Shown here: piece by piece, positions 1 through 64,000 of the stretch
Position numbering within the stretch: position 1 is the first letter of the stretch
Layout of the letters: every line of letters begins with the position of its first letter
NCBI RefSeq assembly: GCF_030818545.1
Contig: NZ_JAUTAH010000001.1
Coordinates: 2,051,001-2,115,000, forward strand
Direction: 5' to 3'
Length of the DNA: 64,000 nt
From: Brevundimonas sp. SORGH_AS_0993
GTDB taxonomy: Bacteria > Pseudomonadota > Alphaproteobacteria > Caulobacterales > Caulobacteraceae
The notes under the pieces: generated by a model
Database searches by the model: none
Told to the model about the DNA's origin: nothing
Seen by the model: only the letters and a program-made list of their open reading frames with translations
Position numbers and translations under genes: made by a program

Positions 1-1050
1 CTTCGCCTCCTCGTCGGCGCCGGGGGCGATGACGACCTCGGTGAAGATCTCGGTGATGGCGCGGGCGTCATCGCCGTTCAGCGGACGGTTGACCGCGATG
101 ACCCCGCCGAAGGCCGAGACGGCGTCGCATTCCAGCGCGCGGGCATAGGCTTCGGACAGATCGCCTCCGACCGCCACCCCGCACGGATTGGCGTGTTTGA
201 CGATGACGCAGGCGGGCTGTTCGAACTCGGCGACCAACTCATAGGCGGCGTCGGCGTCGGCGATGTTGTTGTAGCCCAGTTCCTTGCCCTGAACCTGTTC
301 CGCATAGGCCACGCCCGGACGGCGCTCGCCGGTGCGGTAGAAGGCGCCCGTCTGGTGCGGGTTCTCGCCATAGCGCAGGGTCTGGGCCAGCGAACCGGCG
401 ATGGACTTGCGGGCCGGGGCGGCGTCTTCCAGCTGGCCGGCGAACCAGCCCGAGACGGCGGCGTCATAGGCGGCGGTGCGGGCGAAGGCGCGGGCGGCCA
501 GTTGCTTGCGCAGGGCCAGGGTGGTGGCGCCGTCCGCCTTCAGGGCTGCGACGATCAGGGCGATGCTCTCGCCGTCCACCGCGACCGCCACATGGCCGTG
601 GTTCTTGGACCCGGACCGGATCATGGCCGGGCCGCCGATGTCGATGTTCTCGATCGCCGCCTCGAAGCCGCCGCCCGATTCCACCGTCTTCTCGAACGGA
701 TAGAGGTCGATCCAGACGATATCGATGGGGCCGATGCCGTGCTGGTCCATGGCCTGGGCATGGGTCGGGGCGTTGCGAACGCCCAACAGGCCGCCGTGCA
801 CGACCGGATGGAGCGTCTTGACCCGGCCGTCCATCATCTCGGGGAAGCCGGTCAGGTCGGCCACATCCAGAACCGGCAGGCCGAAGCCCGCGATGGCCGC
901 CTTGGTGCCGCCGGTGGACACCAGTTCGACCCCCGCCTCATGCAGGGCGCGCGCCGCCTCTTCCAGACCGGCCTTGTCCGACAGGGAGATCAGGGCGCGC
1001 TGCGGCTTCACCTGATCGGGGGCGGGCGGGAAATCGGGAGCGGCGGGCAT
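1..1050 (-). CDS. purH: Bifunctional AICAR transformylase / IMP cyclohydrolase, 3' end cut by window
   Basis: PurH catalyses the last two steps of IMP synthesis: formylation of AICAR with 10-formyl-THF, then ring closure. The visible part is 350 residues from the ATG at 1050; the family is about 530, so the C-terminal third lies beyond the left edge. The N-terminal MGS-like cyclohydrolase domain shows [16 protein letters not shown] and GRVKTLHP. The transformylase domain begins with [13 protein letters not shown] and carries the catalytic KHANPCG motif near residue 285. It is the last member of the minus-strand block rsmB-rpe-heparinase-purH, 80 bases after the heparinase gene, so co-transcription is plausible. 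Family assignment is secure. Confidence 0.96.
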
Positions 1051-1130
1051 GGGCGGCGGTCCGGTGCAGGCTGGGGAGGATGGCGCGCCCTCTAGCGCCA
1101 ATCCGGCCGCCCGTCACCCCACGGCGGGTT

Positions 1131-2948
1131 TCAGCCCGCCTCGCCGCTCGTGCCGGCCGGGCTCAGTTTCCAGCGGACCTTGGTTTCGGCGTCGGTGCGG
1201 GCCGAGCCGCGGACCACGATCTGAAGGCTGCGGCGCGTCAGGCCGGCGTCGATATGGACGCTGGGCTCCACCGCCAGGTCCGGGCCGTCGGTGCGGAACC
1301 ACCAGCCCCGGCCGGAGGCGCCGCGCAGCAGGATGGAGCGCCGGTCGCGCGCCAGGGACGCCTGCACACCCGGCTCCAGCTGGAACCGGATCGCGTAGGG
1401 GGCGGCGATGGGGCGCAGCACATCCCGGCGACCGGGTGTGGGAAACAGCCGCTCTTCGGCCCGCAGTTCGTCCAGCCGTTGATCCAGATAGAGGCGGCGC
1501 TGATGGTTCAGACCGAAGGCTTCGGCCCAGCCGTCATGCTCCATCTCCAACCAGATGGCCCCGTCGCCCGTGCGCTGGTCATGGGTCACATGGATCGGCG
1601 GTCCCACCAGGCGCGGCCCCAGAAGCTCGCCCTTCCAGCCCCCCAGGGGCTCGTTCAAGGACCGCTCGCCCAGGGTCAGGGTCGAATGGGCGGGCGTCAG
1701 CCGCAGGGCCTGACGGTCGGTCGCCGCCGGGGTCCAGCCCGAGCCGGTGAACAGCCGGTCCTTGCCGCAGACCACCTCCAGCGCCAACGGCTGGGCGCAG
1801 GCGGTCGCGCTCCAGGCGCCTTGGGCAGGGGCGGCGACATCAGCCACCACCGTCAGCAGCGATCCGGCGATGCGGGACAGGCCGGCCACGACGCCGACCG
1901 GAGCCTCTTCGACGGCCTCGTCATGGGCGCGGGCGGCGGCGACGCGGGCCGCGCTGGACGGCCCGCCGCCCTGGAAACTGGCCAGGCCGCCGTCCGGCAG
2001 CGTCAACAGGCGAAGGCCCCGCGTCAGCCGGGCGATGGCCTCCGACACGGGGTCGGGCGTCGGCTCCGACAGCTTCGACAGGGCGTCGTCCAGGGTCAGC
2101 AGGTCCAGCAACAGCTCCAGCCCGGCCTGAGGACTGCGCGAGGCGTGGCCCCCGTCGGGCAGGACGGTGGTCTTCAGGGCGGTCGGCAGGGCCTTCAGAG
2201 CCCGGCGACGCAGGTCCTGGCCCGGCGCGCCGGCCAGGACGCAGCCGCCGATGGCGGCGGCGGTCAGTCGCTCGGCCCTGGTGGCCAGCCCCCCCGGCGG
2301 ACGCAGCAGCTGGCGCGTCTGGCGCGCCAGGCTGTCGGCCAGCCGCAGCCGCTCGGCCTCGGTCGCCACCGCCCCCATGCGGCGCGCGGCGCAGGCCAGG
2401 TTGATCACCCGGCGCGGCAGGATGTCGGGACCCCAGGCGAAGGGCGACCAGCGGGCGAAGGCGTCGATCCAGGTCAGGGTCAGGCGCAGGGCCTCGCGCG
2501 CCCCGCGCTCCCCCTGGGCCATCAGGGCCGGCATCCAGTTGAAGGCGTGCAGCTCGACCGCGAAGGGCCGGGTTGGGCTGGGCCTGTTCCACGGATCGGC
2601 CGGAGGCTCCACCTCCATCGAGGCGCCGGCCAGGATGAACCGGCCGACCACAAAACCCTTGCCCGGCGCCGGATCGTGCGGCCGGAAATCGCGGGGCGTG
2701 GCGGCGAAGGCCGTCACCTTGCGCCCGCCCAGGGTCAGGCCGTAGCCCGGCAGGCCGTAAAGCTCGATCCACAACTGCCGCGTCGCCAGCCGGCCCAGAA
2801 TGGCGGGCCACAGGCCGGCGCCGACCGCCGCCTCGCCCGAACGCACCGGCGTGCGGACCGGGGCGCCGGGCAGGCCGGGAATCTGGCCCGGCCCGATATC
2901 GGGCGCGGCGTCCGACCCGCGCGGCGCAAAGGGGCCGATCGGGCTCAC
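1131..2948 (-). CDS. Heparinase II/III family protein
   Basis: A 605-residue protein resembling the heparinase II/III lyase family: an alpha/alpha barrel in the first half (for example AVELHAFNWMPALM) and a beta-rich C-terminal half. I read the start as GTG at 2948 because it overlaps the rpe stop in a GTGA arrangement, the next ATG is far inside the conserved region, and the upstream frame only reads through rpe. Family members cleave acidic polysaccharides by beta-elimination; the substrate here is unknown, and this housekeeping context (rsmB, rpe, purH) argues for a conserved envelope or capsule role rather than nutrient degradation. No signal peptide is evident from this start. Confidence 0.85.
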   Translation of the reverse strand: MSPIGPFAPRGSDAAPDIGPGQIPGLPGAPVRTPVRSGEAAVGAGLWPAILGRLATRQLWIELYGLPGYGLTLGGRKVTAFAATPRDFRPHDPAPGKGFVVGRFILAGASMEVEPPADPWNRPSPTRPFAVELHAFNWMPALMAQGERGAREALRLTLTWIDAFARWSPFAWGPDILPRRVINLACAARRMGAVATEAERLRLADSLARQTRQLLRPPGGLATRAERLTAAAIGGCVLAGAPGQDLRRRALKALPTALKTTVLPDGGHASRSPQAGLELLLDLLTLDDALSKLSEPTPDPVSEAIARLTRGLRLLTLPDGGLASFQGGGPSSAARVAAARAHDEAVEEAPVGVVAGLSRIAGSLLTVVADVAAPAQGAWSATACAQPLALEVVCGKDRLFTGSGWTPAATDRQALRLTPAHSTLTLGERSLNEPLGGWKGELLGPRLVGPPIHVTHDQRTGDGAIWLEMEHDGWAEAFGLNHQRRLYLDQRLDELRAEERLFPTPGRRDVLRPIAAPYAIRFQLEPGVQASLARDRRSILLRGASGRGWWFRTDGPDLAVEPSVHIDAGLTRRSLQIVVRGSARTDAETKVRWKLSPAGTSGEAG

Positions 2949-3610
2949 GCGGCGCCCGGGCCAGCTTTCAGGGCCGTGATATTGGCGGCGTAATCGCCCT
3001 TGAACACGAAGGAGCCGGCGACCAGGGCGTCCGCCCCCGCCGCCACGCAGGCCGCCGCATTGGCCGAGGTCACGCCGCCGTCCACCTGCAGATGGGCCGC
3101 AGAACCGGCGCGATCCAGAATGGACCGGGCGGCGGCGATCTTGCGCAGGGAGGCGTCGAGGAAGGTCTGCCCGCCGAATCCCGGATTGACCGACATGATC
3201 AGCACCAGATCGACCAGATCGACCACCTCTTCCAGCACCGACAGAGGCGTGCCGGGATTGAAAACCAGGCCCGCCTTGGCGCCCAGCTGGCGGATGCGGC
3301 CCAGGGTGCGATGGACGTGCGGGCCGCTCTCGGGATGGACGCTCAGGATGTCGGCGCCCGCCGCGCGGAAGGCCTCCAGCCACGGATCGACCGGGGCGAC
3401 CATCAGGTGGACGTCGAACGGCAGGGTCGTATGCGGCCGGATCGCCTTCACGATGTCCGGCCCCAGGGTGATGTTCGGCACGAAATGCCCGTCCATCACA
3501 TCGACATGGATCCAGTCGGCGCCCGCCGCCTCCAGCGCGCGCACTTCTTCGCCCAGCCGCGCGAAATCGCTGGCGAGGATGGACGGGCAGATCAGAGGGG
3601 TGAGGGCCAT
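2945..3610 (-). CDS. rpe: Ribulose-phosphate 3-epimerase
   Basis: A 221-residue TIM-barrel enzyme interconverting ribulose 5-phosphate and xylulose 5-phosphate in the pentose phosphate and Calvin pathways. Signature segments are ICPSILASDF at the N terminus, HVDVMDGHFVPNITLG (metal and substrate site), HLMV, MSVNPGFGGQ and LQVDGGV (phosphate-binding loop). Length is standard. The ATG at 3610 directly precedes the conserved N terminus. It follows rsmB after 47 bases and overlaps the heparinase gene by four bases, pointing to one transcript. Confidence 0.97.
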   Translation of the reverse strand: MALTPLICPSILASDFARLGEEVRALEAAGADWIHVDVMDGHFVPNITLGPDIVKAIRPHTTLPFDVHLMVAPVDPWLEAFRAAGADILSVHPESGPHVHRTLGRIRQLGAKAGLVFNPGTPLSVLEEVVDLVDLVLIMSVNPGFGGQTFLDASLRKIAAARSILDRAGSAAHLQVDGGVTSANAAACVAAGADALVAGSFVFKGDYAANITALKAGPGAA

Positions 3611-3657
3611 GGCCTGGGGGATAGGACGGCTTGCGGGCGGGAGCAAGGCGCGCCCGC

Positions 3658-4989
3658 TCAGGAAATCCGCTCCAGCCGGGCGGCGAAGAAGCCGTCCAGC
3701 CCGCCGCGTTCGGGCCAGAATGACGGCAGGATGCGCAGCCAGCCTTCGGGCGTCAGGGCCTCGGCCGGGGCGCCGACGGCGGCCGGATCGACCGGGACGG
3801 TGCGGTAGGCGGGGTTGCGACGCAGAAAGGCGATGATCTGGGTCTCGCCCTCCTCGCGCTCCAGCGAACAGGTGCAATAGACCAGACGGCCGCCCGGCTT
3901 CACCCGTTCGGCGGCGGCGTCCAGCAGTCGGTGCTGAACATCCGCCAGCTTGGCCACGTCGGCGGGGCGGGTGGCGCGTAGAACCTCGGGATTGCGGCGG
4001 AAGGTGCCCGTCGCCGTGCAGGGCGCGTCCAGCAGGACGGCGTCGAAGGTGCGGGCGTCCTCCCACGCCTCGGCCGGGACGGCGACCACCTCGGCGGTCA
4101 AGCCGGTCCGCTCAAGGTTCTGCGTCAGGCGTTTCAGGCGCGCGGCCGAGCGGTCCAGGGCCGTGACCGCCGCGCCGTCGGCCGCCAGTTGCAGGGTCTT
4201 GCCGCCAGGCGCGGCGCACATGTCCAGAGCCGTCTCGCCGGACTTCACGGCCAGCAGGCGAGCGGGCGCGGCCGCCGCCGCATCCTGCACCCACCAGTCG
4301 CCGGTCTCGAACGTCGGCCAGGTCGCCACGTCGCCGCGCCGCCCGGTCCGCACCGTGCCGCCGGGCAGGACTTCGCCCTCCACGGCTTCGGCGACCGACA
4401 TGGCGTCGACGCCCGGCTTCAGGCTGAGGTCGGTCGGCGGCTCCTCGCGCGCGGCCAGGGCCAGGCCGGTCAGCACCGCCTCGCCATAGGCCGCCCGCCA
4501 GCGCGCGGCGATCCAGTCGGGCAGGTTGGATTCCGCCGTTGTCAGACCCGGCCCCTCCCGCCCTATGCCGCGCAGCACGGCGTTGACCAGGTTCTTGTAG
4601 GGCCGGGTCTTGGGGTCGCGCTCGGCCAGTTTCACAGCGGTCGACACGGCGGCGAAGGCCGGAGTTTCCAACACCAGGGTCTGGGCCAGGGCGATGCGCA
4701 TCAAGGTGCGAACCGCCTCGGGCGGCGACTTCTTCAGCCGGCGATCCAGAATCTGGTCGATCTCGCCCAACCGACGCAGGGCCGCCATCGCCACGGCGCG
4801 GGCGAAGGCGCGGTCCACCGGCGCCAGGGGGCGGGCCGGCGGCTGGGCCAGGGCCTCGTCCAGACCGTTGCGCTTGTCCAGGGCCGCGTTCAGCAGCAGG
4901 CCGGCGACGACGCGGGCCTCGACGCCGATGTCGTCCTGAACCGGCGCGGCCTCGGTCGAGGCCGGACGCGGCTTGCCCTTGGTCGCCAT
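3658..4989 (-). CDS. rsmB: 16S rRNA (cytosine 967-C5)-methyltransferase RsmB
   Basis: A 443-residue SAM-dependent RNA methyltransferase. The N-terminal NusB-like helical domain (about residues 20-150, with PVDRAFARAVAMAAL) precedes a Rossmann methyltransferase domain with the SAM motif MCAAPGGKTLQLA, the first catalytic cysteine in DAPCTATGTFRRNPEV and the second in VYCTCSLEREEGE. These two cysteines are the expected m5C pair. The ATG at 4989 gives a basic, low-complexity leader before the NusB-like fold. It sits 35 bases downstream of kup and 47 bases upstream of rpe on the same strand. Confidence 0.94.
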   Translation of the reverse strand: MATKGKPRPASTEAAPVQDDIGVEARVVAGLLLNAALDKRNGLDEALAQPPARPLAPVDRAFARAVAMAALRRLGEIDQILDRRLKKSPPEAVRTLMRIALAQTLVLETPAFAAVSTAVKLAERDPKTRPYKNLVNAVLRGIGREGPGLTTAESNLPDWIAARWRAAYGEAVLTGLALAAREEPPTDLSLKPGVDAMSVAEAVEGEVLPGGTVRTGRRGDVATWPTFETGDWWVQDAAAAAPARLLAVKSGETALDMCAAPGGKTLQLAADGAAVTALDRSAARLKRLTQNLERTGLTAEVVAVPAEAWEDARTFDAVLLDAPCTATGTFRRNPEVLRATRPADVAKLADVQHRLLDAAAERVKPGGRLVYCTCSLEREEGETQIIAFLRRNPAYRTVPVDPAAVGAPAEALTPEGWLRILPSFWPERGGLDGFFAARLERIS

Positions 4990-5024
4990 CCGGCGGCCGC
5001 GCGCTTCGGAGTTCTGACCCGGCC

Positions 5025-7001
5025 TCAAACCGCCACCTGCGCGCCCAGTTCGACCACGCGGCCGGGCGGGATGTGGAAGAAGTCGGTCGGATTGGCGGCG
5101 TTGCGCATCAGGAAGATGAACAGCTTGTCCTGCCACAGGGGCATGCCCTGGCGCGCCGACGGGATCAGCGAGCGACGGCCCAGGAAGAAGCTGGTCGACA
5201 TGATGTCGAACTTCAGTCCCTGTTTGCGGCACAGGCCCAGGGCGCGCGGCACGTTCGGCGTCTCCATGAAGCCATAGGTGACGGTCAGCTTCTTGAAGTC
5301 GTCGTTGATCGGCTCCATCCGCACGCGGTCCGCTTCCTTGATGCGCGGCCGATCCGAGGTGCGCACGGTCAGGATGACGTTCTTCTCGTGCAGCACCTTG
5401 TTGTGCTTGAGATTGTGCATCAGGGCGACCGGGGCGACGTCGGGGTCCGAGGTCAGGAAGATGGCCGTGCCCGGCGCCCGGTGCGGCGGTCGAGCGTGCA
5501 GCATCTCGATCAGGTCGCCGAGCGGCAGGCTGTCCTTCCGGGTCTTGGTCGTCAGAATCTGGGTGCCGCGCACCCATGTCCACATGATGACCACCAGCAG
5601 GACGCCCAGCACCAGCGGCATCCAGGCGCCGTCCGGAATCTTCAGCAGATTGGAGGTCAGGAAGACGCCGTCGATGAAGGCGAAGGGGATCAGCGTGCCC
5701 GCGACCGCCCACAGCGGCCATTTCCAGCCCTTGCGGATCACCGAATAGGCCATCAGCGTATTGACCAGCATGGTGCCCGTCACCGCCACCCCATAGGCGG
5801 CGGTCAGGTTGTGCGAACTTTGGAACACCACCAGCAGGACCAGCACCCCGATCATCAGGAAGCTGTTGACCGCGGGCACGAAGATCTGGCCGGCCTGGGT
5901 TTCGGAGGTGTTCTTGATATCGATGCGCGGCAGCAGGCCCAGTTGCACCGCCTGCTGCGTCACCGAGAAGGCGCCCGTGATCACGGCCTGCGAGGCGATG
6001 ACCGTCGCGGCCGTCGCCAGGATCAGCATCGGCCAATAGGCCAGGTGCGGCACCATGTTCCAGAACGGATTGTCCGACGCGGCCGGGTTGTCCAGGATCA
6101 GGGCGCCCTGGCCCAGATAGTTCAGCGTCAGGCACGGCAGGACGAAGGCCAGCCAGCCCATGCGGATCGGCGCCTTTCCGAAATGCCCCATGTCGGCATA
6201 GAGCGCCTCGGCGCCCGTCACCGCCAGAAAGACGCTGCCCAGGATGATGAAGCCCAGGAAGCCGTCCTGGAGCAGAAGCTGGACGCCGTAATGCGGCGAC
6301 AGGGCGCGCAGGATGCTGACGTCGTCGAAGATGTGATAGAGGCCCAGGCCCCCGAGGCTGAGAAACCAGACGGCCGTGATCGGGCCGAAATATTTGGCCA
6401 GGCTGGCGGTGCCGCGCGACTGGGCCATGAACAGGGCGATCAGTATGCCCGCCGAGATCGGTACGATGAACAGGTCCAGCCGGCCGCTGAGACCCGGCGC
6501 GTCCTGCAGGCCCTCGACCGCGGACAGGACGGAAATGGCCGGCGTGATGATGCCGTCGCCATAGAAGAGCGCGGCGCCGCAGACGCCCAGGATGAAGATC
6601 CAGGCGCTGCGCCGTCCCACCGCGTGCTGGGCCAGGGCCATCAGCGACAGGGTGCCGCCCTCGCCCTTATTGTCGGCGCGCATCAGGAAGAAGACGTACT
6701 TGAACGTCACCACGACCATCAGCGCCCAGAAGGCCAGAGACACGACGCCCACGACCGCCAGATCGCCGCCGACGCCGGTGCGCGCATGGTCGATCGCCTC
6801 GCGCAGGGCGTACAGCGGGCTGGTGCCGATATCGCCGAACACCACGCCGATCGCGCCGATCGTCAGGGCCCAGAATCCGCCGTGCTTGGCGACCTGTCCG
6901 GCGGGACTATGGGACTCCGGACCCGTGGCGGGGGCGCTTGCGTCCGGCGTGTGCGACGCGGGCGAGGGAGCGCTCGCGTCGTGGGGAGTATCCCCGGCCA
7001 T
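5025..7001 (-). CDS. kup: Low-affinity potassium transport system protein Kup
   Basis: A 658-residue Kup/HAK/KT family K+ uptake transporter of the inner membrane, probably a K+/H+ symporter. After a polar N terminus of about 45 residues rich in Ala/Pro/Ser comes the hallmark GVVFGDIGTSPLYALREA, then about twelve hydrophobic segments, GDGIITPAISVLSAVEGL, and a cytoplasmic C-terminal domain (ETPNVPRAL). I chose ATG 7001 over a TTG 42 bases upstream because GGAGG lies six bases before it. The gene is monocistronic or leads into rsmB; the 169-base region to the Rrf2 regulator is divergent. Confidence 0.96.
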   Translation of the reverse strand: MAGDTPHDASAPSPASHTPDASAPATGPESHSPAGQVAKHGGFWALTIGAIGVVFGDIGTSPLYALREAIDHARTGVGGDLAVVGVVSLAFWALMVVVTFKYVFFLMRADNKGEGGTLSLMALAQHAVGRRSAWIFILGVCGAALFYGDGIITPAISVLSAVEGLQDAPGLSGRLDLFIVPISAGILIALFMAQSRGTASLAKYFGPITAVWFLSLGGLGLYHIFDDVSILRALSPHYGVQLLLQDGFLGFIILGSVFLAVTGAEALYADMGHFGKAPIRMGWLAFVLPCLTLNYLGQGALILDNPAASDNPFWNMVPHLAYWPMLILATAATVIASQAVITGAFSVTQQAVQLGLLPRIDIKNTSETQAGQIFVPAVNSFLMIGVLVLLVVFQSSHNLTAAYGVAVTGTMLVNTLMAYSVIRKGWKWPLWAVAGTLIPFAFIDGVFLTSNLLKIPDGAWMPLVLGVLLVVIMWTWVRGTQILTTKTRKDSLPLGDLIEMLHARPPHRAPGTAIFLTSDPDVAPVALMHNLKHNKVLHEKNVILTVRTSDRPRIKEADRVRMEPINDDFKKLTVTYGFMETPNVPRALGLCRKQGLKFDIMSTSFFLGRRSLIPSARQGMPLWQDKLFIFLMRNAANPTDFFHIPPGRVVELGAQVAV

Positions 7002-7170
7002 GCGTATCCTCCGGGTCGCCGACGGCCTCGCCGGTCCCTTCAAAGCCGCGAGCCTTTAGGCGCATTCCGCGTCCGCTTCAATCGTGTCGCGCGGGATTCG
7101 GTTTCGACGTTCGACGGGCGGATTTGTGATTCGGCGTCCGAGGGCCTATTTTCCCATCAGGAACCGAACC

Positions 7171-7641
7171 ATGTCAGACAGCCAGCGCTTTCCCGTCGCC
7201 GCCCACGCCCTGGCCTATATGGCCCACGGGGGCGCGTTCGGGCCTGGGCAGGCGATGCCCAGCGGCGTCCTGGCCTCGTCCATCCCGACCAACCCGGTGG
7301 TGGTGCGGCGCGTCACCGCCCTTCTGGCCAAGGCCGGTCTGATCGCCACCCGTCCCGGCGCCACCGGCGGCTCCTGGCTGCTGCGCCGACCGGAGGACAT
7401 CGGCCTGGATCTGGTGCTGAAGGCGGTCAACGGCTGCGCCCACATCGGCTCTCCCCCCGCCGGCGCCAAGGGCTGCCCGATCAGCGAACATATCCCGCGC
7501 CAGGTGGCCAAGGCCCTGACCGCCGCCGACGAGGCGGCGACCGAGGCCCTGTCCAAGATCACCATCGCCGACCTGCTGGCCGAGAACCCGGCCTCGCTGG
7601 CGGCTTTTACTGTCCACCCGTCCTGCCCCGTCGCGGCTTGA
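7171..7641 (+). CDS. Rrf2 family transcriptional regulator
   Basis: A 156-residue winged-helix regulator of the Rrf2 family, closest in style to the YwnA-like branch: ALAYMAHGG at the first helix, IPTNPVVVRRVTALLAKAGLI as the recognition segment, and RPGATGGSWLL as the wing. Cysteines at 89 and 102 lie in the loop where IscR and NsrR carry Fe-S ligands, with a third at the extreme C terminus (HPSCP), so redox or Fe-S sensing is possible but unproven. AGGA lies nine bases before the ATG. The SDR gene begins seven bases after its stop, so the pair is likely co-transcribed and the SDR is a probable target. Confidence 0.9.
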   Translation: MSDSQRFPVAAHALAYMAHGGAFGPGQAMPSGVLASSIPTNPVVVRRVTALLAKAGLIATRPGATGGSWLLRRPEDIGLDLVLKAVNGCAHIGSPPAGAKGCPISEHIPRQVAKALTAADEAATEALSKITIADLLAENPASLAAFTVHPSCPVAA

Positions 7642-7648
7642 GGGTCCG

Positions 7649-8443
7649 ATGCGCCGGACTGTCCTGATCACCGGCGCGTCGGCCGGCATCGGCGCGGCCC
7701 TGGCGCGGGTCTATGCCGATCACGGCTGGGACCTGATCCTGACTGCACGGCGCGAAGGTCCGCTGCAAACCCTTGCCGCCGAACTGTCGGCCAAGGGCGC
7801 GACGGCCACGGTCGTCCCCGAAGACCTGTCCGATCCCGACGCGCCCGAACGGCTGATCGACGCCGTCGCATCGCGCGGCCTGACCGTCGACGGCCTGGTC
7901 AACAATGCGGGCTTCAGCCGCGTCACCGGCTTTCTGGACACCGAGCTTTCGGCCCACCGCGCCATGATCCAGGTCATGCTGACGGCGCCGGTCGAGCTGT
8001 CGCGCCTGTTCCTGCCCGGCATGATCGAACGCGGCTTCGGCCGGGTGCTGAATGTGGCGTCCCTGGCCGGCCAGATGCCCGCGACCGGCGGCGACACCCT
8101 GTACGGGCCGATCAAGAGCTTCCTGATCAAGGCGTCGCAGGGCTTGCATCTGGAGACGCAGGGGACCGGCGTCCACGTGACGGTGTTGAACCCCGGCTAC
8201 ACCCTGACGGAGTTCCACGACGTCAACGGATCGCGCGATCAGGTCTCCAGCGCCTATCCGGCCTGGATGTGGATGGACGCGGCCCGCGTGGCCCGCATCG
8301 GCCATGACGCCTGCGAGGCCAACCGACCCAGCGTCACGCCCGGCGTCATGAACAACGTCATGGCCGGACTGGCGCGCTTCCTGCCCGACGGTCTCGCGCT
8401 CCGCATGGTGGCGAACCACGCAAAGCGGCTGGACCGGATCTGA
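7649..8443 (+). CDS. SDR family NAD(P)-dependent oxidoreductase
   Basis: A 264-residue classical short-chain dehydrogenase of the DltE/YqjQ style. It shows the cofactor loop TGASAGIG, an arginine after strand 2 (TARREG) suggesting NADP(H), the LVNNAG structural motif, the catalytic serine in NVASLAG and the YGPIK active-site Tyr/Lys. Substrate unknown. It is paired with the Rrf2 regulator seven bases upstream. Its TGA abuts the stop of the convergent lpdA gene: the two stop codons occupy adjacent triplets with no spacer, within a short palindrome. Confidence 0.9.
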   Translation: MRRTVLITGASAGIGAALARVYADHGWDLILTARREGPLQTLAAELSAKGATATVVPEDLSDPDAPERLIDAVASRGLTVDGLVNNAGFSRVTGFLDTELSAHRAMIQVMLTAPVELSRLFLPGMIERGFGRVLNVASLAGQMPATGGDTLYGPIKSFLIKASQGLHLETQGTGVHVTVLNPGYTLTEFHDVNGSRDQVSSAYPAWMWMDAARVARIGHDACEANRPSVTPGVMNNVMAGLARFLPDGLALRMVANHAKRLDRI

Positions 8444-9838
8444 TCAGATGTGGATGGCGTGCCCGAGGGCGCGCAGGCTGGCCTCGTGGAAGGCTTCGCC
8501 CAGCGTCGGGTGGACGTGGATCGTCCCGGCGACGTCTTCCAGCACCGCCCCCATTTCCAGCATCTGGGCGAAGCTGTTGGACAGTTCCGACACATGCTGG
8601 CCCACCGCCTGGATGCCCAGGATGCGGTGGTCGGGTTTCGAGGCGATGACGCGCACGAAACCGCCGTCCTCGCCCGCCTCGATGGCCAGGGCGCGACCGA
8701 TGGCGGAGAAGGGGAAGACCGACTGGATCACGTCGTCGCGGCCCGTGACCTCGTTCGGACCAAGACCGGCCGAAACGATCTCCGGCTCGGTGAAACAGAC
8801 GGCGGCGATGGTCATGGGATCGAACACGCGGTCATGACCGGCGATGATCTCCGCGACCACCTCGCCCTGGGCCGAACCCTTGTGCGCCAGCATGGGTTCG
8901 CCGGTCAGGTCGCCGACCGCCCAGACGTTCTTCATCGAGGTGGCGCAGCGTTGGTCGATCTTCACGAACGGGCCGGCCATGGCCACGCCCATGTTTTCTA
9001 GACCCCAGCCTCGCGTGCGCGGACGCCGGCCAACCGTGACCAGCACCTTGTCGGCGTCCAGTTGCAGCGGCTCGCCGTCCTTGGTGGTGATCGACAGCTT
9101 CCCGTCGCCGAAGCCGCCGGCGCGCGCGCCGAGATGCAGTTCGACGCCGTGCTTCTCCAGCCATTTGGCCACCGGATCGGTCAGGGCCTTGTCATAGAGG
9201 GGCAGGATGCGCTCGGCCATTTCGACGATGGCGACTTGGGCGCCCAGCTTCCTGAAGGCGATGCCCAGCTCCAGCCCGATATAGCCGCCGCCGACCACGA
9301 CCAGCTTTTTGGGGACCTCCGACAGGCTCAGCGCCTCGGTCGAGGAGATGACGTCGCCGCCGAACGGCAGGAAGGGCAGCTCGACCGGCTCGGACCCCGT
9401 CGCCAGGATGACGTGTTCGGCGGTGATCTTCACGTCGCCGTCGTCGGTCTGGACGATGCAGGTCTTGGCGTCCTCGAAGTTCGCCCAGCCCTTGACGACC
9501 TTGACCTTGGCCTTTTTCAGCAGGGCCGCGACGCCCGCGTTCAGCTTACGGACGATCCCGTCCTTCCACGCGACCGTCTGCGACAGGTCGATGGCGGGCG
9601 CCGCCGCCGTGACGCCCAGCGTCCCCCCATCCGCCGCCTTGGCCACGGTCTCGAACTTGCCCGCCGCATGGATGATGGCCTTGGACGGAATACAGCCGAC
9701 GTTCAGGCAGGTCCCGCCCAGCCCGTCGCCGCCATCGACCAGTACGGTGTCCAAGCCCAGTTGGCCGCAGCGAATACCTGCGACATAGCCGCCGGTGCCT
9801 GCGCCGATGATGAGGACTTTGGTTTTGATGTTCTGCAT
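8444..9838 (-). CDS. lpdA: Dihydrolipoyl dehydrogenase (E3), branched-chain complex type
   Basis: A 464-residue FAD/NAD disulfide oxidoreductase that reoxidises dihydrolipoamide on E2. It shows the FAD loop [15 protein letters not shown], the redox-active [10 protein letters not shown], the NAD loop [11 protein letters not shown], the second FAD motif [16 protein letters not shown] and the catalytic [12 protein letters not shown] at the C terminus. The ATG at 9838 sits right at the conserved N terminus; a longer frame upstream is not supported. In bkd operons E3 normally follows E2 directly; here an oppositely oriented, AT-richer gene separates them, so lpdA needs its own promoter. A second lpd lies at 60280. 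Confidence 0.95.
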
Positions 9839-9839
9839 T

Positions 9840-10388
9840 ATGATCTCAACAACAGGATGGAGCAGCCGGGCTGTGTTTGGAAAGCGACGCTTGGATGAGG
9901 TGGATATCGCCACCCAGATGTTGGACGAGCTTGTCGATCAAACTGAGCGCCTAGTGCGGTCAGGGATATTTCTCCCAGAGCGACGTGACGCAGCAAGCTT
10001 GACCTTACGATTGCTTACCGCTCCGTCTTGGGCTGCCCTAGTTCTTCACTATCGAACTTTTGACCCCGCTTACGATCCGAAGGTGGTTCTCCGAGAACTC
10101 AGAGCTTTGGTTTGTGTGGCGGTTCTCGGCGGACCCGGCAATTATTCGCAACCAGAATACGACGCCGCTTGGGCGATGTTGCACGAAGACATGACCTTGG
10201 TTTCAGGTCTCGTGCAGCGCAGAATGGACGGCGAAAACGTTCCATATTTCCCTTCCTTGGTAGCGACGCAATTCTGGGACCAGCGCCTCACCTTGGTTGG
10301 GCGAGACTTTGAGCCGCAGGAAGTAGTGTTAGCCAGCCAGGCGGTTGGCGCAGCTATGCTTGCAGTCCTCAAGCGAGCAAACGCCTAA
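9840..10388 (+). CDS. Uncharacterised protein, AT-rich insertion between bkd E2 and E3 genes
   Basis: I do not recognise this protein. From ATG 9840 it has 182 residues; GTG 9873 (171 residues, GGAG upstream) and ATG 9918 (156 residues, beginning MLDELVDQ) are alternatives. It is soluble-looking and mostly helical, with [31 protein letters not shown] and [10 protein letters not shown] segments. Base composition and codon choice are clearly less GC-biased than in the neighbours (TTA, TTG, CTT, TCA and AGA-type codons occur), which suggests horizontal acquisition. Its 5' end is back-to-back with lpdA (one base between start codons if ATG 9840 is used) and its TAA overlaps the E2 stop. Confidence 0.68.
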
Positions 10389-12061
10389 CCCATCCACAGC
10401 GTCGCCGGGTTTTCCAAGAGCCCCTTGATCCGCTGCACGAATACCGCAGCATCATGCCCGTCGACGATGCGGTGATCGAAGCTGGACGACAGGTTCATCA
10501 TCTTGCGCACGACCGTCTGGCCGTCCTTGACCACGACCCGTTCGGCGATCTTGTTGGGGCCGACGATGGCGACCTCGGGGTGGTTGATGATCGGGGTGTG
10601 GACCACCCCGCCCAGCGTGCCCAGGGAGGTGATGGTGATGGTCGAACCCGACAGTTCCTCGCGCTTGGCCGAACCGTCCTTGGCCGCGCCAGACACACGC
10701 GCGATCTCCAGCGCCGTATCCCAGGCGTCGCGCGCCTCGGCATGGCGGACCACCGGCACCATCAGGCCGTTCGGCGTCTGGGCGGCGATGCCCAGATGGA
10801 CCGGGGCGTGCTGGGTCAGGACGCCCGCCTCGTCGTCATAGGTGGCGTTGATCTGGGGCTGGTCGCGCAGGGCGACCACGATGGCGCGGGCGATGAAGGG
10901 CAGGACGTTCAGCTTGGGCTGGTCCTTTTGCTTCGTCGCGTTCAGGTGGGCGCGCAACTCCTCCAGCGCCGTCATGTCGATTTCCTCGACATAGGTGATG
11001 TGCGGGATGCGGCGCACGCTCTCGGCCATCTTCTCCGCGATCTTGCGGCGCAAGCCGATGATGCGGACCTCTGTGGTCCCCTCGGCGCGGGCGAAGGCCG
11101 ATCCGCCTGCCGCGGGGGCGGAGGCGGGGACCGATCCGCCGCGCGCGATGAAGCCGTCCAGGTCCTCGTGCGTGATCCGCCCGGCCGGGCCGGACCCCGG
11201 CACGAAGGTCAGGTCCACGCCCAGGTCGCGCGCCCGGTTGCGCACGGCGGGCGAGGCCAGCGGGCGTTCGCCCGGTGCGCGGCCGGTCAAGGCGGGGACG
11301 GGTTTGCCCCCCTCCGCCGCTGCGCGGGTACTCCCCCCGACGGGGGGAGACTTGGGTGCAGGCGCCGCTGTCGATCCTCCCCCATCGGGGGAGGGGGACC
11401 GCGAAGCGGTGGAGGGGGCCGAAGCGGGCCCGGGCGTCGAGACATTGCCCCGCCCCTCGACATCGAACGCGACCAGAGGACCGCCGACCGGCACCGACTT
11501 GCCCGCTTCGCCGTATAGGGCGACGACCGTGCCGGCGACAGGCGAGGTGATCTCCACCGTGGCCTTGTCGGTCATGATGTCGGCGATGATCTGGTCTTCC
11601 TCGACCGCGTCGCCGACCTTGACGTGCCAGCCGACCAGCTCGGCCTCTGCGGTGCCTTCGCCGACGTCCGGCAGTTTGAAGACATAGTTGCCGCCCGCCG
11701 TTTCCACTGTATGCGCAGGCGCGACCGGCGGCTTGGCTGCTGGCTTGGGCGCGGCTTCTGCGGCGGGCTTTACAGCAGGAGGGGACGCCGGTTCGGGCGC
11801 ATCGGCGGCATTGCCCGCACCCTCGACCTCGAACTCGACCAGAGGGCCGCGCACGGGGATCATCTGGCCGGGTTCGCCGTGGATGGCCGTAACCTTGCCG
11901 GATACCGGCGCGGTGATCTCCACCGTGGCCTTGTCGGTCATGACGTCGGCGACGATCTGGTCCTCGGCGACCATGTCGCCGACCTTGACGTGCCAGGCGA
12001 CCAGTTCGGCCTCGGCGGTGCCTTCGCCCACGTCGGGCAGTTTGAAGACGAAACGACCCAT
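10385..12061 (-). CDS. bkdB: Branched-chain 2-oxoacid dehydrogenase E2, lipoyl acyltransferase with two lipoyl domains
   Basis: A 558-residue dihydrolipoamide acyltransferase core of the branched-chain 2-oxoacid dehydrogenase complex. Two lipoyl domains (about 1-80 and 124-202) each have MTDKATVEIT with the lipoylated lysine at 44 and 166. Then come an Ala/Pro linker, a subunit-binding domain (about 265-305, ASPAVRNRARDLG...GPAGRITHEDL) and the catalytic domain ending in FDHRIVDGHD (His530, Asp534). Oddly, residues about 214-252 of the linker are encoded by two half-units of a palindromic repeat also found between genes at 30783 and 44707. The start lies one base after the E1beta stop. Substrate class is inferred from the BkdA1-like E1alpha. 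Confidence 0.94.
   Translation of the reverse strand: MGRFVFKLPDVGEGTAEAELVAWHVKVGDMVAEDQIVADVMTDKATVEITAPVSGKVTAIHGEPGQMIPVRGPLVEFEVEGAGNAADAPEPASPPAVKPAAEAAPKPAAKPPVAPAHTVETAGGNYVFKLPDVGEGTAEAELVGWHVKVGDAVEEDQIIADIMTDKATVEITSPVAGTVVALYGEAGKSVPVGGPLVAFDVEGRGNVSTPGPASAPSTASRSPSPDGGGSTAAPAPKSPPVGGSTRAAAEGGKPVPALTGRAPGERPLASPAVRNRARDLGVDLTFVPGSGPAGRITHEDLDGFIARGGSVPASAPAAGGSAFARAEGTTEVRIIGLRRKIAEKMAESVRRIPHITYVEEIDMTALEELRAHLNATKQKDQPKLNVLPFIARAIVVALRDQPQINATYDDEAGVLTQHAPVHLGIAAQTPNGLMVPVVRHAEARDAWDTALEIARVSGAAKDGSAKREELSGSTITITSLGTLGGVVHTPIINHPEVAIVGPNKIAERVVVKDGQTVVRKMMNLSSSFDHRIVDGHDAAVFVQRIKGLLENPATLWMG
11306..11421. repeat. Dispersed palindromic repeat, translated copy inside the E2 gene
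   Basis: Two half-units in opposite orientation. The unit at about 11373-11421 begins GATCCTCCCCC, folds on GGGGGAG and continues into GGGACCGCGAAGCGGTGGA followed by a G run. The unit at about 11306-11350 is the inverted counterpart with CTCCCCCC...GGGGGGAG. The same blocks make up the intergenic repeats at 30783 and 44707, but there the halves face the other way round. The copy is in frame and adds about 39 Pro/Ala/Gly/Ser-rich residues to the E2 linker. Confidence 0.8.
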
Positions 12062-12062
12062 C

Positions 12063-13187
12063 TTAACGACCTCCCGTCATGACGCTCTTCAAGGCGTCTG
12101 CGACCCGTTGCGGTCCGGGGAAATATTCCCATTCGAAAGCATGGGGATAGGGGGTGTCCCAGCCCGTCACGCGCGCGACGGGCGCCTCCAGGTGATAGAA
12201 GCAGCGCTCCTGAACCAGGGCCGACAGTTCGCCGCCGAAGCCCGAGGTCTTGGGCGCCTCATGCACGATGACGCAGCGGCCGGTCTTCTTCACGCTGGCC
12301 TCGATGGTCTCGATGTCCAGCGGCACGAGCGAGCGCAGGTCGATGACCTCGGCGTCCACGCCCGCGTGTTCGGCGCCCGCCAGCGCAACCCAGACCATGG
12401 TGCCATAGGCCAGGATGGTGACGTCGTTTCCTTCGCGCATCACGCGCGCCTTGCCGATCGGCTCGACATATTTGCCGGTCGGGACCTGGGCGAGGTCCTG
12501 CGTCTTCCACGGCGAGACCGGCTTCTCGTGCCAGCCGTCGAACGGGCCGTTGTAGAGGCGTTTCGGCTCGAAGAAGACGACCGGGTCGTCGTCCTCGATG
12601 GCGGCGGTCAGCAGGCCCTTGGCGTCATAGGGGTTGGACGGGATGACGACCTTCAGTCCCGCGATATGGGTGAACAGGCTTTCCGGCGACTGGCTGTGCG
12701 TCTGGCCGCCGAAGATGCCGCCGCCATAGGGGCTGCGGATCGTGATCGGGCTGGTGAACTGGCCGCCCGAGCGATAGCGCATCTTGGCCGCTTCCGAGAC
12801 GATCTGGTCGTAGGCGGGATAGATGTAGTCGGCGAACTGAATCTCCACGACCGGGCGCAGGCCATAGGCGCCCATCCCGATGGCCGCGGCGACGATGCCG
12901 CACTCCGAGATCGGGGCGTCGAAGCTGCGGGTCAGGCCGTGCTTCTGCTGCAGCTTGTCGGTGACGCGGAAGACGCCGCCGAAATAGCCCGCGTCCTCGC
13001 CGAACGACAGGACGTCGGGGTCCTCGGCCATCTTGACGTCGATGGCCGAGTTCAGGGCCTGGATCATGTTCATCGGCTGGATGCCGGCGCCGGTCGCCTC
13101 AGAGGCCGGGGCGGCGTTCTGATCGACCATGTCGGGTTCGACGCCGTCGTTGCGGTCGGCCTCGGTGAAGGTGGTTTGCTCAGCCAT
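12063..13187 (-). CDS. bkdA2: Branched-chain 2-oxoacid dehydrogenase E1 beta subunit
   Basis: A 374-residue transketolase-fold subunit that pairs with E1alpha to decarboxylate branched-chain 2-oxoacids with thiamine diphosphate. Conserved parts are NMIQALNSAIDVKM, FGEDAGYFGGVFRVTDKL, FDAPISECGIVAAAIGM (with the ThDP-activating glutamate), EIQFADYIYPAYDQI and RSPYGGGIFGGQTHSQS. An N-terminal polar extension of about 35 residues precedes the fold and is longer than usual. ATG 13187 is two bases from the E1alpha stop and the E2 start follows after one base, so E1alpha-E1beta-E2 form a tight operon. Confidence 0.95.
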   Translation of the reverse strand: MAEQTTFTEADRNDGVEPDMVDQNAAPASEATGAGIQPMNMIQALNSAIDVKMAEDPDVLSFGEDAGYFGGVFRVTDKLQQKHGLTRSFDAPISECGIVAAAIGMGAYGLRPVVEIQFADYIYPAYDQIVSEAAKMRYRSGGQFTSPITIRSPYGGGIFGGQTHSQSPESLFTHIAGLKVVIPSNPYDAKGLLTAAIEDDDPVVFFEPKRLYNGPFDGWHEKPVSPWKTQDLAQVPTGKYVEPIGKARVMREGNDVTILAYGTMVWVALAGAEHAGVDAEVIDLRSLVPLDIETIEASVKKTGRCVIVHEAPKTSGFGGELSALVQERCFYHLEAPVARVTGWDTPYPHAFEWEYFPGPQRVADALKSVMTGGR

Positions 13188-13189
13188 GG

Positions 13190-14437
13190 TCAGACCCCCA
13201 CCTCGCGGCGCTGTTCGACCAGGCGCCAGTCCTCGGTCGCATAGACCTCTTCGAACATCGTCTTCACGCTGGGCCGCGACTGGCCCAGGGTGCCGATGGC
13301 TTCGGCCTCCTTGCCGGCGGCGCGGACCTGTTCGACCGCCGCCTTCAGGGCCTCGGCGTGGCGGTCGTCGTCCCACTCCCCGATAAGGACCAGGTGCTGG
13401 CGCAGCCGCTCGATCGGATCGCCCAGCGGCCACTTGTCGTGCTCGTCGCCCGGACGATAGCGGCTGGGGTCGTCGGAGGTGGAGTGCGGGGCCCCGCGAT
13501 AGGTGAACAGTTCTATCACCGTGGCGCCCTGGTTTGACCGCGCCCGCTCTTCGGCCCACTGGGTCGCGGCCCAGACCGCCAGAAAGTCGTTGCCGTCCAC
13601 CCGCAGGGCAGGCAGGCCGTAACCGATGGCCTTGGAGGCGAAGGTGGTCTCCAGCCCCCCGGCGATGCCCATGAAGGACGAAATGGCCCACTGGTTGTTG
13701 ACGACGTTTAGGATGACCGGGGCGCGATAGACGCTGGCGAAGGTCAGGGCGTTGTGGAAGTCGCCTTCCGCCGTGGCCCCGTCGCCTATCCAGCTGATGG
13801 CGATCTTGTCGTCGCCCTTGTAGGCGCTGGCCATGGCCCAGCCGACGGCCTGCGGCACCTGGGTGCCCAGATTGCCCGATATGGTGAAGAAGCCATGGTC
13901 CTTGGCCGAATACATGATCGGCAGCTGGCGGCCTTTGATAGGGTCCGCCGCGTTCGAATAGATCTGGTTCATCATGTCGACCAGCGGATAGCCGCGCGCG
14001 ATCAAGAGCCCCTGCTGGCGATAGGTGGGAAAGCCCATGTCCTCGCGGCTCAGCAGCATCCCCTGGGCGACCGCGATCGCCTCCTCGCCGGTGCATTTCA
14101 TGTAGAAGCTGGTCTTGCCCTGACGATGGGCGCGGTGCATCCGGTCGTCGAAGGCGCGCGTCAGGATCATGGCCTTCAGGCCGCGACGCAATGTCTCGGG
14201 GTCCAGGCGCGGATTCCAGGGGCCGACCGCCTCGCCCGCATCGTCCAGGACGCGAATCAGTCCAAAGGCCAGGTCGCGCATCTCATAGGGTTTCGCGCCG
14301 ACCTCGGGCCGCTCCACGGCGCCGGCGGCGTCCAGAACCAGATGGCCGAAGTCCGGCGCGTCCCCCGGCCGCCCTGCCGGTTCAGGCACATGCAAGGACA
14401 ACGGCTGGCTGTTCTTCTTCATGTTTTTATCGTTCAT
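13190..14437 (-). CDS. bkdA1: Branched-chain 2-oxoacid dehydrogenase E1 alpha subunit
   Basis: A 415-residue E1alpha of the Pseudomonas BkdA1 type: an N-terminal LSLHVPEPAGRPG segment, TSFYMKCTGEEAIAVAQGM, FPTYRQQGLLIARG, the ThDP/Mg motif running from GDGATAEGDFHNALTF to LNVVNNQWA, and the phosphorylation-loop region HSTSDDPSRYRPGDE. The N-terminal motif is what separates BkdA1 from pyruvate or acetoin E1alpha, so branched-chain substrates (from Val, Leu, Ile) are well supported. ATG 14437 was taken over an upstream frame; AGGAACAGGG precedes it. First gene of the operon; an Lrp-type regulator diverges from it. Confidence 0.95.
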   Translation of the reverse strand: MNDKNMKKNSQPLSLHVPEPAGRPGDAPDFGHLVLDAAGAVERPEVGAKPYEMRDLAFGLIRVLDDAGEAVGPWNPRLDPETLRRGLKAMILTRAFDDRMHRAHRQGKTSFYMKCTGEEAIAVAQGMLLSREDMGFPTYRQQGLLIARGYPLVDMMNQIYSNAADPIKGRQLPIMYSAKDHGFFTISGNLGTQVPQAVGWAMASAYKGDDKIAISWIGDGATAEGDFHNALTFASVYRAPVILNVVNNQWAISSFMGIAGGLETTFASKAIGYGLPALRVDGNDFLAVWAATQWAEERARSNQGATVIELFTYRGAPHSTSDDPSRYRPGDEHDKWPLGDPIERLRQHLVLIGEWDDDRHAEALKAAVEQVRAAGKEAEAIGTLGQSRPSVKTMFEEVYATEDWRLVEQRREVGV

Positions 14438-14586
14438 GCGGGCGTCCCTGTTCCTTTCGGAGTCCGTCCGTGTTTCCCCTGGCCGTGTGATAACACGACG
14501 CTCACGCCGGCGCTCGCTCAATTTGACCTTGCATCTTCCCGATTTCGGGTATTTTATTTCGCCATAATCATAATCGGAGAAACACC
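14438..14586. promoter_or_regulatory. Divergent control region between bkdA1 and the Lrp-type regulator
   Basis: This 149-base stretch separates two genes reading away from each other. Its right half (about 14521-14575) is conspicuously AT-rich, with TTGACC at 14523 and runs such as TATTTTATTT and CATAATCATAAT, fitting promoter elements and Lrp-type binding, which favours flexible AT-rich DNA. I cannot place exact -35/-10 boxes or operators. The TTG start of the regulator at 14587 is preceded by CGGAGA. Confidence 0.5.
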
Positions 14587-15075
14587 TTGGCGGACGAACT
14601 CGATCCCATCGACGCCCGGATCCTGGATATCCTTCAACAAGACGCCGGATTGTCGGTCGCGGAGGTCGCGGATCGGGTCGGACTGTCGGCCTCGCCCTGC
14701 TGGCGACGGATCAAGCGGCTGGAGGATTCCGGCCTGATCACCAAGCGCGTCACCCTGCTGAACGCGCAGCTCCTGGGCCTGGACTTCGAGGTTTACGCCA
14801 TCGTCAAACTGACCCTGCCGTCGTCCGAGAATCTCGAAATCTTCGACAAGGCCGTGGCCGGATGGCCCGAGGTCGTCCAGTGCGCCACCATCACGGGGCG
14901 CGAGGACTATGTGCTGCGGATCATCACCTCCGACATGCACGCCTTCGACCGCTTCCTGCGCGAGAAACTGCTGGCCCTGGGTCTGGTGTCCGACTGCGAA
15001 AGCCATATCGTGACGCGCGGCGTGAAGAATGTGACCGCCCTGCCCCTTGGCATCGTCACGCCCCACGTCGGATAG
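14587..15075 (+). CDS. Lrp/AsnC family regulator, probable regulator of the bkd genes
   Basis: A 162-residue feast/famine regulator. The N-terminal helix-turn-helix runs LDPIDARILDILQQDAGLSV...VADRVGLSASPCWRRIKRLE, and the C-terminal RAM ligand domain contains ATITGREDYVLRIITSDMHAFDRFL. The start is TTG at 14587 with CGGAGA six bases before it. In Pseudomonas the Lrp-like BkdR activates bkd operons in response to branched-chain amino acids; divergent placement next to bkdA1 makes the same role likely here, though it is inferred from position. Pirin follows after 84 bases. Confidence 0.92.
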   Translation: MADELDPIDARILDILQQDAGLSVAEVADRVGLSASPCWRRIKRLEDSGLITKRVTLLNAQLLGLDFEVYAIVKLTLPSSENLEIFDKAVAGWPEVVQCATITGREDYVLRIITSDMHAFDRFLREKLLALGLVSDCESHIVTRGVKNVTALPLGIVTPHVG

Positions 15076-15109
15076 CGCTGCGGAATACTCGGCCCCAGGT
15101 TTCAAGCGA

Positions 15110-15145
15110 GAGCCTGATTCACGCCGCCGAAAGGCGATCAGGCTC
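15110..15145 (+). other. Hairpin directly upstream of the pirin ribosome binding site
   Basis: GAGCCTGAT (15110-15118) pairs perfectly with ATCAGGCTC (15137-15145); inside it CGCC pairs with GGCG around a seven-base loop. No U-run follows, so it is not a typical terminator. The right arm ends at the GGAGG of the next gene, so it could affect translation or mRNA ends. Confidence 0.5.
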
Positions 15146-15159
15146 GGAGGATGAAAATC

Positions 15160-16062
15160 ATGATCGAACTGGTGATCGACGCGCGGCGCAAGGACCTGGG
15201 CGGGTTCGAGGTCGGGCGCGTCCTGCCGTTTCATGCGCGGCGGATGGTCGGCCCCTTCATCTTCCTGGACCAGATGGGACCGGCCGAGTTCGCGCCCGGC
15301 GCCACGGCCATCGACGTTCGGCCCCACCCGCACATCGGCCTGTCGACCCTGACCTATCTGTTCGAGGGGGAGATCATGCACCACGACAACCTCGGCTATA
15401 ATCAGGCGATCCGGCCGGGCGAGGTCAACTGGATGACAGCCGGGCGCGGCATCGTCCATTCCGAACGCACCGACCCCCTGAAGAAAAGCCGGGGCGGTCC
15501 GATGCACGGCATGCAGGCCTGGGTCGCCCTGCCGACCGAGGCCGAGGAGGTCGAGCCCTCCTTCCATCACCTGGGCGAGGACGCCCAGCCGACCTATGAG
15601 AACGGCGGCCTGTTCGCGCGGCTTGTGGCGGGCGAGGCCTATGGCGCCAAGGCGGCGGCCCCCGTGTCGTCCCCCCTGTTCTATGTCCACTGGGAGCTGC
15701 ACCCGGGCGTGCGCACCGCACCGCCCGCCGCGCGCGAGATGAGCGAACGCGCGCTGTTCGTCGCCAAGGGCTCCATCGAGGTCGGCGACCGCACCTTCCA
15801 CGAGGGCCAGATGATCGTGCTGGAGCCCAGCGCCGAGCCGACCGTCAAGGCCCTGACCCAGGCCACCGTCATGGTCCTGGGCGGAGCGCCGGTGGGCGAA
15901 CGGCTGATCTGGTGGAATTTCGTCTCCTCCAGTCAGGCGCGGCTGGATCAGGCCAAGGCCGACTGGAAGGCCGGCCGCATGGCCCTGCCCAGCGAGGACG
16001 ATCTGGAGTTCATCCCCCTGCCGGAAGAGCCGACGCCACCCCCTCCGACCGATCCGGTCTGA
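15160..16062 (+). CDS. Pirin family protein
   Basis: A 300-residue bicupin. The N-terminal cupin has the metal-site motifs PHPHIGLSTLTYLFEG and GRGIVHSE, matching the His/His/His/Glu set of pirin and the quercetinase YhhW. The C-terminal cupin (GSIEVGDRTFHEGQMIVL) is less conserved, as usual. The tail is Pro-rich (about the last 15 residues). I prefer ATG 15160: GGAGG lies nine bases before it, whereas it directly abuts the in-frame ATG at 15151, which would add three residues. Pirins act as metal-dependent quercetin dioxygenases or redox-linked partners; the substrate here is unknown. Confidence 0.9.
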   Translation: MIELVIDARRKDLGGFEVGRVLPFHARRMVGPFIFLDQMGPAEFAPGATAIDVRPHPHIGLSTLTYLFEGEIMHHDNLGYNQAIRPGEVNWMTAGRGIVHSERTDPLKKSRGGPMHGMQAWVALPTEAEEVEPSFHHLGEDAQPTYENGGLFARLVAGEAYGAKAAAPVSSPLFYVHWELHPGVRTAPPAAREMSERALFVAKGSIEVGDRTFHEGQMIVLEPSAEPTVKALTQATVMVLGGAPVGERLIWWNFVSSSQARLDQAKADWKAGRMALPSEDDLEFIPLPEEPTPPPPTDPV

Positions 16063-16109
16063 GACGCCGCCCATTTGCAGCCGTCCGCGCAACCCGCTAA
16101 CGCCTGACC

Positions 16110-17075
16110 ATGAATTTCGATTTCGACGCCCAGATCACCGCCGCCCTGTTCGACCAGACCGGGGCCGTCTTCGCCCTGGGCGACGGTTCGGTCCGGTTCG
16201 AGGATCGCACGCGGGTCGAGGCGCACGACGGGGCCGTGCTGTGCGCGTGCGTCCATCCGACCGGCGACGGAATCGTCACCGGGGGCGATGACGGCAAGGT
16301 CGTCTGGACCCGCCGCGACGAGGGGCCGGTCGTGCTGGCCACGGCCAGGAACCAGTGGATCGACGCCATCGACGCGGCGCCCGCCTCGGGCCTGATCGCC
16401 TTTACCCAGGGGCGCACCCTGTCGGTGATCGACGCCGCCGAAGTCGGCTTCCGCCGCGACTTTCAGCACGAGCGCACGGTGTCCGGCGTGGCCTTCGATC
16501 CCAAGGGCCGGCGCATCGCCGCCTCAACCTATGGCGGGGCCGCCCTGTGGTACGCTCGCATCGAAAAACAGCAGCCGACCCGGCTGGCCTGGGCCGGCTC
16601 GCACACCGGCGTGGCCTTTTCGCCCGATGGCGGTTTCGTCGTCACCACCATGCAGGACAACCAGTTGCACGGCTGGCGGCTGAAGGACGCCAAGAACCTG
16701 CGCATGGGCGGCTATCCGTCCAAGGTGCGGTCCCTGGCCTTCCTGGCCGACGGCCAGATTTTGGCGACCTCCGGCGCGCAAGGGGCGGTGTTGTGGCCCT
16801 TCGTCGGATCGAACGGCCCCATGGGGCGCGAGGCGACCGAGATCGGCTATGACGACACCACCTTGGTCAACCGGGTCGCCGCCCGGCCGAACCAGCCCCT
16901 GCTCGCGGCGGGTCTGGCCGACGGCCGGGTGTGGATCGCCCACCCGGCCGGCCAGGGCCTGAACTTCGTCAAGGCCGACAGGGGCGCCGCCATCGTCGCC
17001 CTGGCCCTGAGTCCGGAGGCCGACAAGGTCGCCTGGGCCGACGAGGACGGGGCCGCCGGCGTCGCGGTGCTTTAA
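16110..17075 (+). CDS. WD40-like beta-propeller protein
   Basis: A 321-residue protein made of repeated beta-propeller blades with recognisable WD40 cores, for example VHPTGDGIVTGGDDGKVVW, VAFDPKGRRIAAST, VAFSPDGGFVVTT and SLAFLADGQILATSG. No signal peptide or catalytic motif is visible, so a cytoplasmic scaffold or interaction role is the most that can be said. It starts 47 bases after pirin and is followed by mtgA after three bases, suggesting one transcript with mtgA. Confidence 0.82.
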   Translation: MNFDFDAQITAALFDQTGAVFALGDGSVRFEDRTRVEAHDGAVLCACVHPTGDGIVTGGDDGKVVWTRRDEGPVVLATARNQWIDAIDAAPASGLIAFTQGRTLSVIDAAEVGFRRDFQHERTVSGVAFDPKGRRIAASTYGGAALWYARIEKQQPTRLAWAGSHTGVAFSPDGGFVVTTMQDNQLHGWRLKDAKNLRMGGYPSKVRSLAFLADGQILATSGAQGAVLWPFVGSNGPMGREATEIGYDDTTLVNRVAARPNQPLLAAGLADGRVWIAHPAGQGLNFVKADRGAAIVALALSPEADKVAWADEDGAAGVAVL

Positions 17076-17078
17076 GGC

Positions 17079-17771
<693 letters not shown>

Positions 17772-17795
17772 GCCTGGGCTGATTCTGGCCCCGCC

Positions 17796-17811
17796 TTAAC
17801 CGTCGTTAACC
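17796..17811. promoter_or_regulatory. Possible CtrA-type site upstream of the TadG-like gene
   Basis: Two TTAACC half-sites in direct repeat, separated by GTCG. The CtrA consensus in Caulobacter is TTAA-N7-TTAA; here the TTAA cores are six bases apart, one short, so the match is imperfect. The location about 77-92 bases before the start of a pilus-related gene makes cell-cycle control worth testing. Confidence 0.35.
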
Positions 17812-17887
17812 GCGCCGCTTGGCGCTTCCCTAACCCTAAGGGCGCAGACTGCCGCAAAGAGAGGCGATCTGCGCCTCGGGAAAACAG

Positions 17888-19828
17888 ATGGCGACGGCTC
17901 AGGAACGAATCGGCACGGTCATTCGACGGCTCGGCGCGCTTTCGCGCCGGCTGGCGTCGAACCGGCGCGGAAACGTGGTGATGATGTTCGCCTTCGCCAT
18001 GCCGATGCTGCTGATGCTGACCCTGGGCGGCATCGACATCAGCCGGATCACCACGGTCAAGGCGCGGATGCAGGATGCGCTGGACGCCGCCACCCTGGCC
18101 GCCGCCCGGTCCTCCTATACCGACGTGGCGGACTTGAAGCGCGTGGCCCTGACCACGCTGAACGCCAACCTGCGCAACGCCGATGTGGAGCCTTTCAAGG
18201 ACTCGGATTTCCAGATCGTCCTGACCGAAGACCAGGTCGTGATCTCGAACCTGCAGGTGCGCGTGAAGACCCTGGTCGCCAATATCGTGCTGCCGCCCTA
18301 TGGCAAGCTGCTGGACGACTTCATTCCGATCAGTGTGCGCTCCGAAGTCAATCGCTCGTCGAAGGACATCGAGGTAGCCATGGTGCTGGACATCACCGGC
18401 TCGATGGGCGGGTCGCGGATCGCCAGTCTGAAGGACGCCGCACGTCAACTGACGACCATCGTCGTCCAGGATCAGCAGCAGCCCTACTATTCCCGCCTGG
18501 CCGTCGTTCCCTATTCGACCGGCGTGAACCTGGGCTCGCTCGCGGCCACGGCGCGCGGCGCGCCGATCCAGTTCACCTCGATCACCCGGGTCGATTGGTC
18601 CACCGGGGACGCCAAGTCCATCACCGACGCGACCCGCGCCAATCCCGGCTACATCACCGCCAGCAACCACGGCTTCAAGAACGGCGACTACGTCTGGATC
18701 AAGGACGTGGTGGGCATGACTCAGCTGAACGGCAAGGCCTATCGGGTGGCCAACGCCTCCTCCAACAGCTTCTCACTGCAAAGCTGGAACGGATCGTCGT
18801 GGCAGAACGTCAACACGTCCAGCTACAGCAACTATAGCCGCAACGGGACGGCGACGGAGTGCCTGCTGTCCGACTGTACGGTGGTCGTGACGGCGCCCAA
18901 CCACGGCCTGGCCGCCACGGACCCGGCGACCGGCGCCCAGTCCAGCATCCGCATCACCGACGTGGGCGGCATGAGCCAGCTGAACACGACATCTTCGACC
19001 TCCTACTGGCCGATCTTCAACGTCACCGCCAACACCTTCTCGTTGAACGTGGTCGGCCCGACGGCGAGCCCCTACACGTCCGGAGGCAGGGTGTGGTGCG
19101 GATACGACGGGTGCCAATGGCGAATCTACGCCAACACCTCGGGCGCGACCAAGGTTTACCCCATCAGCGACTGCGTCAGCGAACGAACCGGCCCCCACGC
19201 CTATGACGACGTATCGCCGAGCACGGCCTTGGTCGGCCGCTACTACGCCAACGCCGGGGGATCCAACGCCAAATGCACGGTGTCGCCGCTGCTGCCCCTG
19301 ACCGACGACCGCAATGCGATCAATCAGTTGATCGGGCCGGCGAACAACAGCAGACAGGGCCTTCAGGCAGACGGCTATACGGCGGCCCAGATCGGATTGG
19401 CCTGGGGCTGGTATGCGGTCTCCCCGTCCTTCAATGCCTTGTGGCGCCAGTTTCCCGCCGCCGAATACAACCCGCGCAAGACCTTGAAAGCCGTCATCCT
19501 GATGACCGACGGCGAGTTCAATGCGCCCTACTGCTCGGGCGTCCTGGCCAGCAACGCCTCGTTCGGCGGATCGGATCGTGCGGCCTGCCCGGCGCCTAAC
19601 GGCGAGCCCTACGGCCAATCCAGAGCCCTTTGCGAGGCCATCAAGAACAAGGACATCATCCTCTACACCGTCGGCTTCCAGGTCTCGGCCAACAGCACCG
19701 CTGGCCGCTTCCTGCGCGACTGCGCCACCAGCCCCTCCAACTTCTTTCTGCCGGCGAGCGGCGCCGACCTCACCGAATCCTTCAAGGCCATCGGCCGCGA
19801 CATCACCCGATTGCGTATCTCGCGCTGA
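17888..19828 (+). CDS. TadG-like pilus/secretion protein with von Willebrand A domain and internal insert
   Basis: A 646-residue protein with the TadE/TadG N-terminal region: a cytoplasmic stretch RRGNVVMMFAFAMP leading into one membrane segment, then ISRITTVKARMQDALDAATLAAA. The von Willebrand A domain has a MIDAS-like DITGSMGGSRI (Asp168) and, much later, LMTDGEFNAPYC. Between these halves lie two related modules (about residues 252-325 and 331-397) with NHGFKNGDYVWI/GMTQLNGKAYRV and NHGL/GGMSQLN cores, resembling the FCCH-like repeats of phage-type surface proteins. TadG proteins of Flp pilus loci usually lack them. No other tad gene lies nearby. Probably an exported, membrane-anchored surface protein; function beyond family is unknown. 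Confidence 0.85.
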   Translation: MATAQERIGTVIRRLGALSRRLASNRRGNVVMMFAFAMPMLLMLTLGGIDISRITTVKARMQDALDAATLAAARSSYTDVADLKRVALTTLNANLRNADVEPFKDSDFQIVLTEDQVVISNLQVRVKTLVANIVLPPYGKLLDDFIPISVRSEVNRSSKDIEVAMVLDITGSMGGSRIASLKDAARQLTTIVVQDQQQPYYSRLAVVPYSTGVNLGSLAATARGAPIQFTSITRVDWSTGDAKSITDATRANPGYITASNHGFKNGDYVWIKDVVGMTQLNGKAYRVANASSNSFSLQSWNGSSWQNVNTSSYSNYSRNGTATECLLSDCTVVVTAPNHGLAATDPATGAQSSIRITDVGGMSQLNTTSSTSYWPIFNVTANTFSLNVVGPTASPYTSGGRVWCGYDGCQWRIYANTSGATKVYPISDCVSERTGPHAYDDVSPSTALVGRYYANAGGSNAKCTVSPLLPLTDDRNAINQLIGPANNSRQGLQADGYTAAQIGLAWGWYAVSPSFNALWRQFPAAEYNPRKTLKAVILMTDGEFNAPYCSGVLASNASFGGSDRAACPAPNGEPYGQSRALCEAIKNKDIILYTVGFQVSANSTAGRFLRDCATSPSNFFLPASGADLTESFKAIGRDITRLRISR

Positions 19829-19845
19829 CCGAAGGCGCAGTCGGC

Positions 19846-20850
19846 TCAGAGCAGCCGGATTTCGCGTAGGCGTTCAGTCAGATAGTCCTCGGCCAGGATG
19901 GTCTTGCCGGCGTAGCGATCGGGATTGTCCGGCGTGATCGTGCTGGGCAGGGTCTCGATCGGGAAGTCAGGATTGAAGTGCAGGAAGAAGGGCGTCGAAT
20001 AGCGGGCGAAGCCGCGCCGTTCGGGCGCCGGATTGACCACCCGGTGCGTGGTCGACGGCAGGACGTGGTTGGTCAGGCGCTGCAGCATGTCGCCGATGTT
20101 GACCACCAGGGCGCCGGGCGGCGGCGCGATGTCCAGCCATTCTCCGTCCCGGTCCAGCAGTTGAAGCCCGGCTTCTTCGGCGCCCAGAAGCAGGGTGATG
20201 ACATTGATGTCCTCGTGCGCCCCGGCCCGCACGCCCGGCGCATCCGCCGGCACCGGCGGATAATGCAGCATGCGCAGCACGCTGTTGCCCAGTTGAACCT
20301 TGTCCTCGAAGAAGCCGTCGCCCAGCTTCAGATAGCGGGCGATGGCGCGCAGCACCCGTGCGCCCAGCCGGTCCAGATCCTCGTACATGCCGTACAGGTG
20401 CGTCCGGAAGCCCGGTATCTCGGTCGGCCAGACGTTGTCGCGCATATATTTGCGGTAGGGATGACCGTCCGGCAGCTCCCGGCCGACGTGCCAGAACTCC
20501 TTCAGATCGACGGTCGCGGCGCCCTTGGCCGCCTCCACGCCGAAGGGCGTCAGGCCCCGCGCGCCACCCGTGCCTGGCTGGTGGTACTGGCGCTTGACCT
20601 CTTCCGGCAAGGCGAAGAAGGTCTTGGCGTCGTCCAGTGCGGCGGCGATCCGCGCCTCGTCCAGACCGTGATCGGCGATCACCGCAAAGCCATAGCGGGC
20701 GAAAGACGCGCCCAGAGCGTCGCTGAAGCCCTGAAAATCGACATCATACAGGCTCATCGATACGGGAACGATGGCGCGGCTGGCAGGGGTTTCGGTCTGG
20801 GTCGCGCTCACGGCGTCGTCCTCGTTTTGATCGGTTGCGGCGGCTCCCAT
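19846..20850 (-). CDS. 2-oxoglutarate/Fe(II) oxygenase, isopenicillin N synthase family
   Basis: A 334-residue double-stranded beta-helix oxygenase. The N-terminal DIOX_N region has GFAVIADHGLDEARI and FFALPEEVKRQYH; the catalytic core has the iron ligands His and Asp in GAHEDINVITLL, the distal His in PSTTHRVVNP, and the co-substrate arginine in RYSTPFFLHF. Family members oxidise or hydroxylate small molecules; the substrate is not predictable. ATG 20850 was preferred to a TTG six codons upstream. It converges on the TadG-like gene with only 17 bases between stops. Confidence 0.9.
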   Translation of the reverse strand: MGAAATDQNEDDAVSATQTETPASRAIVPVSMSLYDVDFQGFSDALGASFARYGFAVIADHGLDEARIAAALDDAKTFFALPEEVKRQYHQPGTGGARGLTPFGVEAAKGAATVDLKEFWHVGRELPDGHPYRKYMRDNVWPTEIPGFRTHLYGMYEDLDRLGARVLRAIARYLKLGDGFFEDKVQLGNSVLRMLHYPPVPADAPGVRAGAHEDINVITLLLGAEEAGLQLLDRDGEWLDIAPPPGALVVNIGDMLQRLTNHVLPSTTHRVVNPAPERRGFARYSTPFFLHFNPDFPIETLPSTITPDNPDRYAGKTILAEDYLTERLREIRLL

Positions 20851-20967
20851 ACGCCCTTTCCCGCCCAATGTCAGGACACGGCCTTGTTCAGCAACGGTAC
20901 AGCTTGGAACCTAGACAGTAGGGCTGCGTTTTCCGCGCCAGACTGAAAAACCAAGAAGGATACCATC

Positions 20968-21642
20968 ATGCGCGCCAAGATCTTCGTCGCCGGCGTCTCC
21001 ATCGCCGCCCTGCTGGGCGCCGCCGCCTGCACCACGACCGACCCGTATCGCTCCGCCCCCCAGCGCAACAACACCGGCACGGGCGCCATCGCCGGCGCCC
21101 TGGGCGGCGCCCTGCTGGGCTATCTGACCAACACGTCCAACGGCGAACAGGGGCGCAAGAACGCCCTGATCGGCGCCGGCATCGGCGCTCTGGGCGGCGC
21201 CTCCGTCGGCCGTTACATGGACAACCAGCAGCGCGCGCTGGAATCCCAGCTGTCGGGCAGCGGCGTCGGCGTGGCGCGCCAGGGCGACAGTCTGATCCTG
21301 CGCATGCCCTCCGACGTTACCTTCGCCACCAACCAGTCCTCGGTCGATCCACGCTTCATGCCTGTGCTCGACGATGTGGCCCAGGTGCTGCAGCAGTACG
21401 ATCAATCCACCATCGACGTGATCGGCCACACGGACTCCTCGGGCGGCGACGCGATCAACCAGCCGCTGTCGGAGCGCCGGGCCAGCAGCGTGGCGTCGGA
21501 ACTGGTGCGTCGCGGCGTCCTGGCCCAGCGGATCTATGTCGCCGGAGAAAGCGCGCGCAACCCGATCGCCTCCAACGCCACGCCGGAAGGCAAGGCTCAG
21601 AACCGGCGCGTGGAAATCCTGATCCGGCCGTTCACCGGCTGA
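20968..21642 (+). CDS. OmpA family lipoprotein (YiaD-like)
   Basis: A 224-residue outer-membrane lipoprotein. The signal peptide ends in the lipobox GAAAC with the acylated cysteine at 21. A glycine-zipper region follows (GAIAGALGGALLGYL and ALIGAGIGALGG), then a C-terminal OmpA peptidoglycan-binding domain with DVIGHTDSSGG, LSERRASSVASELV and NRRVEILI. This layout matches YiaD-type proteins that tether the outer membrane to the wall. It is a single-gene unit with a clear terminator 26 bases after the stop. Confidence 0.94.
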   Translation: MRAKIFVAGVSIAALLGAAACTTTDPYRSAPQRNNTGTGAIAGALGGALLGYLTNTSNGEQGRKNALIGAGIGALGGASVGRYMDNQQRALESQLSGSGVGVARQGDSLILRMPSDVTFATNQSSVDPRFMPVLDDVAQVLQQYDQSTIDVIGHTDSSGGDAINQPLSERRASSVASELVRRGVLAQRIYVAGESARNPIASNATPEGKAQNRRVEILIRPFTG

Positions 21643-21667
21643 CGATCGGCAAGGGCTTCCAGGGTGG

Positions 21668-21694
21668 AAGGGCGGCGCTCGGCGTCGCCCTTTT
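21668..21694 (+). terminator. Rho-independent terminator of the OmpA lipoprotein gene
   Basis: AAGGGCG at 21668-21674 pairs with CGCCC at 21686-21690 followed by TTTT. It lies 26 bases after the stop codon. Confidence 0.75.
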
Positions 21695-21785
21695 CCATGC
21701 CTACAGCGATCGTCGTCACACCGTTCCGTGAGTTGCGTTCGGCTCGCCCTCGTGATTCCGATAGGTCGGACAGAACGCTCAGGTC

Positions 21786-21956
21786 ATGACGTCAGAACAC
21801 CGCGAAATCACCGAGGGCTTGAAACTGGCAGGCATAGCCATCGGTTTCGCCATCGTGACAGCCATGCTGATGATCGGAATCGGCGAGGCTCTGCTGCGTC
21901 ATCCGCCGGCCTTGGTCTCTGACGGCTCTTCGCAGACCTCGCCTCAGTCGAACTGA
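21786..21956 (+). CDS. Small single-pass membrane protein, hypothetical
   Basis: A 56-residue open frame beginning MTSEHREITEG, with one strongly hydrophobic segment (LAGIAIGFAIVTAMLMIGIG) and a polar Ser/Gln-rich tail. AGG lies just before the ATG at 21786. It fills the space between two terminator hairpins and has no recognisable relative. The charge pattern and single membrane helix favour a real small protein, but length alone cannot prove it. Confidence 0.5.
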   Translation: MTSEHREITEGLKLAGIAIGFAIVTAMLMIGIGEALLRHPPALVSDGSSQTSPQSN

Positions 21957-21971
21957 CATCGGCCGATCATA

Positions 21972-22006
21972 GAAAAACCGCCGCTTCCGGACCGGAAGCG
22001 GCGGTT
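21972..22006 (-). terminator. Rho-independent terminator of the OmpA porin-like gene
   Basis: A 15-base stem: AACCGCCGCTTCCGG (21976-21990) against CCGGAAGCGGCGGTT (21992-22006). Read on the minus strand the stem is followed by a run of five T (the A run at 21973-21977), about 75 bases past the stop at 22080. It may also stop readthrough from the plus strand. Confidence 0.82.
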
Positions 22007-22079
22007 GATCTTATCGACCTTCTTGGTCCCGTTTGGATGTCCGGCCCGGAAGGGCTCCGGGCCGGATGTCGTTGGGGTC

Positions 22080-23246
22080 TTAGAAGTTGATGTCGACGGT
22101 CGCGCGACGGTTGAGCGGTTCGCGCACGCCGTCGGCGGTCGGCTTGGCCAGGTTGGTCTCGCCCTTGCCGTCCAGGGCGATGACGCCGCCGTTGACGCCT
22201 TGGGCGACCAGGGCGTCGGCCACGGTGCGGGCGCGACGGTTGGACAGGCCCAGGTTATAGGCGGCCGAACCCGAGGTGTCGGTGTAGCCGACGATCAGCA
22301 CGCGGGTTGGGCTGCCCGACTTGGCGTAGTTGGCGGCCTGGGTCACGACCGAGCGGGCTTCCGCCGTCAGGTCCGAACGATCCCAGTCGAAATAGACCAC
22401 GAACTGACGCGCGGCCGGCTTCTGCACCACCGGCGGCGGCGGGGGAGGCGGCGGCGGGGGCGGCGGAGGCGGCGGGGGAGGCGGCGGGGGCGGAGGCGGC
22501 GGGGCCTCTTCGGCGCCGAAGCTGTAGCGCAGACCCAGGGTCACGGTGTGCGACTGATCGTAGTCGCCGTCCCAGGTGCCGAAGCTGGTCGCGCCGGCGC
22601 CCGTGCCGACCGTGCTCGAATCCCACGAGGCGTCGCCCGTCAGATAGCGATAGGTCAGGTCGATGTTGGCGCGGTCGCCGATCGCCCAGGCCAGACCGGC
22701 GATCGCCTGAGCGGCGAACTTGGTCGAGGTGTCGTCCGCAGCGAAGCTGGCGCCGCGGTTGGCGCGGAGCGCGCCGACCGTATCGACCTTCACGCGGTTC
22801 ACGCCGGCGCCCAGGCCGACGAACGGACGCACGCCCCAGGCTTCGTAACCGAAGTCATAGATGACGTTCGCCATCAGGGTGGCCGATTCGATGTCGCCTT
22901 CGGGCGAGAAGCAGCCGCCGGTGGCCGGCGTCAGGTTGCACAGGCCCTGCGTGCCCGAAACGGCGCGCACGGTGCCGATGTCGCCCGAGCGATAGCCGCC
23001 TTCCAGTTCGACGCGCCAGTTCGGGTTGAAGCGATAGCCCAGGCGCGCAAACGCGGCCCAACCGTCGTTCACTTCCCAGTTCCAGTTGGCGCCCGTCGTC
23101 GACGACTCGGCGTTGATCTTGTCGATCCACTGATAACCGGCGTCGACCGCGCCGTACCAGCCGTTCGGTTCCGCCGACGCCGCACCAGCGGACAGGGCCA
23201 GGGCGGCCGCTGCGCTGGAGGCCAGCACGATACTCTTCATACGCAT
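22080..23246 (-). CDS. OmpA family outer membrane protein with long polyproline hinge
   Basis: A 388-residue outer-membrane protein. A signal peptide (about 25 residues, ending AGAASA) precedes an eight-stranded OmpA-type barrel: GWYGAVDAGYQWI, GWAAFARLGYRF, RPFVGLGAGVN, IDLTYRYLTGD and VTLGLRYSFG. A run of 24 consecutive prolines then links to a C-terminal OmpA peptidoglycan-binding domain (YFDWDRSDLT, IVGYTDTSG, LSNRRARTVADAL, NRRATVDINF). The barrel ends and the domain begins immediately either side of the prolines, so they act as the periplasmic hinge. ATG 23246 is used; a second ATG lies two codons inside. Confidence 0.94.
   Translation of the reverse strand: MRMKSIVLASSAAAALALSAGAASAEPNGWYGAVDAGYQWIDKINAESSTTGANWNWEVNDGWAAFARLGYRFNPNWRVELEGGYRSGDIGTVRAVSGTQGLCNLTPATGGCFSPEGDIESATLMANVIYDFGYEAWGVRPFVGLGAGVNRVKVDTVGALRANRGASFAADDTSTKFAAQAIAGLAWAIGDRANIDLTYRYLTGDASWDSSTVGTGAGATSFGTWDGDYDQSHTVTLGLRYSFGAEEAPPPPPPPPPPPPPPPPPPPPPPPPVVQKPAARQFVVYFDWDRSDLTAEARSVVTQAANYAKSGSPTRVLIVGYTDTSGSAAYNLGLSNRRARTVADALVAQGVNGGVIALDGKGETNLAKPTADGVREPLNRRATVDINF
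22431..22502 (-). repeat. 72-base polyproline codon tract in the OmpA gene
   Basis: Twenty-four proline codons in a row (CCG, CCC and CCT mixed). Such tracts can change length by slippage or recombination and normally need elongation factor P for translation. Confidence 0.95.
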
Positions 23247-23488
23247 AGGGGTTAGCCCTCCGCCTGTTGATGTAGGGCGGATTCCACCGCCTGTTTCGGC
23301 TCTTATCAGCGTTGCCTTGGAAGGTCGAGGCGGAAACGCGGCGCAAAAGGGCGCGAAAACATGTACCGTGGCCTTGATGATACAGGTAAATTTGCACGCA
23401 TCGGCGGCTAGGTCCCGGCTTTAACCCTGTTCAGGCCGCAATCTCAGGCCGTCGCCGCGCAACCGACTAGGCGACGGTTGGAACGGGC

Positions 23489-23944
23489 CTAGGGCGCCAC
23501 CATCTGCATGCCCAGCCATTCGGCGATCAGGGCCGGCTTGTCTCCCCCTTCGATCTCGACCGTCAGTTCGTGCTTCAACAGCCAACGGCCGGCGCCCTTG
23601 TCTTCGGCCGACAACAGCTTGAACCGGCCGCGGACGCGGGCTCCGGCGGGAACCGGCGCCAGGAAACGCAACCTGTCGAAGCCGTAGTTCACCCCCATCG
23701 TGACCCCGTCCAGCGGCGCCACGGCGTCGTAGCTCATGGCCGAGGCCAGGCTGAGGGTCAGAAAACCGTGAGCGATCGTGCCGCCGAAGGGCGTGGCCCT
23801 GGCGGCCTCGGGATCGACGTGGATGAACTGGTGATCTTCGGTGCAGTCGGCGAAGGCGTCGATGCGGGCCTGCGTCACCTCGATCCATCGGGAGACGCCG
23901 ACCTCCTGGCCGATCAATCCCTGCAGCGCGCTGACGGCGGTCAT
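23489..23944 (-). CDS. MaoC family hot-dog dehydratase
   Basis: A 151-residue single hot-dog domain of the MaoC/R-specific enoyl-CoA hydratase type. The catalytic motif is visible as DHQFIHVDPEAA and GGTIAHGFLTLSL, supplying the Asp and His of the hydratase site, and the C terminus ends VEIEGGDKPALIAEWLG as in NodN-like members. It probably hydrates or dehydrates short acyl-CoA or acyl-ACP substrates. It lies 60 bases beyond the start of the PLP ammonia-lyase on the same strand; no functional link is obvious. Confidence 0.92.
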   Translation of the reverse strand: MTAVSALQGLIGQEVGVSRWIEVTQARIDAFADCTEDHQFIHVDPEAARATPFGGTIAHGFLTLSLASAMSYDAVAPLDGVTMGVNYGFDRLRFLAPVPAGARVRGRFKLLSAEDKGAGRWLLKHELTVEIEGGDKPALIAEWLGMQMVAP

Positions 23945-24004
23945 CCTGTCCTCCCGGTTTTGTTTGAAGGCGAGCTTGTCCGAGCCGCGGCGACCTGAAA
24001 AGCC

Positions 24005-24985
24005 CTATCCCTTGAAACGCCCCTCGATAATCTCGGCGTAGAGCGTGGGATCGACATTGCCGCCGGACAGAACGATTCCCGTCGTCCGGTCGCGCGCCTC
24101 GACCTTGCCGGCCAGGAGCGCGGCCAGGGACACGGCGCCGCCCGGCTCCACCACCAGTTTCAGATGTCGAAAGGCGAAACGCATCGCCTCGGCCACCTCG
24201 GCGTCCGACACGGTCAGGGCGCAGGCCAGCCGCCGGTTGATCGGCCAGGTCAGTTCCCCGGGCATGGGGGCCATCAGGGCGTCGCAGATCGAGGGCGACC
24301 CTTGCGGATGACCGACCCGTTCGCCGGCCGCCAGAGACCGCGCCGTGTCGTCGAACCCCTCGGGCTCCACCACCATGACCCTTGTTTCGGGCGAACGTTC
24401 AGCCAGAACCAGATTTATTCCGGCGATCAGCCCTCCGCCCGAGGCGCCGCACAAAAGCTGATCGAGCGGCGCATCGGCCTGGTCCAGCATCTCCAGCGCC
24501 GTGGTCCCCTGCCCTTCGATGACGAAGGGGTCGTCGAACGGCGGCACGAGAACCGCGCCGCGTTCGGCGGCGATGGCGGCGCCGATGGCCTCCCGGCTCT
24601 CGGTCCAGCGGTCGTAGGTCCGCACCTCTCCGCCGAAGCCGAACACCCCCTCTACCTTCACCCGGGGCGAGTCCGACGGCATGACGATGATCGCGGGCGT
24701 CCCGGCCAGGGCGGCGGCCGCGGCCACCCCTTGCGCGTGATTGCCGGACGAAAAGGCGACCACGCCGCGACGCCGCTCGTCATCGTCCAGTCGACAGACT
24801 CGGTTATAGGCGCCGCGAAACTTGAAGGCCCCGGCGCGCTGCAGGCTTTCCGCCTTCATCAGCACCCGACCGCCCACGACGGCGTTCAGGGCGGGACTTT
24901 CCAACAGCGGCGTGCGCACGGCGACGCCTTCGATGCGGCGGGCGGCGTCCAGGACGCCTTCGTAGCTGGGCAGGGGGTTCGTCAT
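24005..24985 (-). CDS. PLP-dependent serine/threonine dehydratase family enzyme
   Basis: A 326-residue fold-type II PLP enzyme. Lys55 in AGAFKFRGAYNR forms the Schiff base, SSGNHAQGVA binds the substrate carboxylate, and CGASGGGLIAG is the phosphate-binding glycine loop. There is no C-terminal ACT domain, so it is a catabolic-type threonine/serine dehydratase, serine racemase or 3-hydroxyaspartate ammonia-lyase rather than biosynthetic IlvA; the sequence does not decide between these. It diverges from glpK over a 66-base gap. Confidence 0.88.
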   Translation of the reverse strand: MTNPLPSYEGVLDAARRIEGVAVRTPLLESPALNAVVGGRVLMKAESLQRAGAFKFRGAYNRVCRLDDDERRRGVVAFSSGNHAQGVAAAAALAGTPAIIVMPSDSPRVKVEGVFGFGGEVRTYDRWTESREAIGAAIAAERGAVLVPPFDDPFVIEGQGTTALEMLDQADAPLDQLLCGASGGGLIAGINLVLAERSPETRVMVVEPEGFDDTARSLAAGERVGHPQGSPSICDALMAPMPGELTWPINRRLACALTVSDAEVAEAMRFAFRHLKLVVEPGGAVSLAALLAGKVEARDRTTGIVLSGGNVDPTLYAEIIEGRFKG

Positions 24986-25051
24986 ATGCTCCCTTTAGCC
25001 TGAACCGCACACGACGCCCAAGACGTCGAACGCCGACCGGGAGCGAACCGC

Positions 25052-26563
25052 ATGAGCCTGATCCTCGCCATCGACCAGGGCACCACCTCCACACGCGCCA
25101 TCGCCTTCGAGGTGCGCGATAAGACATTGAGCCCCGTCGCGGTCAGTCAGATCGAACTGGGCCAGCACTTCCCCCGCTCGGGCTGGGTCGAACATGACGC
25201 CGCCGAAATCTGGACCGCGACCCTCCAGACCTGCCGCGAGGTGGTGCGCAAGGCCGGCGGGGTCGCCCGCTTCGCCGCCGTCGGCCTGACCAACCAGCGC
25301 GAGACCGCCGTTCTGTGGGACGCCGTGACGGGCGAGCCTCTTCACCGCGCCATCGTCTGGCAGGACCGACGCACGGCCGACCTGACCACGCGGCTGATCG
25401 CCGAGGGGCGTGAGCCGGCGGTCCAGGCGGCCACCGGCCTGATCCTGGACCCCTATTTCTCGGCCACAAAGTTCGCCTGGCTGCTGGACGCCGTGCCGGG
25501 CGCGCGAGAGAGGGCGGTGCGGGGCGAGGTCCGGCTGGGCACCATCGACAGCTGGCTGATCTGGAAGCTGACCGGCGGCGAAAGCCACGTCACCGACGCC
25601 TCCAACGCCTCGCGCACCGCCTTGATGGACCTGAGAACGGTCGAATGGCGCGACGACCTGTGCGCCCTGTTCGACGTGCCGCGCGCCGCCCTGCCCGGGA
25701 TCCGCCCCTGCGCCGGGGTCATGGGCAACACCGATCCCGCCCTGTTCGGGCGCGCCCTGCCCATCGCCGGATCGGCGGGCGACCAGCAGGCGGCCCTGAT
25801 CGGTCACGGCGCCCTGAACCCCGGCGACGCCAAGATCACCTATGGCACCGGCGCCTTTCTGATGGCCAATGTCGGGGCCGCCCCCGTCGCCTCGACCCGG
25901 CGTCTGTTGGGCGCCCTGGCCTATCAGGCGGAAAGACGGACGGCCTACGCCCTGGAGGGATCGATCTTCTCGGCCGGATCGGCCATTCAGTGGCTGCGCG
26001 ACGGGGCGAAGATGATCTCGGAATCGCGCCAGTCGGAGGCGATGGCCCAGGGCTTGACGGACAACGGCGGCGTCTATCTGGTGCCGGGCTTCACCGGCCT
26101 GGGCGCGCCGTGGTGGGAGCCCGAAGCGCGCGGGACGGTCGTGGGCCTGACCCGGGATTCCGGCCCGGCCCATTTCGTCCGTGCGGCGTTGGAGGCCCTG
26201 GCCTATCAGACGCGCGACCTGCTGGACGCTTTAGCCGCCGACGGCGCCCCGCCGCTGAAGACGTTGAAGGTGGACGGCGGCGTCACCGCCAACAGCTTCG
26301 CCATGCAGTTCGTCGCCGACATCTGCGAGGTGGAGGTGGAGCGTCCGGCGTTTCAGGAGATGACGGCCCTGGGCGCGGCGCGCCTGGCGGCCCTGGGCGC
26401 GGGTCTGCTGGCCGATCTTGAGGCGCGCCCGACCGAGGCTCCGGCCTGCTGGAAGCCGCGCATGGCGGCCGCGGAACGAGAACGACTGCTTTCCGGCTGG
26501 CGTCGGGCGGTGAAGGCCGCCATCATCGCCGCGCCGGACCGGGCGCAAGAGCCGGGCGGCTGA
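25052..26563 (+). CDS. glpK: Glycerol kinase
   Basis: A 503-residue FGGY kinase phosphorylating glycerol to glycerol 3-phosphate. Signatures are LAIDQGTTSTRAI, VGLTNQRETAVLWD, IVWQDRRTAD, the substrate site SNASRTALMDL, KITYGTGAFLMANVG and KVDGGVTANSFAMQFVADI. Length matches the family. No glpF, glpD or glpR is adjacent, so uptake and oxidation genes lie elsewhere. The phosphotransferase gene begins 20 bases after its stop. Confidence 0.96.
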   Translation: MSLILAIDQGTTSTRAIAFEVRDKTLSPVAVSQIELGQHFPRSGWVEHDAAEIWTATLQTCREVVRKAGGVARFAAVGLTNQRETAVLWDAVTGEPLHRAIVWQDRRTADLTTRLIAEGREPAVQAATGLILDPYFSATKFAWLLDAVPGARERAVRGEVRLGTIDSWLIWKLTGGESHVTDASNASRTALMDLRTVEWRDDLCALFDVPRAALPGIRPCAGVMGNTDPALFGRALPIAGSAGDQQAALIGHGALNPGDAKITYGTGAFLMANVGAAPVASTRRLLGALAYQAERRTAYALEGSIFSAGSAIQWLRDGAKMISESRQSEAMAQGLTDNGGVYLVPGFTGLGAPWWEPEARGTVVGLTRDSGPAHFVRAALEALAYQTRDLLDALAADGAPPLKTLKVDGGVTANSFAMQFVADICEVEVERPAFQEMTALGAARLAALGAGLLADLEARPTEAPACWKPRMAAAERERLLSGWRRAVKAAIIAAPDRAQEPGG

Positions 26564-26583
26564 AGGAAACGACGGGACCGCCC

Positions 26584-27693
26584 ATGACCGAAAACCCGCT
26601 GGAGGCCCAGCCAGACACCCCGATGGACGCTCAAGACGCCTTTTCCGGCACGCGCGAGGTCGATCCCCGCCATCGCCTGGACGAAACCGCGCTGGACCGC
26701 TGGATGCAGGCTCGTGTGGCGGGCTACGCCGGGCCGCTGACCATCAGACAGTTCAAGGGCGGCCAGTCCAATCCGACCTACGCCCTGACCACGCCGGGCG
26801 CGGCCTATGTGCTGCGCCGAAAGCCGCCGGGCGTCCTGCTGCCCAGCGCCCATGCCGTGGACCGCGAATTTCAGGTCGTCTCGGCGCTGCACGCCCAGAG
26901 TTTTCCGGTCGCGCGGCCCTATGCCCTGTGCACGGACGAGGCCGTCATCGGCTCGATCTTCTATGTTATGGAACGGGTCGAGGGGCGCATCTTCTGGGAC
27001 CTGAAATTGCCCGGCCTGGCTCCGGCCGAACGCCGCGCGATCTATGAGGCCCAGACGGATACGCTGGCTCGGCTGCACGCCTTCGACCCCGTCGCGGTCG
27101 GCCTGGGCGACTATGGCAAGGCCGGAAACTATTTCGCTCGCCAGGTCGGGCGCTGGACCAAACAGTATCGCGCGTCCGAGACCGAGCCCGTGCCCGCCAT
27201 GGACCGGCTCATCGCCTTCCTGCCCGACAGTTTGCCGCCCGAGGGGCCCAGCCGCATCGTCCACGGCGACTTCCGCCTGGACAATATGATCTTGGCGCAC
27301 GCCAAAAACGACGATGGGGCGCATGTCCGGGCCGTGCTGGACTGGGAGCTGTCGACCCTGGGCGATCCGATGGCGGACTTTTCCTATCTGCTGATCGCCT
27401 GGGCCATTCCCGCCAGCCTGCGCAACGGCTTGGCCGGCGCGGACCTGAAGGCCCTGGGTATTCCCTCGGTCGAGGAGACGATGGAGCGATACGCCGCCGC
27501 GACCGGCATGCGGCCCGACAATCTGGACTGGCTCTACGCCTACAACCTGTTCCGCCTGGCCGCCATCTGCCAAGGCATCGCCGGCCGCGTCCGCGACGGC
27601 ACCGCCGCCAGCGCCCACGCCAGGACCATGGCCGCCCAGGTCGGTCCCCTCAGCGACGCCGCCTGGGGCTTTGCAAAAAAGGCTGGGGCGTAA
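26584..27693 (+). CDS. Phosphotransferase family protein (aminoglycoside-phosphotransferase fold)
   Basis: A 369-residue APH/choline-kinase-like protein of the branch often linked with acyl-CoA dehydrogenases (ACAD10-like N domain). Visible motifs are FKGGQSNPTYAL (nucleotide loop), YVLRRKPPG with the ATP lysine, the catalytic IVHGDFRLDNM and VLDWELSTLGDPMAD for magnesium. The natural substrate is unknown; homologues have been linked to hydroxyacyl-CoA metabolism, not antibiotic resistance. It follows glpK by 20 bases and converges on the DUF1223 gene with seven bases between stops. Confidence 0.9.
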   Translation: MTENPLEAQPDTPMDAQDAFSGTREVDPRHRLDETALDRWMQARVAGYAGPLTIRQFKGGQSNPTYALTTPGAAYVLRRKPPGVLLPSAHAVDREFQVVSALHAQSFPVARPYALCTDEAVIGSIFYVMERVEGRIFWDLKLPGLAPAERRAIYEAQTDTLARLHAFDPVAVGLGDYGKAGNYFARQVGRWTKQYRASETEPVPAMDRLIAFLPDSLPPEGPSRIVHGDFRLDNMILAHAKNDDGAHVRAVLDWELSTLGDPMADFSYLLIAWAIPASLRNGLAGADLKALGIPSVEETMERYAAATGMRPDNLDWLYAYNLFRLAAICQGIAGRVRDGTAASAHARTMAAQVGPLSDAAWGFAKKAGA

Positions 27694-27700
27694 CGCCGGT

Positions 27701-28462
27701 CTATTTCCGGACCTTGGCCCCGATGATGTGGCGGTCGCCTTTGGCCTGGATCAGGACCACGACGCCCTGACCTTCGGTCGCCGGGGGCAGGTCGAACAGG
27801 ACCGGACGGCCGCGCCATTCGCCCAGACGGACCACGTCGCGCACGACATTGACGTGGCGCACGGCCTGGCCACGGTTCTCGCCGGCGCGGACCTGAACCA
27901 CCTGGGGGCCGGGGGTATAGATGACGGCCAGAACCTCGGCGCCGCCGGGCGGCGGGCGGCCCGAGCCGACGCCGACGCGGTCGCCGGTCTCCCGGAACTC
28001 GATCTGCGGGGGCCAAACGTGGCGGACGGCCTCCTCGCCTATGGCGGCCTCCAGCTCGGCGCCGCGCGCGCCCGAAACCTGGCGGCGGCCGTCGATCACC
28101 ACCTCGGGCGTCGAGACGCCGCGCAGCCGCAGGGCTGCGCGATAGGCCCTCTGACGCGCCGAGAATTCGGGCCGGGCGAAGGTGTCGGTCCAGCCCAGAT
28201 AGTCCCAGTAATCGACGCCATAGGTCAGGGCGACCACGCCCGGCTCGGCCGTCGCGCGCTCGACCACCGCATTGGCCTCGACACAGGCGGCGCAGCCCTG
28301 GGCCGTGAAAAGCTCCACCACCACCGGGGTGGCCGGCGCCGACTGGGCCACGCGGCGCGGGGCATGGGACGAACGCCCGTTCGTCGGCTGGGCCGTGACG
28401 GCCGCCGAGGCGAAGGCGCACGCCGTCACCGCCGCCGCGAGGATCCAAGCCTTGCGTTTCAT
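27701..28462 (-). CDS. DUF1223 family secreted thioredoxin-fold protein
   Basis: A 253-residue protein with a cleavable signal peptide (basic start, hydrophobic core, VTAQ cleavage region). The thioredoxin-like domain begins VVVELFTAQGCAACVEA, with a CxxC pair at Cys57/Cys60, and continues with GVDYWDYLGWTDTFARPEF and TPEVVIDGR, all typical of DUF1223. A periplasmic redox role is plausible from the CxxC but not established for the family. About 65 bases separate it from the oligopeptidase gene behind it. Confidence 0.9.
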   Translation of the reverse strand: MKRKAWILAAAVTACAFASAAVTAQPTNGRSSHAPRRVAQSAPATPVVVELFTAQGCAACVEANAVVERATAEPGVVALTYGVDYWDYLGWTDTFARPEFSARQRAYRAALRLRGVSTPEVVIDGRRQVSGARGAELEAAIGEEAVRHVWPPQIEFRETGDRVGVGSGRPPPGGAEVLAVIYTPGPQVVQVRAGENRGQAVRHVNVVRDVVRLGEWRGRPVLFDLPPATEGQGVVVLIQAKGDRHIIGAKVRK

Positions 28463-28528
28463 GCCCTCGTTCTTAGCCTCCGCGCCGGACGGCGGCGGTC
28501 ATAAGAAGTCCGTGAACCGATGACCGCC

Positions 28529-30760
28529 TCAGTCCATCAGCTGTTGCGACAGATAGACATAATGGCGGGCCCAGCGACGGGCGTTGGCCACCGGATCGGC
28601 GTCGTTGGAGTGACCGCCCGCCGTGTCCTCGTAATAGAGGTGGTCATAGCCCAGGTCGCCCAGACGGGCGGCGAACTTGCGGGCATGGCCGGGGTGGACG
28701 CGGTCGTCGCGGGTATTGGTGGTCAGATAGACGCGCGGATAGGGCTGGCCCGGACGGAGCTGCTGATAGGCGGAATATTTCGCGATCCACTCGGCTTCTT
28801 CCGGGATGCGCGGGTCGCCGTATTCGCCGATCCACGAGGCGCCGGCCGGCAACTCGTGATAGCGCAGCATGTCCACCAGCGGGCTTTCGATCACCGCCGC
28901 GTTGAACAGTTCCGGATGCTGGGTGATCGACACCGAGGTCAGAACCCCGCCGTTCGAGCGGCCGTAGATGCCGAGGCGACGCGGGCTGGTGATCCCGCGC
29001 TGTTCAAGGTCGCGCGCCACGGCGGCGAAGTCGTCGAAGGCTTTCTGGCGGTTTCCGTCCAGCGCCGCCTGGTGCCAGTCGGGACCAAACTCGCCGCCGC
29101 CCCGGATATTGGCCTGCACGAAGACGCCGCCCCGCTCCAGCCACAGCTTGCCCATCTCGGGCTTGTAGGCCGGGTTCAGGCTGACCTGAAAACCGCCATA
29201 GCCCAGCATGATGGTCGGGTTCGATCCGTCCAGCTTCATGTCGCGCGGGCGGGTGATGAAGTAGGGAATCTTCGTCCCGTCGGCCGAGGTCGCCTCATAT
29301 TGTTCGGTCACGTCGCGCGAAGCGTCGAACTTGGCCGGGGCGGATTTCAGCGGCGTCAAGGTCGCGGCGTTCGCATCGGCCAGGCTGAGGGTTGGCGGCA
29401 CGAGGAAGCCTTGGGTCGAGACGAAGACCTCGCCCCGCGACTTGGAGAAATCGCCCAAACCGACGGCGAGGTTGGCCGGCACTTCGATGGACTGCACGGT
29501 CCAAGGGAACTCGCCCCTTGGGGCGAAGATCGAGAGTCGGCCGCTGACGTTGTCGTTGATGGCGACGACGATCCGATCGGAAAGCACCCGGACGTCCGCA
29601 ATGGATTGGCGGGGTGTCGGAACGAATATCTGCGTATCTTGATAACTCGGCCCTGAACGCGAACCGTCGGGGCGGTCATGTAAACTGTCTAGCGCCATAG
29701 CCATCAGCGCACCGGCGGGACCGCCGCCATACCCTAGAAGTTGCTTGTCGAAGACTTCCTCGGGTGTGAACACCAGCATGCCGTCGAGCACGCCGTAGAT
29801 GCTCACCCTCTCGGGAATCCTTAGTTTGTAGGTTCGGCCATCCAGAAGCCGCCACGTCTCCGACCGGAAGGTGTCCAGCGGGCGGGTGATGATAACGGCC
29901 GTGACCTTGCCGGCCCTGTCACGATAGACGGCCGGGCTGACGCCATAGCCGCCGTCCGACTGCTCGCCGCGATAAACCTCGGTCGCCTGGGCCAGGGTCT
30001 GGCCGCGCTTCAGCGCTTTGACGATGAAGGGATAGCCGGACTCGGTCATCGTCGGCTTGCCGTTCTCTGTGCCGAAGTCCGTGGCGACCAGAAGGGTGTC
30101 GCGGTCCAGCCATTCGATGCGGTGCTTGCCCTCGGGCAGGTTGAAGCCCCCGTCCACGAACCGTTTGGTCGGGATGTCGAACTCGCGAACCACCACCGCG
30201 TCCTTGCCGCCGTCGGACAGCATGATCAGGCAGCGCGCATCGTCGGGCGCCAGGCAGTCGGCGCCCTTGAACACCCAGTCCTTGCCTTCGGCCTTGGACA
30301 GGGCGTCGAGGTCCAGCAGCGTCTCCCACTGCGGCGCCGCGGCGCGATAGCTGTCCAGCGTCGTGCGACGCCAGACGCCCTTGGGATTGGTCGCGTCCTG
30401 CCAGAAGTTGCCGATCCCGTCGCCCAGGAAGGACGGGCTGGGGATGCGGTCCGTCGCGGTCAGGATCGCCTGGGCCTCGGCGCGGAAGGTCTCGTAGCGC
30501 GGATCGCCGGTCAGGACGGCGAGGGATTTCCTGTTCTCCTCGGCGACGAAGGCCATGGCCGCGGCCCCGTCCACCTGCTCCAGCGCCAGATGATCGTCCG
30601 CCGCCGCGACGCCGGCGGGCGTCAGGTCGCGAGGGAAGTGAGGCGGAGGGCTGTCGTTGGTCGTCATGACGATTTCGTCAACACCTCTGGCGACCGGCGT
30701 ACTCGCGCAGGCGGCCAGCAGAAGGGCCGGAATGGCGGCGGACAGGATCAGGTGACGCAT
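28529..30760 (-). CDS. Prolyl oligopeptidase family lipoprotein (paralogue 2)
   Basis: A 743-residue S9A-type serine peptidase. The signal peptide ends in the lipobox LLAAC (Cys18), so it is probably anchored in the envelope. An N-terminal seven-bladed propeller (GVWRRTTLDSY, SDGGKDAVVVREFD) caps the C-terminal alpha/beta-hydrolase with the catalytic Ser in GIYGRSNGG, Asp in NTRDDRVHPGH and His in AGGHSND. It is a clear paralogue of the gene directly upstream; the two share WRRTTLDSYR and many other blocks. Part of the propeller (about 29600-30050) is less GC-rich than the rest. Confidence 0.92.
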   Translation of the reverse strand: MRHLILSAAIPALLLAACASTPVARGVDEIVMTTNDSPPPHFPRDLTPAGVAAADDHLALEQVDGAAAMAFVAEENRKSLAVLTGDPRYETFRAEAQAILTATDRIPSPSFLGDGIGNFWQDATNPKGVWRRTTLDSYRAAAPQWETLLDLDALSKAEGKDWVFKGADCLAPDDARCLIMLSDGGKDAVVVREFDIPTKRFVDGGFNLPEGKHRIEWLDRDTLLVATDFGTENGKPTMTESGYPFIVKALKRGQTLAQATEVYRGEQSDGGYGVSPAVYRDRAGKVTAVIITRPLDTFRSETWRLLDGRTYKLRIPERVSIYGVLDGMLVFTPEEVFDKQLLGYGGGPAGALMAMALDSLHDRPDGSRSGPSYQDTQIFVPTPRQSIADVRVLSDRIVVAINDNVSGRLSIFAPRGEFPWTVQSIEVPANLAVGLGDFSKSRGEVFVSTQGFLVPPTLSLADANAATLTPLKSAPAKFDASRDVTEQYEATSADGTKIPYFITRPRDMKLDGSNPTIMLGYGGFQVSLNPAYKPEMGKLWLERGGVFVQANIRGGGEFGPDWHQAALDGNRQKAFDDFAAVARDLEQRGITSPRRLGIYGRSNGGVLTSVSITQHPELFNAAVIESPLVDMLRYHELPAGASWIGEYGDPRIPEEAEWIAKYSAYQQLRPGQPYPRVYLTTNTRDDRVHPGHARKFAARLGDLGYDHLYYEDTAGGHSNDADPVANARRWARHYVYLSQQLMD

Positions 30761-30782
30761 GGCTTAAACACTCCGCAAATCT

Positions 30783-30922
30783 GATCCTCCCCCGCATCGC
30801 GGGGGGAGGGGAACCGCCGTCAGGCGGTGGAGGGGGCGGAACCAGACAGGGCGCCAGGGGTCGCCCCCTCCGCCACTTCGTGGTCCCCCTCCCCCGTTCG
30901 CAAGCGCTCACGGGGGAGGATC
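30783..30922. repeat. Dispersed palindromic repeat, intergenic copy between the two oligopeptidases
   Basis: A 140-base imperfect inverted repeat bounded by GATCCTCCCCC on the left and GGGGGAGGATC on the right. Each half folds into a C-run/G-run hairpin followed by a GGAACCGCC...GGCGGTGGA hairpin and a G-rich run. It fills nearly the whole gap between the genes. Related to 11306-11421 and 44707-44879. Confidence 0.85.
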
Positions 30923-30926
30923 GGAC

Positions 30927-33128
30927 TTACTGCTGCGCCGGCGTGTCCATCAGGCGACGCGACAGATAGGTGTATTCCAGCGCCAGGCGGCGGGCCGTCT
31001 CCTGCAGATTGGCGCCGGCCGCGTGGCCGCCATCGGTGTTCTCGTAGAACAGCACCGGATAGCCCAGTTCCTCCAGACGCGCCGCCGCCTTGCGTGCATG
31101 GCCCGGATGGACGCGGTCGTCCTTAGTCGAGGTGTGGATGAAGACTTCCGGATAGGGCTGGCCCGCGCGCAGGTTCTGATAGGGCGAATACTGCTCGATC
31201 CAGGCGCGCTGTTCGGGGATGTCCGGGTTGCCGTATTCGCCGATCCATGAGGCGCCCGCCAACAGCTTGTGGAAGCGCAGCATGTCGAACAGGGGCACCT
31301 GGATGACGGCGGCGTTGATCAGGTCCGGACGCTGGGTCAGCATCGCTCCCATGAACAGCCCGCCCTGCGAGCCGCCCATGATGCCGAGTTTCGGCTGACT
31401 GGTGATGTCGCGGGCGATCAGGTCCAGCGCCACCGCCTGAAAGTCCTCGTGCGCGCGCTGGCGGTTCTGTTGCAGGGCCGCCTCGTGCCAGCGCGGGCCG
31501 AACTCGCCCCCGCCGCGCGTATTGGCGATCACATACACGCCGCCTCGCTCCAGCCACAGCTTGCCGACCGTCGCCGAATAACCGGGCAGCAGCGAGCTTT
31601 CGAACCCGCCATAGCCATAGAGGACCGTAGGGTTCGACCCGTCCAGCGGCATGTCCGCCTTATGCACCACGAAATAGGGGATCATCGTTCCGTCGGCCGA
31701 ACGCGCCTGGAACTGATCGACCTTCATGCCGGTCGCGTCGAACTTGGCGGGCATGGACTTGACCTGATCGACCACGCCGGTCGCGGCATCGGCCAGCCAC
31801 AGGCTGGACGGATTCAGATAGCCGGTGACGCTGACAAAGACCTTGTCGTCCTTCTCCGAGGCCGAACCGACGCCGACCGAGACGTTCTGCGGCAAGTCCA
31901 GGGTCGTATAGGCCCACGCGCCCTCGCCCGGCGTGTAGACGCGGACCGAACCGCGCACATTGTCGTAAAGGGCCACCACCAGACGATTGCGGGTGACGTT
32001 CATACCCTCGATGGCCTGACGCTCGGTCGGGCGCAGAACCAGCTGGGCCAGGGTCCTGGCGTCGGCCAGCCACGCCTCCAGCGGCCAGGCGATCAGGTCG
32101 CCGGTCTGGAAGGTCTGGCCCGACGGCGCGGTCCAGTCCTGCTTCAGCGTGACCAGCAGCCGCCCGTCCACCAGGCCGGCGATGTCGGACTTGGCCGGCA
32201 GCGGCAGTTGGATCAGGGCGCCGTCGTCGGTCACGCGCCAGGTCTCGGACGAATAGAAGTCGACGGCCCGGTTGATCAGCACCGCCTTCACCGCCCCGTC
32301 GGCGTCGCGCAGCGTATAGCCGGACACGGACACGTCGGTCGGCTGGCCGGTGAACAGGGTCTCGGCCTGCTCCAGGGTCTGGCCGCGCTTCATCCGCTTG
32401 ACCACCATCGGATAGCCCGAGTCGGTCAGGGTGCCGGGGCCGAAGTCGCGCGAGACCAGCAGCGTATCCTTGTCGATCCAGGACGCGCCGCCCTTGGATT
32501 CGGGCAGGACGACGCCGCCCTCGACGAACTTGCGCTCGACGCTGTCGAACTCGCGCAGGGTGACGGCGTCCTTGCCGCCGTTCGACAGGCTGATCAGGCA
32601 GTAGCGTTCTTCGGGCGGCAGGCAGGTCGAACCCTTGTAAACCCAGTTGGCGTCCTCGGCCGCCGCCAGGGCGTCGACATCCAGAATGGTCTCCCATTGC
32701 GGCGTCGCGGTGCGATAGCTGTCCAGGGTTGTCCGCCGCCAGACGCCGCGCACATGCTGGGCGTCCTGCCAGAAGTTGTCGATATGGCCGTCATGGGTGA
32801 AGCCGGGCGACGGGATGCGGTCGCGCGACTGGACGATGTCCAGCGCCTCCTGATGCAGGGTCGCATAGCGCGGGTCGCCCTGAAGGATGCTAAGGGTGCG
32901 GGCGTTCTGGGCGTGGACCCATTCCATCGCCCGCGCGCCGTCGACCTCTTCCAGCCACAGGTAGGGATCGGTCTCGGGGCTGGCGGCGAATCCGCCGGCC
33001 TGCGCGACAGTGGCGGCGGCTGGGACGGCGCCCGAAGAAGCAGCGGAAGTCGTCTGGGCCATGGCGCTCGGTGTCAGGCTGGTGGAGGCGAGAAGGGCCG
33101 CAAGGGCGGCGACGGACGTGCGGATCAT
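30927..33128 (-). CDS. Prolyl oligopeptidase family serine peptidase (paralogue 1)
   Basis: A 733-residue S9A peptidase with a Sec signal peptide (start MIRTSVAALAALL, cleavage region AMAQ). After a Ser/Ala linker, the propeller begins DPYLWLEEVDGARAM, matching bacterial prolyl oligopeptidases. Catalytic residues are Ser in GIMGGSQGG, Asp in STKDDRVHPGH and His in TDGGHAAGAN. I chose ATG 33128 because it starts the signal peptide; the upstream open frame has no such feature. Likely periplasmic, cutting proline-containing peptides. The repeat at 30783 separates it from its paralogue. Confidence 0.93.
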   Translation of the reverse strand: MIRTSVAALAALLASTSLTPSAMAQTTSAASSGAVPAAATVAQAGGFAASPETDPYLWLEEVDGARAMEWVHAQNARTLSILQGDPRYATLHQEALDIVQSRDRIPSPGFTHDGHIDNFWQDAQHVRGVWRRTTLDSYRTATPQWETILDVDALAAAEDANWVYKGSTCLPPEERYCLISLSNGGKDAVTLREFDSVERKFVEGGVVLPESKGGASWIDKDTLLVSRDFGPGTLTDSGYPMVVKRMKRGQTLEQAETLFTGQPTDVSVSGYTLRDADGAVKAVLINRAVDFYSSETWRVTDDGALIQLPLPAKSDIAGLVDGRLLVTLKQDWTAPSGQTFQTGDLIAWPLEAWLADARTLAQLVLRPTERQAIEGMNVTRNRLVVALYDNVRGSVRVYTPGEGAWAYTTLDLPQNVSVGVGSASEKDDKVFVSVTGYLNPSSLWLADAATGVVDQVKSMPAKFDATGMKVDQFQARSADGTMIPYFVVHKADMPLDGSNPTVLYGYGGFESSLLPGYSATVGKLWLERGGVYVIANTRGGGEFGPRWHEAALQQNRQRAHEDFQAVALDLIARDITSQPKLGIMGGSQGGLFMGAMLTQRPDLINAAVIQVPLFDMLRFHKLLAGASWIGEYGNPDIPEQRAWIEQYSPYQNLRAGQPYPEVFIHTSTKDDRVHPGHARKAAARLEELGYPVLFYENTDGGHAAGANLQETARRLALEYTYLSRRLMDTPAQQ

Positions 33129-33225
33129 TAAGGCCCCCGGTCGGATGAAGTCGGCGCACCTTAACGACGCGGCCCCGCACGGCAAGCGAGGCGCCGGCCA
33201 CCTTACGGCTTTGTCATGATCGGCC

Positions 33226-34023
33226 CTACAGACCTTCATCCGGAATGCACAGCAGATTGCCGCAGGCCTTGCAGTGGACGGCGTCCGGATCGTGCTTGTG
33301 CAGCCCGCAGCGATCACACGGAAAGCTAATCTTGGACGGCCGGATCAGGGCCTGGGCCAGCCGCAGGAACAGGGTGATGCCCGTCAGCATGATGGCGATG
33401 GACAACAGCTTGCCCCAGGCGCCGGGCAGGGTCACGTCGCCGAACCCCGTCGTGGTCAGGGTCGCCACGGTGAAATACAGCGCATCCACATAGCCGCCGA
33501 CGCCCGGCGCGCCCCGGAACGTCGCATAGACGAAGCCCGTCGCCACGAAGACGAAGGTCACAAGGTTGGCCAGGGCGCGCACGACCCCCTCGACCCGCGT
33601 GTCGTCGAACTTCCGGCCTACCGTCCGCCAGAAGAAGTCCGAGTTCAGCAGGGTCCAAAGCCTGAGCATCCGCAGGAAGCCCAGGTTGAACAGCCAGGCT
33701 GGGAACAGCAGGGTCGCCAGGACGAACAGATCGACCCAGACGATAGGCCGCTTCAGCCAGTCCCGGATGTCGGCATAGGCATAGGCCCGCGCCGCCAGAT
33801 CGACCGCCAGGACCACCGCGATCAGATAGTCGATGACATAGAAGGCCCAGCCCATGTTGCGCAGGATCGGCGCGGCCAGGAAGAAGGCGATGATGACCAG
33901 GTCCACCCCGATCACGGCCAGGCGGAACCGCACCGCCGGCGGTTGGGAGCCGTGATAGAGATAACGCACCCGCGCGCGCAGACGCAGGCCGTCGTCGCCT
34001 GTGGCCCTGGGCGGATCGTCCAT
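33226..34023 (-). CDS. Voltage-gated-like potassium channel with C-terminal zinc ribbon
   Basis: A 265-residue membrane protein with a six-helix channel layout: segments LAVIGVDLVIIAFFLAAPIL, VIDYLIAVVLAVDLAARAYAY, an S4-like LGFLRMLRLWTLL, a pore helix and selectivity filter TLTTTGFGDV, and a final inner helix. The GFG filter indicates K+ selectivity. The C terminus is unusual: CDRCGLHKHDPDAVHCKACG forms two CxxC pairs typical of a zinc ribbon. ATG 34023 has AAGGA just upstream; a longer frame is unsupported. It diverges from dapF. Confidence 0.88.
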   Translation of the reverse strand: MDDPPRATGDDGLRLRARVRYLYHGSQPPAVRFRLAVIGVDLVIIAFFLAAPILRNMGWAFYVIDYLIAVVLAVDLAARAYAYADIRDWLKRPIVWVDLFVLATLLFPAWLFNLGFLRMLRLWTLLNSDFFWRTVGRKFDDTRVEGVVRALANLVTFVFVATGFVYATFRGAPGVGGYVDALYFTVATLTTTGFGDVTLPGAWGKLLSIAIMLTGITLFLRLAQALIRPSKISFPCDRCGLHKHDPDAVHCKACGNLLCIPDEGL

Positions 34024-34179
34024 CCTGTCCTTGGTCACGCGCCCCCTTCGTCCGGCGTTCCGGATCGCTTCGCACCCCCTCAATCAACAGCCTGACGCCC
34101 GACCTGTCCAACAGGTTCCGCCAACGCGACGAAAGCGGGACGATTTCCACCGGCCCGGATCGCCCCTATATGGCGAACC

Positions 34180-35025
34180 ATGAGCCACACCGCCGCCGAA
34201 AGGCCCTTCGTCAAGATGAACGGCGCCGGCAACGACTTCGTCGTCGTCAATGCGCTGGAGCGCCCGTTCCGCCCGACCGAGGATCAGGTCCGGGCGCTGG
34301 GCGACCGCGCCGGCGGCGAAGGCTTCGACCAGTTGATCGCCATAGAGCCGTCCGGCACGGCCGACGCCTTCATGCGTGTGTGGAACGCCGACGGCTCCAT
34401 GGTCCAGACCTGCGGCAACGCCCTGCGCTGCGTCGGCTGGCTGTTGATGGAGGCGGCGGGGTCGGATCGGGTCGTCATCGACACGGCCGCGGGCCCGACG
34501 ACGGCGACCCGCGCGGGCGACCGCCGCGTCACCGTGGACATGGGCCGGCCGCGCCTGGACTGGACCCAGGTGCCCCTGTCCGAAGCGATGGACACGCGCG
34601 GGATCGAACTGCAGGTCGGCCCCATCGACGCGCCGGTGCTGCATACGCCCGGCGCCGTCTCCATGGGCAATCCGCACGTCGTCTTCTTCACCGACCGTCA
34701 GGACGACGGCTTCGTCTCCGGCTCGGGATCGCTGATCGAACATCATCCGCTGTTTCCCGAAGGGGTGAACGTGGGCTTCGCCGACGTGCAGGGGCGCGAC
34801 CGCATCCGTCTGCGGGTCTGGGAGCGGGGCGCCGGCCTGACCAGGGCCTGCGGCACCGGCGCCTGCGCCGCCCTGGTCGCGGCGGCCCGGCGCGGCCTGG
34901 CCGACCGCAAGGCGGCCGTGATCGTCGACGGCGGCGAAATGGTCATCGACTGGGACGCCGAAACCGACCATGTCCTGATGACCGGCCCGGTCGAGATAGA
35001 ACGCACGGGCGTGCTGCTCTTCTAG
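34180..35025 (+). CDS. dapF: Diaminopimelate epimerase
   Basis: A 281-residue PLP-independent epimerase converting LL- to meso-diaminopimelate for lysine and peptidoglycan. Catalytic cysteines are seen in MVQTCGNALRC (Cys78) and TRACGTGACAAL (near 225). Other conserved parts are VKMNGAGNDFVVV at the start, MGNPHVVFF and EGVNVGFADV. Length is standard. It stands alone, diverging from the channel gene and separated from maeB by 216 bases in which I see no gene or clear terminator. Confidence 0.96.
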   Translation: MSHTAAERPFVKMNGAGNDFVVVNALERPFRPTEDQVRALGDRAGGEGFDQLIAIEPSGTADAFMRVWNADGSMVQTCGNALRCVGWLLMEAAGSDRVVIDTAAGPTTATRAGDRRVTVDMGRPRLDWTQVPLSEAMDTRGIELQVGPIDAPVLHTPGAVSMGNPHVVFFTDRQDDGFVSGSGSLIEHHPLFPEGVNVGFADVQGRDRIRLRVWERGAGLTRACGTGACAALVAAARRGLADRKAAVIVDGGEMVIDWDAETDHVLMTGPVEIERTGVLLF

Positions 35026-35241
35026 GCTTGGCGCTCGGTCCTTGGCGCCCGGTTTGGGCGAAAAGCCGCACGATCCGGTCCGGCGCGATCACCCTTTCCA
35101 CACGACCCGCACCGTCCGCGCGCCTTCAACCGCCGTCGCGGCGCCGCGCAACGCCGGGCGGCTGTGCGGTTGTCCCGCGCGGCGGCCCGCACTAGGAACG
35201 AGGGGACAGTCCACAGACGACGCGCCGGAAACGCCTGCCCC

Positions 35242-37575
<2,334 letters not shown>

Positions 37576-37582
37576 TCCCCGC

Positions 37583-38458
37583 TTGGACACCGCGCCCCAG
37601 CCCCTCCCCCTGACCGCCCCCCCGCCCCGCCGGGTGGAGCCGGGCCTGTATCTGGTCGCCACCCCCATCGGCAATCTGAGGGACATCACCCTGAGGGCGC
37701 TGGATGTGCTGGCCGCCGCCGACCTGGTGCTGGCCGAAGACACGCGCGTCACGGCCAAGCTGCTGACGGCCTATGGGCTGAAGGCGCGGCTGGAACGCTG
37801 CGACGACCACGCCTCGGTCCGCGCCGCCGATCTGGCCGTCGAGCGCCTGCGCGAGGGCCAGGTGGTGGCCCTGGTGTCGGACGCCGGCACGCCCCTGGTC
37901 AGCGATCCGGGCTTCGTCGTGGCCCGCGCCGTCATCGCCGAAGGGCTGCCGGTCCACCCGATCCCCGGCGCCTCCAGCCTGCTGGCGGCCCTGTGCATCG
38001 CCGGCCTGCCCGCCGACCGGGTGCTGTTCGCCGGCTTCCTGCCGCCCAAGACCACCGGGCGTCGCGCCGCCCTGGAAGCGCTGAGGGGTCCGCGCCAGAC
38101 CCTGGTGTTCTTCGAGAGCGGCCCGCGCCTGAAGGACAGCCTGGCCGACATGGCCGCCGTCCTGGGCCCCCGCCCGGCCGCCGTGGCGCGCGAACTGACC
38201 AAGCTTTACGAGGAATGCGTGCGCGGCCCGCTGGACGTCCTGGCGACCGATCCGCGCCTGGACGCCCCCAAGGGCGAGATCGTGGTGGTGATCGGTCCCG
38301 GCGACGTCGAACAGGCCACCGAGGCCCAGGCGGACGCCGCCCTGGCCGAGGCCCTGACCCGGCTGCCGACCGGAGAGGCCGCCGCCGAGGTGGCCAGGAC
38401 CCTGGGTCTGAACCGCAAGACCTTGTATCGGCGCGCCCTGGCCCTGCAGGGCAGATGA
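37583..38458 (+). CDS. rsmI: 16S rRNA (cytidine 1402-2'-O)-methyltransferase RsmI
   Basis: A 291-residue tetrapyrrole-methylase-fold enzyme that 2'-O-methylates C1402 of 16S rRNA. It has LYLVATPIGNLRDITLRAL, LAEDTRVTAKLL, LVSDAGTPLVSDPG, PIPGASSLLAAL and RELTKLYEECVRG, all diagnostic. The start is read as TTG 37583, seven bases after the maeB stop; no closer ATG precedes the conserved region. The C-terminal helix-turn-helix-like tail (LGLNRKTLYRRAL) is typical. The TGA overlaps the ATG of yraN. Confidence 0.94.
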   Translation: MDTAPQPLPLTAPPPRRVEPGLYLVATPIGNLRDITLRALDVLAAADLVLAEDTRVTAKLLTAYGLKARLERCDDHASVRAADLAVERLREGQVVALVSDAGTPLVSDPGFVVARAVIAEGLPVHPIPGASSLLAALCIAGLPADRVLFAGFLPPKTTGRRAALEALRGPRQTLVFFESGPRLKDSLADMAAVLGPRPAAVARELTKLYEECVRGPLDVLATDPRLDAPKGEIVVVIGPGDVEQATEAQADAALAEALTRLPTGEAAAEVARTLGLNRKTLYRRALALQGR

Positions 38459-38874
38459 AGCCGCCCCGCCTTCCCCGCCCGGCCCCGGCGCCGCGCCCCA
38501 AGGCGGCCTGGCGTCAGGCCAAGGGCGGGGCGGCCTTCCGCCGCGGCCACGCCGCCGAATGGATCGCCGCCGCGCTTCTGATGGCCAAGGGCTATCGGAT
38601 CCTGGGGTTCCGGCTGAAGGACCGGGCGGGCGAGATCGACCTTCTGGCCCGACGCGGGCGCGTCCTGGCCGTGGTCGAGGTCAAGCGCCGCATGACCCTG
38701 GACGCCGCACGCCTGGCCCTGAAGCCCGCCCAGTACGACCGGCTGGTCGCCGCGGGTCAGGCCATCCGCCGCAAACGCCCCGCCCTTCAGGCCCTGGATC
38801 TGAGAATCGATATGGTGGCGCTGGCCCCCGGCCGGTTTCCGCGTCATCTTCGCGGCGTCGAACGCGGCGACTGA
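38455..38874 (+). CDS. yraN: YraN family (UPF0102) endonuclease-like protein
   Basis: A 139-residue protein of the restriction-endonuclease-like UPF0102 family. Following a basic Pro/Arg-rich leader are RRGHAAEWIAAALLMAKGYRI, DRAGEIDLLARRGRVLAVVEVKRR, with the Glu-Asp...Glu-x-Lys nuclease pattern, and the C-terminal LDLRIDMVALAPG. YraN genes nearly always follow rsmI, as here, with an ATGA start/stop overlap. The family role is thought to touch DNA repair or recombination but is not settled. Confidence 0.92.
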   Translation: MKPPRLPRPAPAPRPKAAWRQAKGGAAFRRGHAAEWIAAALLMAKGYRILGFRLKDRAGEIDLLARRGRVLAVVEVKRRMTLDAARLALKPAQYDRLVAAGQAIRRKRPALQALDLRIDMVALAPGRFPRHLRGVERGD

Positions 38875-38883
38875 AGGAACGCC

Positions 38884-39699
38884 ATGAACCGGGATGAGGC
38901 CGAAGCCGTCCTGACGGCCGCCGGCGAGGCCGGCGAGGCGGGCTTCCCCCTGCTGGAGGCCGCGATCGCCTGCGCCGTTCACGACCGCCCCTTCCGCGAT
39001 CCCGAACCCGTGCGCGCCCTGGCCTGCGGCGCCGGCCAGCGTCTCAAGGAGCGGATCGGCGGCGAAGCGCCGGACGACGCCCTGTCCGAGACCATGGCCG
39101 CCGACTTCCGACTGAACGGCGACCTTCTGACCCACGACCTGACGGCCAACACCGACGTCATCGACGTGGCCGAGCGGCGGCGCGGCCTGTCGGCCGCCCT
39201 GGCGGTCTTCTATCTGCACGCGGCGGCGGCCGCCGGGATCAAGGCGGCGGGCGTCGACTTCCCCGGCCATTTCCTGGTGCGGGTCGAGACGGCGGAAGGG
39301 CCGGTCGCCCTGGACCCTTTCAGCCACGGTCGGCTGGTCATGCCCAGCGAACTGACCCGACGGGCTCTGCGCGCCGGCCTGACGCCCCAGGTGGCGGATC
39401 GGCTGGACCTGCTGATGGCGCCCGTCAGCGACCGCCAGGCCCTGATCCGCCTGCAGAACGTGTTGTTCAGCCGCGCCCTGGCCCGCCACGACTATGAGGC
39501 GGCCGAACGTTCCGCCTTGCGCCGCGCCCTTCTGGACCCCGAGGATCACCGCCCCTGGCTGGACGTCGCCTCGGCCCGCGAGAAACAGGGCGCCCTGGCC
39601 GGAGCCCTGGCCGCCCTGGCGCGAGCGCGCGGACTGGACGGCGCCGCAGCCGCCCGGCGCGCCGCCAGCTTCGACCGGGTGCGGATGCGCCTGAACTGA
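38884..39699 (+). CDS. SirB1 family protein (transglutaminase-like/TPR)
   Basis: A 271-residue protein matching the SirB1/transglutaminase-like-2 family: LSAALAVFYLHAAAAAGI, GVDFPGHFLVRVE, ALDPFSHGRLV and the helical C-terminal repeat region LQNVLFSRALARHDYEAAERSALR. The catalytic cysteine of true transglutaminases is not apparent, so an enzymatic role is doubtful. Genes of this kind commonly follow rsmI-yraN in alphaproteobacteria. ATG 38884 has GAAGGAA just before it, nine bases after the yraN stop. Confidence 0.85.
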   Translation: MNRDEAEAVLTAAGEAGEAGFPLLEAAIACAVHDRPFRDPEPVRALACGAGQRLKERIGGEAPDDALSETMAADFRLNGDLLTHDLTANTDVIDVAERRRGLSAALAVFYLHAAAAAGIKAAGVDFPGHFLVRVETAEGPVALDPFSHGRLVMPSELTRRALRAGLTPQVADRLDLLMAPVSDRQALIRLQNVLFSRALARHDYEAAERSALRRALLDPEDHRPWLDVASAREKQGALAGALAALARARGLDGAAAARRAASFDRVRMRLN

Positions 39700-39714
39700 C
39701 CCCGCCCCAGCGCC

Positions 39715-40092
39715 CTATTTCAGCGCGACGTAGCCGCGTTCCACCATCCGGCGCAGAGCTTCGTAGGCCTCGGCCAGTTCGTCATAGGCGGTGCGGGCCG
39801 AGGTCAGGCGGGCCACCTGGTCGGGCGTCACGGCCGATCCGGAGTGGGCCAGGCGCAGGGATTCGGCGACCCACTTGGCCCGCGCGGTCGCGGTCAGGAC
39901 CGCCAGCTTCTGAAGCGAGGCGGCGTCCACGCCGGTCAACGTCTGGCCGATCACCTCCTTGTTGGCGACATAGGCGGCGTAGTCGATCTGCTCCAGCTGG
40001 CCGCGCAGGCGGCGCTGTTCCTGAGGATCGGTGTCCTGCGGCTCGAAATGGTCGCTGTGGCGACGCACGCTCGAGGTCATCTTGGTCGACAT
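39715..40092 (-). CDS. Conserved hypothetical protein, helical
   Basis: A 125-residue soluble protein of unknown function. It is rich in Ala, Glu and Gln, with helical stretches EQRRLRGQLEQIDYAAYVA, LQKLAVLTATARAKWVAES and AYDELAEAYEALRRMVERGY. No catalytic motif or signal peptide is seen. ATG 40092 is preceded by GGAGGG at a good distance and begins MSTKMTSS; an earlier in-frame start would overlap that ribosome binding site. It stands alone between convergent and divergent neighbours. Confidence 0.75.
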   Translation of the reverse strand: MSTKMTSSVRRHSDHFEPQDTDPQEQRRLRGQLEQIDYAAYVANKEVIGQTLTGVDAASLQKLAVLTATARAKWVAESLRLAHSGSAVTPDQVARLTSARTAYDELAEAYEALRRMVERGYVALK

Positions 40093-40232
40093 GGGCCGGC
40101 CCTCCCGCAAGCCTGCCAAACGGCCGAGACGGGCCGCGCCGGGGGAAGGTGCGCCGCCTTGGTTAACGCCGCGTTGCGTCGGGCGGCCCGACGGTCGATA
40201 TGCGGACCTGGACAGACCGAGGAGATCCCCAC

Positions 40233-41024
40233 ATGGACCTGGAACTGACGGGCAAGCGCGCCCTGATCTGCGGCGGCTCGTCGGGGCTGGGCCGGGCGGT
40301 GGCGACGGCCCTGGCGGCCGAGGGCGCCCATGTCGCCCTGCTGTCGCGCAACGCCGAGGCGCTTCAGGCCGTCGCGGACCAGTTGAATGCCGCAGGACCC
40401 GGCCGGGCGGTCGTGGCGACGGCCGATCTGGCGGATCACCAAGCCCTGCTGCGGGCCGTGGATACGGCCGAGGCCCTGTTGGGCGGATCCATCGAGATCC
40501 TGCTGAACAACACCGGCGGGCCGCCGCCGTCGGGCGTGTCGAACCTGGAGCCGTCGGTCTGGCGCGATCATTTCGAGGCCATGGTGCTGTCGATCTTCCG
40601 GCTGACGGATCGGGTTCTGCCGGCCATGCGGGCGGCCGGCTGGGGCCGCATTCTGAACGTCGCCTCCGTCACCGTGATCGAGCCTTCGGCGGCGCTGGGG
40701 GTGTCGAACACCCTGCGCGCCTCGGTGGCGGCCTGGGCCAAGACCCTGGCGACCGAGGTGGGGCCGGACGGGGTGACGGTCAACACCCTGCTGCCGGGGC
40801 GGATCGACACGCCGCGCATCGACCGGTTGGATCGGGCGGCGGCCGAGCGGACGGGCGTGACGCCGGAACAGGCGCGCGCCGCGTCGGTGACGTCCATCCC
40901 CGTCGGCCGCATCGGGACGCCGGAGGAATTCGGCGCCACGGCCGCCTTCCTGGCCAGTCCGCTGGCGGCCTATGTCACCGGCTCCCTGATCCGGCTGGAC
41001 GGCGGGGCGGTTAAGGCGATCTAG
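40233..41024 (+). CDS. SDR family protein lacking the catalytic Tyr/Lys
   Basis: A 263-residue short-chain dehydrogenase fold. The cofactor region is intact (ICGGSSGLGRAVA, LSRNAEAL, LLNNTGGPPPSG), and the serine position is present (NVASVTVI). However, the usual YxxSK helix reads LGVSN, so Tyr is replaced by Leu and Lys by Asn. This matches a known divergent subgroup with the NNTGGPP motif, often annotated as 3-oxoacyl-ACP reductase, whose chemistry is uncertain. GAGGAGAT lies just before ATG 40233. Confidence 0.88.
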   Translation: MDLELTGKRALICGGSSGLGRAVATALAAEGAHVALLSRNAEALQAVADQLNAAGPGRAVVATADLADHQALLRAVDTAEALLGGSIEILLNNTGGPPPSGVSNLEPSVWRDHFEAMVLSIFRLTDRVLPAMRAAGWGRILNVASVTVIEPSAALGVSNTLRASVAAWAKTLATEVGPDGVTVNTLLPGRIDTPRIDRLDRAAAERTGVTPEQARAASVTSIPVGRIGTPEEFGATAAFLASPLAAYVTGSLIRLDGGAVKAI

Positions 41025-41114
41025 GATCGGGATCGGACGCCAAAAAAGGAGTCCAACGAGTCCGAGCAGTCCGATTTCGCGCCTTTCGTCGCCGTCGAGT
41101 CCGCGGGTGGGGCC

Positions 41115-41146
41115 AGTGTAACACGGGCGAAGTGTAACCCGGGCGA
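41115..41146. repeat. Tandem 16-base direct repeat between SDR and protease genes
   Basis: AGTGTAACACGGGCGA and AGTGTAACCCGGGCGA lie head to tail with a single mismatch, in the 222-base convergent gap after the SDR gene. Nearby GAGTCC motifs also recur. I see no gene or terminator in the gap. Confidence 0.7.
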
Positions 41147-41246
41147 AAGGGGCGCCACATCGATTGCAGCTGGGTCGCGCCAAGCGGCTGAAATCCCTGG
41201 GACGCCCCCGCTGGATTCGGCGACCACGGCGCTGCGATGCGGTGAA

Positions 41247-42258
41247 TCAGGCCCGGCGCAGCAGTCCGCCGAAGGCGACCCGCCCCCGGCCATAGTCCAG
41301 GATCACATGGCTGAACCGCGTCAGGAGGTCTCCACCCAGCAGCAGGGCCGGCTCCTCGATCAGGTTCAGCAGGTGAAAGGCGTGCAGGTCGGCAAACAGC
41401 AGGGGCGTGGGGCCAAGCGTCCGGCCGGCGATCTTCAGGTCGCGGACCCCGCCGGTCTGAACCGAAACGGCGCCGCCCACGATGCCCTCCATCCGGGTCG
41501 GGCGGCCCGGGATCGGTCTCGGGCGCGATCCGGGCCGCCCGCATGAGGGCCAGGTTGCCGATCGAATACTGGGCGCCGCTGTCGATGAAGGCGCTGGTCT
41601 CGACGCCGTCGACCACAAGACGACCCAGGATCAGCTGGCCGGAGGGACCGCGCCGCCCCGAGACGACGAGGTCCGCCTGGCGACGTGCGCCGATCTCTCC
41701 GGCCCCGCCCACCGAGACGCCCTCGCCCGGCCGGGTCAGAAGGGCGCGCCGCGCCTGCACGTCCAGCACCAGACGAAACCGCGACAGCAGATCCAGGCCC
41801 AACAGGCCGTCCGCGCCCAGGGCCTGGCGGGGGAAGACCGGCAGCTCCAGAGCCGGAAAGCGGCGTCGGCCGACCTCGACGGCCTCTACATGGACCGTAG
41901 GCGTGGCCTCGGCGGCGGTGACGCCGTGAACCATCACGTCGGGACCGGGGGGCAGGCCCAGGGCCAGGGCCAGTTCGCGCGAGACGGCGCTGCGTTCGGC
42001 CCCGGTGTCGATGATGAAGGTCCGCTCCGGCCCGCCGTTCAGGCGCACGCCCACCCCCATGCGGGTCAGGAGATTGCGAAACAGCCGAAGCGTCTCGGGC
42101 GCAGGGGTCGTCGCTTCGGCCTGGGTCTGGGCGGCGGCGGGCGAAGCGGTCAGGAACCACGCGCCAAGGGGCAGGGCGGCCGTCAGGGCCAGGGCGTCGC
42201 GCCGCGACGGGATCGCGGCGCGCCAGCCGGAGCCGGAGCCGATAAGGGAAGGCCGCAA
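41247..42258 (-). pseudogene. Retropepsin-like aspartic protease, frameshifted
   Basis: A secreted clan AA aspartic protease broken by one frameshift. From TTG 42258 the frame gives a twin-arginine-like signal (SRRDALALTAALPLGAW), the first active-site motif FIIDTGAERSAVS, DGLLGLDLLSRF and the second motif SAFIDSGAQYSIGNLALM. Near 41495-41510, in a CCCGGGCCGCCC tract, the reading frame changes; the remaining blade GGAVSVQTGG...LLGGDLLTRFSHVILDY is in the next frame and stops at 41247. Nineteen bases lie between the last good codon and the next good one, which is one too many or two too few. It may be a true pseudogene or an assembly indel. Confidence 0.85.
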
Positions 42259-42338
42259 CCGCCTGGTCTCCTCGCGCGCCGCGAACCGGCGTCTGTCCTC
42301 AGGATAGGCGGCTTTGAAGGCGCCGTCATCGCCCTTGA

Positions 42339-43283
42339 TCAGGCGCGCGGATGGGCCGCGGCATAGGCGTTCAGCAGCCGTTCGGCGTCCACGCCCGTGT
42401 ATTTCTGGGTCGTCGACAGGCTGGCGTGGCCCAGCAGTTCCTGGATCGCGCGCAGGTCCGCGCCGGCGCCCAGCAGATGGGTCGCGAAACTGTGGCGCAG
42501 GGCGTGGGGCGTCGTCCGTTCGGGCAGGCCGAGGCGTCCGCGCAGCCGCTGGACCGCCGCCTGGACGTGACGGGGGCTCAAGGGTCCGCCGCGCCGGGCG
42601 CGGAACAGGGCCTCGGCGGGCTGGAGCGGAAACGGCTGGAGCGCCAGATAGGCGTCCGTCGCCTGGCGCACGGCGGGCAGGACCGGAACGATCCGGGTCT
42701 TCGCCCCCTTGCCGACGATCCGCAGCGTCTCGCCCAGCGGCGCGTCGGCGCGCGTCAGGGACAGGGCCTCCGAAATCCGCAGGCCGCAGCCGTAGAGCAG
42801 GGTCAGGACGGCGCGGTCACGGGCCGCCTCCCACGGGTCGGCGTCGGGGTCGGCGTCCGGTTCGGCCAGCAGGCCGCGCGCCTGATCCTCCGTGACCGGG
42901 CGCGGCAGGGACGGTTTGATCCGAGGGCCGCGCACCAGGGCCAGCTGGGGCGCGGGCGTGTCCAGTCGCCGGTCCAGAAAGGCGTGAAAGCCCCGGATGG
43001 CCGACAGGCTCTGGCTGAGGGAGCGGGCGGCCAGCGGGTGATCGCCGCCGCGTCGATCAGCCATATGGGCGCGGACCTCGGCCGCCGTCACCGCGCCGAG
43101 ATCGGCCAGGGACAGGGCCTCGCCGCGATGCCGCTCCAGAAAGGCGAGATAGAGCCGGCCGATGTGGCCATAGGCTTCCAGGGTGCGCGGCGACAGGCGG
43201 CGTTCGTGCGCCAGATGGTCCAGCCAGGCGCGCAGGGCGTCCGACGCCGTCAGCGCGGGGGACTTTAGTTCAGGACGGGCCAT
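42339..43283 (-). CDS. xerC: Tyrosine recombinase XerC
   Basis: A 314-residue tyrosine recombinase resolving chromosome dimers at dif with XerD. The N-terminal SAM-like core-binding domain (WLDHLAHERRLSPRTLEAY) is followed by the catalytic domain with Arg in YGCGLRISEALSL, Lys in VGKGAKTRIVPV, HxxR in HALRHSFATHLL, His in LLGHASLSTTQKYT and the nucleophile Tyr in the same motif. It overlaps the DUF484 gene by 19 bases; this DUF484-xerC pair is common in alphaproteobacteria and supports XerC rather than a phage integrase. Confidence 0.93.
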   Translation of the reverse strand: MARPELKSPALTASDALRAWLDHLAHERRLSPRTLEAYGHIGRLYLAFLERHRGEALSLADLGAVTAAEVRAHMADRRGGDHPLAARSLSQSLSAIRGFHAFLDRRLDTPAPQLALVRGPRIKPSLPRPVTEDQARGLLAEPDADPDADPWEAARDRAVLTLLYGCGLRISEALSLTRADAPLGETLRIVGKGAKTRIVPVLPAVRQATDAYLALQPFPLQPAEALFRARRGGPLSPRHVQAAVQRLRGRLGLPERTTPHALRHSFATHLLGAGADLRAIQELLGHASLSTTQKYTGVDAERLLNAYAAAHPRA

Positions 43284-43993
43284 CGTTCGGCCATCCGCTC
43301 GACCACGCGGGCCAGGAAGGCGGCCAGTTCGCAGCCCATGGTGGGGGTGAAACCCTCAGGATCGGGCGAGCCGAAGGCGCACAGGCTGGGGCGGGGCGGT
43401 TCGCCCGGCGTCAGATGCGGGGCCATGCGGATCAGGGCGAAGGACCGCACCTCGGCCTCGACGGCCCCGAACAGGTCCAGTCCCGCGAACGCCGGCCCCA
43501 GCCAGGTCAGGCCATGCTCGCCCAACAGGCCGTCGACCGCGCCCGGCTCCAGCGCGCGCCAGCCGAAAGGCACGCCGCCGGGCTTCTCCAGGGCGATGGC
43601 GCCGCCGCTGAGGCCGAAACGCCCCTGGGCGGCCGCGTCCAGCCGACGGGCCAGGTCGGAAGGGTTGCGCGCCTCCATCAGGTCCAGGGTCGCCACATGG
43701 GTCTGGGTCTGGGCGGCGAAGTTGGCGCGGGCGATCGTCTCGATCTCGCGCCGGGCGCCGGCTTCGCGCTTGGCCACGGCTTCCAGCCGGGTCAGGGCGG
43801 CGGCCCCGAACTCCACCACATTGCGGCCGTGCGGGCGCAGGCCGATCTCTTCCAGCAGGGATCGGTCGTCCAGCAGGGTCTGGGGGTGGGTCTGCAGCCA
43901 GCCGCGCACCTCGGGCCAGCACAGGCCGTCGCCCAGACGCGGGGCCTGTGCGTCCGTTTCCGACGTTTCGAACAGGTCCAATGAGCCGCTCAA
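43265..43993 (-). CDS. DUF484 family protein
   Basis: A 242-residue GAF-like protein. Features of DUF484 are the N-terminal VRGWLQTHPQTLLDD, a coiled segment around residues 60-100 (VAKREAGARREIETIARANF), and the C-terminal PHLTPGEPPRPSLCAFGSPDPEGF followed by ELAAFLARVVER. Function is unknown, but the gene is nearly always next to xerC. The start is TTG 43993 with GGAGAGG upstream. It overlaps xerC by 19 bases. Confidence 0.9.
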   Translation of the reverse strand: MSGSLDLFETSETDAQAPRLGDGLCWPEVRGWLQTHPQTLLDDRSLLEEIGLRPHGRNVVEFGAAALTRLEAVAKREAGARREIETIARANFAAQTQTHVATLDLMEARNPSDLARRLDAAAQGRFGLSGGAIALEKPGGVPFGWRALEPGAVDGLLGEHGLTWLGPAFAGLDLFGAVEAEVRSFALIRMAPHLTPGEPPRPSLCAFGSPDPEGFTPTMGCELAAFLARVVERMAERWPVLN

Positions 43994-44017
43994 CAGACCT
44001 CTCCGGGACGTGCGATG

Positions 44018-44671
44018 CTACAGAATAGACTGACCCGTCTTGGCCCAGTCCGCCACGAAGGCATCAAGACCCTTGTCGGTTAACGGGTGCTTTACCAGGG
44101 CCTTGAAGGTGTCGGCGCCGAAGGTGGCGGCGTCCGATCCGGCCACGGCGGCGGCGGCGACATGCGCGACGTTGCGCAGGGATGCGGCCAGGATCTGGGT
44201 GTCGAACCCATGCACGTCATACAGGACGCGGATTTCCTCCAACAGACCGATGCCGTCCGCGCCATTGTCTTCCAGCCGCCCGACGAAGGGCGACACGAAG
44301 GTGGCGCCCGCCTTGGCGGCCAGCATGGCCTGGGCGGCCGAGAAGCACAGGGTTACGTTGGTCTTGATCCCCTTGTCGGAGAAGACACGGCAGGCGCGCA
44401 GACCGTCCCAGGTCAGGGGCAGTTTCACGACCACGTTCGGGGCGATGGCGGCCAGCTTGTCGCCTTCCTTGACCATGGTCTCGAAATCGAGCGAGACAGC
44501 CTCGGCGGAAATCGGCCCCTCGACCAGGGCGCAGATTTCGGCGATGACCTCGGCGATGTTGCGACCCGACTTGGCGATCAGGGACGGATTGGTGGTGACG
44601 CCGTCCACCATTCCGGTGGGGACCATGTCCTTGATGACGGCGACGTCGGCGGTATCGAGAAAGAGTTTCAT
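44018..44671 (-). CDS. Transaldolase / fructose-6-phosphate aldolase family
   Basis: A 217-residue class I aldolase of the short transaldolase/FSA type (TalC-like). [23 protein letters not shown], the Schiff-base lysine in [12 protein letters not shown] (Lys83), [30 protein letters not shown] and ILAASLRN are diagnostic. The family contains both transaldolases (pentose phosphate pathway) and fructose-6-phosphate aldolases; sequence alone does not separate them here. Start ATG 44671. A repeat fills the gap to the divergent priA, leaving about 35 bases for a unique promoter sequence. Confidence 0.92.
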
Positions 44672-44706
44672 GGGCAGGGCTTTTAGCGTTGCAAAAGCGC
44701 CGCGTC

Positions 44707-44879
44707 GATCCTCCCCCGCAACAACGCGGGGGAGGGGGACCGCGAAGCGGTGGAAGGGGCGGAACCGAGTTCGGCTCTTCGCCGCTTCGGCTCGGTTCAG
44801 GCTGGCCGCCGTCGATGCGGCGTCCGCCCCCTCCACCACGCTGCGCGCGGTCCCCCTCCCCCGCGTTGCGGGGGAGGAT
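44707..44879. repeat. Dispersed palindromic repeat, intergenic copy between transaldolase and priA
   Basis: A 173-base inverted repeat bounded by GATCCTCCCCC and GGGGGAGGAT. The left half reads CGCGGGGGAGGGGGACCGC then GAAGCGGT, and the right half mirrors it (GCGGTCCCCCTCCCCC). It occupies nearly the whole divergent gap, and its right end contributes GGGGAGGA, four to nine bases before the priA ATG. Confidence 0.86.
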
Positions 44880-44881
44880 TT

Positions 44882-47044
44882 ATGAAAGTCGCTTCGGTCC
44901 TCATTCCCCTGCCGGTGCAGGAAGCCTTCGACTACGAGGCGCCCGAGGCGCTGATCCTGGCGCGTGGCGATCAGGTGGCGGTGCCGCTGGGGCCGCGCCT
45001 GATGCGGGGCGTGGTGTCGGAGGTGTTCGAGACGACCGGATCGAACCGGCGGCTGAAGGCGGTGGACAGTCGGCTGGACGATCCGCCCCTGCCGGCGGGC
45101 GTCATGGATTTCGTCGAATGGGCCGGGCGCTGGACTCTTTCGGCGCCAGGCGAGATGGCGGCCACGGCGCTGAAGGGCTTGCGCGCGCCGCGTCCCCGGC
45201 CCGAACGCCGGGTGCGGCGCGTGGGCGAGCGGGTTCCGGCGCGCGTGACCCCGGCGCGGACGGGCGTGTTGGAGGCCCTGGGCGAGCGCGCCATGTCGGC
45301 GGCCGATCTGGCGCGGGCGACGGGCGTGTCGTCGGGCGTGGTCAAGGGGCTGATCGACGAAGGCGTGCTGGAGATCATCGAGATCGCCGCCGAGGCGGCG
45401 TTCGACCGGCCCGATCCCGACCATGCGCCCGCGTCGCTGAACGGCGACCAGGCGGCGTCGGCGGCGGCCATGGCGGAGGGCGTGGCGGGCGGCGGCTTCC
45501 GTCCCTTCCTGCTGGACGGGGTGACGGGGTCGGGCAAGACCGAGGCCTATCTGGAGGCCGTCGCGCGGGTGCTGCGGGCCGATCCGGCGGCGCAAATCCT
45601 GATCCTGCTGCCTGAGATCGCCCTGACCCAGGCGCTGATCGATCGGATCACGGCCCGGTTCGGCGCAGCCCCGGCCGAATGGCATTCCGGCGTCGCCCCG
45701 CCGCGCCGCCGTCAGGTGTGGGAGGCGGTGGTCGCCGGGCGCTGCAACATCGTGGTCGGGGCGCGGTCGGCCCTGTTCCTGCCCTTCGTCAACCTGCGCC
45801 TGATCGTGGTGGACGAGGAGCATGACGGCTCGTTCAAACAGGAAGAGGGGCTGGTCTATCACGGCCGCGACCTGGCGGTGGCGCGGGCGCGGATCGAGGG
45901 AGCGGCGGTGGTCCTGGCCTCGGCCACGCCGTCGCTGGAGACGCTGTGGAACGCGCAGAACGGCCGCTACGACTGGCTGAAACTGGGGGCGCGGCACGGG
46001 GCGGCGGTGCTGCCCGACATCGATCTGATCGACCTGCGCGCCGCGCCGCCCGATCCCCAGACCTGGCTGTCGCAACCGCTGCGGCTGGCCATCGGCGAGA
46101 CCCTGATGCGGGGCGAGCAGACCCTGTTGTTCCTGAACCGGCGCGGCTATGCGCCCGTCGTCCTGTGCCGCGCCTGCGGCCATCGACTGACGGCGCCGGA
46201 CACCGACAGCTGGCTGGTCGAGCATCGCTATACCGGGCGGCTGGTCTGTCACCTGACCGGCTTCTCGATGACGCGGCCCAAGCTGTGCCCGTCGTGCGGC
46301 GCGGAGGACAGTCTGGTCTCGGTCGGGCCGGGGGTCGAGCGGGTCGAGGAAGAGGTGCGCCAACTGTTCCCCGAGGCGCGCACCGCAGTCTTCAGCTCCG
46401 ACACCGCGCCCGACGCCCGTTCGGCGCGCGCGCTGATCCAGCGCATGACCGACGGCGAGATCGACATTCTGGTGGCGACCCAGGCCGCGGCCAAGGGCCA
46501 CAACTTCCCGCGCCTGACGCTGGTGGGCGTGGTGGACGCCGATCTGGGCCTGCGCGGCGGCGACCTGCGGGCGGCGGAACGCACCTATCAACTGCTGGCC
46601 CAGGCGACGGGGCGGGCGGGGCGGGCGGATCGGCCGGGGCGGGCCCTGCTTCAGACCTGGACGCCCGAACATCCGGTGCTGATGGCCCTGGCGGCGGGCG
46701 ACCGCGACGCCTTCGTAGAGGCCGAGATGGCCGAGCGCGAGGCGGCGTCCCTGCCGCCCTATGGCCGACTGGCGGCGATCATCCTGTCCAGCGAGAACGC
46801 GCAGGCGGTGGAGAAGACCGCCGCCGACCTGGCCAAGGCCATTCCCAACGCCGAACGGCTGGAGGTTTATGGCCCGGCCGACGCGCCGCTGGCCCTGGTG
46901 CGCGGACGTCGGCGCAAGCGGCTGCTGGTGCGGGCCGACCGCGACGTCGATATCCAGGCCTTTCTTCGCGCCTGGCTTCAACGGGTGAAGACGCCGGCGT
47001 CCGTCCGGTTGACGGTGGACGTGGACCCCTACTCGTTCCTGTAG
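44882..47044 (+). CDS. priA: Primosomal protein N' (replication restart helicase PriA)
   Basis: A 720-residue superfamily 2 helicase that reloads the replisome at stalled forks. The N-terminal DNA-binding part ([17 protein letters not shown]) is followed by Walker [20 protein letters not shown] box [24 protein letters not shown], zinc-binding cysteines ([18 protein letters not shown]) and helicase motif [14 protein letters not shown]. The start ATG 44882 fits the family; its ribosome binding site GGAGGA is the last part of the palindromic repeat. An upstream in-frame extension would translate the repeat itself and is unlikely. Confidence 0.95.
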
Positions 47045-47060
47045 AGACGGCCTGGGCGGA

Positions 47061-47468
47061 TCAGACCGCCAGGACGGCGCCCAGCAGGAAGCGGGCGCCG
47101 GGTCGGCCCAGGGCGGTGTTCGTCGCGGCCTGAAGCAGGGCGGCCAGCCGGTCCACATCGGGCGGCATGCCGGGTCGCAGGCCGTTGGCGAAGGTCTGGG
47201 CGGCGGTGGCGTAAGCCGCGCGCAGGCGCGGGACCGACTGCAGCACCCGCGCCCGCAGGGCGGCGTCGGGCGTGTCCAGCCCCGTCTCGATCGACAGCAC
47301 GCCGCGCAGGCCGTCGGCGCGCAGGATCGAGGCGGTCACGATGGGCAGGCGCTGATAGGTGGCGACCGGCGCGGCCCCGCCCTCGCTGGAGGCCGAGGCC
47401 GGACGGGCGACGGACAGGGTGGCGGCGGTCGCCGTGACGGCGAGGCCGAGAAGGGCGCGGCGTTCCAT
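47061..47468 (-). CDS. Exported hypothetical protein with RR signal
   Basis: A 135-residue protein beginning [20 protein letters not shown], a short signal with a twin arginine, so export by Tat or Sec is likely. The mature part has [25 protein letters not shown] and [19 protein letters not shown] recognise no family with certainty, though a FliL-like beta-strand start is possible. It converges on priA with 16 bases between stops and diverges from ahcY. No clear ribosome binding site precedes ATG 47468. Confidence 0.7.
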
Positions 47469-47524
47469 GCCGGACGCTGTAGCCGTCGAGATTTAAGGAA
47501 CGCCTTACGCGCCGATGACACAGC

Positions 47525-47550
47525 ATCGTATAAGGATATCTTTATACGAT
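47525..47550. promoter_or_regulatory. Near-perfect 26-base palindrome upstream of ahcY (SahR-like operator)
   Basis: ATCGTATAAGG...TTTATACGAT with a central GATATC; only one base pair of the thirteen is mismatched. It lies 66 bases before the ahcY start in otherwise GC-rich DNA. The layout recalls operators of SahR, the ArsR-family regulator of S-adenosylhomocysteine recycling genes (family knowledge recalled from memory); the regulator gene is not in this window. Confidence 0.65.
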
Positions 47551-47615
47551 CATTGCCCCCCGGCTTCGCTCAGGCTATGAGGCCGTCAAATCTTTCGTTC
47601 GGCCGGAGCCCGATC

Positions 47616-49007
<1,392 letters not shown>

Positions 49008-49027
49008 GCGGCTCTCCCCGAGGCCGG

Positions 49028-49044
49028 CCCCTCCGTCGGAGGGG
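49028..49044 (+). other. Hairpin covering the ribosome binding site of the flavoprotein gene
   Basis: CCCCTCC pairs perfectly with GGAGGGG around a GTC loop. The right arm is the only Shine-Dalgarno candidate, ending five bases before ATG 49050, so the folded form would hide it. No T-run follows. Confidence 0.6.
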
Positions 49045-49049
49045 CTGCG

Positions 49050-50258
49050 ATGACGGGGACGTCCTTCGACGTCCTCGTCATCGGCGCCGGGGCGGCGGGG
49101 ATGATGGCGGCCCTGGAGGCGGGCCGACGCGGCCGGCGGGTTCTGGTCGTGGATCACGCCGACCGGCCGGGCGAGAAGATCCGCATTTCCGGCGGCGGAC
49201 GCTGCAACTTCACCAATCTGGGCTGCGGGCCGGCGAACTTCCTGGGCGAGAATTCCCGGTTCGCCACCTCGGCCCTGCGCCGCTTCACCCAGCACGACTT
49301 CGTCAAACGCATCGATAAGGCGGGCATCGCCTGGCAAGAGAAGACGCTGGGCCAGCTGTTCTGCGACGGCAGCGCCAAGCAGATCGTGCGTATGCTGACC
49401 GACGACATGGCGGCCGCGGGCGTGACCTTGACGATGAAGACCGGCGTGACCCGTCTGGCCCGCGGCGCCGACGGCTTCATAGTCAATCTGACCGACGGCT
49501 CCCAGGTCGCGGCGGCGTCGCTGGTCGTAGCGACCGGCGGCAAGTCGATTCCCAAGATGGGGGCGACGGGCTGGGCCTATGAGGTCGCGCGCCAGTTCGA
49601 CATCCGCGTCACCGAGACGCGGCCGGCCCTGGTCCCCCTGACGTTCGAGGCGGGCCTGCTGGAAACGCTGAAGCCGCTGGCGGGGGTGGCTGTGGAGGCG
49701 CGCATATCCACGGCCTCAAGCCGCCCGAAGGGCGGCAGGCCCGCTTTCAATGAAGCGATGCTGTTCACCCATCGGGGGCTCAGCGGCCCGGCCATCCTGC
49801 AGATCAGCTCCTACTGGCGCGAGGGTGAGGCCATCGTCGCCTGCATGGCGCCGGGGCGCGACGTGTTCGAGGAGCTGCGCGCCGCCAAGGCCGCCAACGG
49901 CCGACAGGCCGTGCACACGGCCCTGGGCCATATCGTGCCGCGCCGCCTGGCCGAAAGCCTGTGCGAACGCGAGGGCGCCTCGGGAAACCTGGCCGACGCT
50001 CCCGACAAGCTGCTGCGTCGGCTGGATCAGGCGGTCAACGGCTGGACGGTCAAGCCCGTCGGGTCGGAGGGCTATCGCACCGCCGAAGTGACCCTGGGCG
50101 GCGTCGACACGGCGGCGCTGGACCAGCAGACGATGCAGGCCAAAAGCGTGCCCGACCTGTTCTTCGTCGGCGAGGCGGTGGATGTGACCGGCTGGCTGGG
50201 CGGCTATAATTTTCAGTGGGCCTGGTCTTCCGGCTGGGCCGCCGGACAGGTCTGCTAA
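49050..50258 (+). CDS. FAD-dependent oxidoreductase, YhiN/HI0933 family
   Basis: A 402-residue flavoprotein of the HI0933-like group. The N-terminal FAD loop is VLVIGAGAAGMMAALEAG, followed by ISGGGRCNFTNLG, ATGGKSIPKMGATGWAYEVA, FTHRGLSGPAILQISSYW and the C-terminal FVGEAVDVTGWLGGYNFQWAWSSG, which together are diagnostic. Homologues are annotated as aminoacetone oxidase-like, but the reaction is not established for most. It begins 42 bases after ahcY and may be co-transcribed with it. It converges on the next gene. Confidence 0.92.
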   Translation: MTGTSFDVLVIGAGAAGMMAALEAGRRGRRVLVVDHADRPGEKIRISGGGRCNFTNLGCGPANFLGENSRFATSALRRFTQHDFVKRIDKAGIAWQEKTLGQLFCDGSAKQIVRMLTDDMAAAGVTLTMKTGVTRLARGADGFIVNLTDGSQVAAASLVVATGGKSIPKMGATGWAYEVARQFDIRVTETRPALVPLTFEAGLLETLKPLAGVAVEARISTASSRPKGGRPAFNEAMLFTHRGLSGPAILQISSYWREGEAIVACMAPGRDVFEELRAAKAANGRQAVHTALGHIVPRRLAESLCEREGASGNLADAPDKLLRRLDQAVNGWTVKPVGSEGYRTAEVTLGGVDTAALDQQTMQAKSVPDLFFVGEAVDVTGWLGGYNFQWAWSSGWAAGQVC

Positions 50259-50278
50259 GGGTGGCGTTCAGGTCGGGG

Positions 50279-51988
50279 TCAGGCGGCCAGGCCGGCGGCC
50301 TGCATCAGCCCCTTCAGCGGGGCGATCTCTTCCGGGGCGGCGGCCAGGGCGGCGCGGGTCTGGGGCGCCCGCAACAGTCGGATGGCCTCGGTTCGGGCGC
50401 GGTCTGCGGCGGGACCTGACGGCGCGGTCTGGCCCGTCGCCAGTTTCAAGAGGGCCGTCAGCTTCTGCGGCGCGCCGGCCGAGGCGCGGGCGATCTGGGC
50501 GACCAGGCCGGCTTCGGCCTCCACCGTCCCGCCGACCGCCCCGATGACGCCCAGGATTTCGGCCGTGTCGCGCTCGGCCAGAGCGGCGGCCCGCACCGAA
50601 CGTTGCAGTCTGGCCAGGGCCGTCAGCTTCTGCGGCGCGGCGGCGACGCTCTGGCGCATCTCGGTCTCGAACCGCAGCGCCCCGATGCAGGCCGACAGCC
50701 AACGGGCGGCGGCGCGCTTGTTGGCGGCCCCGGTGACGTTCTCGCACAGCCGGGTCAATTGCTCGGCCTCGGCCAGGACGGTCGGACAGTCCTTGACGTA
50801 GGCGGCGACGAAATCGGCGGTGATCAGGCTCTTGGAGCGTTGGACGAAGGCGTCCTGAACCTCTTCCAGGCTCAACAGACGACCGGCGGCGGCGGTCAGG
50901 GCCATGGCCAGAACGCGCAGGATCTCGATCTCGCCCACAGCGTCGTTGGGCCGCAGACGCCGCGAACTGGTCAGCTCGCGAACCACCATCCGCGCCAGCG
51001 ACGAGCCCAGAAGCGGAAACTCCCCTGCCGCCAGATGCCGCCCCAGCCGCGCGGCCGCGCCCTCGACCGGCGGTGTCAGCAACCCCGTGCGCGGGTCTGC
51101 GCGGATCAGTTGATCGACCTCGCCCGGGGCGGCCATGCGGACCACCGCCGCCAGGGTCGCGCCCTGGTCCAGCGCCGGGCCCAGCAGTTCGGTCAGATTT
51201 CGCCTCACGGCCAGCATTTCGGCGGCGATCTGTTCGACCGCGACGACCACAAGCGCGCGCGGCGGCCCCTCGGCCGGGGCGGCGTCGACCAGGTCCATCA
51301 GGGCGTCCAGCCGGGCGCGGGCGCCGCGACGGTCCTTCAGGGCGCGGGCGACGACGCCGCCCATGACGAAGGCGCGGTCCGCCGCGCCGGTCAGGCGGGC
51401 GGCGACGTCGGCGATCGGCGCATCGGCCAGGCTGGGGAAACGCCCCTCCCGCCCCGCCTTCACCAGACGGGCGACGGTCGCTTCCGACAGGCGCAGATAA
51501 TGGCGCACGGTGGCGTGCAGATCGAGGCCCAGGGCCTGGCTTTCGGGCACCGAGACTTTCTGCACCGCATGCTGAAGCTCCACCCCCGAGGCGTCCAGCT
51601 GCTCGGCCAGGTCGGGGCGGTGCAGCAGTTCGAAAGCGGTCACGTCCTGTCGCTTCAGCCATTCCTCCAGAACCCGACCGATCGTGACGCGGGCGTGCGG
51701 CGAATAGAGTTCGACCGGCTGGCTGCAGGCGGGCGAAGGGGCGGATTCGGGCCCCGCGCGACGTTTGGGCTCTGGCGCGCCCAGGTTCAGGATGGTGACG
51801 CTGCTGAACTCCAGCGTGTCGGGGTCCAGGGTCTCCTTGGTCACGCGGACGGCGGCGGCCTGGCGGGCCTTCATCTGCTCTTCGGCCGCCTCCAACGCCT
51901 GTTTACGATCCTCGGTGGCGATCAGCAACGACCAGGCCGACGGCGCGGTCTTGCGCACGAACACTTCGTAATGAACGGGACCGGCCAT
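50279..51988 (-). CDS. Large conserved hypothetical protein with helical repeats
   Basis: A 569-residue soluble protein of unknown function. The N terminus MAGPVHYEVFVRK...TILNLG looks like a small alpha/beta domain seen in other alphaproteobacterial hypotheticals; the rest is almost all helix, rich in Ala and Leu. Near the C terminus the motif AAPQKLTAL recurs (AAAPQKLTALARLQRS, then GAPQKLTALLKLATG). No signal peptide, membrane helix or catalytic motif is visible. It is a single-gene unit between the flavoprotein gene and chvI, oriented away from chvI. Confidence 0.8.
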   Translation of the reverse strand: MAGPVHYEVFVRKTAPSAWSLLIATEDRKQALEAAEEQMKARQAAAVRVTKETLDPDTLEFSSVTILNLGAPEPKRRAGPESAPSPACSQPVELYSPHARVTIGRVLEEWLKRQDVTAFELLHRPDLAEQLDASGVELQHAVQKVSVPESQALGLDLHATVRHYLRLSEATVARLVKAGREGRFPSLADAPIADVAARLTGAADRAFVMGGVVARALKDRRGARARLDALMDLVDAAPAEGPPRALVVVAVEQIAAEMLAVRRNLTELLGPALDQGATLAAVVRMAAPGEVDQLIRADPRTGLLTPPVEGAAARLGRHLAAGEFPLLGSSLARMVVRELTSSRRLRPNDAVGEIEILRVLAMALTAAAGRLLSLEEVQDAFVQRSKSLITADFVAAYVKDCPTVLAEAEQLTRLCENVTGAANKRAAARWLSACIGALRFETEMRQSVAAAPQKLTALARLQRSVRAAALAERDTAEILGVIGAVGGTVEAEAGLVAQIARASAGAPQKLTALLKLATGQTAPSGPAADRARTEAIRLLRAPQTRAALAAAPEEIAPLKGLMQAAGLAA

Positions 51989-52238
51989 GACGCAGTGCTA
52001 ACCGCCAAGGCTTAAGGCCGGGTTTTCGACGCGCGGCCTTGCGCTCCGGAATCGTCTGCGTTGACACGGTCGGGCGCGGCGCCCATCTCGAAACAGGGTC
52101 GAGGCGGGTTTTGGCGCCTCATCGGGTCTGCGCGCGCTTCAATGTGGATTGAATCGGCCCTAATGTGACCGTGATCGAACGGTTACGCTTGGCGTGCGTT
52201 GACGCTGGCGGGAACGCGAAGTTCAGGAGAAGACACCC
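51989..52238. promoter_or_regulatory. Divergent region before chvI and the 569-residue hypothetical gene
   Basis: This 250-base gap is the longest in the window. It must hold the chvI promoter and that of the opposite gene. I see no convincing -35/-10 pair or operator. The chvI TTG start is preceded by CAGGAGA. Confidence 0.4.
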
Positions 52239-52943
52239 TTGGCCAACATCACCCTGGTCGACGACGACGAAAACATCGTGGCGTCCGTCTCGCTGGCCCT
52301 GGAAAGCCACGGCCACAAGATCACGGCCTATCACGACGGGGCCTCGGGGCTCGCCGCCCTGGAATCGACGCCGCCCGATCTGGCCATTCTGGACGTCAAG
52401 ATGCCGCGCATGGACGGGATGGAGGTGCTGCGTCGGCTGCGTCAGACCTCGCAGATCCCGGTCATCATGCTGACGTCCAAGGACGAGGAGATCGACGAGA
52501 TTCTGGGTTTCAACCTGGGGGCCGACGACTACATCCACAAACCCTTCAGCCAGCGCCTGCTGATCGAGCGGGTGAAGGCCCTGCTGCGTCGCACGGGCGC
52601 CGACGGGATCGAGGCCGAGCCCTCGGCCGAGGTGTCGGGCAAGGCGATCAAGCGCGGCAAGCTGTCGATGGACCCGGCGCGCCACGAATCCACCTGGGAC
52701 GGCAAGCCGGTGAAGCTGACCGTCACCGAATTCCTGCTGCTCCAGGCCCTGGCCCAGCGCCCCGGCTTCGTGAAGAGCCGCGACAATCTGATGGACGCCG
52801 CCTACGACGATCAGGTCTATGTCGACGACCGCACCATCGACAGCCACGTCAAGCGGATGCGCAAGAAGTTCCGCGCCGTGGACCCCGAGTTCGACGCGAT
52901 CGAGACCCTGTATGGCGTCGGCTACCGCTACCGCGAGAGCTGA
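52239..52943 (+). CDS. chvI: Two-component response regulator ChvI
   Basis: A 234-residue OmpR/PhoB-type regulator. The receiver has the acidic VDDDENI cluster, the phosphoacceptor Asp52 in [15 protein letters not shown] and the KPF lysine; the C-terminal winged helix has [23 protein letters not shown] and [16 protein letters not shown]. In alphaproteobacteria ChvI with ChvG controls envelope, acid and symbiosis or pathogenesis genes. The start is TTG 52239 with CAGGAGA upstream. The kinase gene overlaps its 3' end by 32 bases, and the PTS genes lie directly downstream. Confidence 0.95.
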
Positions 52944-54555
52944 TCCCGCCGCGCCGCGCGAGGGGAAGGTCCGGCCCGGCCGACGTCCGCTGATCCGTTT
53001 TGGCGGGTCGCGGCTGGGCGGCTTCATCCTGGCGCTGAACCTGCTCAGTCTGTTGATCCTGTTCGGCGGCGCCCTGGCGCTTAACGAATGGAATCGCGGT
53101 CTGGTCCAGGCGCGCCAGGAATCGCTGAAGGCCCAGGCCGAGCTGTTGGGCAATGTGCTGGGCCAGCTCAGCATCACCAAGGGCGAACCGACGCCGGAAC
53201 TGGACGTGCAGGAGGCCGCCCGGTGGCTGCGCGACAACTTCGTGCCGGCCGGTCAGCGGGTGCGGCTATACGACATCAACGGCCTGCCGCTGATCGACAG
53301 CTATCAGGTGACGGAGAACATTCCGGGCCAGCCCCTGCCGCCCGCCCATCCGGCGGGCACGCCGCCGCCGTCGGACCTGAAGGACCGGATCGCCCGCAAC
53401 GTCCACCAGAAGGACGCCGCCGACCGCGAAGTGACCGCCGAGGTCGAACGCGCCCTGGCCGGAGAGCCCCAGACCACCGTGCGCCGCAACGAATCCGGCG
53501 ACCGGGTCGTGTCCGTTTCCATCCCCATCCGCCATGTCCGCCAGGTCCTGGGCGTGATGACGCTGGAGGCGGGCAACGTCGATCAGATCCTGAGCGCCCA
53601 GCGCCGCGCCCTTGTGCCCTTCGCCCTGGTGGCCCTTGCGGTGAACCTTTTGGCGTCTCTGTTGCTGCATCTGTTCGTGGCGCGTCCCATCATGCGTCTG
53701 TCGGCGGCGGCGGATCAGGTGAAGCTGCAACGCGCGCGCGCCATCTCCCTGCCCGATCTGGAGGATCGCCGCGACGAGATCGGTGACTTGGCCCGGTCGC
53801 TGGAATCCATGACCGACACCCTGTCCACGCGGATGGACGCCATCGAACGGTTCGCCGCCGACGTCTCGCACGAGATCAAGAACCCCCTGACCTCGATCCG
53901 CTCGGCGCTGGAGACCCTGCCCCTGGTCAAGACCGACGCCCAGCGCGAGACGCTGACCGGCCTGTTGCAGCAGGACGTGCGGCGGCTGGACCGGCTGATC
54001 ACCGACATCTCCAACGCCTCGCGCCTGGACGCCGAACTGTCGCGCGATCGCCCGCGTCCGATCGAACTGAACCAGCTGCTGGCCGACATCGTCGGCGTCT
54101 ATGACACCACGGCCAAGCCCGGCGACATTCCCGTGCGGCTGACCGCGCCGGCCGAGGCCCTGCAGGTCATGGGGCGCGACGGGCCCTTGGGTCAGGTGTT
54201 CCGCAACCTGATCGACAACGCCCGCTCCTTCAGCCCGCCGGGCGGCGAGGTGCGCGTGGAGCTGGACCGGGGCGAGAGCGACCGGCCGATCCGCGTGCGG
54301 GTCGAGGACGACGGCCCCGGCGTTCCGCCCGACAATCTGGAGACGGTGTTCGAGCGGTTCTACACCTCGCGGCCCAAGGGGGCGGCCTTCGGCTCCAACT
54401 CGGGCCTGGGCCTGTCCATCGTGCGCCAGATCGTCGAGGCCCACGGCGGGCGCGTCTGGGCCGAGAACCGGACCCGGGACGGCCGGATCGTCGGCGCCCT
54501 GTTCGAGATCAATCTGCCCGCCTTCGATCCTGTCCTGCCCGGTCGGCGGCCGTGA
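52912..54555 (+). CDS. chvG: Two-component sensor histidine kinase ChvG
   Basis: A 547-residue membrane sensor kinase. A cytoplasmic N terminus precedes a first membrane helix ([23 protein letters not shown]), a periplasmic sensor domain (about 70-270), a second helix ([20 protein letters not shown]), HAMP, the H-box [18 protein letters not shown], and the ATPase domain with [18 protein letters not shown] and [11 protein letters not shown]. Starting at ATG 52912 gives a 32-base overlap with chvI; GAGGGGAAGG further downstream is not followed by a usable start. Its TGA overlaps the GTG of hprK. Confidence 0.94.
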
Positions 54556-54980
54556 CGGCCCGGTCGCCCATCCACGCCACCGCCGTCGCCCTGCGATGCC
54601 GGGGCGCCTGGAAGGCGGTGCTGATCCTGGGCCGATCCGGCGCGGGCAAGAGCGACCTGGCCCTGCGGCTGATCGACAGGGGCTGGCGTCTGATCAGCGA
54701 CGACTACACGCGCGTCTGGGCCTCGGGCGGCGCCCTCCATGCCGCAGCGCCCGAGACCATCGCCGGGCGGATCGAGGCGCGGGGGGTGGGAATCGTGACC
54801 GCCCCGACCTGGCCCGTGGCCCGCGTGGTGCTGGCGGTCGAGGCGGAACAGACGCCGTCCGAGCGGCTGCCCGAACCCGTAACCCGGCGGATAGACGGGG
54901 TGGCAGTCCCCCTGCTGACCCTGGACCTCGGACGGGGCTCGACCGTCGCCAAGGTCGCAGCCGCGTTGCAGACGCTTTGA
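54552..54980 (+). CDS. hprK: HPr kinase/phosphorylase, C-terminal-domain form
   Basis: A 142-residue protein consisting of the kinase domain of HprK only; the N-terminal domain of the Gram-positive enzyme is absent, as is usual in alphaproteobacteria. It begins at GTG 54552, sharing four bases with the chvG stop. The P-loop is ILGRSGAGKSDLALRL (Gly27-Ser34), followed by WRLISDDYTRVW and IEARGVGIV. It is expected to phosphorylate HPr on the regulatory serine (Ser47 here) and to link carbon or nitrogen PTS state to ChvGI. Confidence 0.93.
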   Translation: MTARSPIHATAVALRCRGAWKAVLILGRSGAGKSDLALRLIDRGWRLISDDYTRVWASGGALHAAAPETIAGRIEARGVGIVTAPTWPVARVVLAVEAEQTPSERLPEPVTRRIDGVAVPLLTLDLGRGSTVAKVAAALQTL

Positions 54981-55099
54981 AACCGGACGCGACGGGTCTA
55001 TGACACGCCCCTTGCGGTCCAGGGCGGGCGGCGACCGGGGCTTGCGGCCGGCGCGCGGCCGTCGGGCGCGGTTCGGGGCGGGATGCGAGTGAAGTCCTT

Positions 55100-55504
55100 A
55101 TGATCGGTCTGGTCATCGTCACCCACGGCGGGCTGGCGTCTGAGTTTCTTTCGGCGATGGAGCATGTGGTCGGCCCGCAGCGCGGGGTCGCGGCCATCTG
55201 CATCGGGCCGGACGACGACATGGAGCGCCGCCGCCGCGACATCGTCGATGCGGCGGCGGCCGTGGACGACGGCGACGGCGTCATCCTGCTGACCGACATG
55301 TTCGGCGGCACCCCGTCCAACCTGGCCATTTCGGTGATGGAGCAGACCCGCGCCGAGGTCATCGCGGGCCTGAACCTGCCCATGCTGATCAAACTGGCCA
55401 GCGTGCGCGGGCGCGAGACGCTGGAAGCCTGCGTCGCCCACGCCCAGGACGCCGGGCGCAAATACATCTCGGTCGCCTCGTGGGTGCTCGCGGGCGAAAA
55501 ATGA
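55100..55504 (+). CDS. PTS EIIA component, mannose-family type
   Basis: A 134-residue EIIA of the mannose/fructose family that receives phosphate from HPr on His9 (IVTHGG). VVGPQRGVAAICIGPDDD, ILLTDMFGGTPSNLA and IAGLNLPMLIKLA are typical of the stand-alone regulatory EIIA found in alphaproteobacterial PTS, where no sugar permease is present. ATG 55100 has no strong ribosome binding site; about 120 bases follow hprK. Its stop overlaps the HPr start. Confidence 0.93.
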   Translation: MIGLVIVTHGGLASEFLSAMEHVVGPQRGVAAICIGPDDDMERRRRDIVDAAAAVDDGDGVILLTDMFGGTPSNLAISVMEQTRAEVIAGLNLPMLIKLASVRGRETLEACVAHAQDAGRKYISVASWVLAGEK

Positions 55505-55773
55505 CCGTCAGCGCCACCCTGAACATCTGCAACACGCGCGGCCTGCACGCCCGCGCCTCGGCCAAGTTCGTCAAACTGGCCTCCGGCTTCGACAGCGAAA
55601 TCCACGTCACCCGCGACGGGGTGACGGTGGACGCCCGCTCGATCATGGGCCTGTTGATGCTGGGCGCCGGCATCGGCTGCACCATCGACGTCACGGCCGA
55701 GGGCGAGGACGCCGAAGAGGCGATGGCCGCCCTGACCGACCTGGTCGCGCGCAAGTTCGACGAGGATCAGTGA
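55501..55773 (+). CDS. ptsH: Phosphocarrier protein HPr
   Basis: A 90-residue HPr. The phosphorylated histidine is His16 in NTRGLHARASAKF and the regulatory serine is Ser47 in DARSIMGLLMLGAG, the substrate of HprK. ATG 55501 overlaps the EIIA stop by four bases. Phosphate should come from EI-Ntr (ptsP), which is not in this window. Together with hprK and EIIA it forms the regulatory PTS arm downstream of chvI-chvG. Confidence 0.95.
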   Translation: MTVSATLNICNTRGLHARASAKFVKLASGFDSEIHVTRDGVTVDARSIMGLLMLGAGIGCTIDVTAEGEDAEEAMAALTDLVARKFDEDQ

Positions 55774-55888
55774 CGGCCCGCCGTCACCCTCGCGCCTGAC
55801 CCGAGGGCCGGACTGCAGGCCGCCTTGCGCCAAGAGTGGCCCACGGCCCGATCCGCATCCGATCCCCGGGTCGAGAGGATGACGAGCC

Positions 55889-57007
55889 TTACAGCCCCAG
55901 CGCCCGGCGGATGTCGCGCCAGTCGACGTATTTGAAGTTCTGGCCGCCGCCGTCGTTGACGTCGTCCTGGATGACCACGACGCCCTCGGGGAAGGGGCCG
56001 ACCACGCCGCCGGCCGCCGCCAGGCCGTCGGCGCCGGTGACGCCGTCGACCGTCCCGTCCTTGACCACAAACCGGCCCTTGTACTGGGGAGCGCCGGCGT
56101 CGATGCGCCAGACGGGGAAGGCGGAATCGCCCTGGCTGGAGGCGATCAGATAGCGGCCCGAGGCGTCGGTTATGGTGGTCAGGCCCTCGGCGTCGGCGAC
56201 CAGAATGTCCTTGGCTATGGGCTGGATCAGGGTGCGGGCCGCGCCCGAGGCCGGGTCCAGATCATAGCGCCACAGGCCGACGTTCTCCTCGTTGACGAAC
56301 AGGGCGCCCGAAGCCTCGTCGGCGGCGCAGCCTTCGGAGATGGAGCCGATCTCGGCCCGGCGCACCTCGCGGGCCGTGGGTTGGCCGGCGGCGTCGACCC
56401 CCAGGACATATTGTCGCAGCTCGCCTTCGTGGCCCACCAGAACCGCGTGGACCTGATCGCCGCGCCGGGCGAAGCAGAAGCCATACGGTTCCACCACGTC
56501 GGTGCGGATCGAGCCCCAGGACTGGACGGCGTTGTCGGCCGAGGTCGCGGCGGGATCGAAACGATAGAGGGCGACGCCCACCCTGCCCGGCGTGCGGTCG
56601 CTGGCGCCCAGGACGACCTGCGGCCGGCCGCCGATCGACAGGCCCTCGACCACGTCCACATTGTTCAGCAGACCTTCGGGCAGGAACTGCAGGACCCGCC
56701 CGTCCAGCCCATAGATATAGAGACCCGCCTTCTTGTCAGTGCCGGCGACAAAGCCCGGCGTGGCCACGCCTTTCACCCGGACCGGGCGCGCCGAGGCCCA
56801 CACGGCGGGGTCGTCCGCGGCGTCCTGGCCGGGCTGTCCGACCGGCGGCGTCTCCAACAAGGCGTGGACCACGGCGCCGCGCCCCACCACCCCGTCGCCC
56901 TCGCCCTGGAAATCGACCTCGTGCGTGGCGCAGGCGCCGAGCAGGGTCAGGGCGGCGACGGCCGAGACTCGGGCCAGGGCGCGGACGGGAACGGGAACGG
57001 GGCGCAT
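55889..57007 (-). CDS. Beta-propeller phytase (3-phytase), lipoprotein
   Basis: A 372-residue secreted phytase. The signal ends in a lipobox at LLGAC (Cys26), so the enzyme is likely anchored to the envelope. The six-bladed propeller carries DAADDPAVWASA, TDKKAGLYIYGLDG, NNVDVVEG, SEGCAADEASGALFVNEENVG, ADAEGLTTI and the C-terminal DGGGQNFKYVDW, all typical of Ca2+-dependent beta-propeller phytases that release phosphate from phytate. ATG 57007 follows GGAG; a longer upstream frame is not supported. Divergent from a TonB-dependent receptor, a pairing known from related bacteria. Confidence 0.94.
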   Translation of the reverse strand: MRPVPVPVRALARVSAVAALTLLGACATHEVDFQGEGDGVVGRGAVVHALLETPPVGQPGQDAADDPAVWASARPVRVKGVATPGFVAGTDKKAGLYIYGLDGRVLQFLPEGLLNNVDVVEGLSIGGRPQVVLGASDRTPGRVGVALYRFDPAATSADNAVQSWGSIRTDVVEPYGFCFARRGDQVHAVLVGHEGELRQYVLGVDAAGQPTAREVRRAEIGSISEGCAADEASGALFVNEENVGLWRYDLDPASGAARTLIQPIAKDILVADAEGLTTITDASGRYLIASSQGDSAFPVWRIDAGAPQYKGRFVVKDGTVDGVTGADGLAAAGGVVGPFPEGVVVIQDDVNDGGGQNFKYVDWRDIRRALGL

Positions 57008-57071
57008 GACAATCTCCGGATGATCCGTCCCGTCTCTCGGGAAGGGGCCGTGCCGGGTCAACGGCATTGGC

Positions 57072-57088
57072 GTGACGGTTTGATCGAC
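57072..57088 (-). promoter_or_regulatory. PhoB-like box facing the phytase gene
   Basis: Read on the minus strand: GTCGATCAAACCGTCAC. The segment ATCAAACCGTCAC fits the second half of a Pho box (CTGTCAT half-sites spaced four bases apart) well, the first half poorly. It is about 65-80 bases upstream of the phytase start. Confidence 0.45.
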
Positions 57089-57153
57089 GTTCGGTGAAAA
57101 ACACGACGGGTCGGGACGGAATGTCGTCCTTCGTTCGAAAAACCGCGAAATCC

Positions 57154-57171
57154 GTGTCGTCAAACCGTCGT
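57154..57171 (+). promoter_or_regulatory. PhoB-like box facing the TonB-dependent receptor gene
   Basis: GTGTCGT, then CAAA, then CCGTCGT: two seven-base half-sites with the four-base spacing of a Pho box, each matching CTGTCAT at five of seven positions. It shares TCAAACCGTC with the box on the other strand and lies 79-96 bases before the receptor start. Confidence 0.5.
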
Positions 57172-57249
57172 TTTCGCGTCGTCGCGGGTGGCTAAGCGGC
57201 GCGTCGCCGGTCGGACTTCACCCGTGTTCGCCGGAGGGGACCGACCGAC

Positions 57250-60112
57250 ATGAAACCTTCTCTGCTGCTGAGCGCCGCCCTGGCGCCTCTGATCCTGGCG
57301 CCGATGGCGCCGGCCGCCCAGGCCGACACCGCCGCTGCGGTCGCCTCCGCCGTCGCCGGGGACGTGATTTTCGGGCGCGTCACCAACGCCTCAGGCGCGC
57401 CCCTGCCGGGAGCCGAGATCCTGGTGCGCGGGTCGGGCCAGCGGGTCGTGGCCAACAGCCATGGCGAGTTCACCCTGCCGGCGGCGACGACCGGATCGGT
57501 CATTCCTGGACGTCCGCTACCTGGGCCTGCCCTCGGCCAGCCAGACGGTCGTGACCACGCCAGGCCAGGACGCCAACGTCGCCATCGTCCTGGGCGCCGC
57601 GACGGCGACCCAGGTGGCCGACGTGATCGTAACCGGCGTCATCACCGACGGCGTGGCCCGCTCGCTGAACCAGCAGAAGAACGCCGACGGCACGGTCAAC
57701 GTCCTGTCGGCCGACGCCATCGGCCGCTATCCCGACCCGAACGTGGCCGAAAGCCTGCAACGTGTGCAGGGCATCGCCATCCAGCGCGACCAGGGCGAAG
57801 GCCGCTACATCAACGTGCGTGGCGCGCCGGCCGCCTTCACCGCCGTGTCGGTCGACGGGGTCGCCATTCCGGCCGTGTCGCCGACCACCCGCGCGGTCGA
57901 TCTGGACACCCTGCCCTCGGACATCGTCTCGACGGTGGAGGTCTCCAAGACCTTGCGTCCCAGCCAGGACGCCGATTCCATCGCCGGCGCCGTGGACATC
58001 AAGACCCGCTCGCCCTTCGACAAGCGCCGCCTGGCGGTCAGCGGCTACGCCGGCGGCAGCTATAACGACTACGGCGGTTCGGACAGCCGCGCGGGCGCGA
58101 CCGTCTCCAACGTCTTCGGCCCCGACCACACCTTCGGCGCCCTTTTGTCGGTCAGCTATTCCGAAACCAACCGCCGTCCGGACAATGTCGAGAATGCGTG
58201 GATCTTCGATGACCGGCAGACGATCGGAAGCGGCGCCAAGGCCAAGGCAAACCCTGCCTATAACCACTATGTCCTCGATGAAGCGCTGTTCAAGGACTAT
58301 GAGACGAAACGCACCCGCACAGCGGTCACGGGCGCTCTGGAGTGGCGGCCCGACGACGCGCTTCGGGCCTGGGTCAGGGGGTCGTTCGCCGAGTTCAACG
58401 ACGACGAGTACCGCGACACCTTGCGCTTCACCTATTCGGACGGCGTCGCCACGGGCACGGTGACGGATCAGGCCGCGACCTACGAGGGCGCATCTATCCA
58501 CAAGGCTTTGCGTCACCGTGAGCAGGACAACAAGATCACCACCCTGAACACGGGCGGCGAATACACCTTCGGCAATGGCGCGGTCTGGGACGCTACACTG
58601 GCGTGGGCCCGCAGCGAACAGACCTATCCCCACCGTGACGAGGTCGTCTATCGCTCGAACGATCCTCAGAAGATCAACTACGACACGACCGACCACTATG
58701 CGCCGACCTATTCGCCGTTCGCCTCGACCTACTATTCGACGCCGGCGAACTTCACCTTCCGCGAGAATACGTTCCGCAGCAACGACACCAACCAGGAAGA
58801 CGTGTCGTTCAAGACGAACTACGAATTGCCGACGATCATCGCCGGACGGGAAGTGACGCTGAAGTTCGGCGCCAAATATTCGACCCGCGACGTGTCGGCG
58901 GACGAGGAACGCTATCGCGACCGCACCAAGACGTCGCCGGTGAACCCCGGCGCGCTGGCCGATCTGCTCAGCGGTCGCCCGTCGCGCAACTATGACTATG
59001 ACCTGGGCGTGAAGTTCGATCACGGCCTGGCCACAGACTATCTGAACGGCATCCGCGCCACCTCCACCACGGCGGCGTCGCGCCGCACGCCCCAGTCCGT
59101 CACCGCCGACTATACCGCCAACGAAGACATTCTGGCCGGTTATGGCCAGGCCAGGTTCGACATCGGCGCCACCAATGTCCTGCTTGGCCTGCGCGTCGAA
59201 AAGACCGATTTCGAAGGCGGCGCGACCAGCGTGAGCGCCACGAACGTCCAGATGCCGGTTTCGGTCAAGCGCGACCAGACGGACTTCTTCCCCAACCTGA
59301 CGCTGCGCCACAGCTTCAGCGATCATCTGATCGGCCGGTTCGCCCTGACGCGGGCCATCTCACGCCCCGACTACGCCGACATCGTGCCGCGCGTGCTGGA
59401 GACGACCGACAGCGGCAAGACGACCGTGACGCGCGGCAATCCCGACCTCAAGCCGACTCTGTCCAACAACCTCGACCTGGGCCTGGAATACTATCTGCGT
59501 CCGCTGGGCGTGATTTCGGCCAACGCCTTCTACAAGGACCTGTCGAACTACCGCTTCACCCTGGTCACGGACGGTGTGCCCTATGTGACCCCGACCACCA
59601 CGGTCGCCCAGGTGACGGAGGCCCGCAATGCGCGCGACGGGCATCTGGCGGGCGTCGAGTTCAACTGGCAGCAGACATTCGACTTCCTGCCGGGCTGGGC
59701 CTCGGGCTTGGGCCTATTCGCCAACTACACCCTGACGGACGCGGAGATCAAAACCAGCCGCGCCTTCGCCGGCCGCGACGCCTTCGCCCTGCCGGGCCAG
59801 TCGGATGCGACCTACAACGCCGCCCTGTTCTACGAGAAGTACGGCTTCAGCGCCCGCCTGTCGTACACCCATCGCGGCGACTTCCTGGAGGCGATCAACG
59901 CCACCAACCCCGGCCTGGATCTGTGGGTCGAAGGGCGCGGTCAGCTGGACTTCACCTCCAGCTACGACTTCGGCAACGGGATCGAACTGTTCGGCGAGGC
60001 CAAGAACCTGACCGACAGCGCGGGCGTCCGCTACTACGGCGTCAAGGAGCGGACCTACGAGTACGAGAAGTTCGGCTACAACGTCTTCGTGGGCCTGCGC
60101 TTCAAGCTGTAG
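57250..60112 (+). pseudogene. TonB-dependent receptor with one frameshift
   Basis: An outer-membrane receptor paired with the phytase, probably for phytate-derived or other phosphate compounds. From ATG 57250 come a signal peptide (MKPSLLLSAALAPLILAP), a carboxypeptidase-like domain (VFGRVTN-type, SGAPLPGAEILVRG), then a frame change at about 57503-57507 in GTCATTCCTGG. Removing one C restores TTGSVILDVRYLGL and a continuous 953-residue protein. Beyond it are the plug (NVAESLQRVQGIAIQRDQGEG) and the barrel ending in NVFVGLRFKL. Either a recent mutation, a phase-variable site or an assembly error. Confidence 0.88.
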
Positions 60113-60137
60113 GCGCCGATCGCCGGACGAGAGACGG

Positions 60138-60166
60138 GGGCCGGGCGGCGACGTCCGGCCCTTTTT
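60138..60166 (+). terminator. Rho-independent terminator of the TonB-dependent receptor gene
   Basis: GGGCCGG (60138-60144) pairs with CCGGCCC (60155-60161), followed by TTTTT. It lies 26 bases after the stop. Confidence 0.82.
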
Positions 60167-60279
60167 CTGTGCGAACCGGGCGAACAAGTCCCATATTGCG
60201 CCTGGCGGTTGACCCGGACGGGTCTGGCGCCTAAGCCCCGCGCGAGCCCTGCCGCAGCGCCGAACGATCAGAGGATACC

Positions 60280-61716
60280 ATGGCCGAAGCCCCCGCTCCC
60301 TACGACGTCGTCATCATCGGCGGGGGGCCCGGCGGCTATAACGCCGCGATCCGCGCCGGCCAGCTGGGCCTGAAGGTCGCCTGCGTGGAGATGCGCGCGA
60401 CGCTGGGCGGCACCTGCCTGAACGTCGGCTGCATGCCGTCCAAGGCCCTGCTTCACGCCTCGGAACTGTGGGACGCCGCCAACGGCGAGTTCGCCAAGAT
60501 CGGCATCGAGGTCTCGCCCAAGCTGAACCTTCGCCAGATGCACAAGGCCAAGGACGAGAGCGTCACCGCCCTGACCAAGGGGATCGAGTTCCTGTTCAAG
60601 AAGAACAAGGTCGACTGGATCAAGGGCAAGGGCAAGATCGCCGGCCATTCTGCTGCGGGGGGGGGCAAGGTCGAAGTCACCGCCGCCGACGGATCGGTGC
60701 AGACGCTGGAGGCCAAGAACATCGTCATCGCCACGGGCTCGGAGCCGACCCCCCTGCCGGGCGTCGCCTTCGAGGACGGCAAGGTGATCGATTCCACCGG
60801 CGCCCTGTCCCTGCCGGCCGTGCCCAGGAAGCTGATCGTGGTCGGCGCCGGCATCATCGGCCTGGAGCTGGGCTCGGTGTGGCGCCGCCTGGGCGCCGAG
60901 GTGACGGTGGTGGAGTTCCTGGACCGGATCACGCCGGGCATGGACACCGAGGTCGCCACCGCCTTCCAACGCACCCTGACCAAACAGGGCATGAGCTTCA
61001 AACTGGGCGCCAAGGTCACGGGCGCCAAGTCGGACAAGGACGGGGTGGAGCTGACGGTCGAACCCTCGGCCGGCGGCGCGCCCGAAAAGATCAAGGGCGA
61101 TGTCGTCCTGGTCGCCATCGGCCGCCGTCCCTACACCGAGGGGTTGGGTCTGGAGACCATCGGCGTCACGCCGGACAAGCGCGGCTTCATCGACCACAAC
61201 CACTTCAAGGTGGCCGGCCAAGTCAACGAGGGCGGCGTCTGGGTGATCGGCGACGTGACCCACGGTCCGATGCTGGCGCACAAGGCGGAAGAGGACGCGG
61301 TCGCCGCCATCGACATCATCGCCGGCAAGTACGGCCACGTCGATTACGCCCTGGTGCCCAGCGTGGTCTATACGGCCCCGGAAGTCGCCTGGGTCGGCCA
61401 GACCGAGGACCAGCTGAAGGCCGCGGGCGTCGCCTACAAGAAGGGCAAGTTCCCCTTCATGGCCAACAGCCGCGCCAAGATCAATCACGAGACCGACGGC
61501 TTCGTGAAGGTTCTGGCCGACGCCGCGACCGACAAGGTGCTGGGCGTCCACATCATGGGTCCGCAGGCCGGCGAGATGATCCACGAGGCCGCCATCGCCA
61601 TGAGCTTCGGCGGCGCCTCGGAAGACATCGCCCGCACCTGCCACGCCCACCCGACCCGTTCGGAAGCCGTCCGTCAGGCGGCCATGGACGTCGAAGGCTG
61701 GGCCATGCAGGTCTGA
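60280..61716 (+). CDS. lpd: Dihydrolipoyl dehydrogenase (E3), second copy
   Basis: A 478-residue lipoamide dehydrogenase. Motifs are IGGGPGGYNAAIRAGQLG, CLNVGCMPSK, VGAGIIGLELGSVWRRLG, WVIGDVTHGPMLAHKAEED and the catalytic CHAHPTRSEAVRQA. It is of the type that serves 2-oxoglutarate and pyruvate dehydrogenase complexes in alphaproteobacteria (CLNVGCMPSKALLH and a TXG-MPSK layout), unlike the shorter, bkd-associated copy at 8444. No sucAB gene is adjacent in this window. GAGGA lies six bases before ATG 60280. Confidence 0.95.
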   Translation: MAEAPAPYDVVIIGGGPGGYNAAIRAGQLGLKVACVEMRATLGGTCLNVGCMPSKALLHASELWDAANGEFAKIGIEVSPKLNLRQMHKAKDESVTALTKGIEFLFKKNKVDWIKGKGKIAGHSAAGGGKVEVTAADGSVQTLEAKNIVIATGSEPTPLPGVAFEDGKVIDSTGALSLPAVPRKLIVVGAGIIGLELGSVWRRLGAEVTVVEFLDRITPGMDTEVATAFQRTLTKQGMSFKLGAKVTGAKSDKDGVELTVEPSAGGAPEKIKGDVVLVAIGRRPYTEGLGLETIGVTPDKRGFIDHNHFKVAGQVNEGGVWVIGDVTHGPMLAHKAEEDAVAAIDIIAGKYGHVDYALVPSVVYTAPEVAWVGQTEDQLKAAGVAYKKGKFPFMANSRAKINHETDGFVKVLADAATDKVLGVHIMGPQAGEMIHEAAIAMSFGGASEDIARTCHAHPTRSEAVRQAAMDVEGWAMQV

Positions 61717-61769
61717 TCCGTCCCGTCCCGGCGCGAGGATCGGGACAAGCTCGCACCAAGACTTCAAGC

Positions 61770-61806
61770 ACCCCGGAGGCGTCGCGCCTTCGGGGTCTTT
61801 TCTTTC
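61770..61806 (+). terminator. Rho-independent terminator of the second lpd gene
   Basis: ACCCCGGAGGCG (61770-61781) pairs with CGCCTTCGGGGT (61785-61796) with one G-U pair, followed by a T-rich tail (CTTTTCTTT). Confidence 0.88.
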
Positions 61807-61834
61807 CGGCGACCGACGGCGGCCGGATGAGGCT

Positions 61835-63088
61835 CTAAACGGGCTGGCCCCTCAACAGGCGGGGCAGGTCGCCGGTCGCGCCGCCCGCCTCGTGCATGAA
61901 GGCGCGACGCAGCGGACCGATGCGGTTGACCGCCGCCATGCCCAGATCGCGCGCCAGCCGGATCGGAGCGATGTCGTTCGAGAACAGGCGCACGAAGGCG
62001 TCGAAGCCCGCCGCCAGGGCCGCATTGTCGAACCGGCGCCAGCGCGCATACCGTTCCAGCACCGTTTCGGCGCCCGGATCCTCGCCCAGGCGCGCGGCCT
62101 CGGCCAGCACCTCGGCCAGGGCGGCGGCGTCCTTCAGCCCCATGTTCAGCCCCTGGCCCGCGACCGGGTGAACGCCGTGGGCGGCGTCGCCGATCAGGGC
62201 GATGCGCGGCGCGACCAGCCGTTCGGCCAGGCTGAGCGAGAGGGGATAGACGAAGCGCGGCCCCTCGACCGTCACACCGTCCAAAAATTCGCCGAACCGC
62301 CGCATCAGATGGGCGTGGAAGGCGTCGTCCGACGCCGCGCGCAGCGCCTCGGCCCGCCGCGTGGTCTCGGTCCAGACCAGGCTGGCGCGCTGGTCGGTCA
62401 GGGGCAGGATGGCGAAGGGGCCGCCCGGCAGGAAATATTCGTGGGCGACATCGCCGTGGTCGCGGCCCAGCCGGACCGTCGCCACCACGCCGCTCTGACC
62501 ATAGCCCCAGCCGACCGTGTCGATCCCGGCCGCCCGGCGCACGGCCGATCCGCGGCCCTCGGCGCCGACGACCAGGGCCGCCGTCAGCGCGGCGCCGTCG
62601 GCCAGGGTGACGGTCGCCCGCCCCGCATCGGTCCGCACGTCCGCCACCGCAGCCGGCGCGCGCACCTCGATCCCGGCCCGCGTCACCGCCTCGGCCAAGG
62701 CGGCGCGGATGCGGCGGTTCTCGACCATGTATCCCAGGGGCTCGCCCCCGGTGCGCCCGCCGATCTCCTCGGCGTCGAACCGCAGAAAGGCCGGAGAGGC
62801 CGCGCGGCTGGCCGCGCCCGGCCGGCGTCCGTCCGTCACCAGAATATGGTCCATCCGGCAGGCATGCGGCCGCAAGGCGTCGCCCAGACCCAGGGCGTCC
62901 AGCATCCGGAAGGTCGCAAAGGCGATGGCGGTCGACCGCCCGTCGAAGGTCGGCGCCAGCTGGGCGTCGAACGGCTGGGGATCGACCATGACCACCTTCA
63001 GTCCGCCTTGCGCCGCCGCCAGGGCGAAGGCGGCCCCGGCCAGGCCCGCGCCGGCGATGACGATGTCGTAGGGTTCGGTGTCGGCCAT
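61835..63088 (-). CDS. FAD-dependent monooxygenase of the UbiH/UbiF/COQ6 family
   Basis: A 417-residue flavoprotein hydroxylase most likely acting in ubiquinone ring hydroxylation. It has the N-terminal FAD loop IVIAGAGLAGAAFALAAAQ, the DG motif in LVVGAEGRGSAVRR, and the second FAD motif with RIALIGDAAHGVHPVAGQGLNMGLKD, which is diagnostic for the UbiH/VisC/COQ6 group. Alphaproteobacteria use varied sets of these enzymes, so the ring position it hydroxylates cannot be read from sequence. It diverges from ftsK over 166 bases. Confidence 0.9.
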   Translation of the reverse strand: MADTEPYDIVIAGAGLAGAAFALAAAQGGLKVVMVDPQPFDAQLAPTFDGRSTAIAFATFRMLDALGLGDALRPHACRMDHILVTDGRRPGAASRAASPAFLRFDAEEIGGRTGGEPLGYMVENRRIRAALAEAVTRAGIEVRAPAAVADVRTDAGRATVTLADGAALTAALVVGAEGRGSAVRRAAGIDTVGWGYGQSGVVATVRLGRDHGDVAHEYFLPGGPFAILPLTDQRASLVWTETTRRAEALRAASDDAFHAHLMRRFGEFLDGVTVEGPRFVYPLSLSLAERLVAPRIALIGDAAHGVHPVAGQGLNMGLKDAAALAEVLAEAARLGEDPGAETVLERYARWRRFDNAALAAGFDAFVRLFSNDIAPIRLARDLGMAAVNRIGPLRRAFMHEAGGATGDLPRLLRGQPV

Positions 63089-63254
63089 GACAGGCTTGTC
63101 GCCTCGCCAAGGCGAAAGGTCCAGAGGGCCAAACGCCCCAGGGTCGCCTTCCGCGACGCGAGAAGCGCCAAGGCCAAGCTGGTGAACAGGCCGTTAACCC
63201 TGCGGATGCGACAAGGACGGTCGAACGTCAGCCGCCCGGAAGGTTTCGCCCTTC

Positions 63255-64000
63255 ATGTCCACCGCCCTCGCCGTCGGCCGCCAGGCCTGGATCAGCGCCC
63301 GCATCCTGTGGGACGCCCCCTTCGTCGTGCGGTTCCGGGGCGTGCTGCAGGCCCTGTTGGCGGTCTTGTTGCTGATCGCCCTGATGTCGTGGAACCCGCT
63401 GGACGCCAGCCTGAACGCGGCCTCCAGCGTGGCGCCGACCAACTGGCTGGGGGCGAACGGCGCCCTTTTCGCCGACCTGTTCATGCAGTCCCTGGGCCTG
63501 GCCGCCTGGCCGGCCGCCCTGCTGCTGGGCGCCTTCGGCCTGGCCCGCGCGGTCGGCGACGCGCTTCAGCCGCGCCTGAAGCCCACGCCGGTCAAGGCCC
63601 TGGCGGCGACGGGCGGAACCCTGCTGCTGTCCGGCGCCCTGGCGGCCCTGGCCGCGCCCGCCGCCTGGCCCCTGGCCGCCGGCCTGGGCGGGCTCTGGGG
63701 CGAGGCCCTGACCGGACTGACGGCCAGGGGAATCGGCGCCCTGCACATGCCCGGCGGCCGGATCATCGCCGGCCTGCTGTTCCTGGGCGGCGGGCTGTGG
63801 CTGACCGCCTACGCCGTCGGCATCCGCGCCTCGGACTTCCTGGACGCCCTGCACTGGGGCCGATCGCTGCGCGCGCCGACCCCGCCGCGTCAGGCCCCGC
63901 GCCCGGCCGCCCCGAAGGCGGCCGCCAAACGCCCCCGGACCAAGCCGCGCGACGCCGCGCCCGAGGCGCCGCTGGACGTGACCGCCCCCTTCGTCTCGCC
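63255..64000 (+). CDS. ftsK: DNA translocase FtsK, N-terminal part, cut by window
   Basis: The first 248 residues of FtsK, which anchors at the division septum and pumps chromosome ends to dif for XerC/XerD. The N-terminal membrane domain shows four hydrophobic segments (for example GVLQALLAVLLLIALMSWNPLDAS and AAWPAALLLGAFGLARAV), then a linker rich in Pro, Ala, Lys and Arg begins; the motor and gamma domains lie beyond the right edge. SWNPLDAS is a typical FtsK signature. ATG 63255 has GGAAGG upstream. xerC at 42339 is its known partner. Confidence 0.93.
   Translation, partial: MSTALAVGRQAWISARILWDAPFVVRFRGVLQALLAVLLLIALMSWNPLDASLNAASSVAPTNWLGANGALFADLFMQSLGLAAWPAALLLGAFGLARAVGDALQPRLKPTPVKALAATGGTLLLSGALAALAAPAAWPLAAGLGGLWGEALTGLTARGIGALHMPGGRIIAGLLFLGGGLWLTAYAVGIRASDFLDALHWGRSLRAPTPPRQAPRPAAPKAAAKRPRTKPRDAAPEAPLDVTAPFVS

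Follow-up and report, generated by a model that had tools for sequence, protein, structure and literature searches.

The question raised by this locus is how a palindromic DNA repeat, lying between genes elsewhere in the same window (the whole stretch of 64,000 nucleotides analysed), came to be read in frame as part of a conserved enzyme. The gene is bkdB. Its product contains, by Pfam, two Biotin_lipoyl domains, an E3_binding domain (residues 267-301) and a 2-oxoacid_dh domain (residues 328-556), and the domains that identify an E2 (lipoyl, E3-binding and acyltransferase) were all found. The nearest other protein (P0002) bears in its source the name 2-oxoisovalerate dehydrogenase E2, and the adjoining ORFs, as judged by eye, are E1 and E3. 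The features of the gene and the two further copies in the window are as follows.

10385-12061, minus strand: bkdB, E2 (dihydrolipoyl acyltransferase) of the branched-chain 2-oxoacid dehydrogenase complex, an ORF of 558 aa.
11306-11421, minus strand: repeat-derived segment of linker 2, residues about 214-252, delimited by sequence, fold and stop count.
11375-11421, minus strand: half-unit 1 in gene order, CCCCCTCCACC-loop-GGTCCCCCTCCCCC-loop-GGGGGAGGA, identified by profile and regular expression.
11350-11374, minus strand: spacer between the half-units, encoding about TAAPAPK, identified by sequence.
11306-11352, minus strand: half-unit 2, a variant inverse of half-unit 1, encoding SPPVGGSTRAAAEGG, identified by sequence.
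30783-30922, no strand assigned: intergenic copy with two half-units, between two prolyl-oligopeptidase genes.
44707-44879, no strand assigned: intergenic copy with two half-units, between the transaldolase and priA genes.

The repeat encodes about 39 residues of the linker that follows lipoyl domain 2 and precedes the E3-binding domain, and both half-units are in frame with the ORF. On this point the ORF and the Pfam domains confirm the original prediction, which had placed two in-frame palindrome half-units of about that extent between the second lipoyl domain and the subunit-binding domain. Half-unit 1 is recognized by a profile of copies from outside E2 (nhmmer E value 6e-10), and the regular-expression match to it spans 11375-11419. 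Half-unit 2 alone gave no match to the profile of non-E2 half-units; when the segment is folded in silico, half-unit 1 is the pairing partner of its outer arm. The spacer resembles a native Ala/Pro/Lys linker and may be a remnant of it. The DNA of 11306-11421 folds with a z of -4.56 against dinucleotide shuffles and contains zero stops across all six frames. When codon order was shuffled instead, the whole linker of the window gene reached only z -2.3, and the case for a repeat is therefore carried by the matches elsewhere and not by the fold. An AlphaFold2 model of this E2, made with 36 close homologues, was unusable (mean pLDDT 36, pTM 0.20).

The 32-nt core of the repeat was identified three times in the window, exact at 11387-11418, with three mismatches at 30864-30895 and with one mismatch at 44728-44759; in 100 shuffles the mean was 0.00. 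The flanking genes and the core matches also bear out the claim that the blocks at 30783 and 44707 are intergenic. A minus-strand ORF of 1046 aa crosses the copy at 44707-44879; it has a Pfam match at the transaldolase end only and overlaps priA. In bkdB the order of the half-units is inverted relative to both intergenic copies, a feature unmentioned in the original prediction. A search of the window against Rfam at gathering scores gave 0 matches. As a separate observation, the region 28529-33317 contains tandem prolyl-oligopeptidase paralogues with a repeat copy between them.

Beyond the window, the exact core pattern occurs three times in the own genome (one contig, 2.99 Mb). Of 61 genomes from the genus, this one among them, 45 contain it, with up to 30 copies each; the reversed pattern, used as control over the same 61 genomes, gave 0. 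Most named relatives of bkdB belong to Brevundimonas. A 25-nt match at G000:C1:1724674 (L010) of the own genome, inside an ORF judged by eye to be TonB-receptor-like, looks like chance and was set aside.

In 60 fetched stretches a slightly looser core was used to describe how the element is arranged: 26 pairs have the usual order, with CCTCCCC at their outer ends, 38 units stand alone, and one pair, an E2 linker (L174), is inverted. These stretches were picked by the exact pattern, which decayed copies escape, and cover all listed sites of genomes G001, G004 and G029, four of five in G057, nine of ten in G008 and three of ten in G019. Stops are few, no frame having one in more than 7 of 51 half-units. 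Most of the half-units lie outside genes. Those flanked on each side by convincing coding sequence or domains are L174 and L187 (E2), L176, L177 and L213, to which L183 was added through its orthologues.

For the E2 gene itself, the comparison covers 80 named loci, which ranked best among 279. The profile used on them comprises 27 half-units from outside E2, aligned by hand into an HMM (MAFFT misaligned the 3' arm); by tblastn, the only E2 genes among the loci that served as its source were L097 and the own copies. This profile matches 27 of 81 E2 genes, and all 34 of its 34 matches fall inside linker 1 or linker 2, which together make up 7% of the 365 kb scanned. No match was found in the remaining E2 ORF or in the flanks covered. 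Many of the linkers are plain and Ala/Pro-rich, others are clearly repeat-like and of several types, for which the labels A, B and D, plus F and G in linker 1, are our own. With a profile match or a codon-shuffle fold of z <= -3 as the criterion, repeat-derived sequence was identified in linker 1 of 23 of 73 loci (8 of 81 being left out since one lipoyl domain was seen or the locus was cut) and in linker 2 of 27 of 80 (L075 being left out of the fold count), 40 loci altogether; the linker of the window gene qualifies through its profile match, its own fold staying at the value given above, and some others, among them those of L014, L016 and L086, are repeat-like by eye yet below the criterion. 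The two Caulobacter rows among the best 80 loci, L082 and L093, both have plain linkers. At L016, L037 and L085 the tblastn matches to E2 exceed the usual gene span by about 600-800 nt.

Over a quick tree of the flanking domains (79 rows), presence and absence of the repeat require at least 20 changes in linker 2 and at least 17 in linker 1, counts that are rough given that 26 of the 76 inner branches have support under 80. With hand labels and the starred branches alone, at least 7 changes remain for type A, at least 4 for type B and at least 4 for type D; an earlier hand classification, with 21 changes for the three types together, was replaced by the profile and fold criterion. The nearest row by path, L077, is 96% identical over 370 columns and carries another linker type. 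In Brevundimonas poindexterae (L076), linker 1 is of type A and linker 2 of type D. The repeat of bkdB is also present in the closest proteins, P0002-P0009, so its gain predates the window's strain; no recent gain at bkdB was seen.

Repeat linkers are only moderately longer than plain ones (14 ambiguous linkers being left out), with a median of 62 versus 51 residues in linker 2 and 49 versus 33 in linker 1, which points either to a limit on length or to a loss of native linker. No clean empty site was found for bkdB. The original prediction had expected insertion to be visible in relatives lacking exactly this segment between intact flanks; near-identical flanks without the repeat do exist (L077), but linker length is nearly kept. 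On the medians for linker 2, the approximately 39 repeat residues of bkdB have largely replaced its native linker.

In-frame copies were also identified in other genes. The copy lies between the two Pfam domains of an Asn-synthase-like protein (L177), between both helicase domains of an Lhr-type helicase (L213), between the lipoyl and E3-binding domains of PDH E2 (L176) and upstream of the capsid domain of a phage-type capsid protein (L183), whose orthologues also keep the flanking residues. The codon-score test applied was rough, having been trained on E2 genes, and was negative upstream of L183 despite the residues kept in orthologues. In the own genome (L007:851-1564, G000:C1 about 2675 kb) the ORF of an NlpC/P60 protein ends inside a half-unit read in the same frame as that of bkdB (APSTPSWSPSPVNGGES). 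Copies in coding regions, whose count had been proposed as a check, are thus found in E2, PDH E2, the Lhr-type helicase, the Asn-synthase-like gene, the capsid gene and the end of the NlpC/P60 ORF. In PDH E2 the repeat was seen by eye in L176 (G057) only, out of 35 genomes (L127-L156, own included, L176, L289, L290, L293 and L294), so colonisation is no property of every E2. The sucB gene of the own genome (L124, G000:C1 about 2339-2342 kb, minus strand) has its lipoyl domains in one frame and its E3-binding and catalytic domains in another; this break, near the second lipoyl domain or the linker, is either real or an assembly error.

The Lhr-type helicase, with its filled and unfilled sites, is the natural experiment that can be read most clearly. 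Among the 30 best matches, 28 were parsed, comprising 17 long linkers (41-68 aa) and 11 short ones (9-15 aa), a filled share biased upwards, as is that of the capsid, because the 30 best matches were taken for each; in one comparison the alignment extended across the insert in 18 of the 58 genomes that gave a match. The long linkers are palindromic in 17 of 17 cases, with fold z from -4.6 to -12.1, and are built of several repeat types in both arrangements, whereas 0 of 11 short linkers reached z <= -3. The own genome (L278) has the short form. What L275 retains is a 20-nt match to the 3' end of the L258 element, as a deletion would leave. A further palindromic type, encoding SPLxGEGG (often ...SDEG), was observed in the Lhr linkers of L262, L265, L267 and L270-L272, and by eye is unlike the bkdB repeat in sequence. 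For the capsid, the orthologues L221 and L222 are 97% identical and have different inserts, both palindromic by eye, which suggests exchange or conversion in place.

The linker types differ in how far they are dispersed. The pattern of type D, CTTCCCCC..GGGGGAAGGG..GGGG.TGGGGGT, gave 68 matches in 17 of 61 genomes, and 0 in the control. Four of its loci outside E2 were inspected: L252, L253 and L254 are complete, with both ends ordered as in the D linkers, and L251 has the left end of type D followed by other repeats. The 34-mer of the type B left half-unit was matched 7 times, in 6 of the 61 genomes, and tblastn assigned every match to E2; hence type B offers no evidence for genome-wide dispersal and was dropped as a dispersed family. 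It is present in both linkers of L038 and L048; type B may be confined to E2, perhaps copied between its two linkers. Type E, the Ser/Thr-rich linkers with the motif GAATTCGACGACGAATTC, was likewise rejected as a repeat-derived class, a single non-E2 locus (L153) being found. The palindrome GAATTCGACGACGAATTC was observed in the Ser/Thr-rich linker 2 of L021 and L077 and, outside E2, at L153:52, and is possibly a further repeat family; the linker of L021 meets the fold criterion on its own.

Four other explanations were weighed against the spread of an element. A chance resemblance to a repeat, arising from Pro/Gly-rich linker sequence and a GC-rich genome, is hardly credible: plain linkers are likewise of low complexity and the fold of the window linker is weak against codon-order shuffling, but shuffles give an expectation of 0 copies, the DNA fold has z -4.56 against dinucleotide shuffles and half-unit 1 is recognized by a profile from outside E2. 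Very unlikely, too, is the reverse direction, in which the dispersed repeats derive from an E2 linker. The left half-unit of type B, found in E2 linkers only, would fit such an origin; against it, the Caulobacter linkers are plain, type D has too many matches (68 in 17 genomes) for two linkers in each genome to accommodate, and of its 4 intergenic matches inspected, 3 are complete elements. An exchange of linker alleles between species by homologous recombination of bkdB, with repeats that are no longer mobile, is possible but doubtful. It agrees with the scatter of linker types over the tree of flanking domains and with a type B 34-mer identical in several species and found in E2 only; however, members of these families are spread over many unrelated sites and genes, and Lhr loci are found both filled and unfilled, which an exchange of bkdB alleles cannot account for.

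It is rather improbable that the hairpin of bkdB was selected at the DNA or RNA level, through ribosome slowing between domains or mRNA stability, with the peptide as a by-product. At shared A/P/G/S/T/V/L/R residues, codon identity was higher than in the catalytic domain for 13 of 16 disjoint pairs of repeat linkers, versus 7 of 37 pairs of plain ones (Fisher p 3e-5; a sign test on the 13 of 16 gives 0.021). This comparison covers pairs with at least 70% residue identity, after removal of the 14 ambiguous linkers. Also in favour, the capsid inserts of L221 and L222 vary between nearly identical proteins yet are both palindromic by eye. On the other side, 53 of 80 linker-2 and 50 of 73 linker-1 sequences are below the repeat criterion, an upper bound as some are repeat-like by eye, and young age, gene conversion or codon bias would yield equal codon conservation. 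The score of plain linkers is lowered because such low-complexity sequences align poorly. Since young age or conversion could cause it and plain linkers align ambiguously, the excess of codon identity is a lead only.

The preferred reading, with a probability of about 0.85, is that a dispersed, non-autonomous palindromic element of Brevundimonas entered the reading frame of bkdB and that several types keep turning over in such linkers. Spread together with linker tolerance, as originally proposed, is the best reading because of the presence of the core in 45 of 61 genomes, the different linker of L077, the in-frame copies elsewhere and the unfilled Lhr sites; these, together with several types per site, were observed directly. 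A clean insertion into an intact bkdB linker was not found. Elements with almost no stops would land, or be copied, at many sites, by transposition or ectopic recombination. RAYT is an unlikely motor in the genus, because the RAYT-type Y1 transposase (PF01797) was found in 1 of 61 genomes and not in the own one. With few stops and a peptide rich in Ser/Pro/Gly/Ala, as the element's would be, in-frame copies would be tolerated in flexible interdomain linkers; copies elsewhere inside genes would be purged, the survivors being in frame and between domains. Two half-units probably joined the bkdB frame in an ancestor of the window's strain. From then on the linkers would turn over, palindromic copies of several types appearing, diverging or converting, and being deleted, and therefore orthologous linkers in related species would hold different repeats or none. 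In E2 the repeat peptide, if produced, would be an ordinary flexible tether for the lipoyl domains, presumably neutral in function.

A broader view is advanced tentatively, as one that we doubt more than we believe: throughout the genus, the linkers of conserved enzymes could be an exchangeable layer, which unrelated palindromic families enter repeatedly at the same sites, which dispersed copies convert, and which hairpin selection at the DNA or RNA level partly holds, so that mobile DNA would set the sequence and length of the tether. Filled, unfilled and remnant sites are available within one cultivable genus, where the passage of non-coding spreading DNA into protein sequence and its later removal can be followed. 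The Lhr, E2 and capsid sites are natural replicates in which one can measure, in working enzymes, what a linker's length and composition and an mRNA hairpin cost. They are also a warning that in GC-rich bacteria a disordered linker may stem from a repeat instead of having been shaped by the protein.

Repeats as in-frame protein segments had been regarded as seldom described, which does not hold. According to reviews, the RPEs of Rickettsia are dispersed palindromes of about 100-150 bp located in frame in unrelated, often conserved genes, and an enzyme with an RPE insert retains activity. Protein-coding palindromic repeats have also been reported in Wolbachia. Intragenic REPs with GTAG or CGTC tags (BMC Genomics 2013) were described in ORFs of several species as singles, dimers and groups, with different REPs at about the same site in recB of two Xanthomonas species, and the same source gives a CGTC tag at one end of RPEs (PMC3733652). 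The CIR of Caulobacter (Chen and Shapiro 2003) comprises about 110 bp in two inverted-repeat arms joined by a linker; it is reported to lie between genes, to contain a GANTC site and to have stop codons in each of the six frames (PMC2229807, PMC10969869). Among the open-licence papers listed, no title concerned Brevundimonas repeats of this kind or repeats in E2 or Lhr linkers, and recurrent occupation of linkers by several families, with unfilled and remnant sites, was not found.

The Brevundimonas element shares with RPEs its in-frame position in several unrelated protein genes, and differs from them in its host, a free-living GC-rich genus, and in the several types that alternate at the same linkers of orthologous genes. 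Like the intragenic REPs, its palindromes are located inside ORFs; neither CGTC nor GTAG was identified within 6 nt of the half-unit ends (0 of 51 for each). With the CIR it shares two inverted-repeat arms and a host among related bacteria; unlike the CIR it is also located inside genes and has few stops, and a GANTC (CcrM) site is absent from all 51 half-units and from the three copies of the window. With the tags and GANTC absent, the elements are placed by these tests outside the GTAG, CGTC and CIR families. Among the marks of a MITE, which are terminal inverted repeats, a target-site duplication and a parent insertion sequence, inverted arms are seen in the Brevundimonas element. The RPEs, the Wolbachia repeats and the intragenic REPs are the same kind of thing as this element; what is new is that, across a genus, several types have repeatedly occupied the same linkers, with unfilled and remnant sites alongside.
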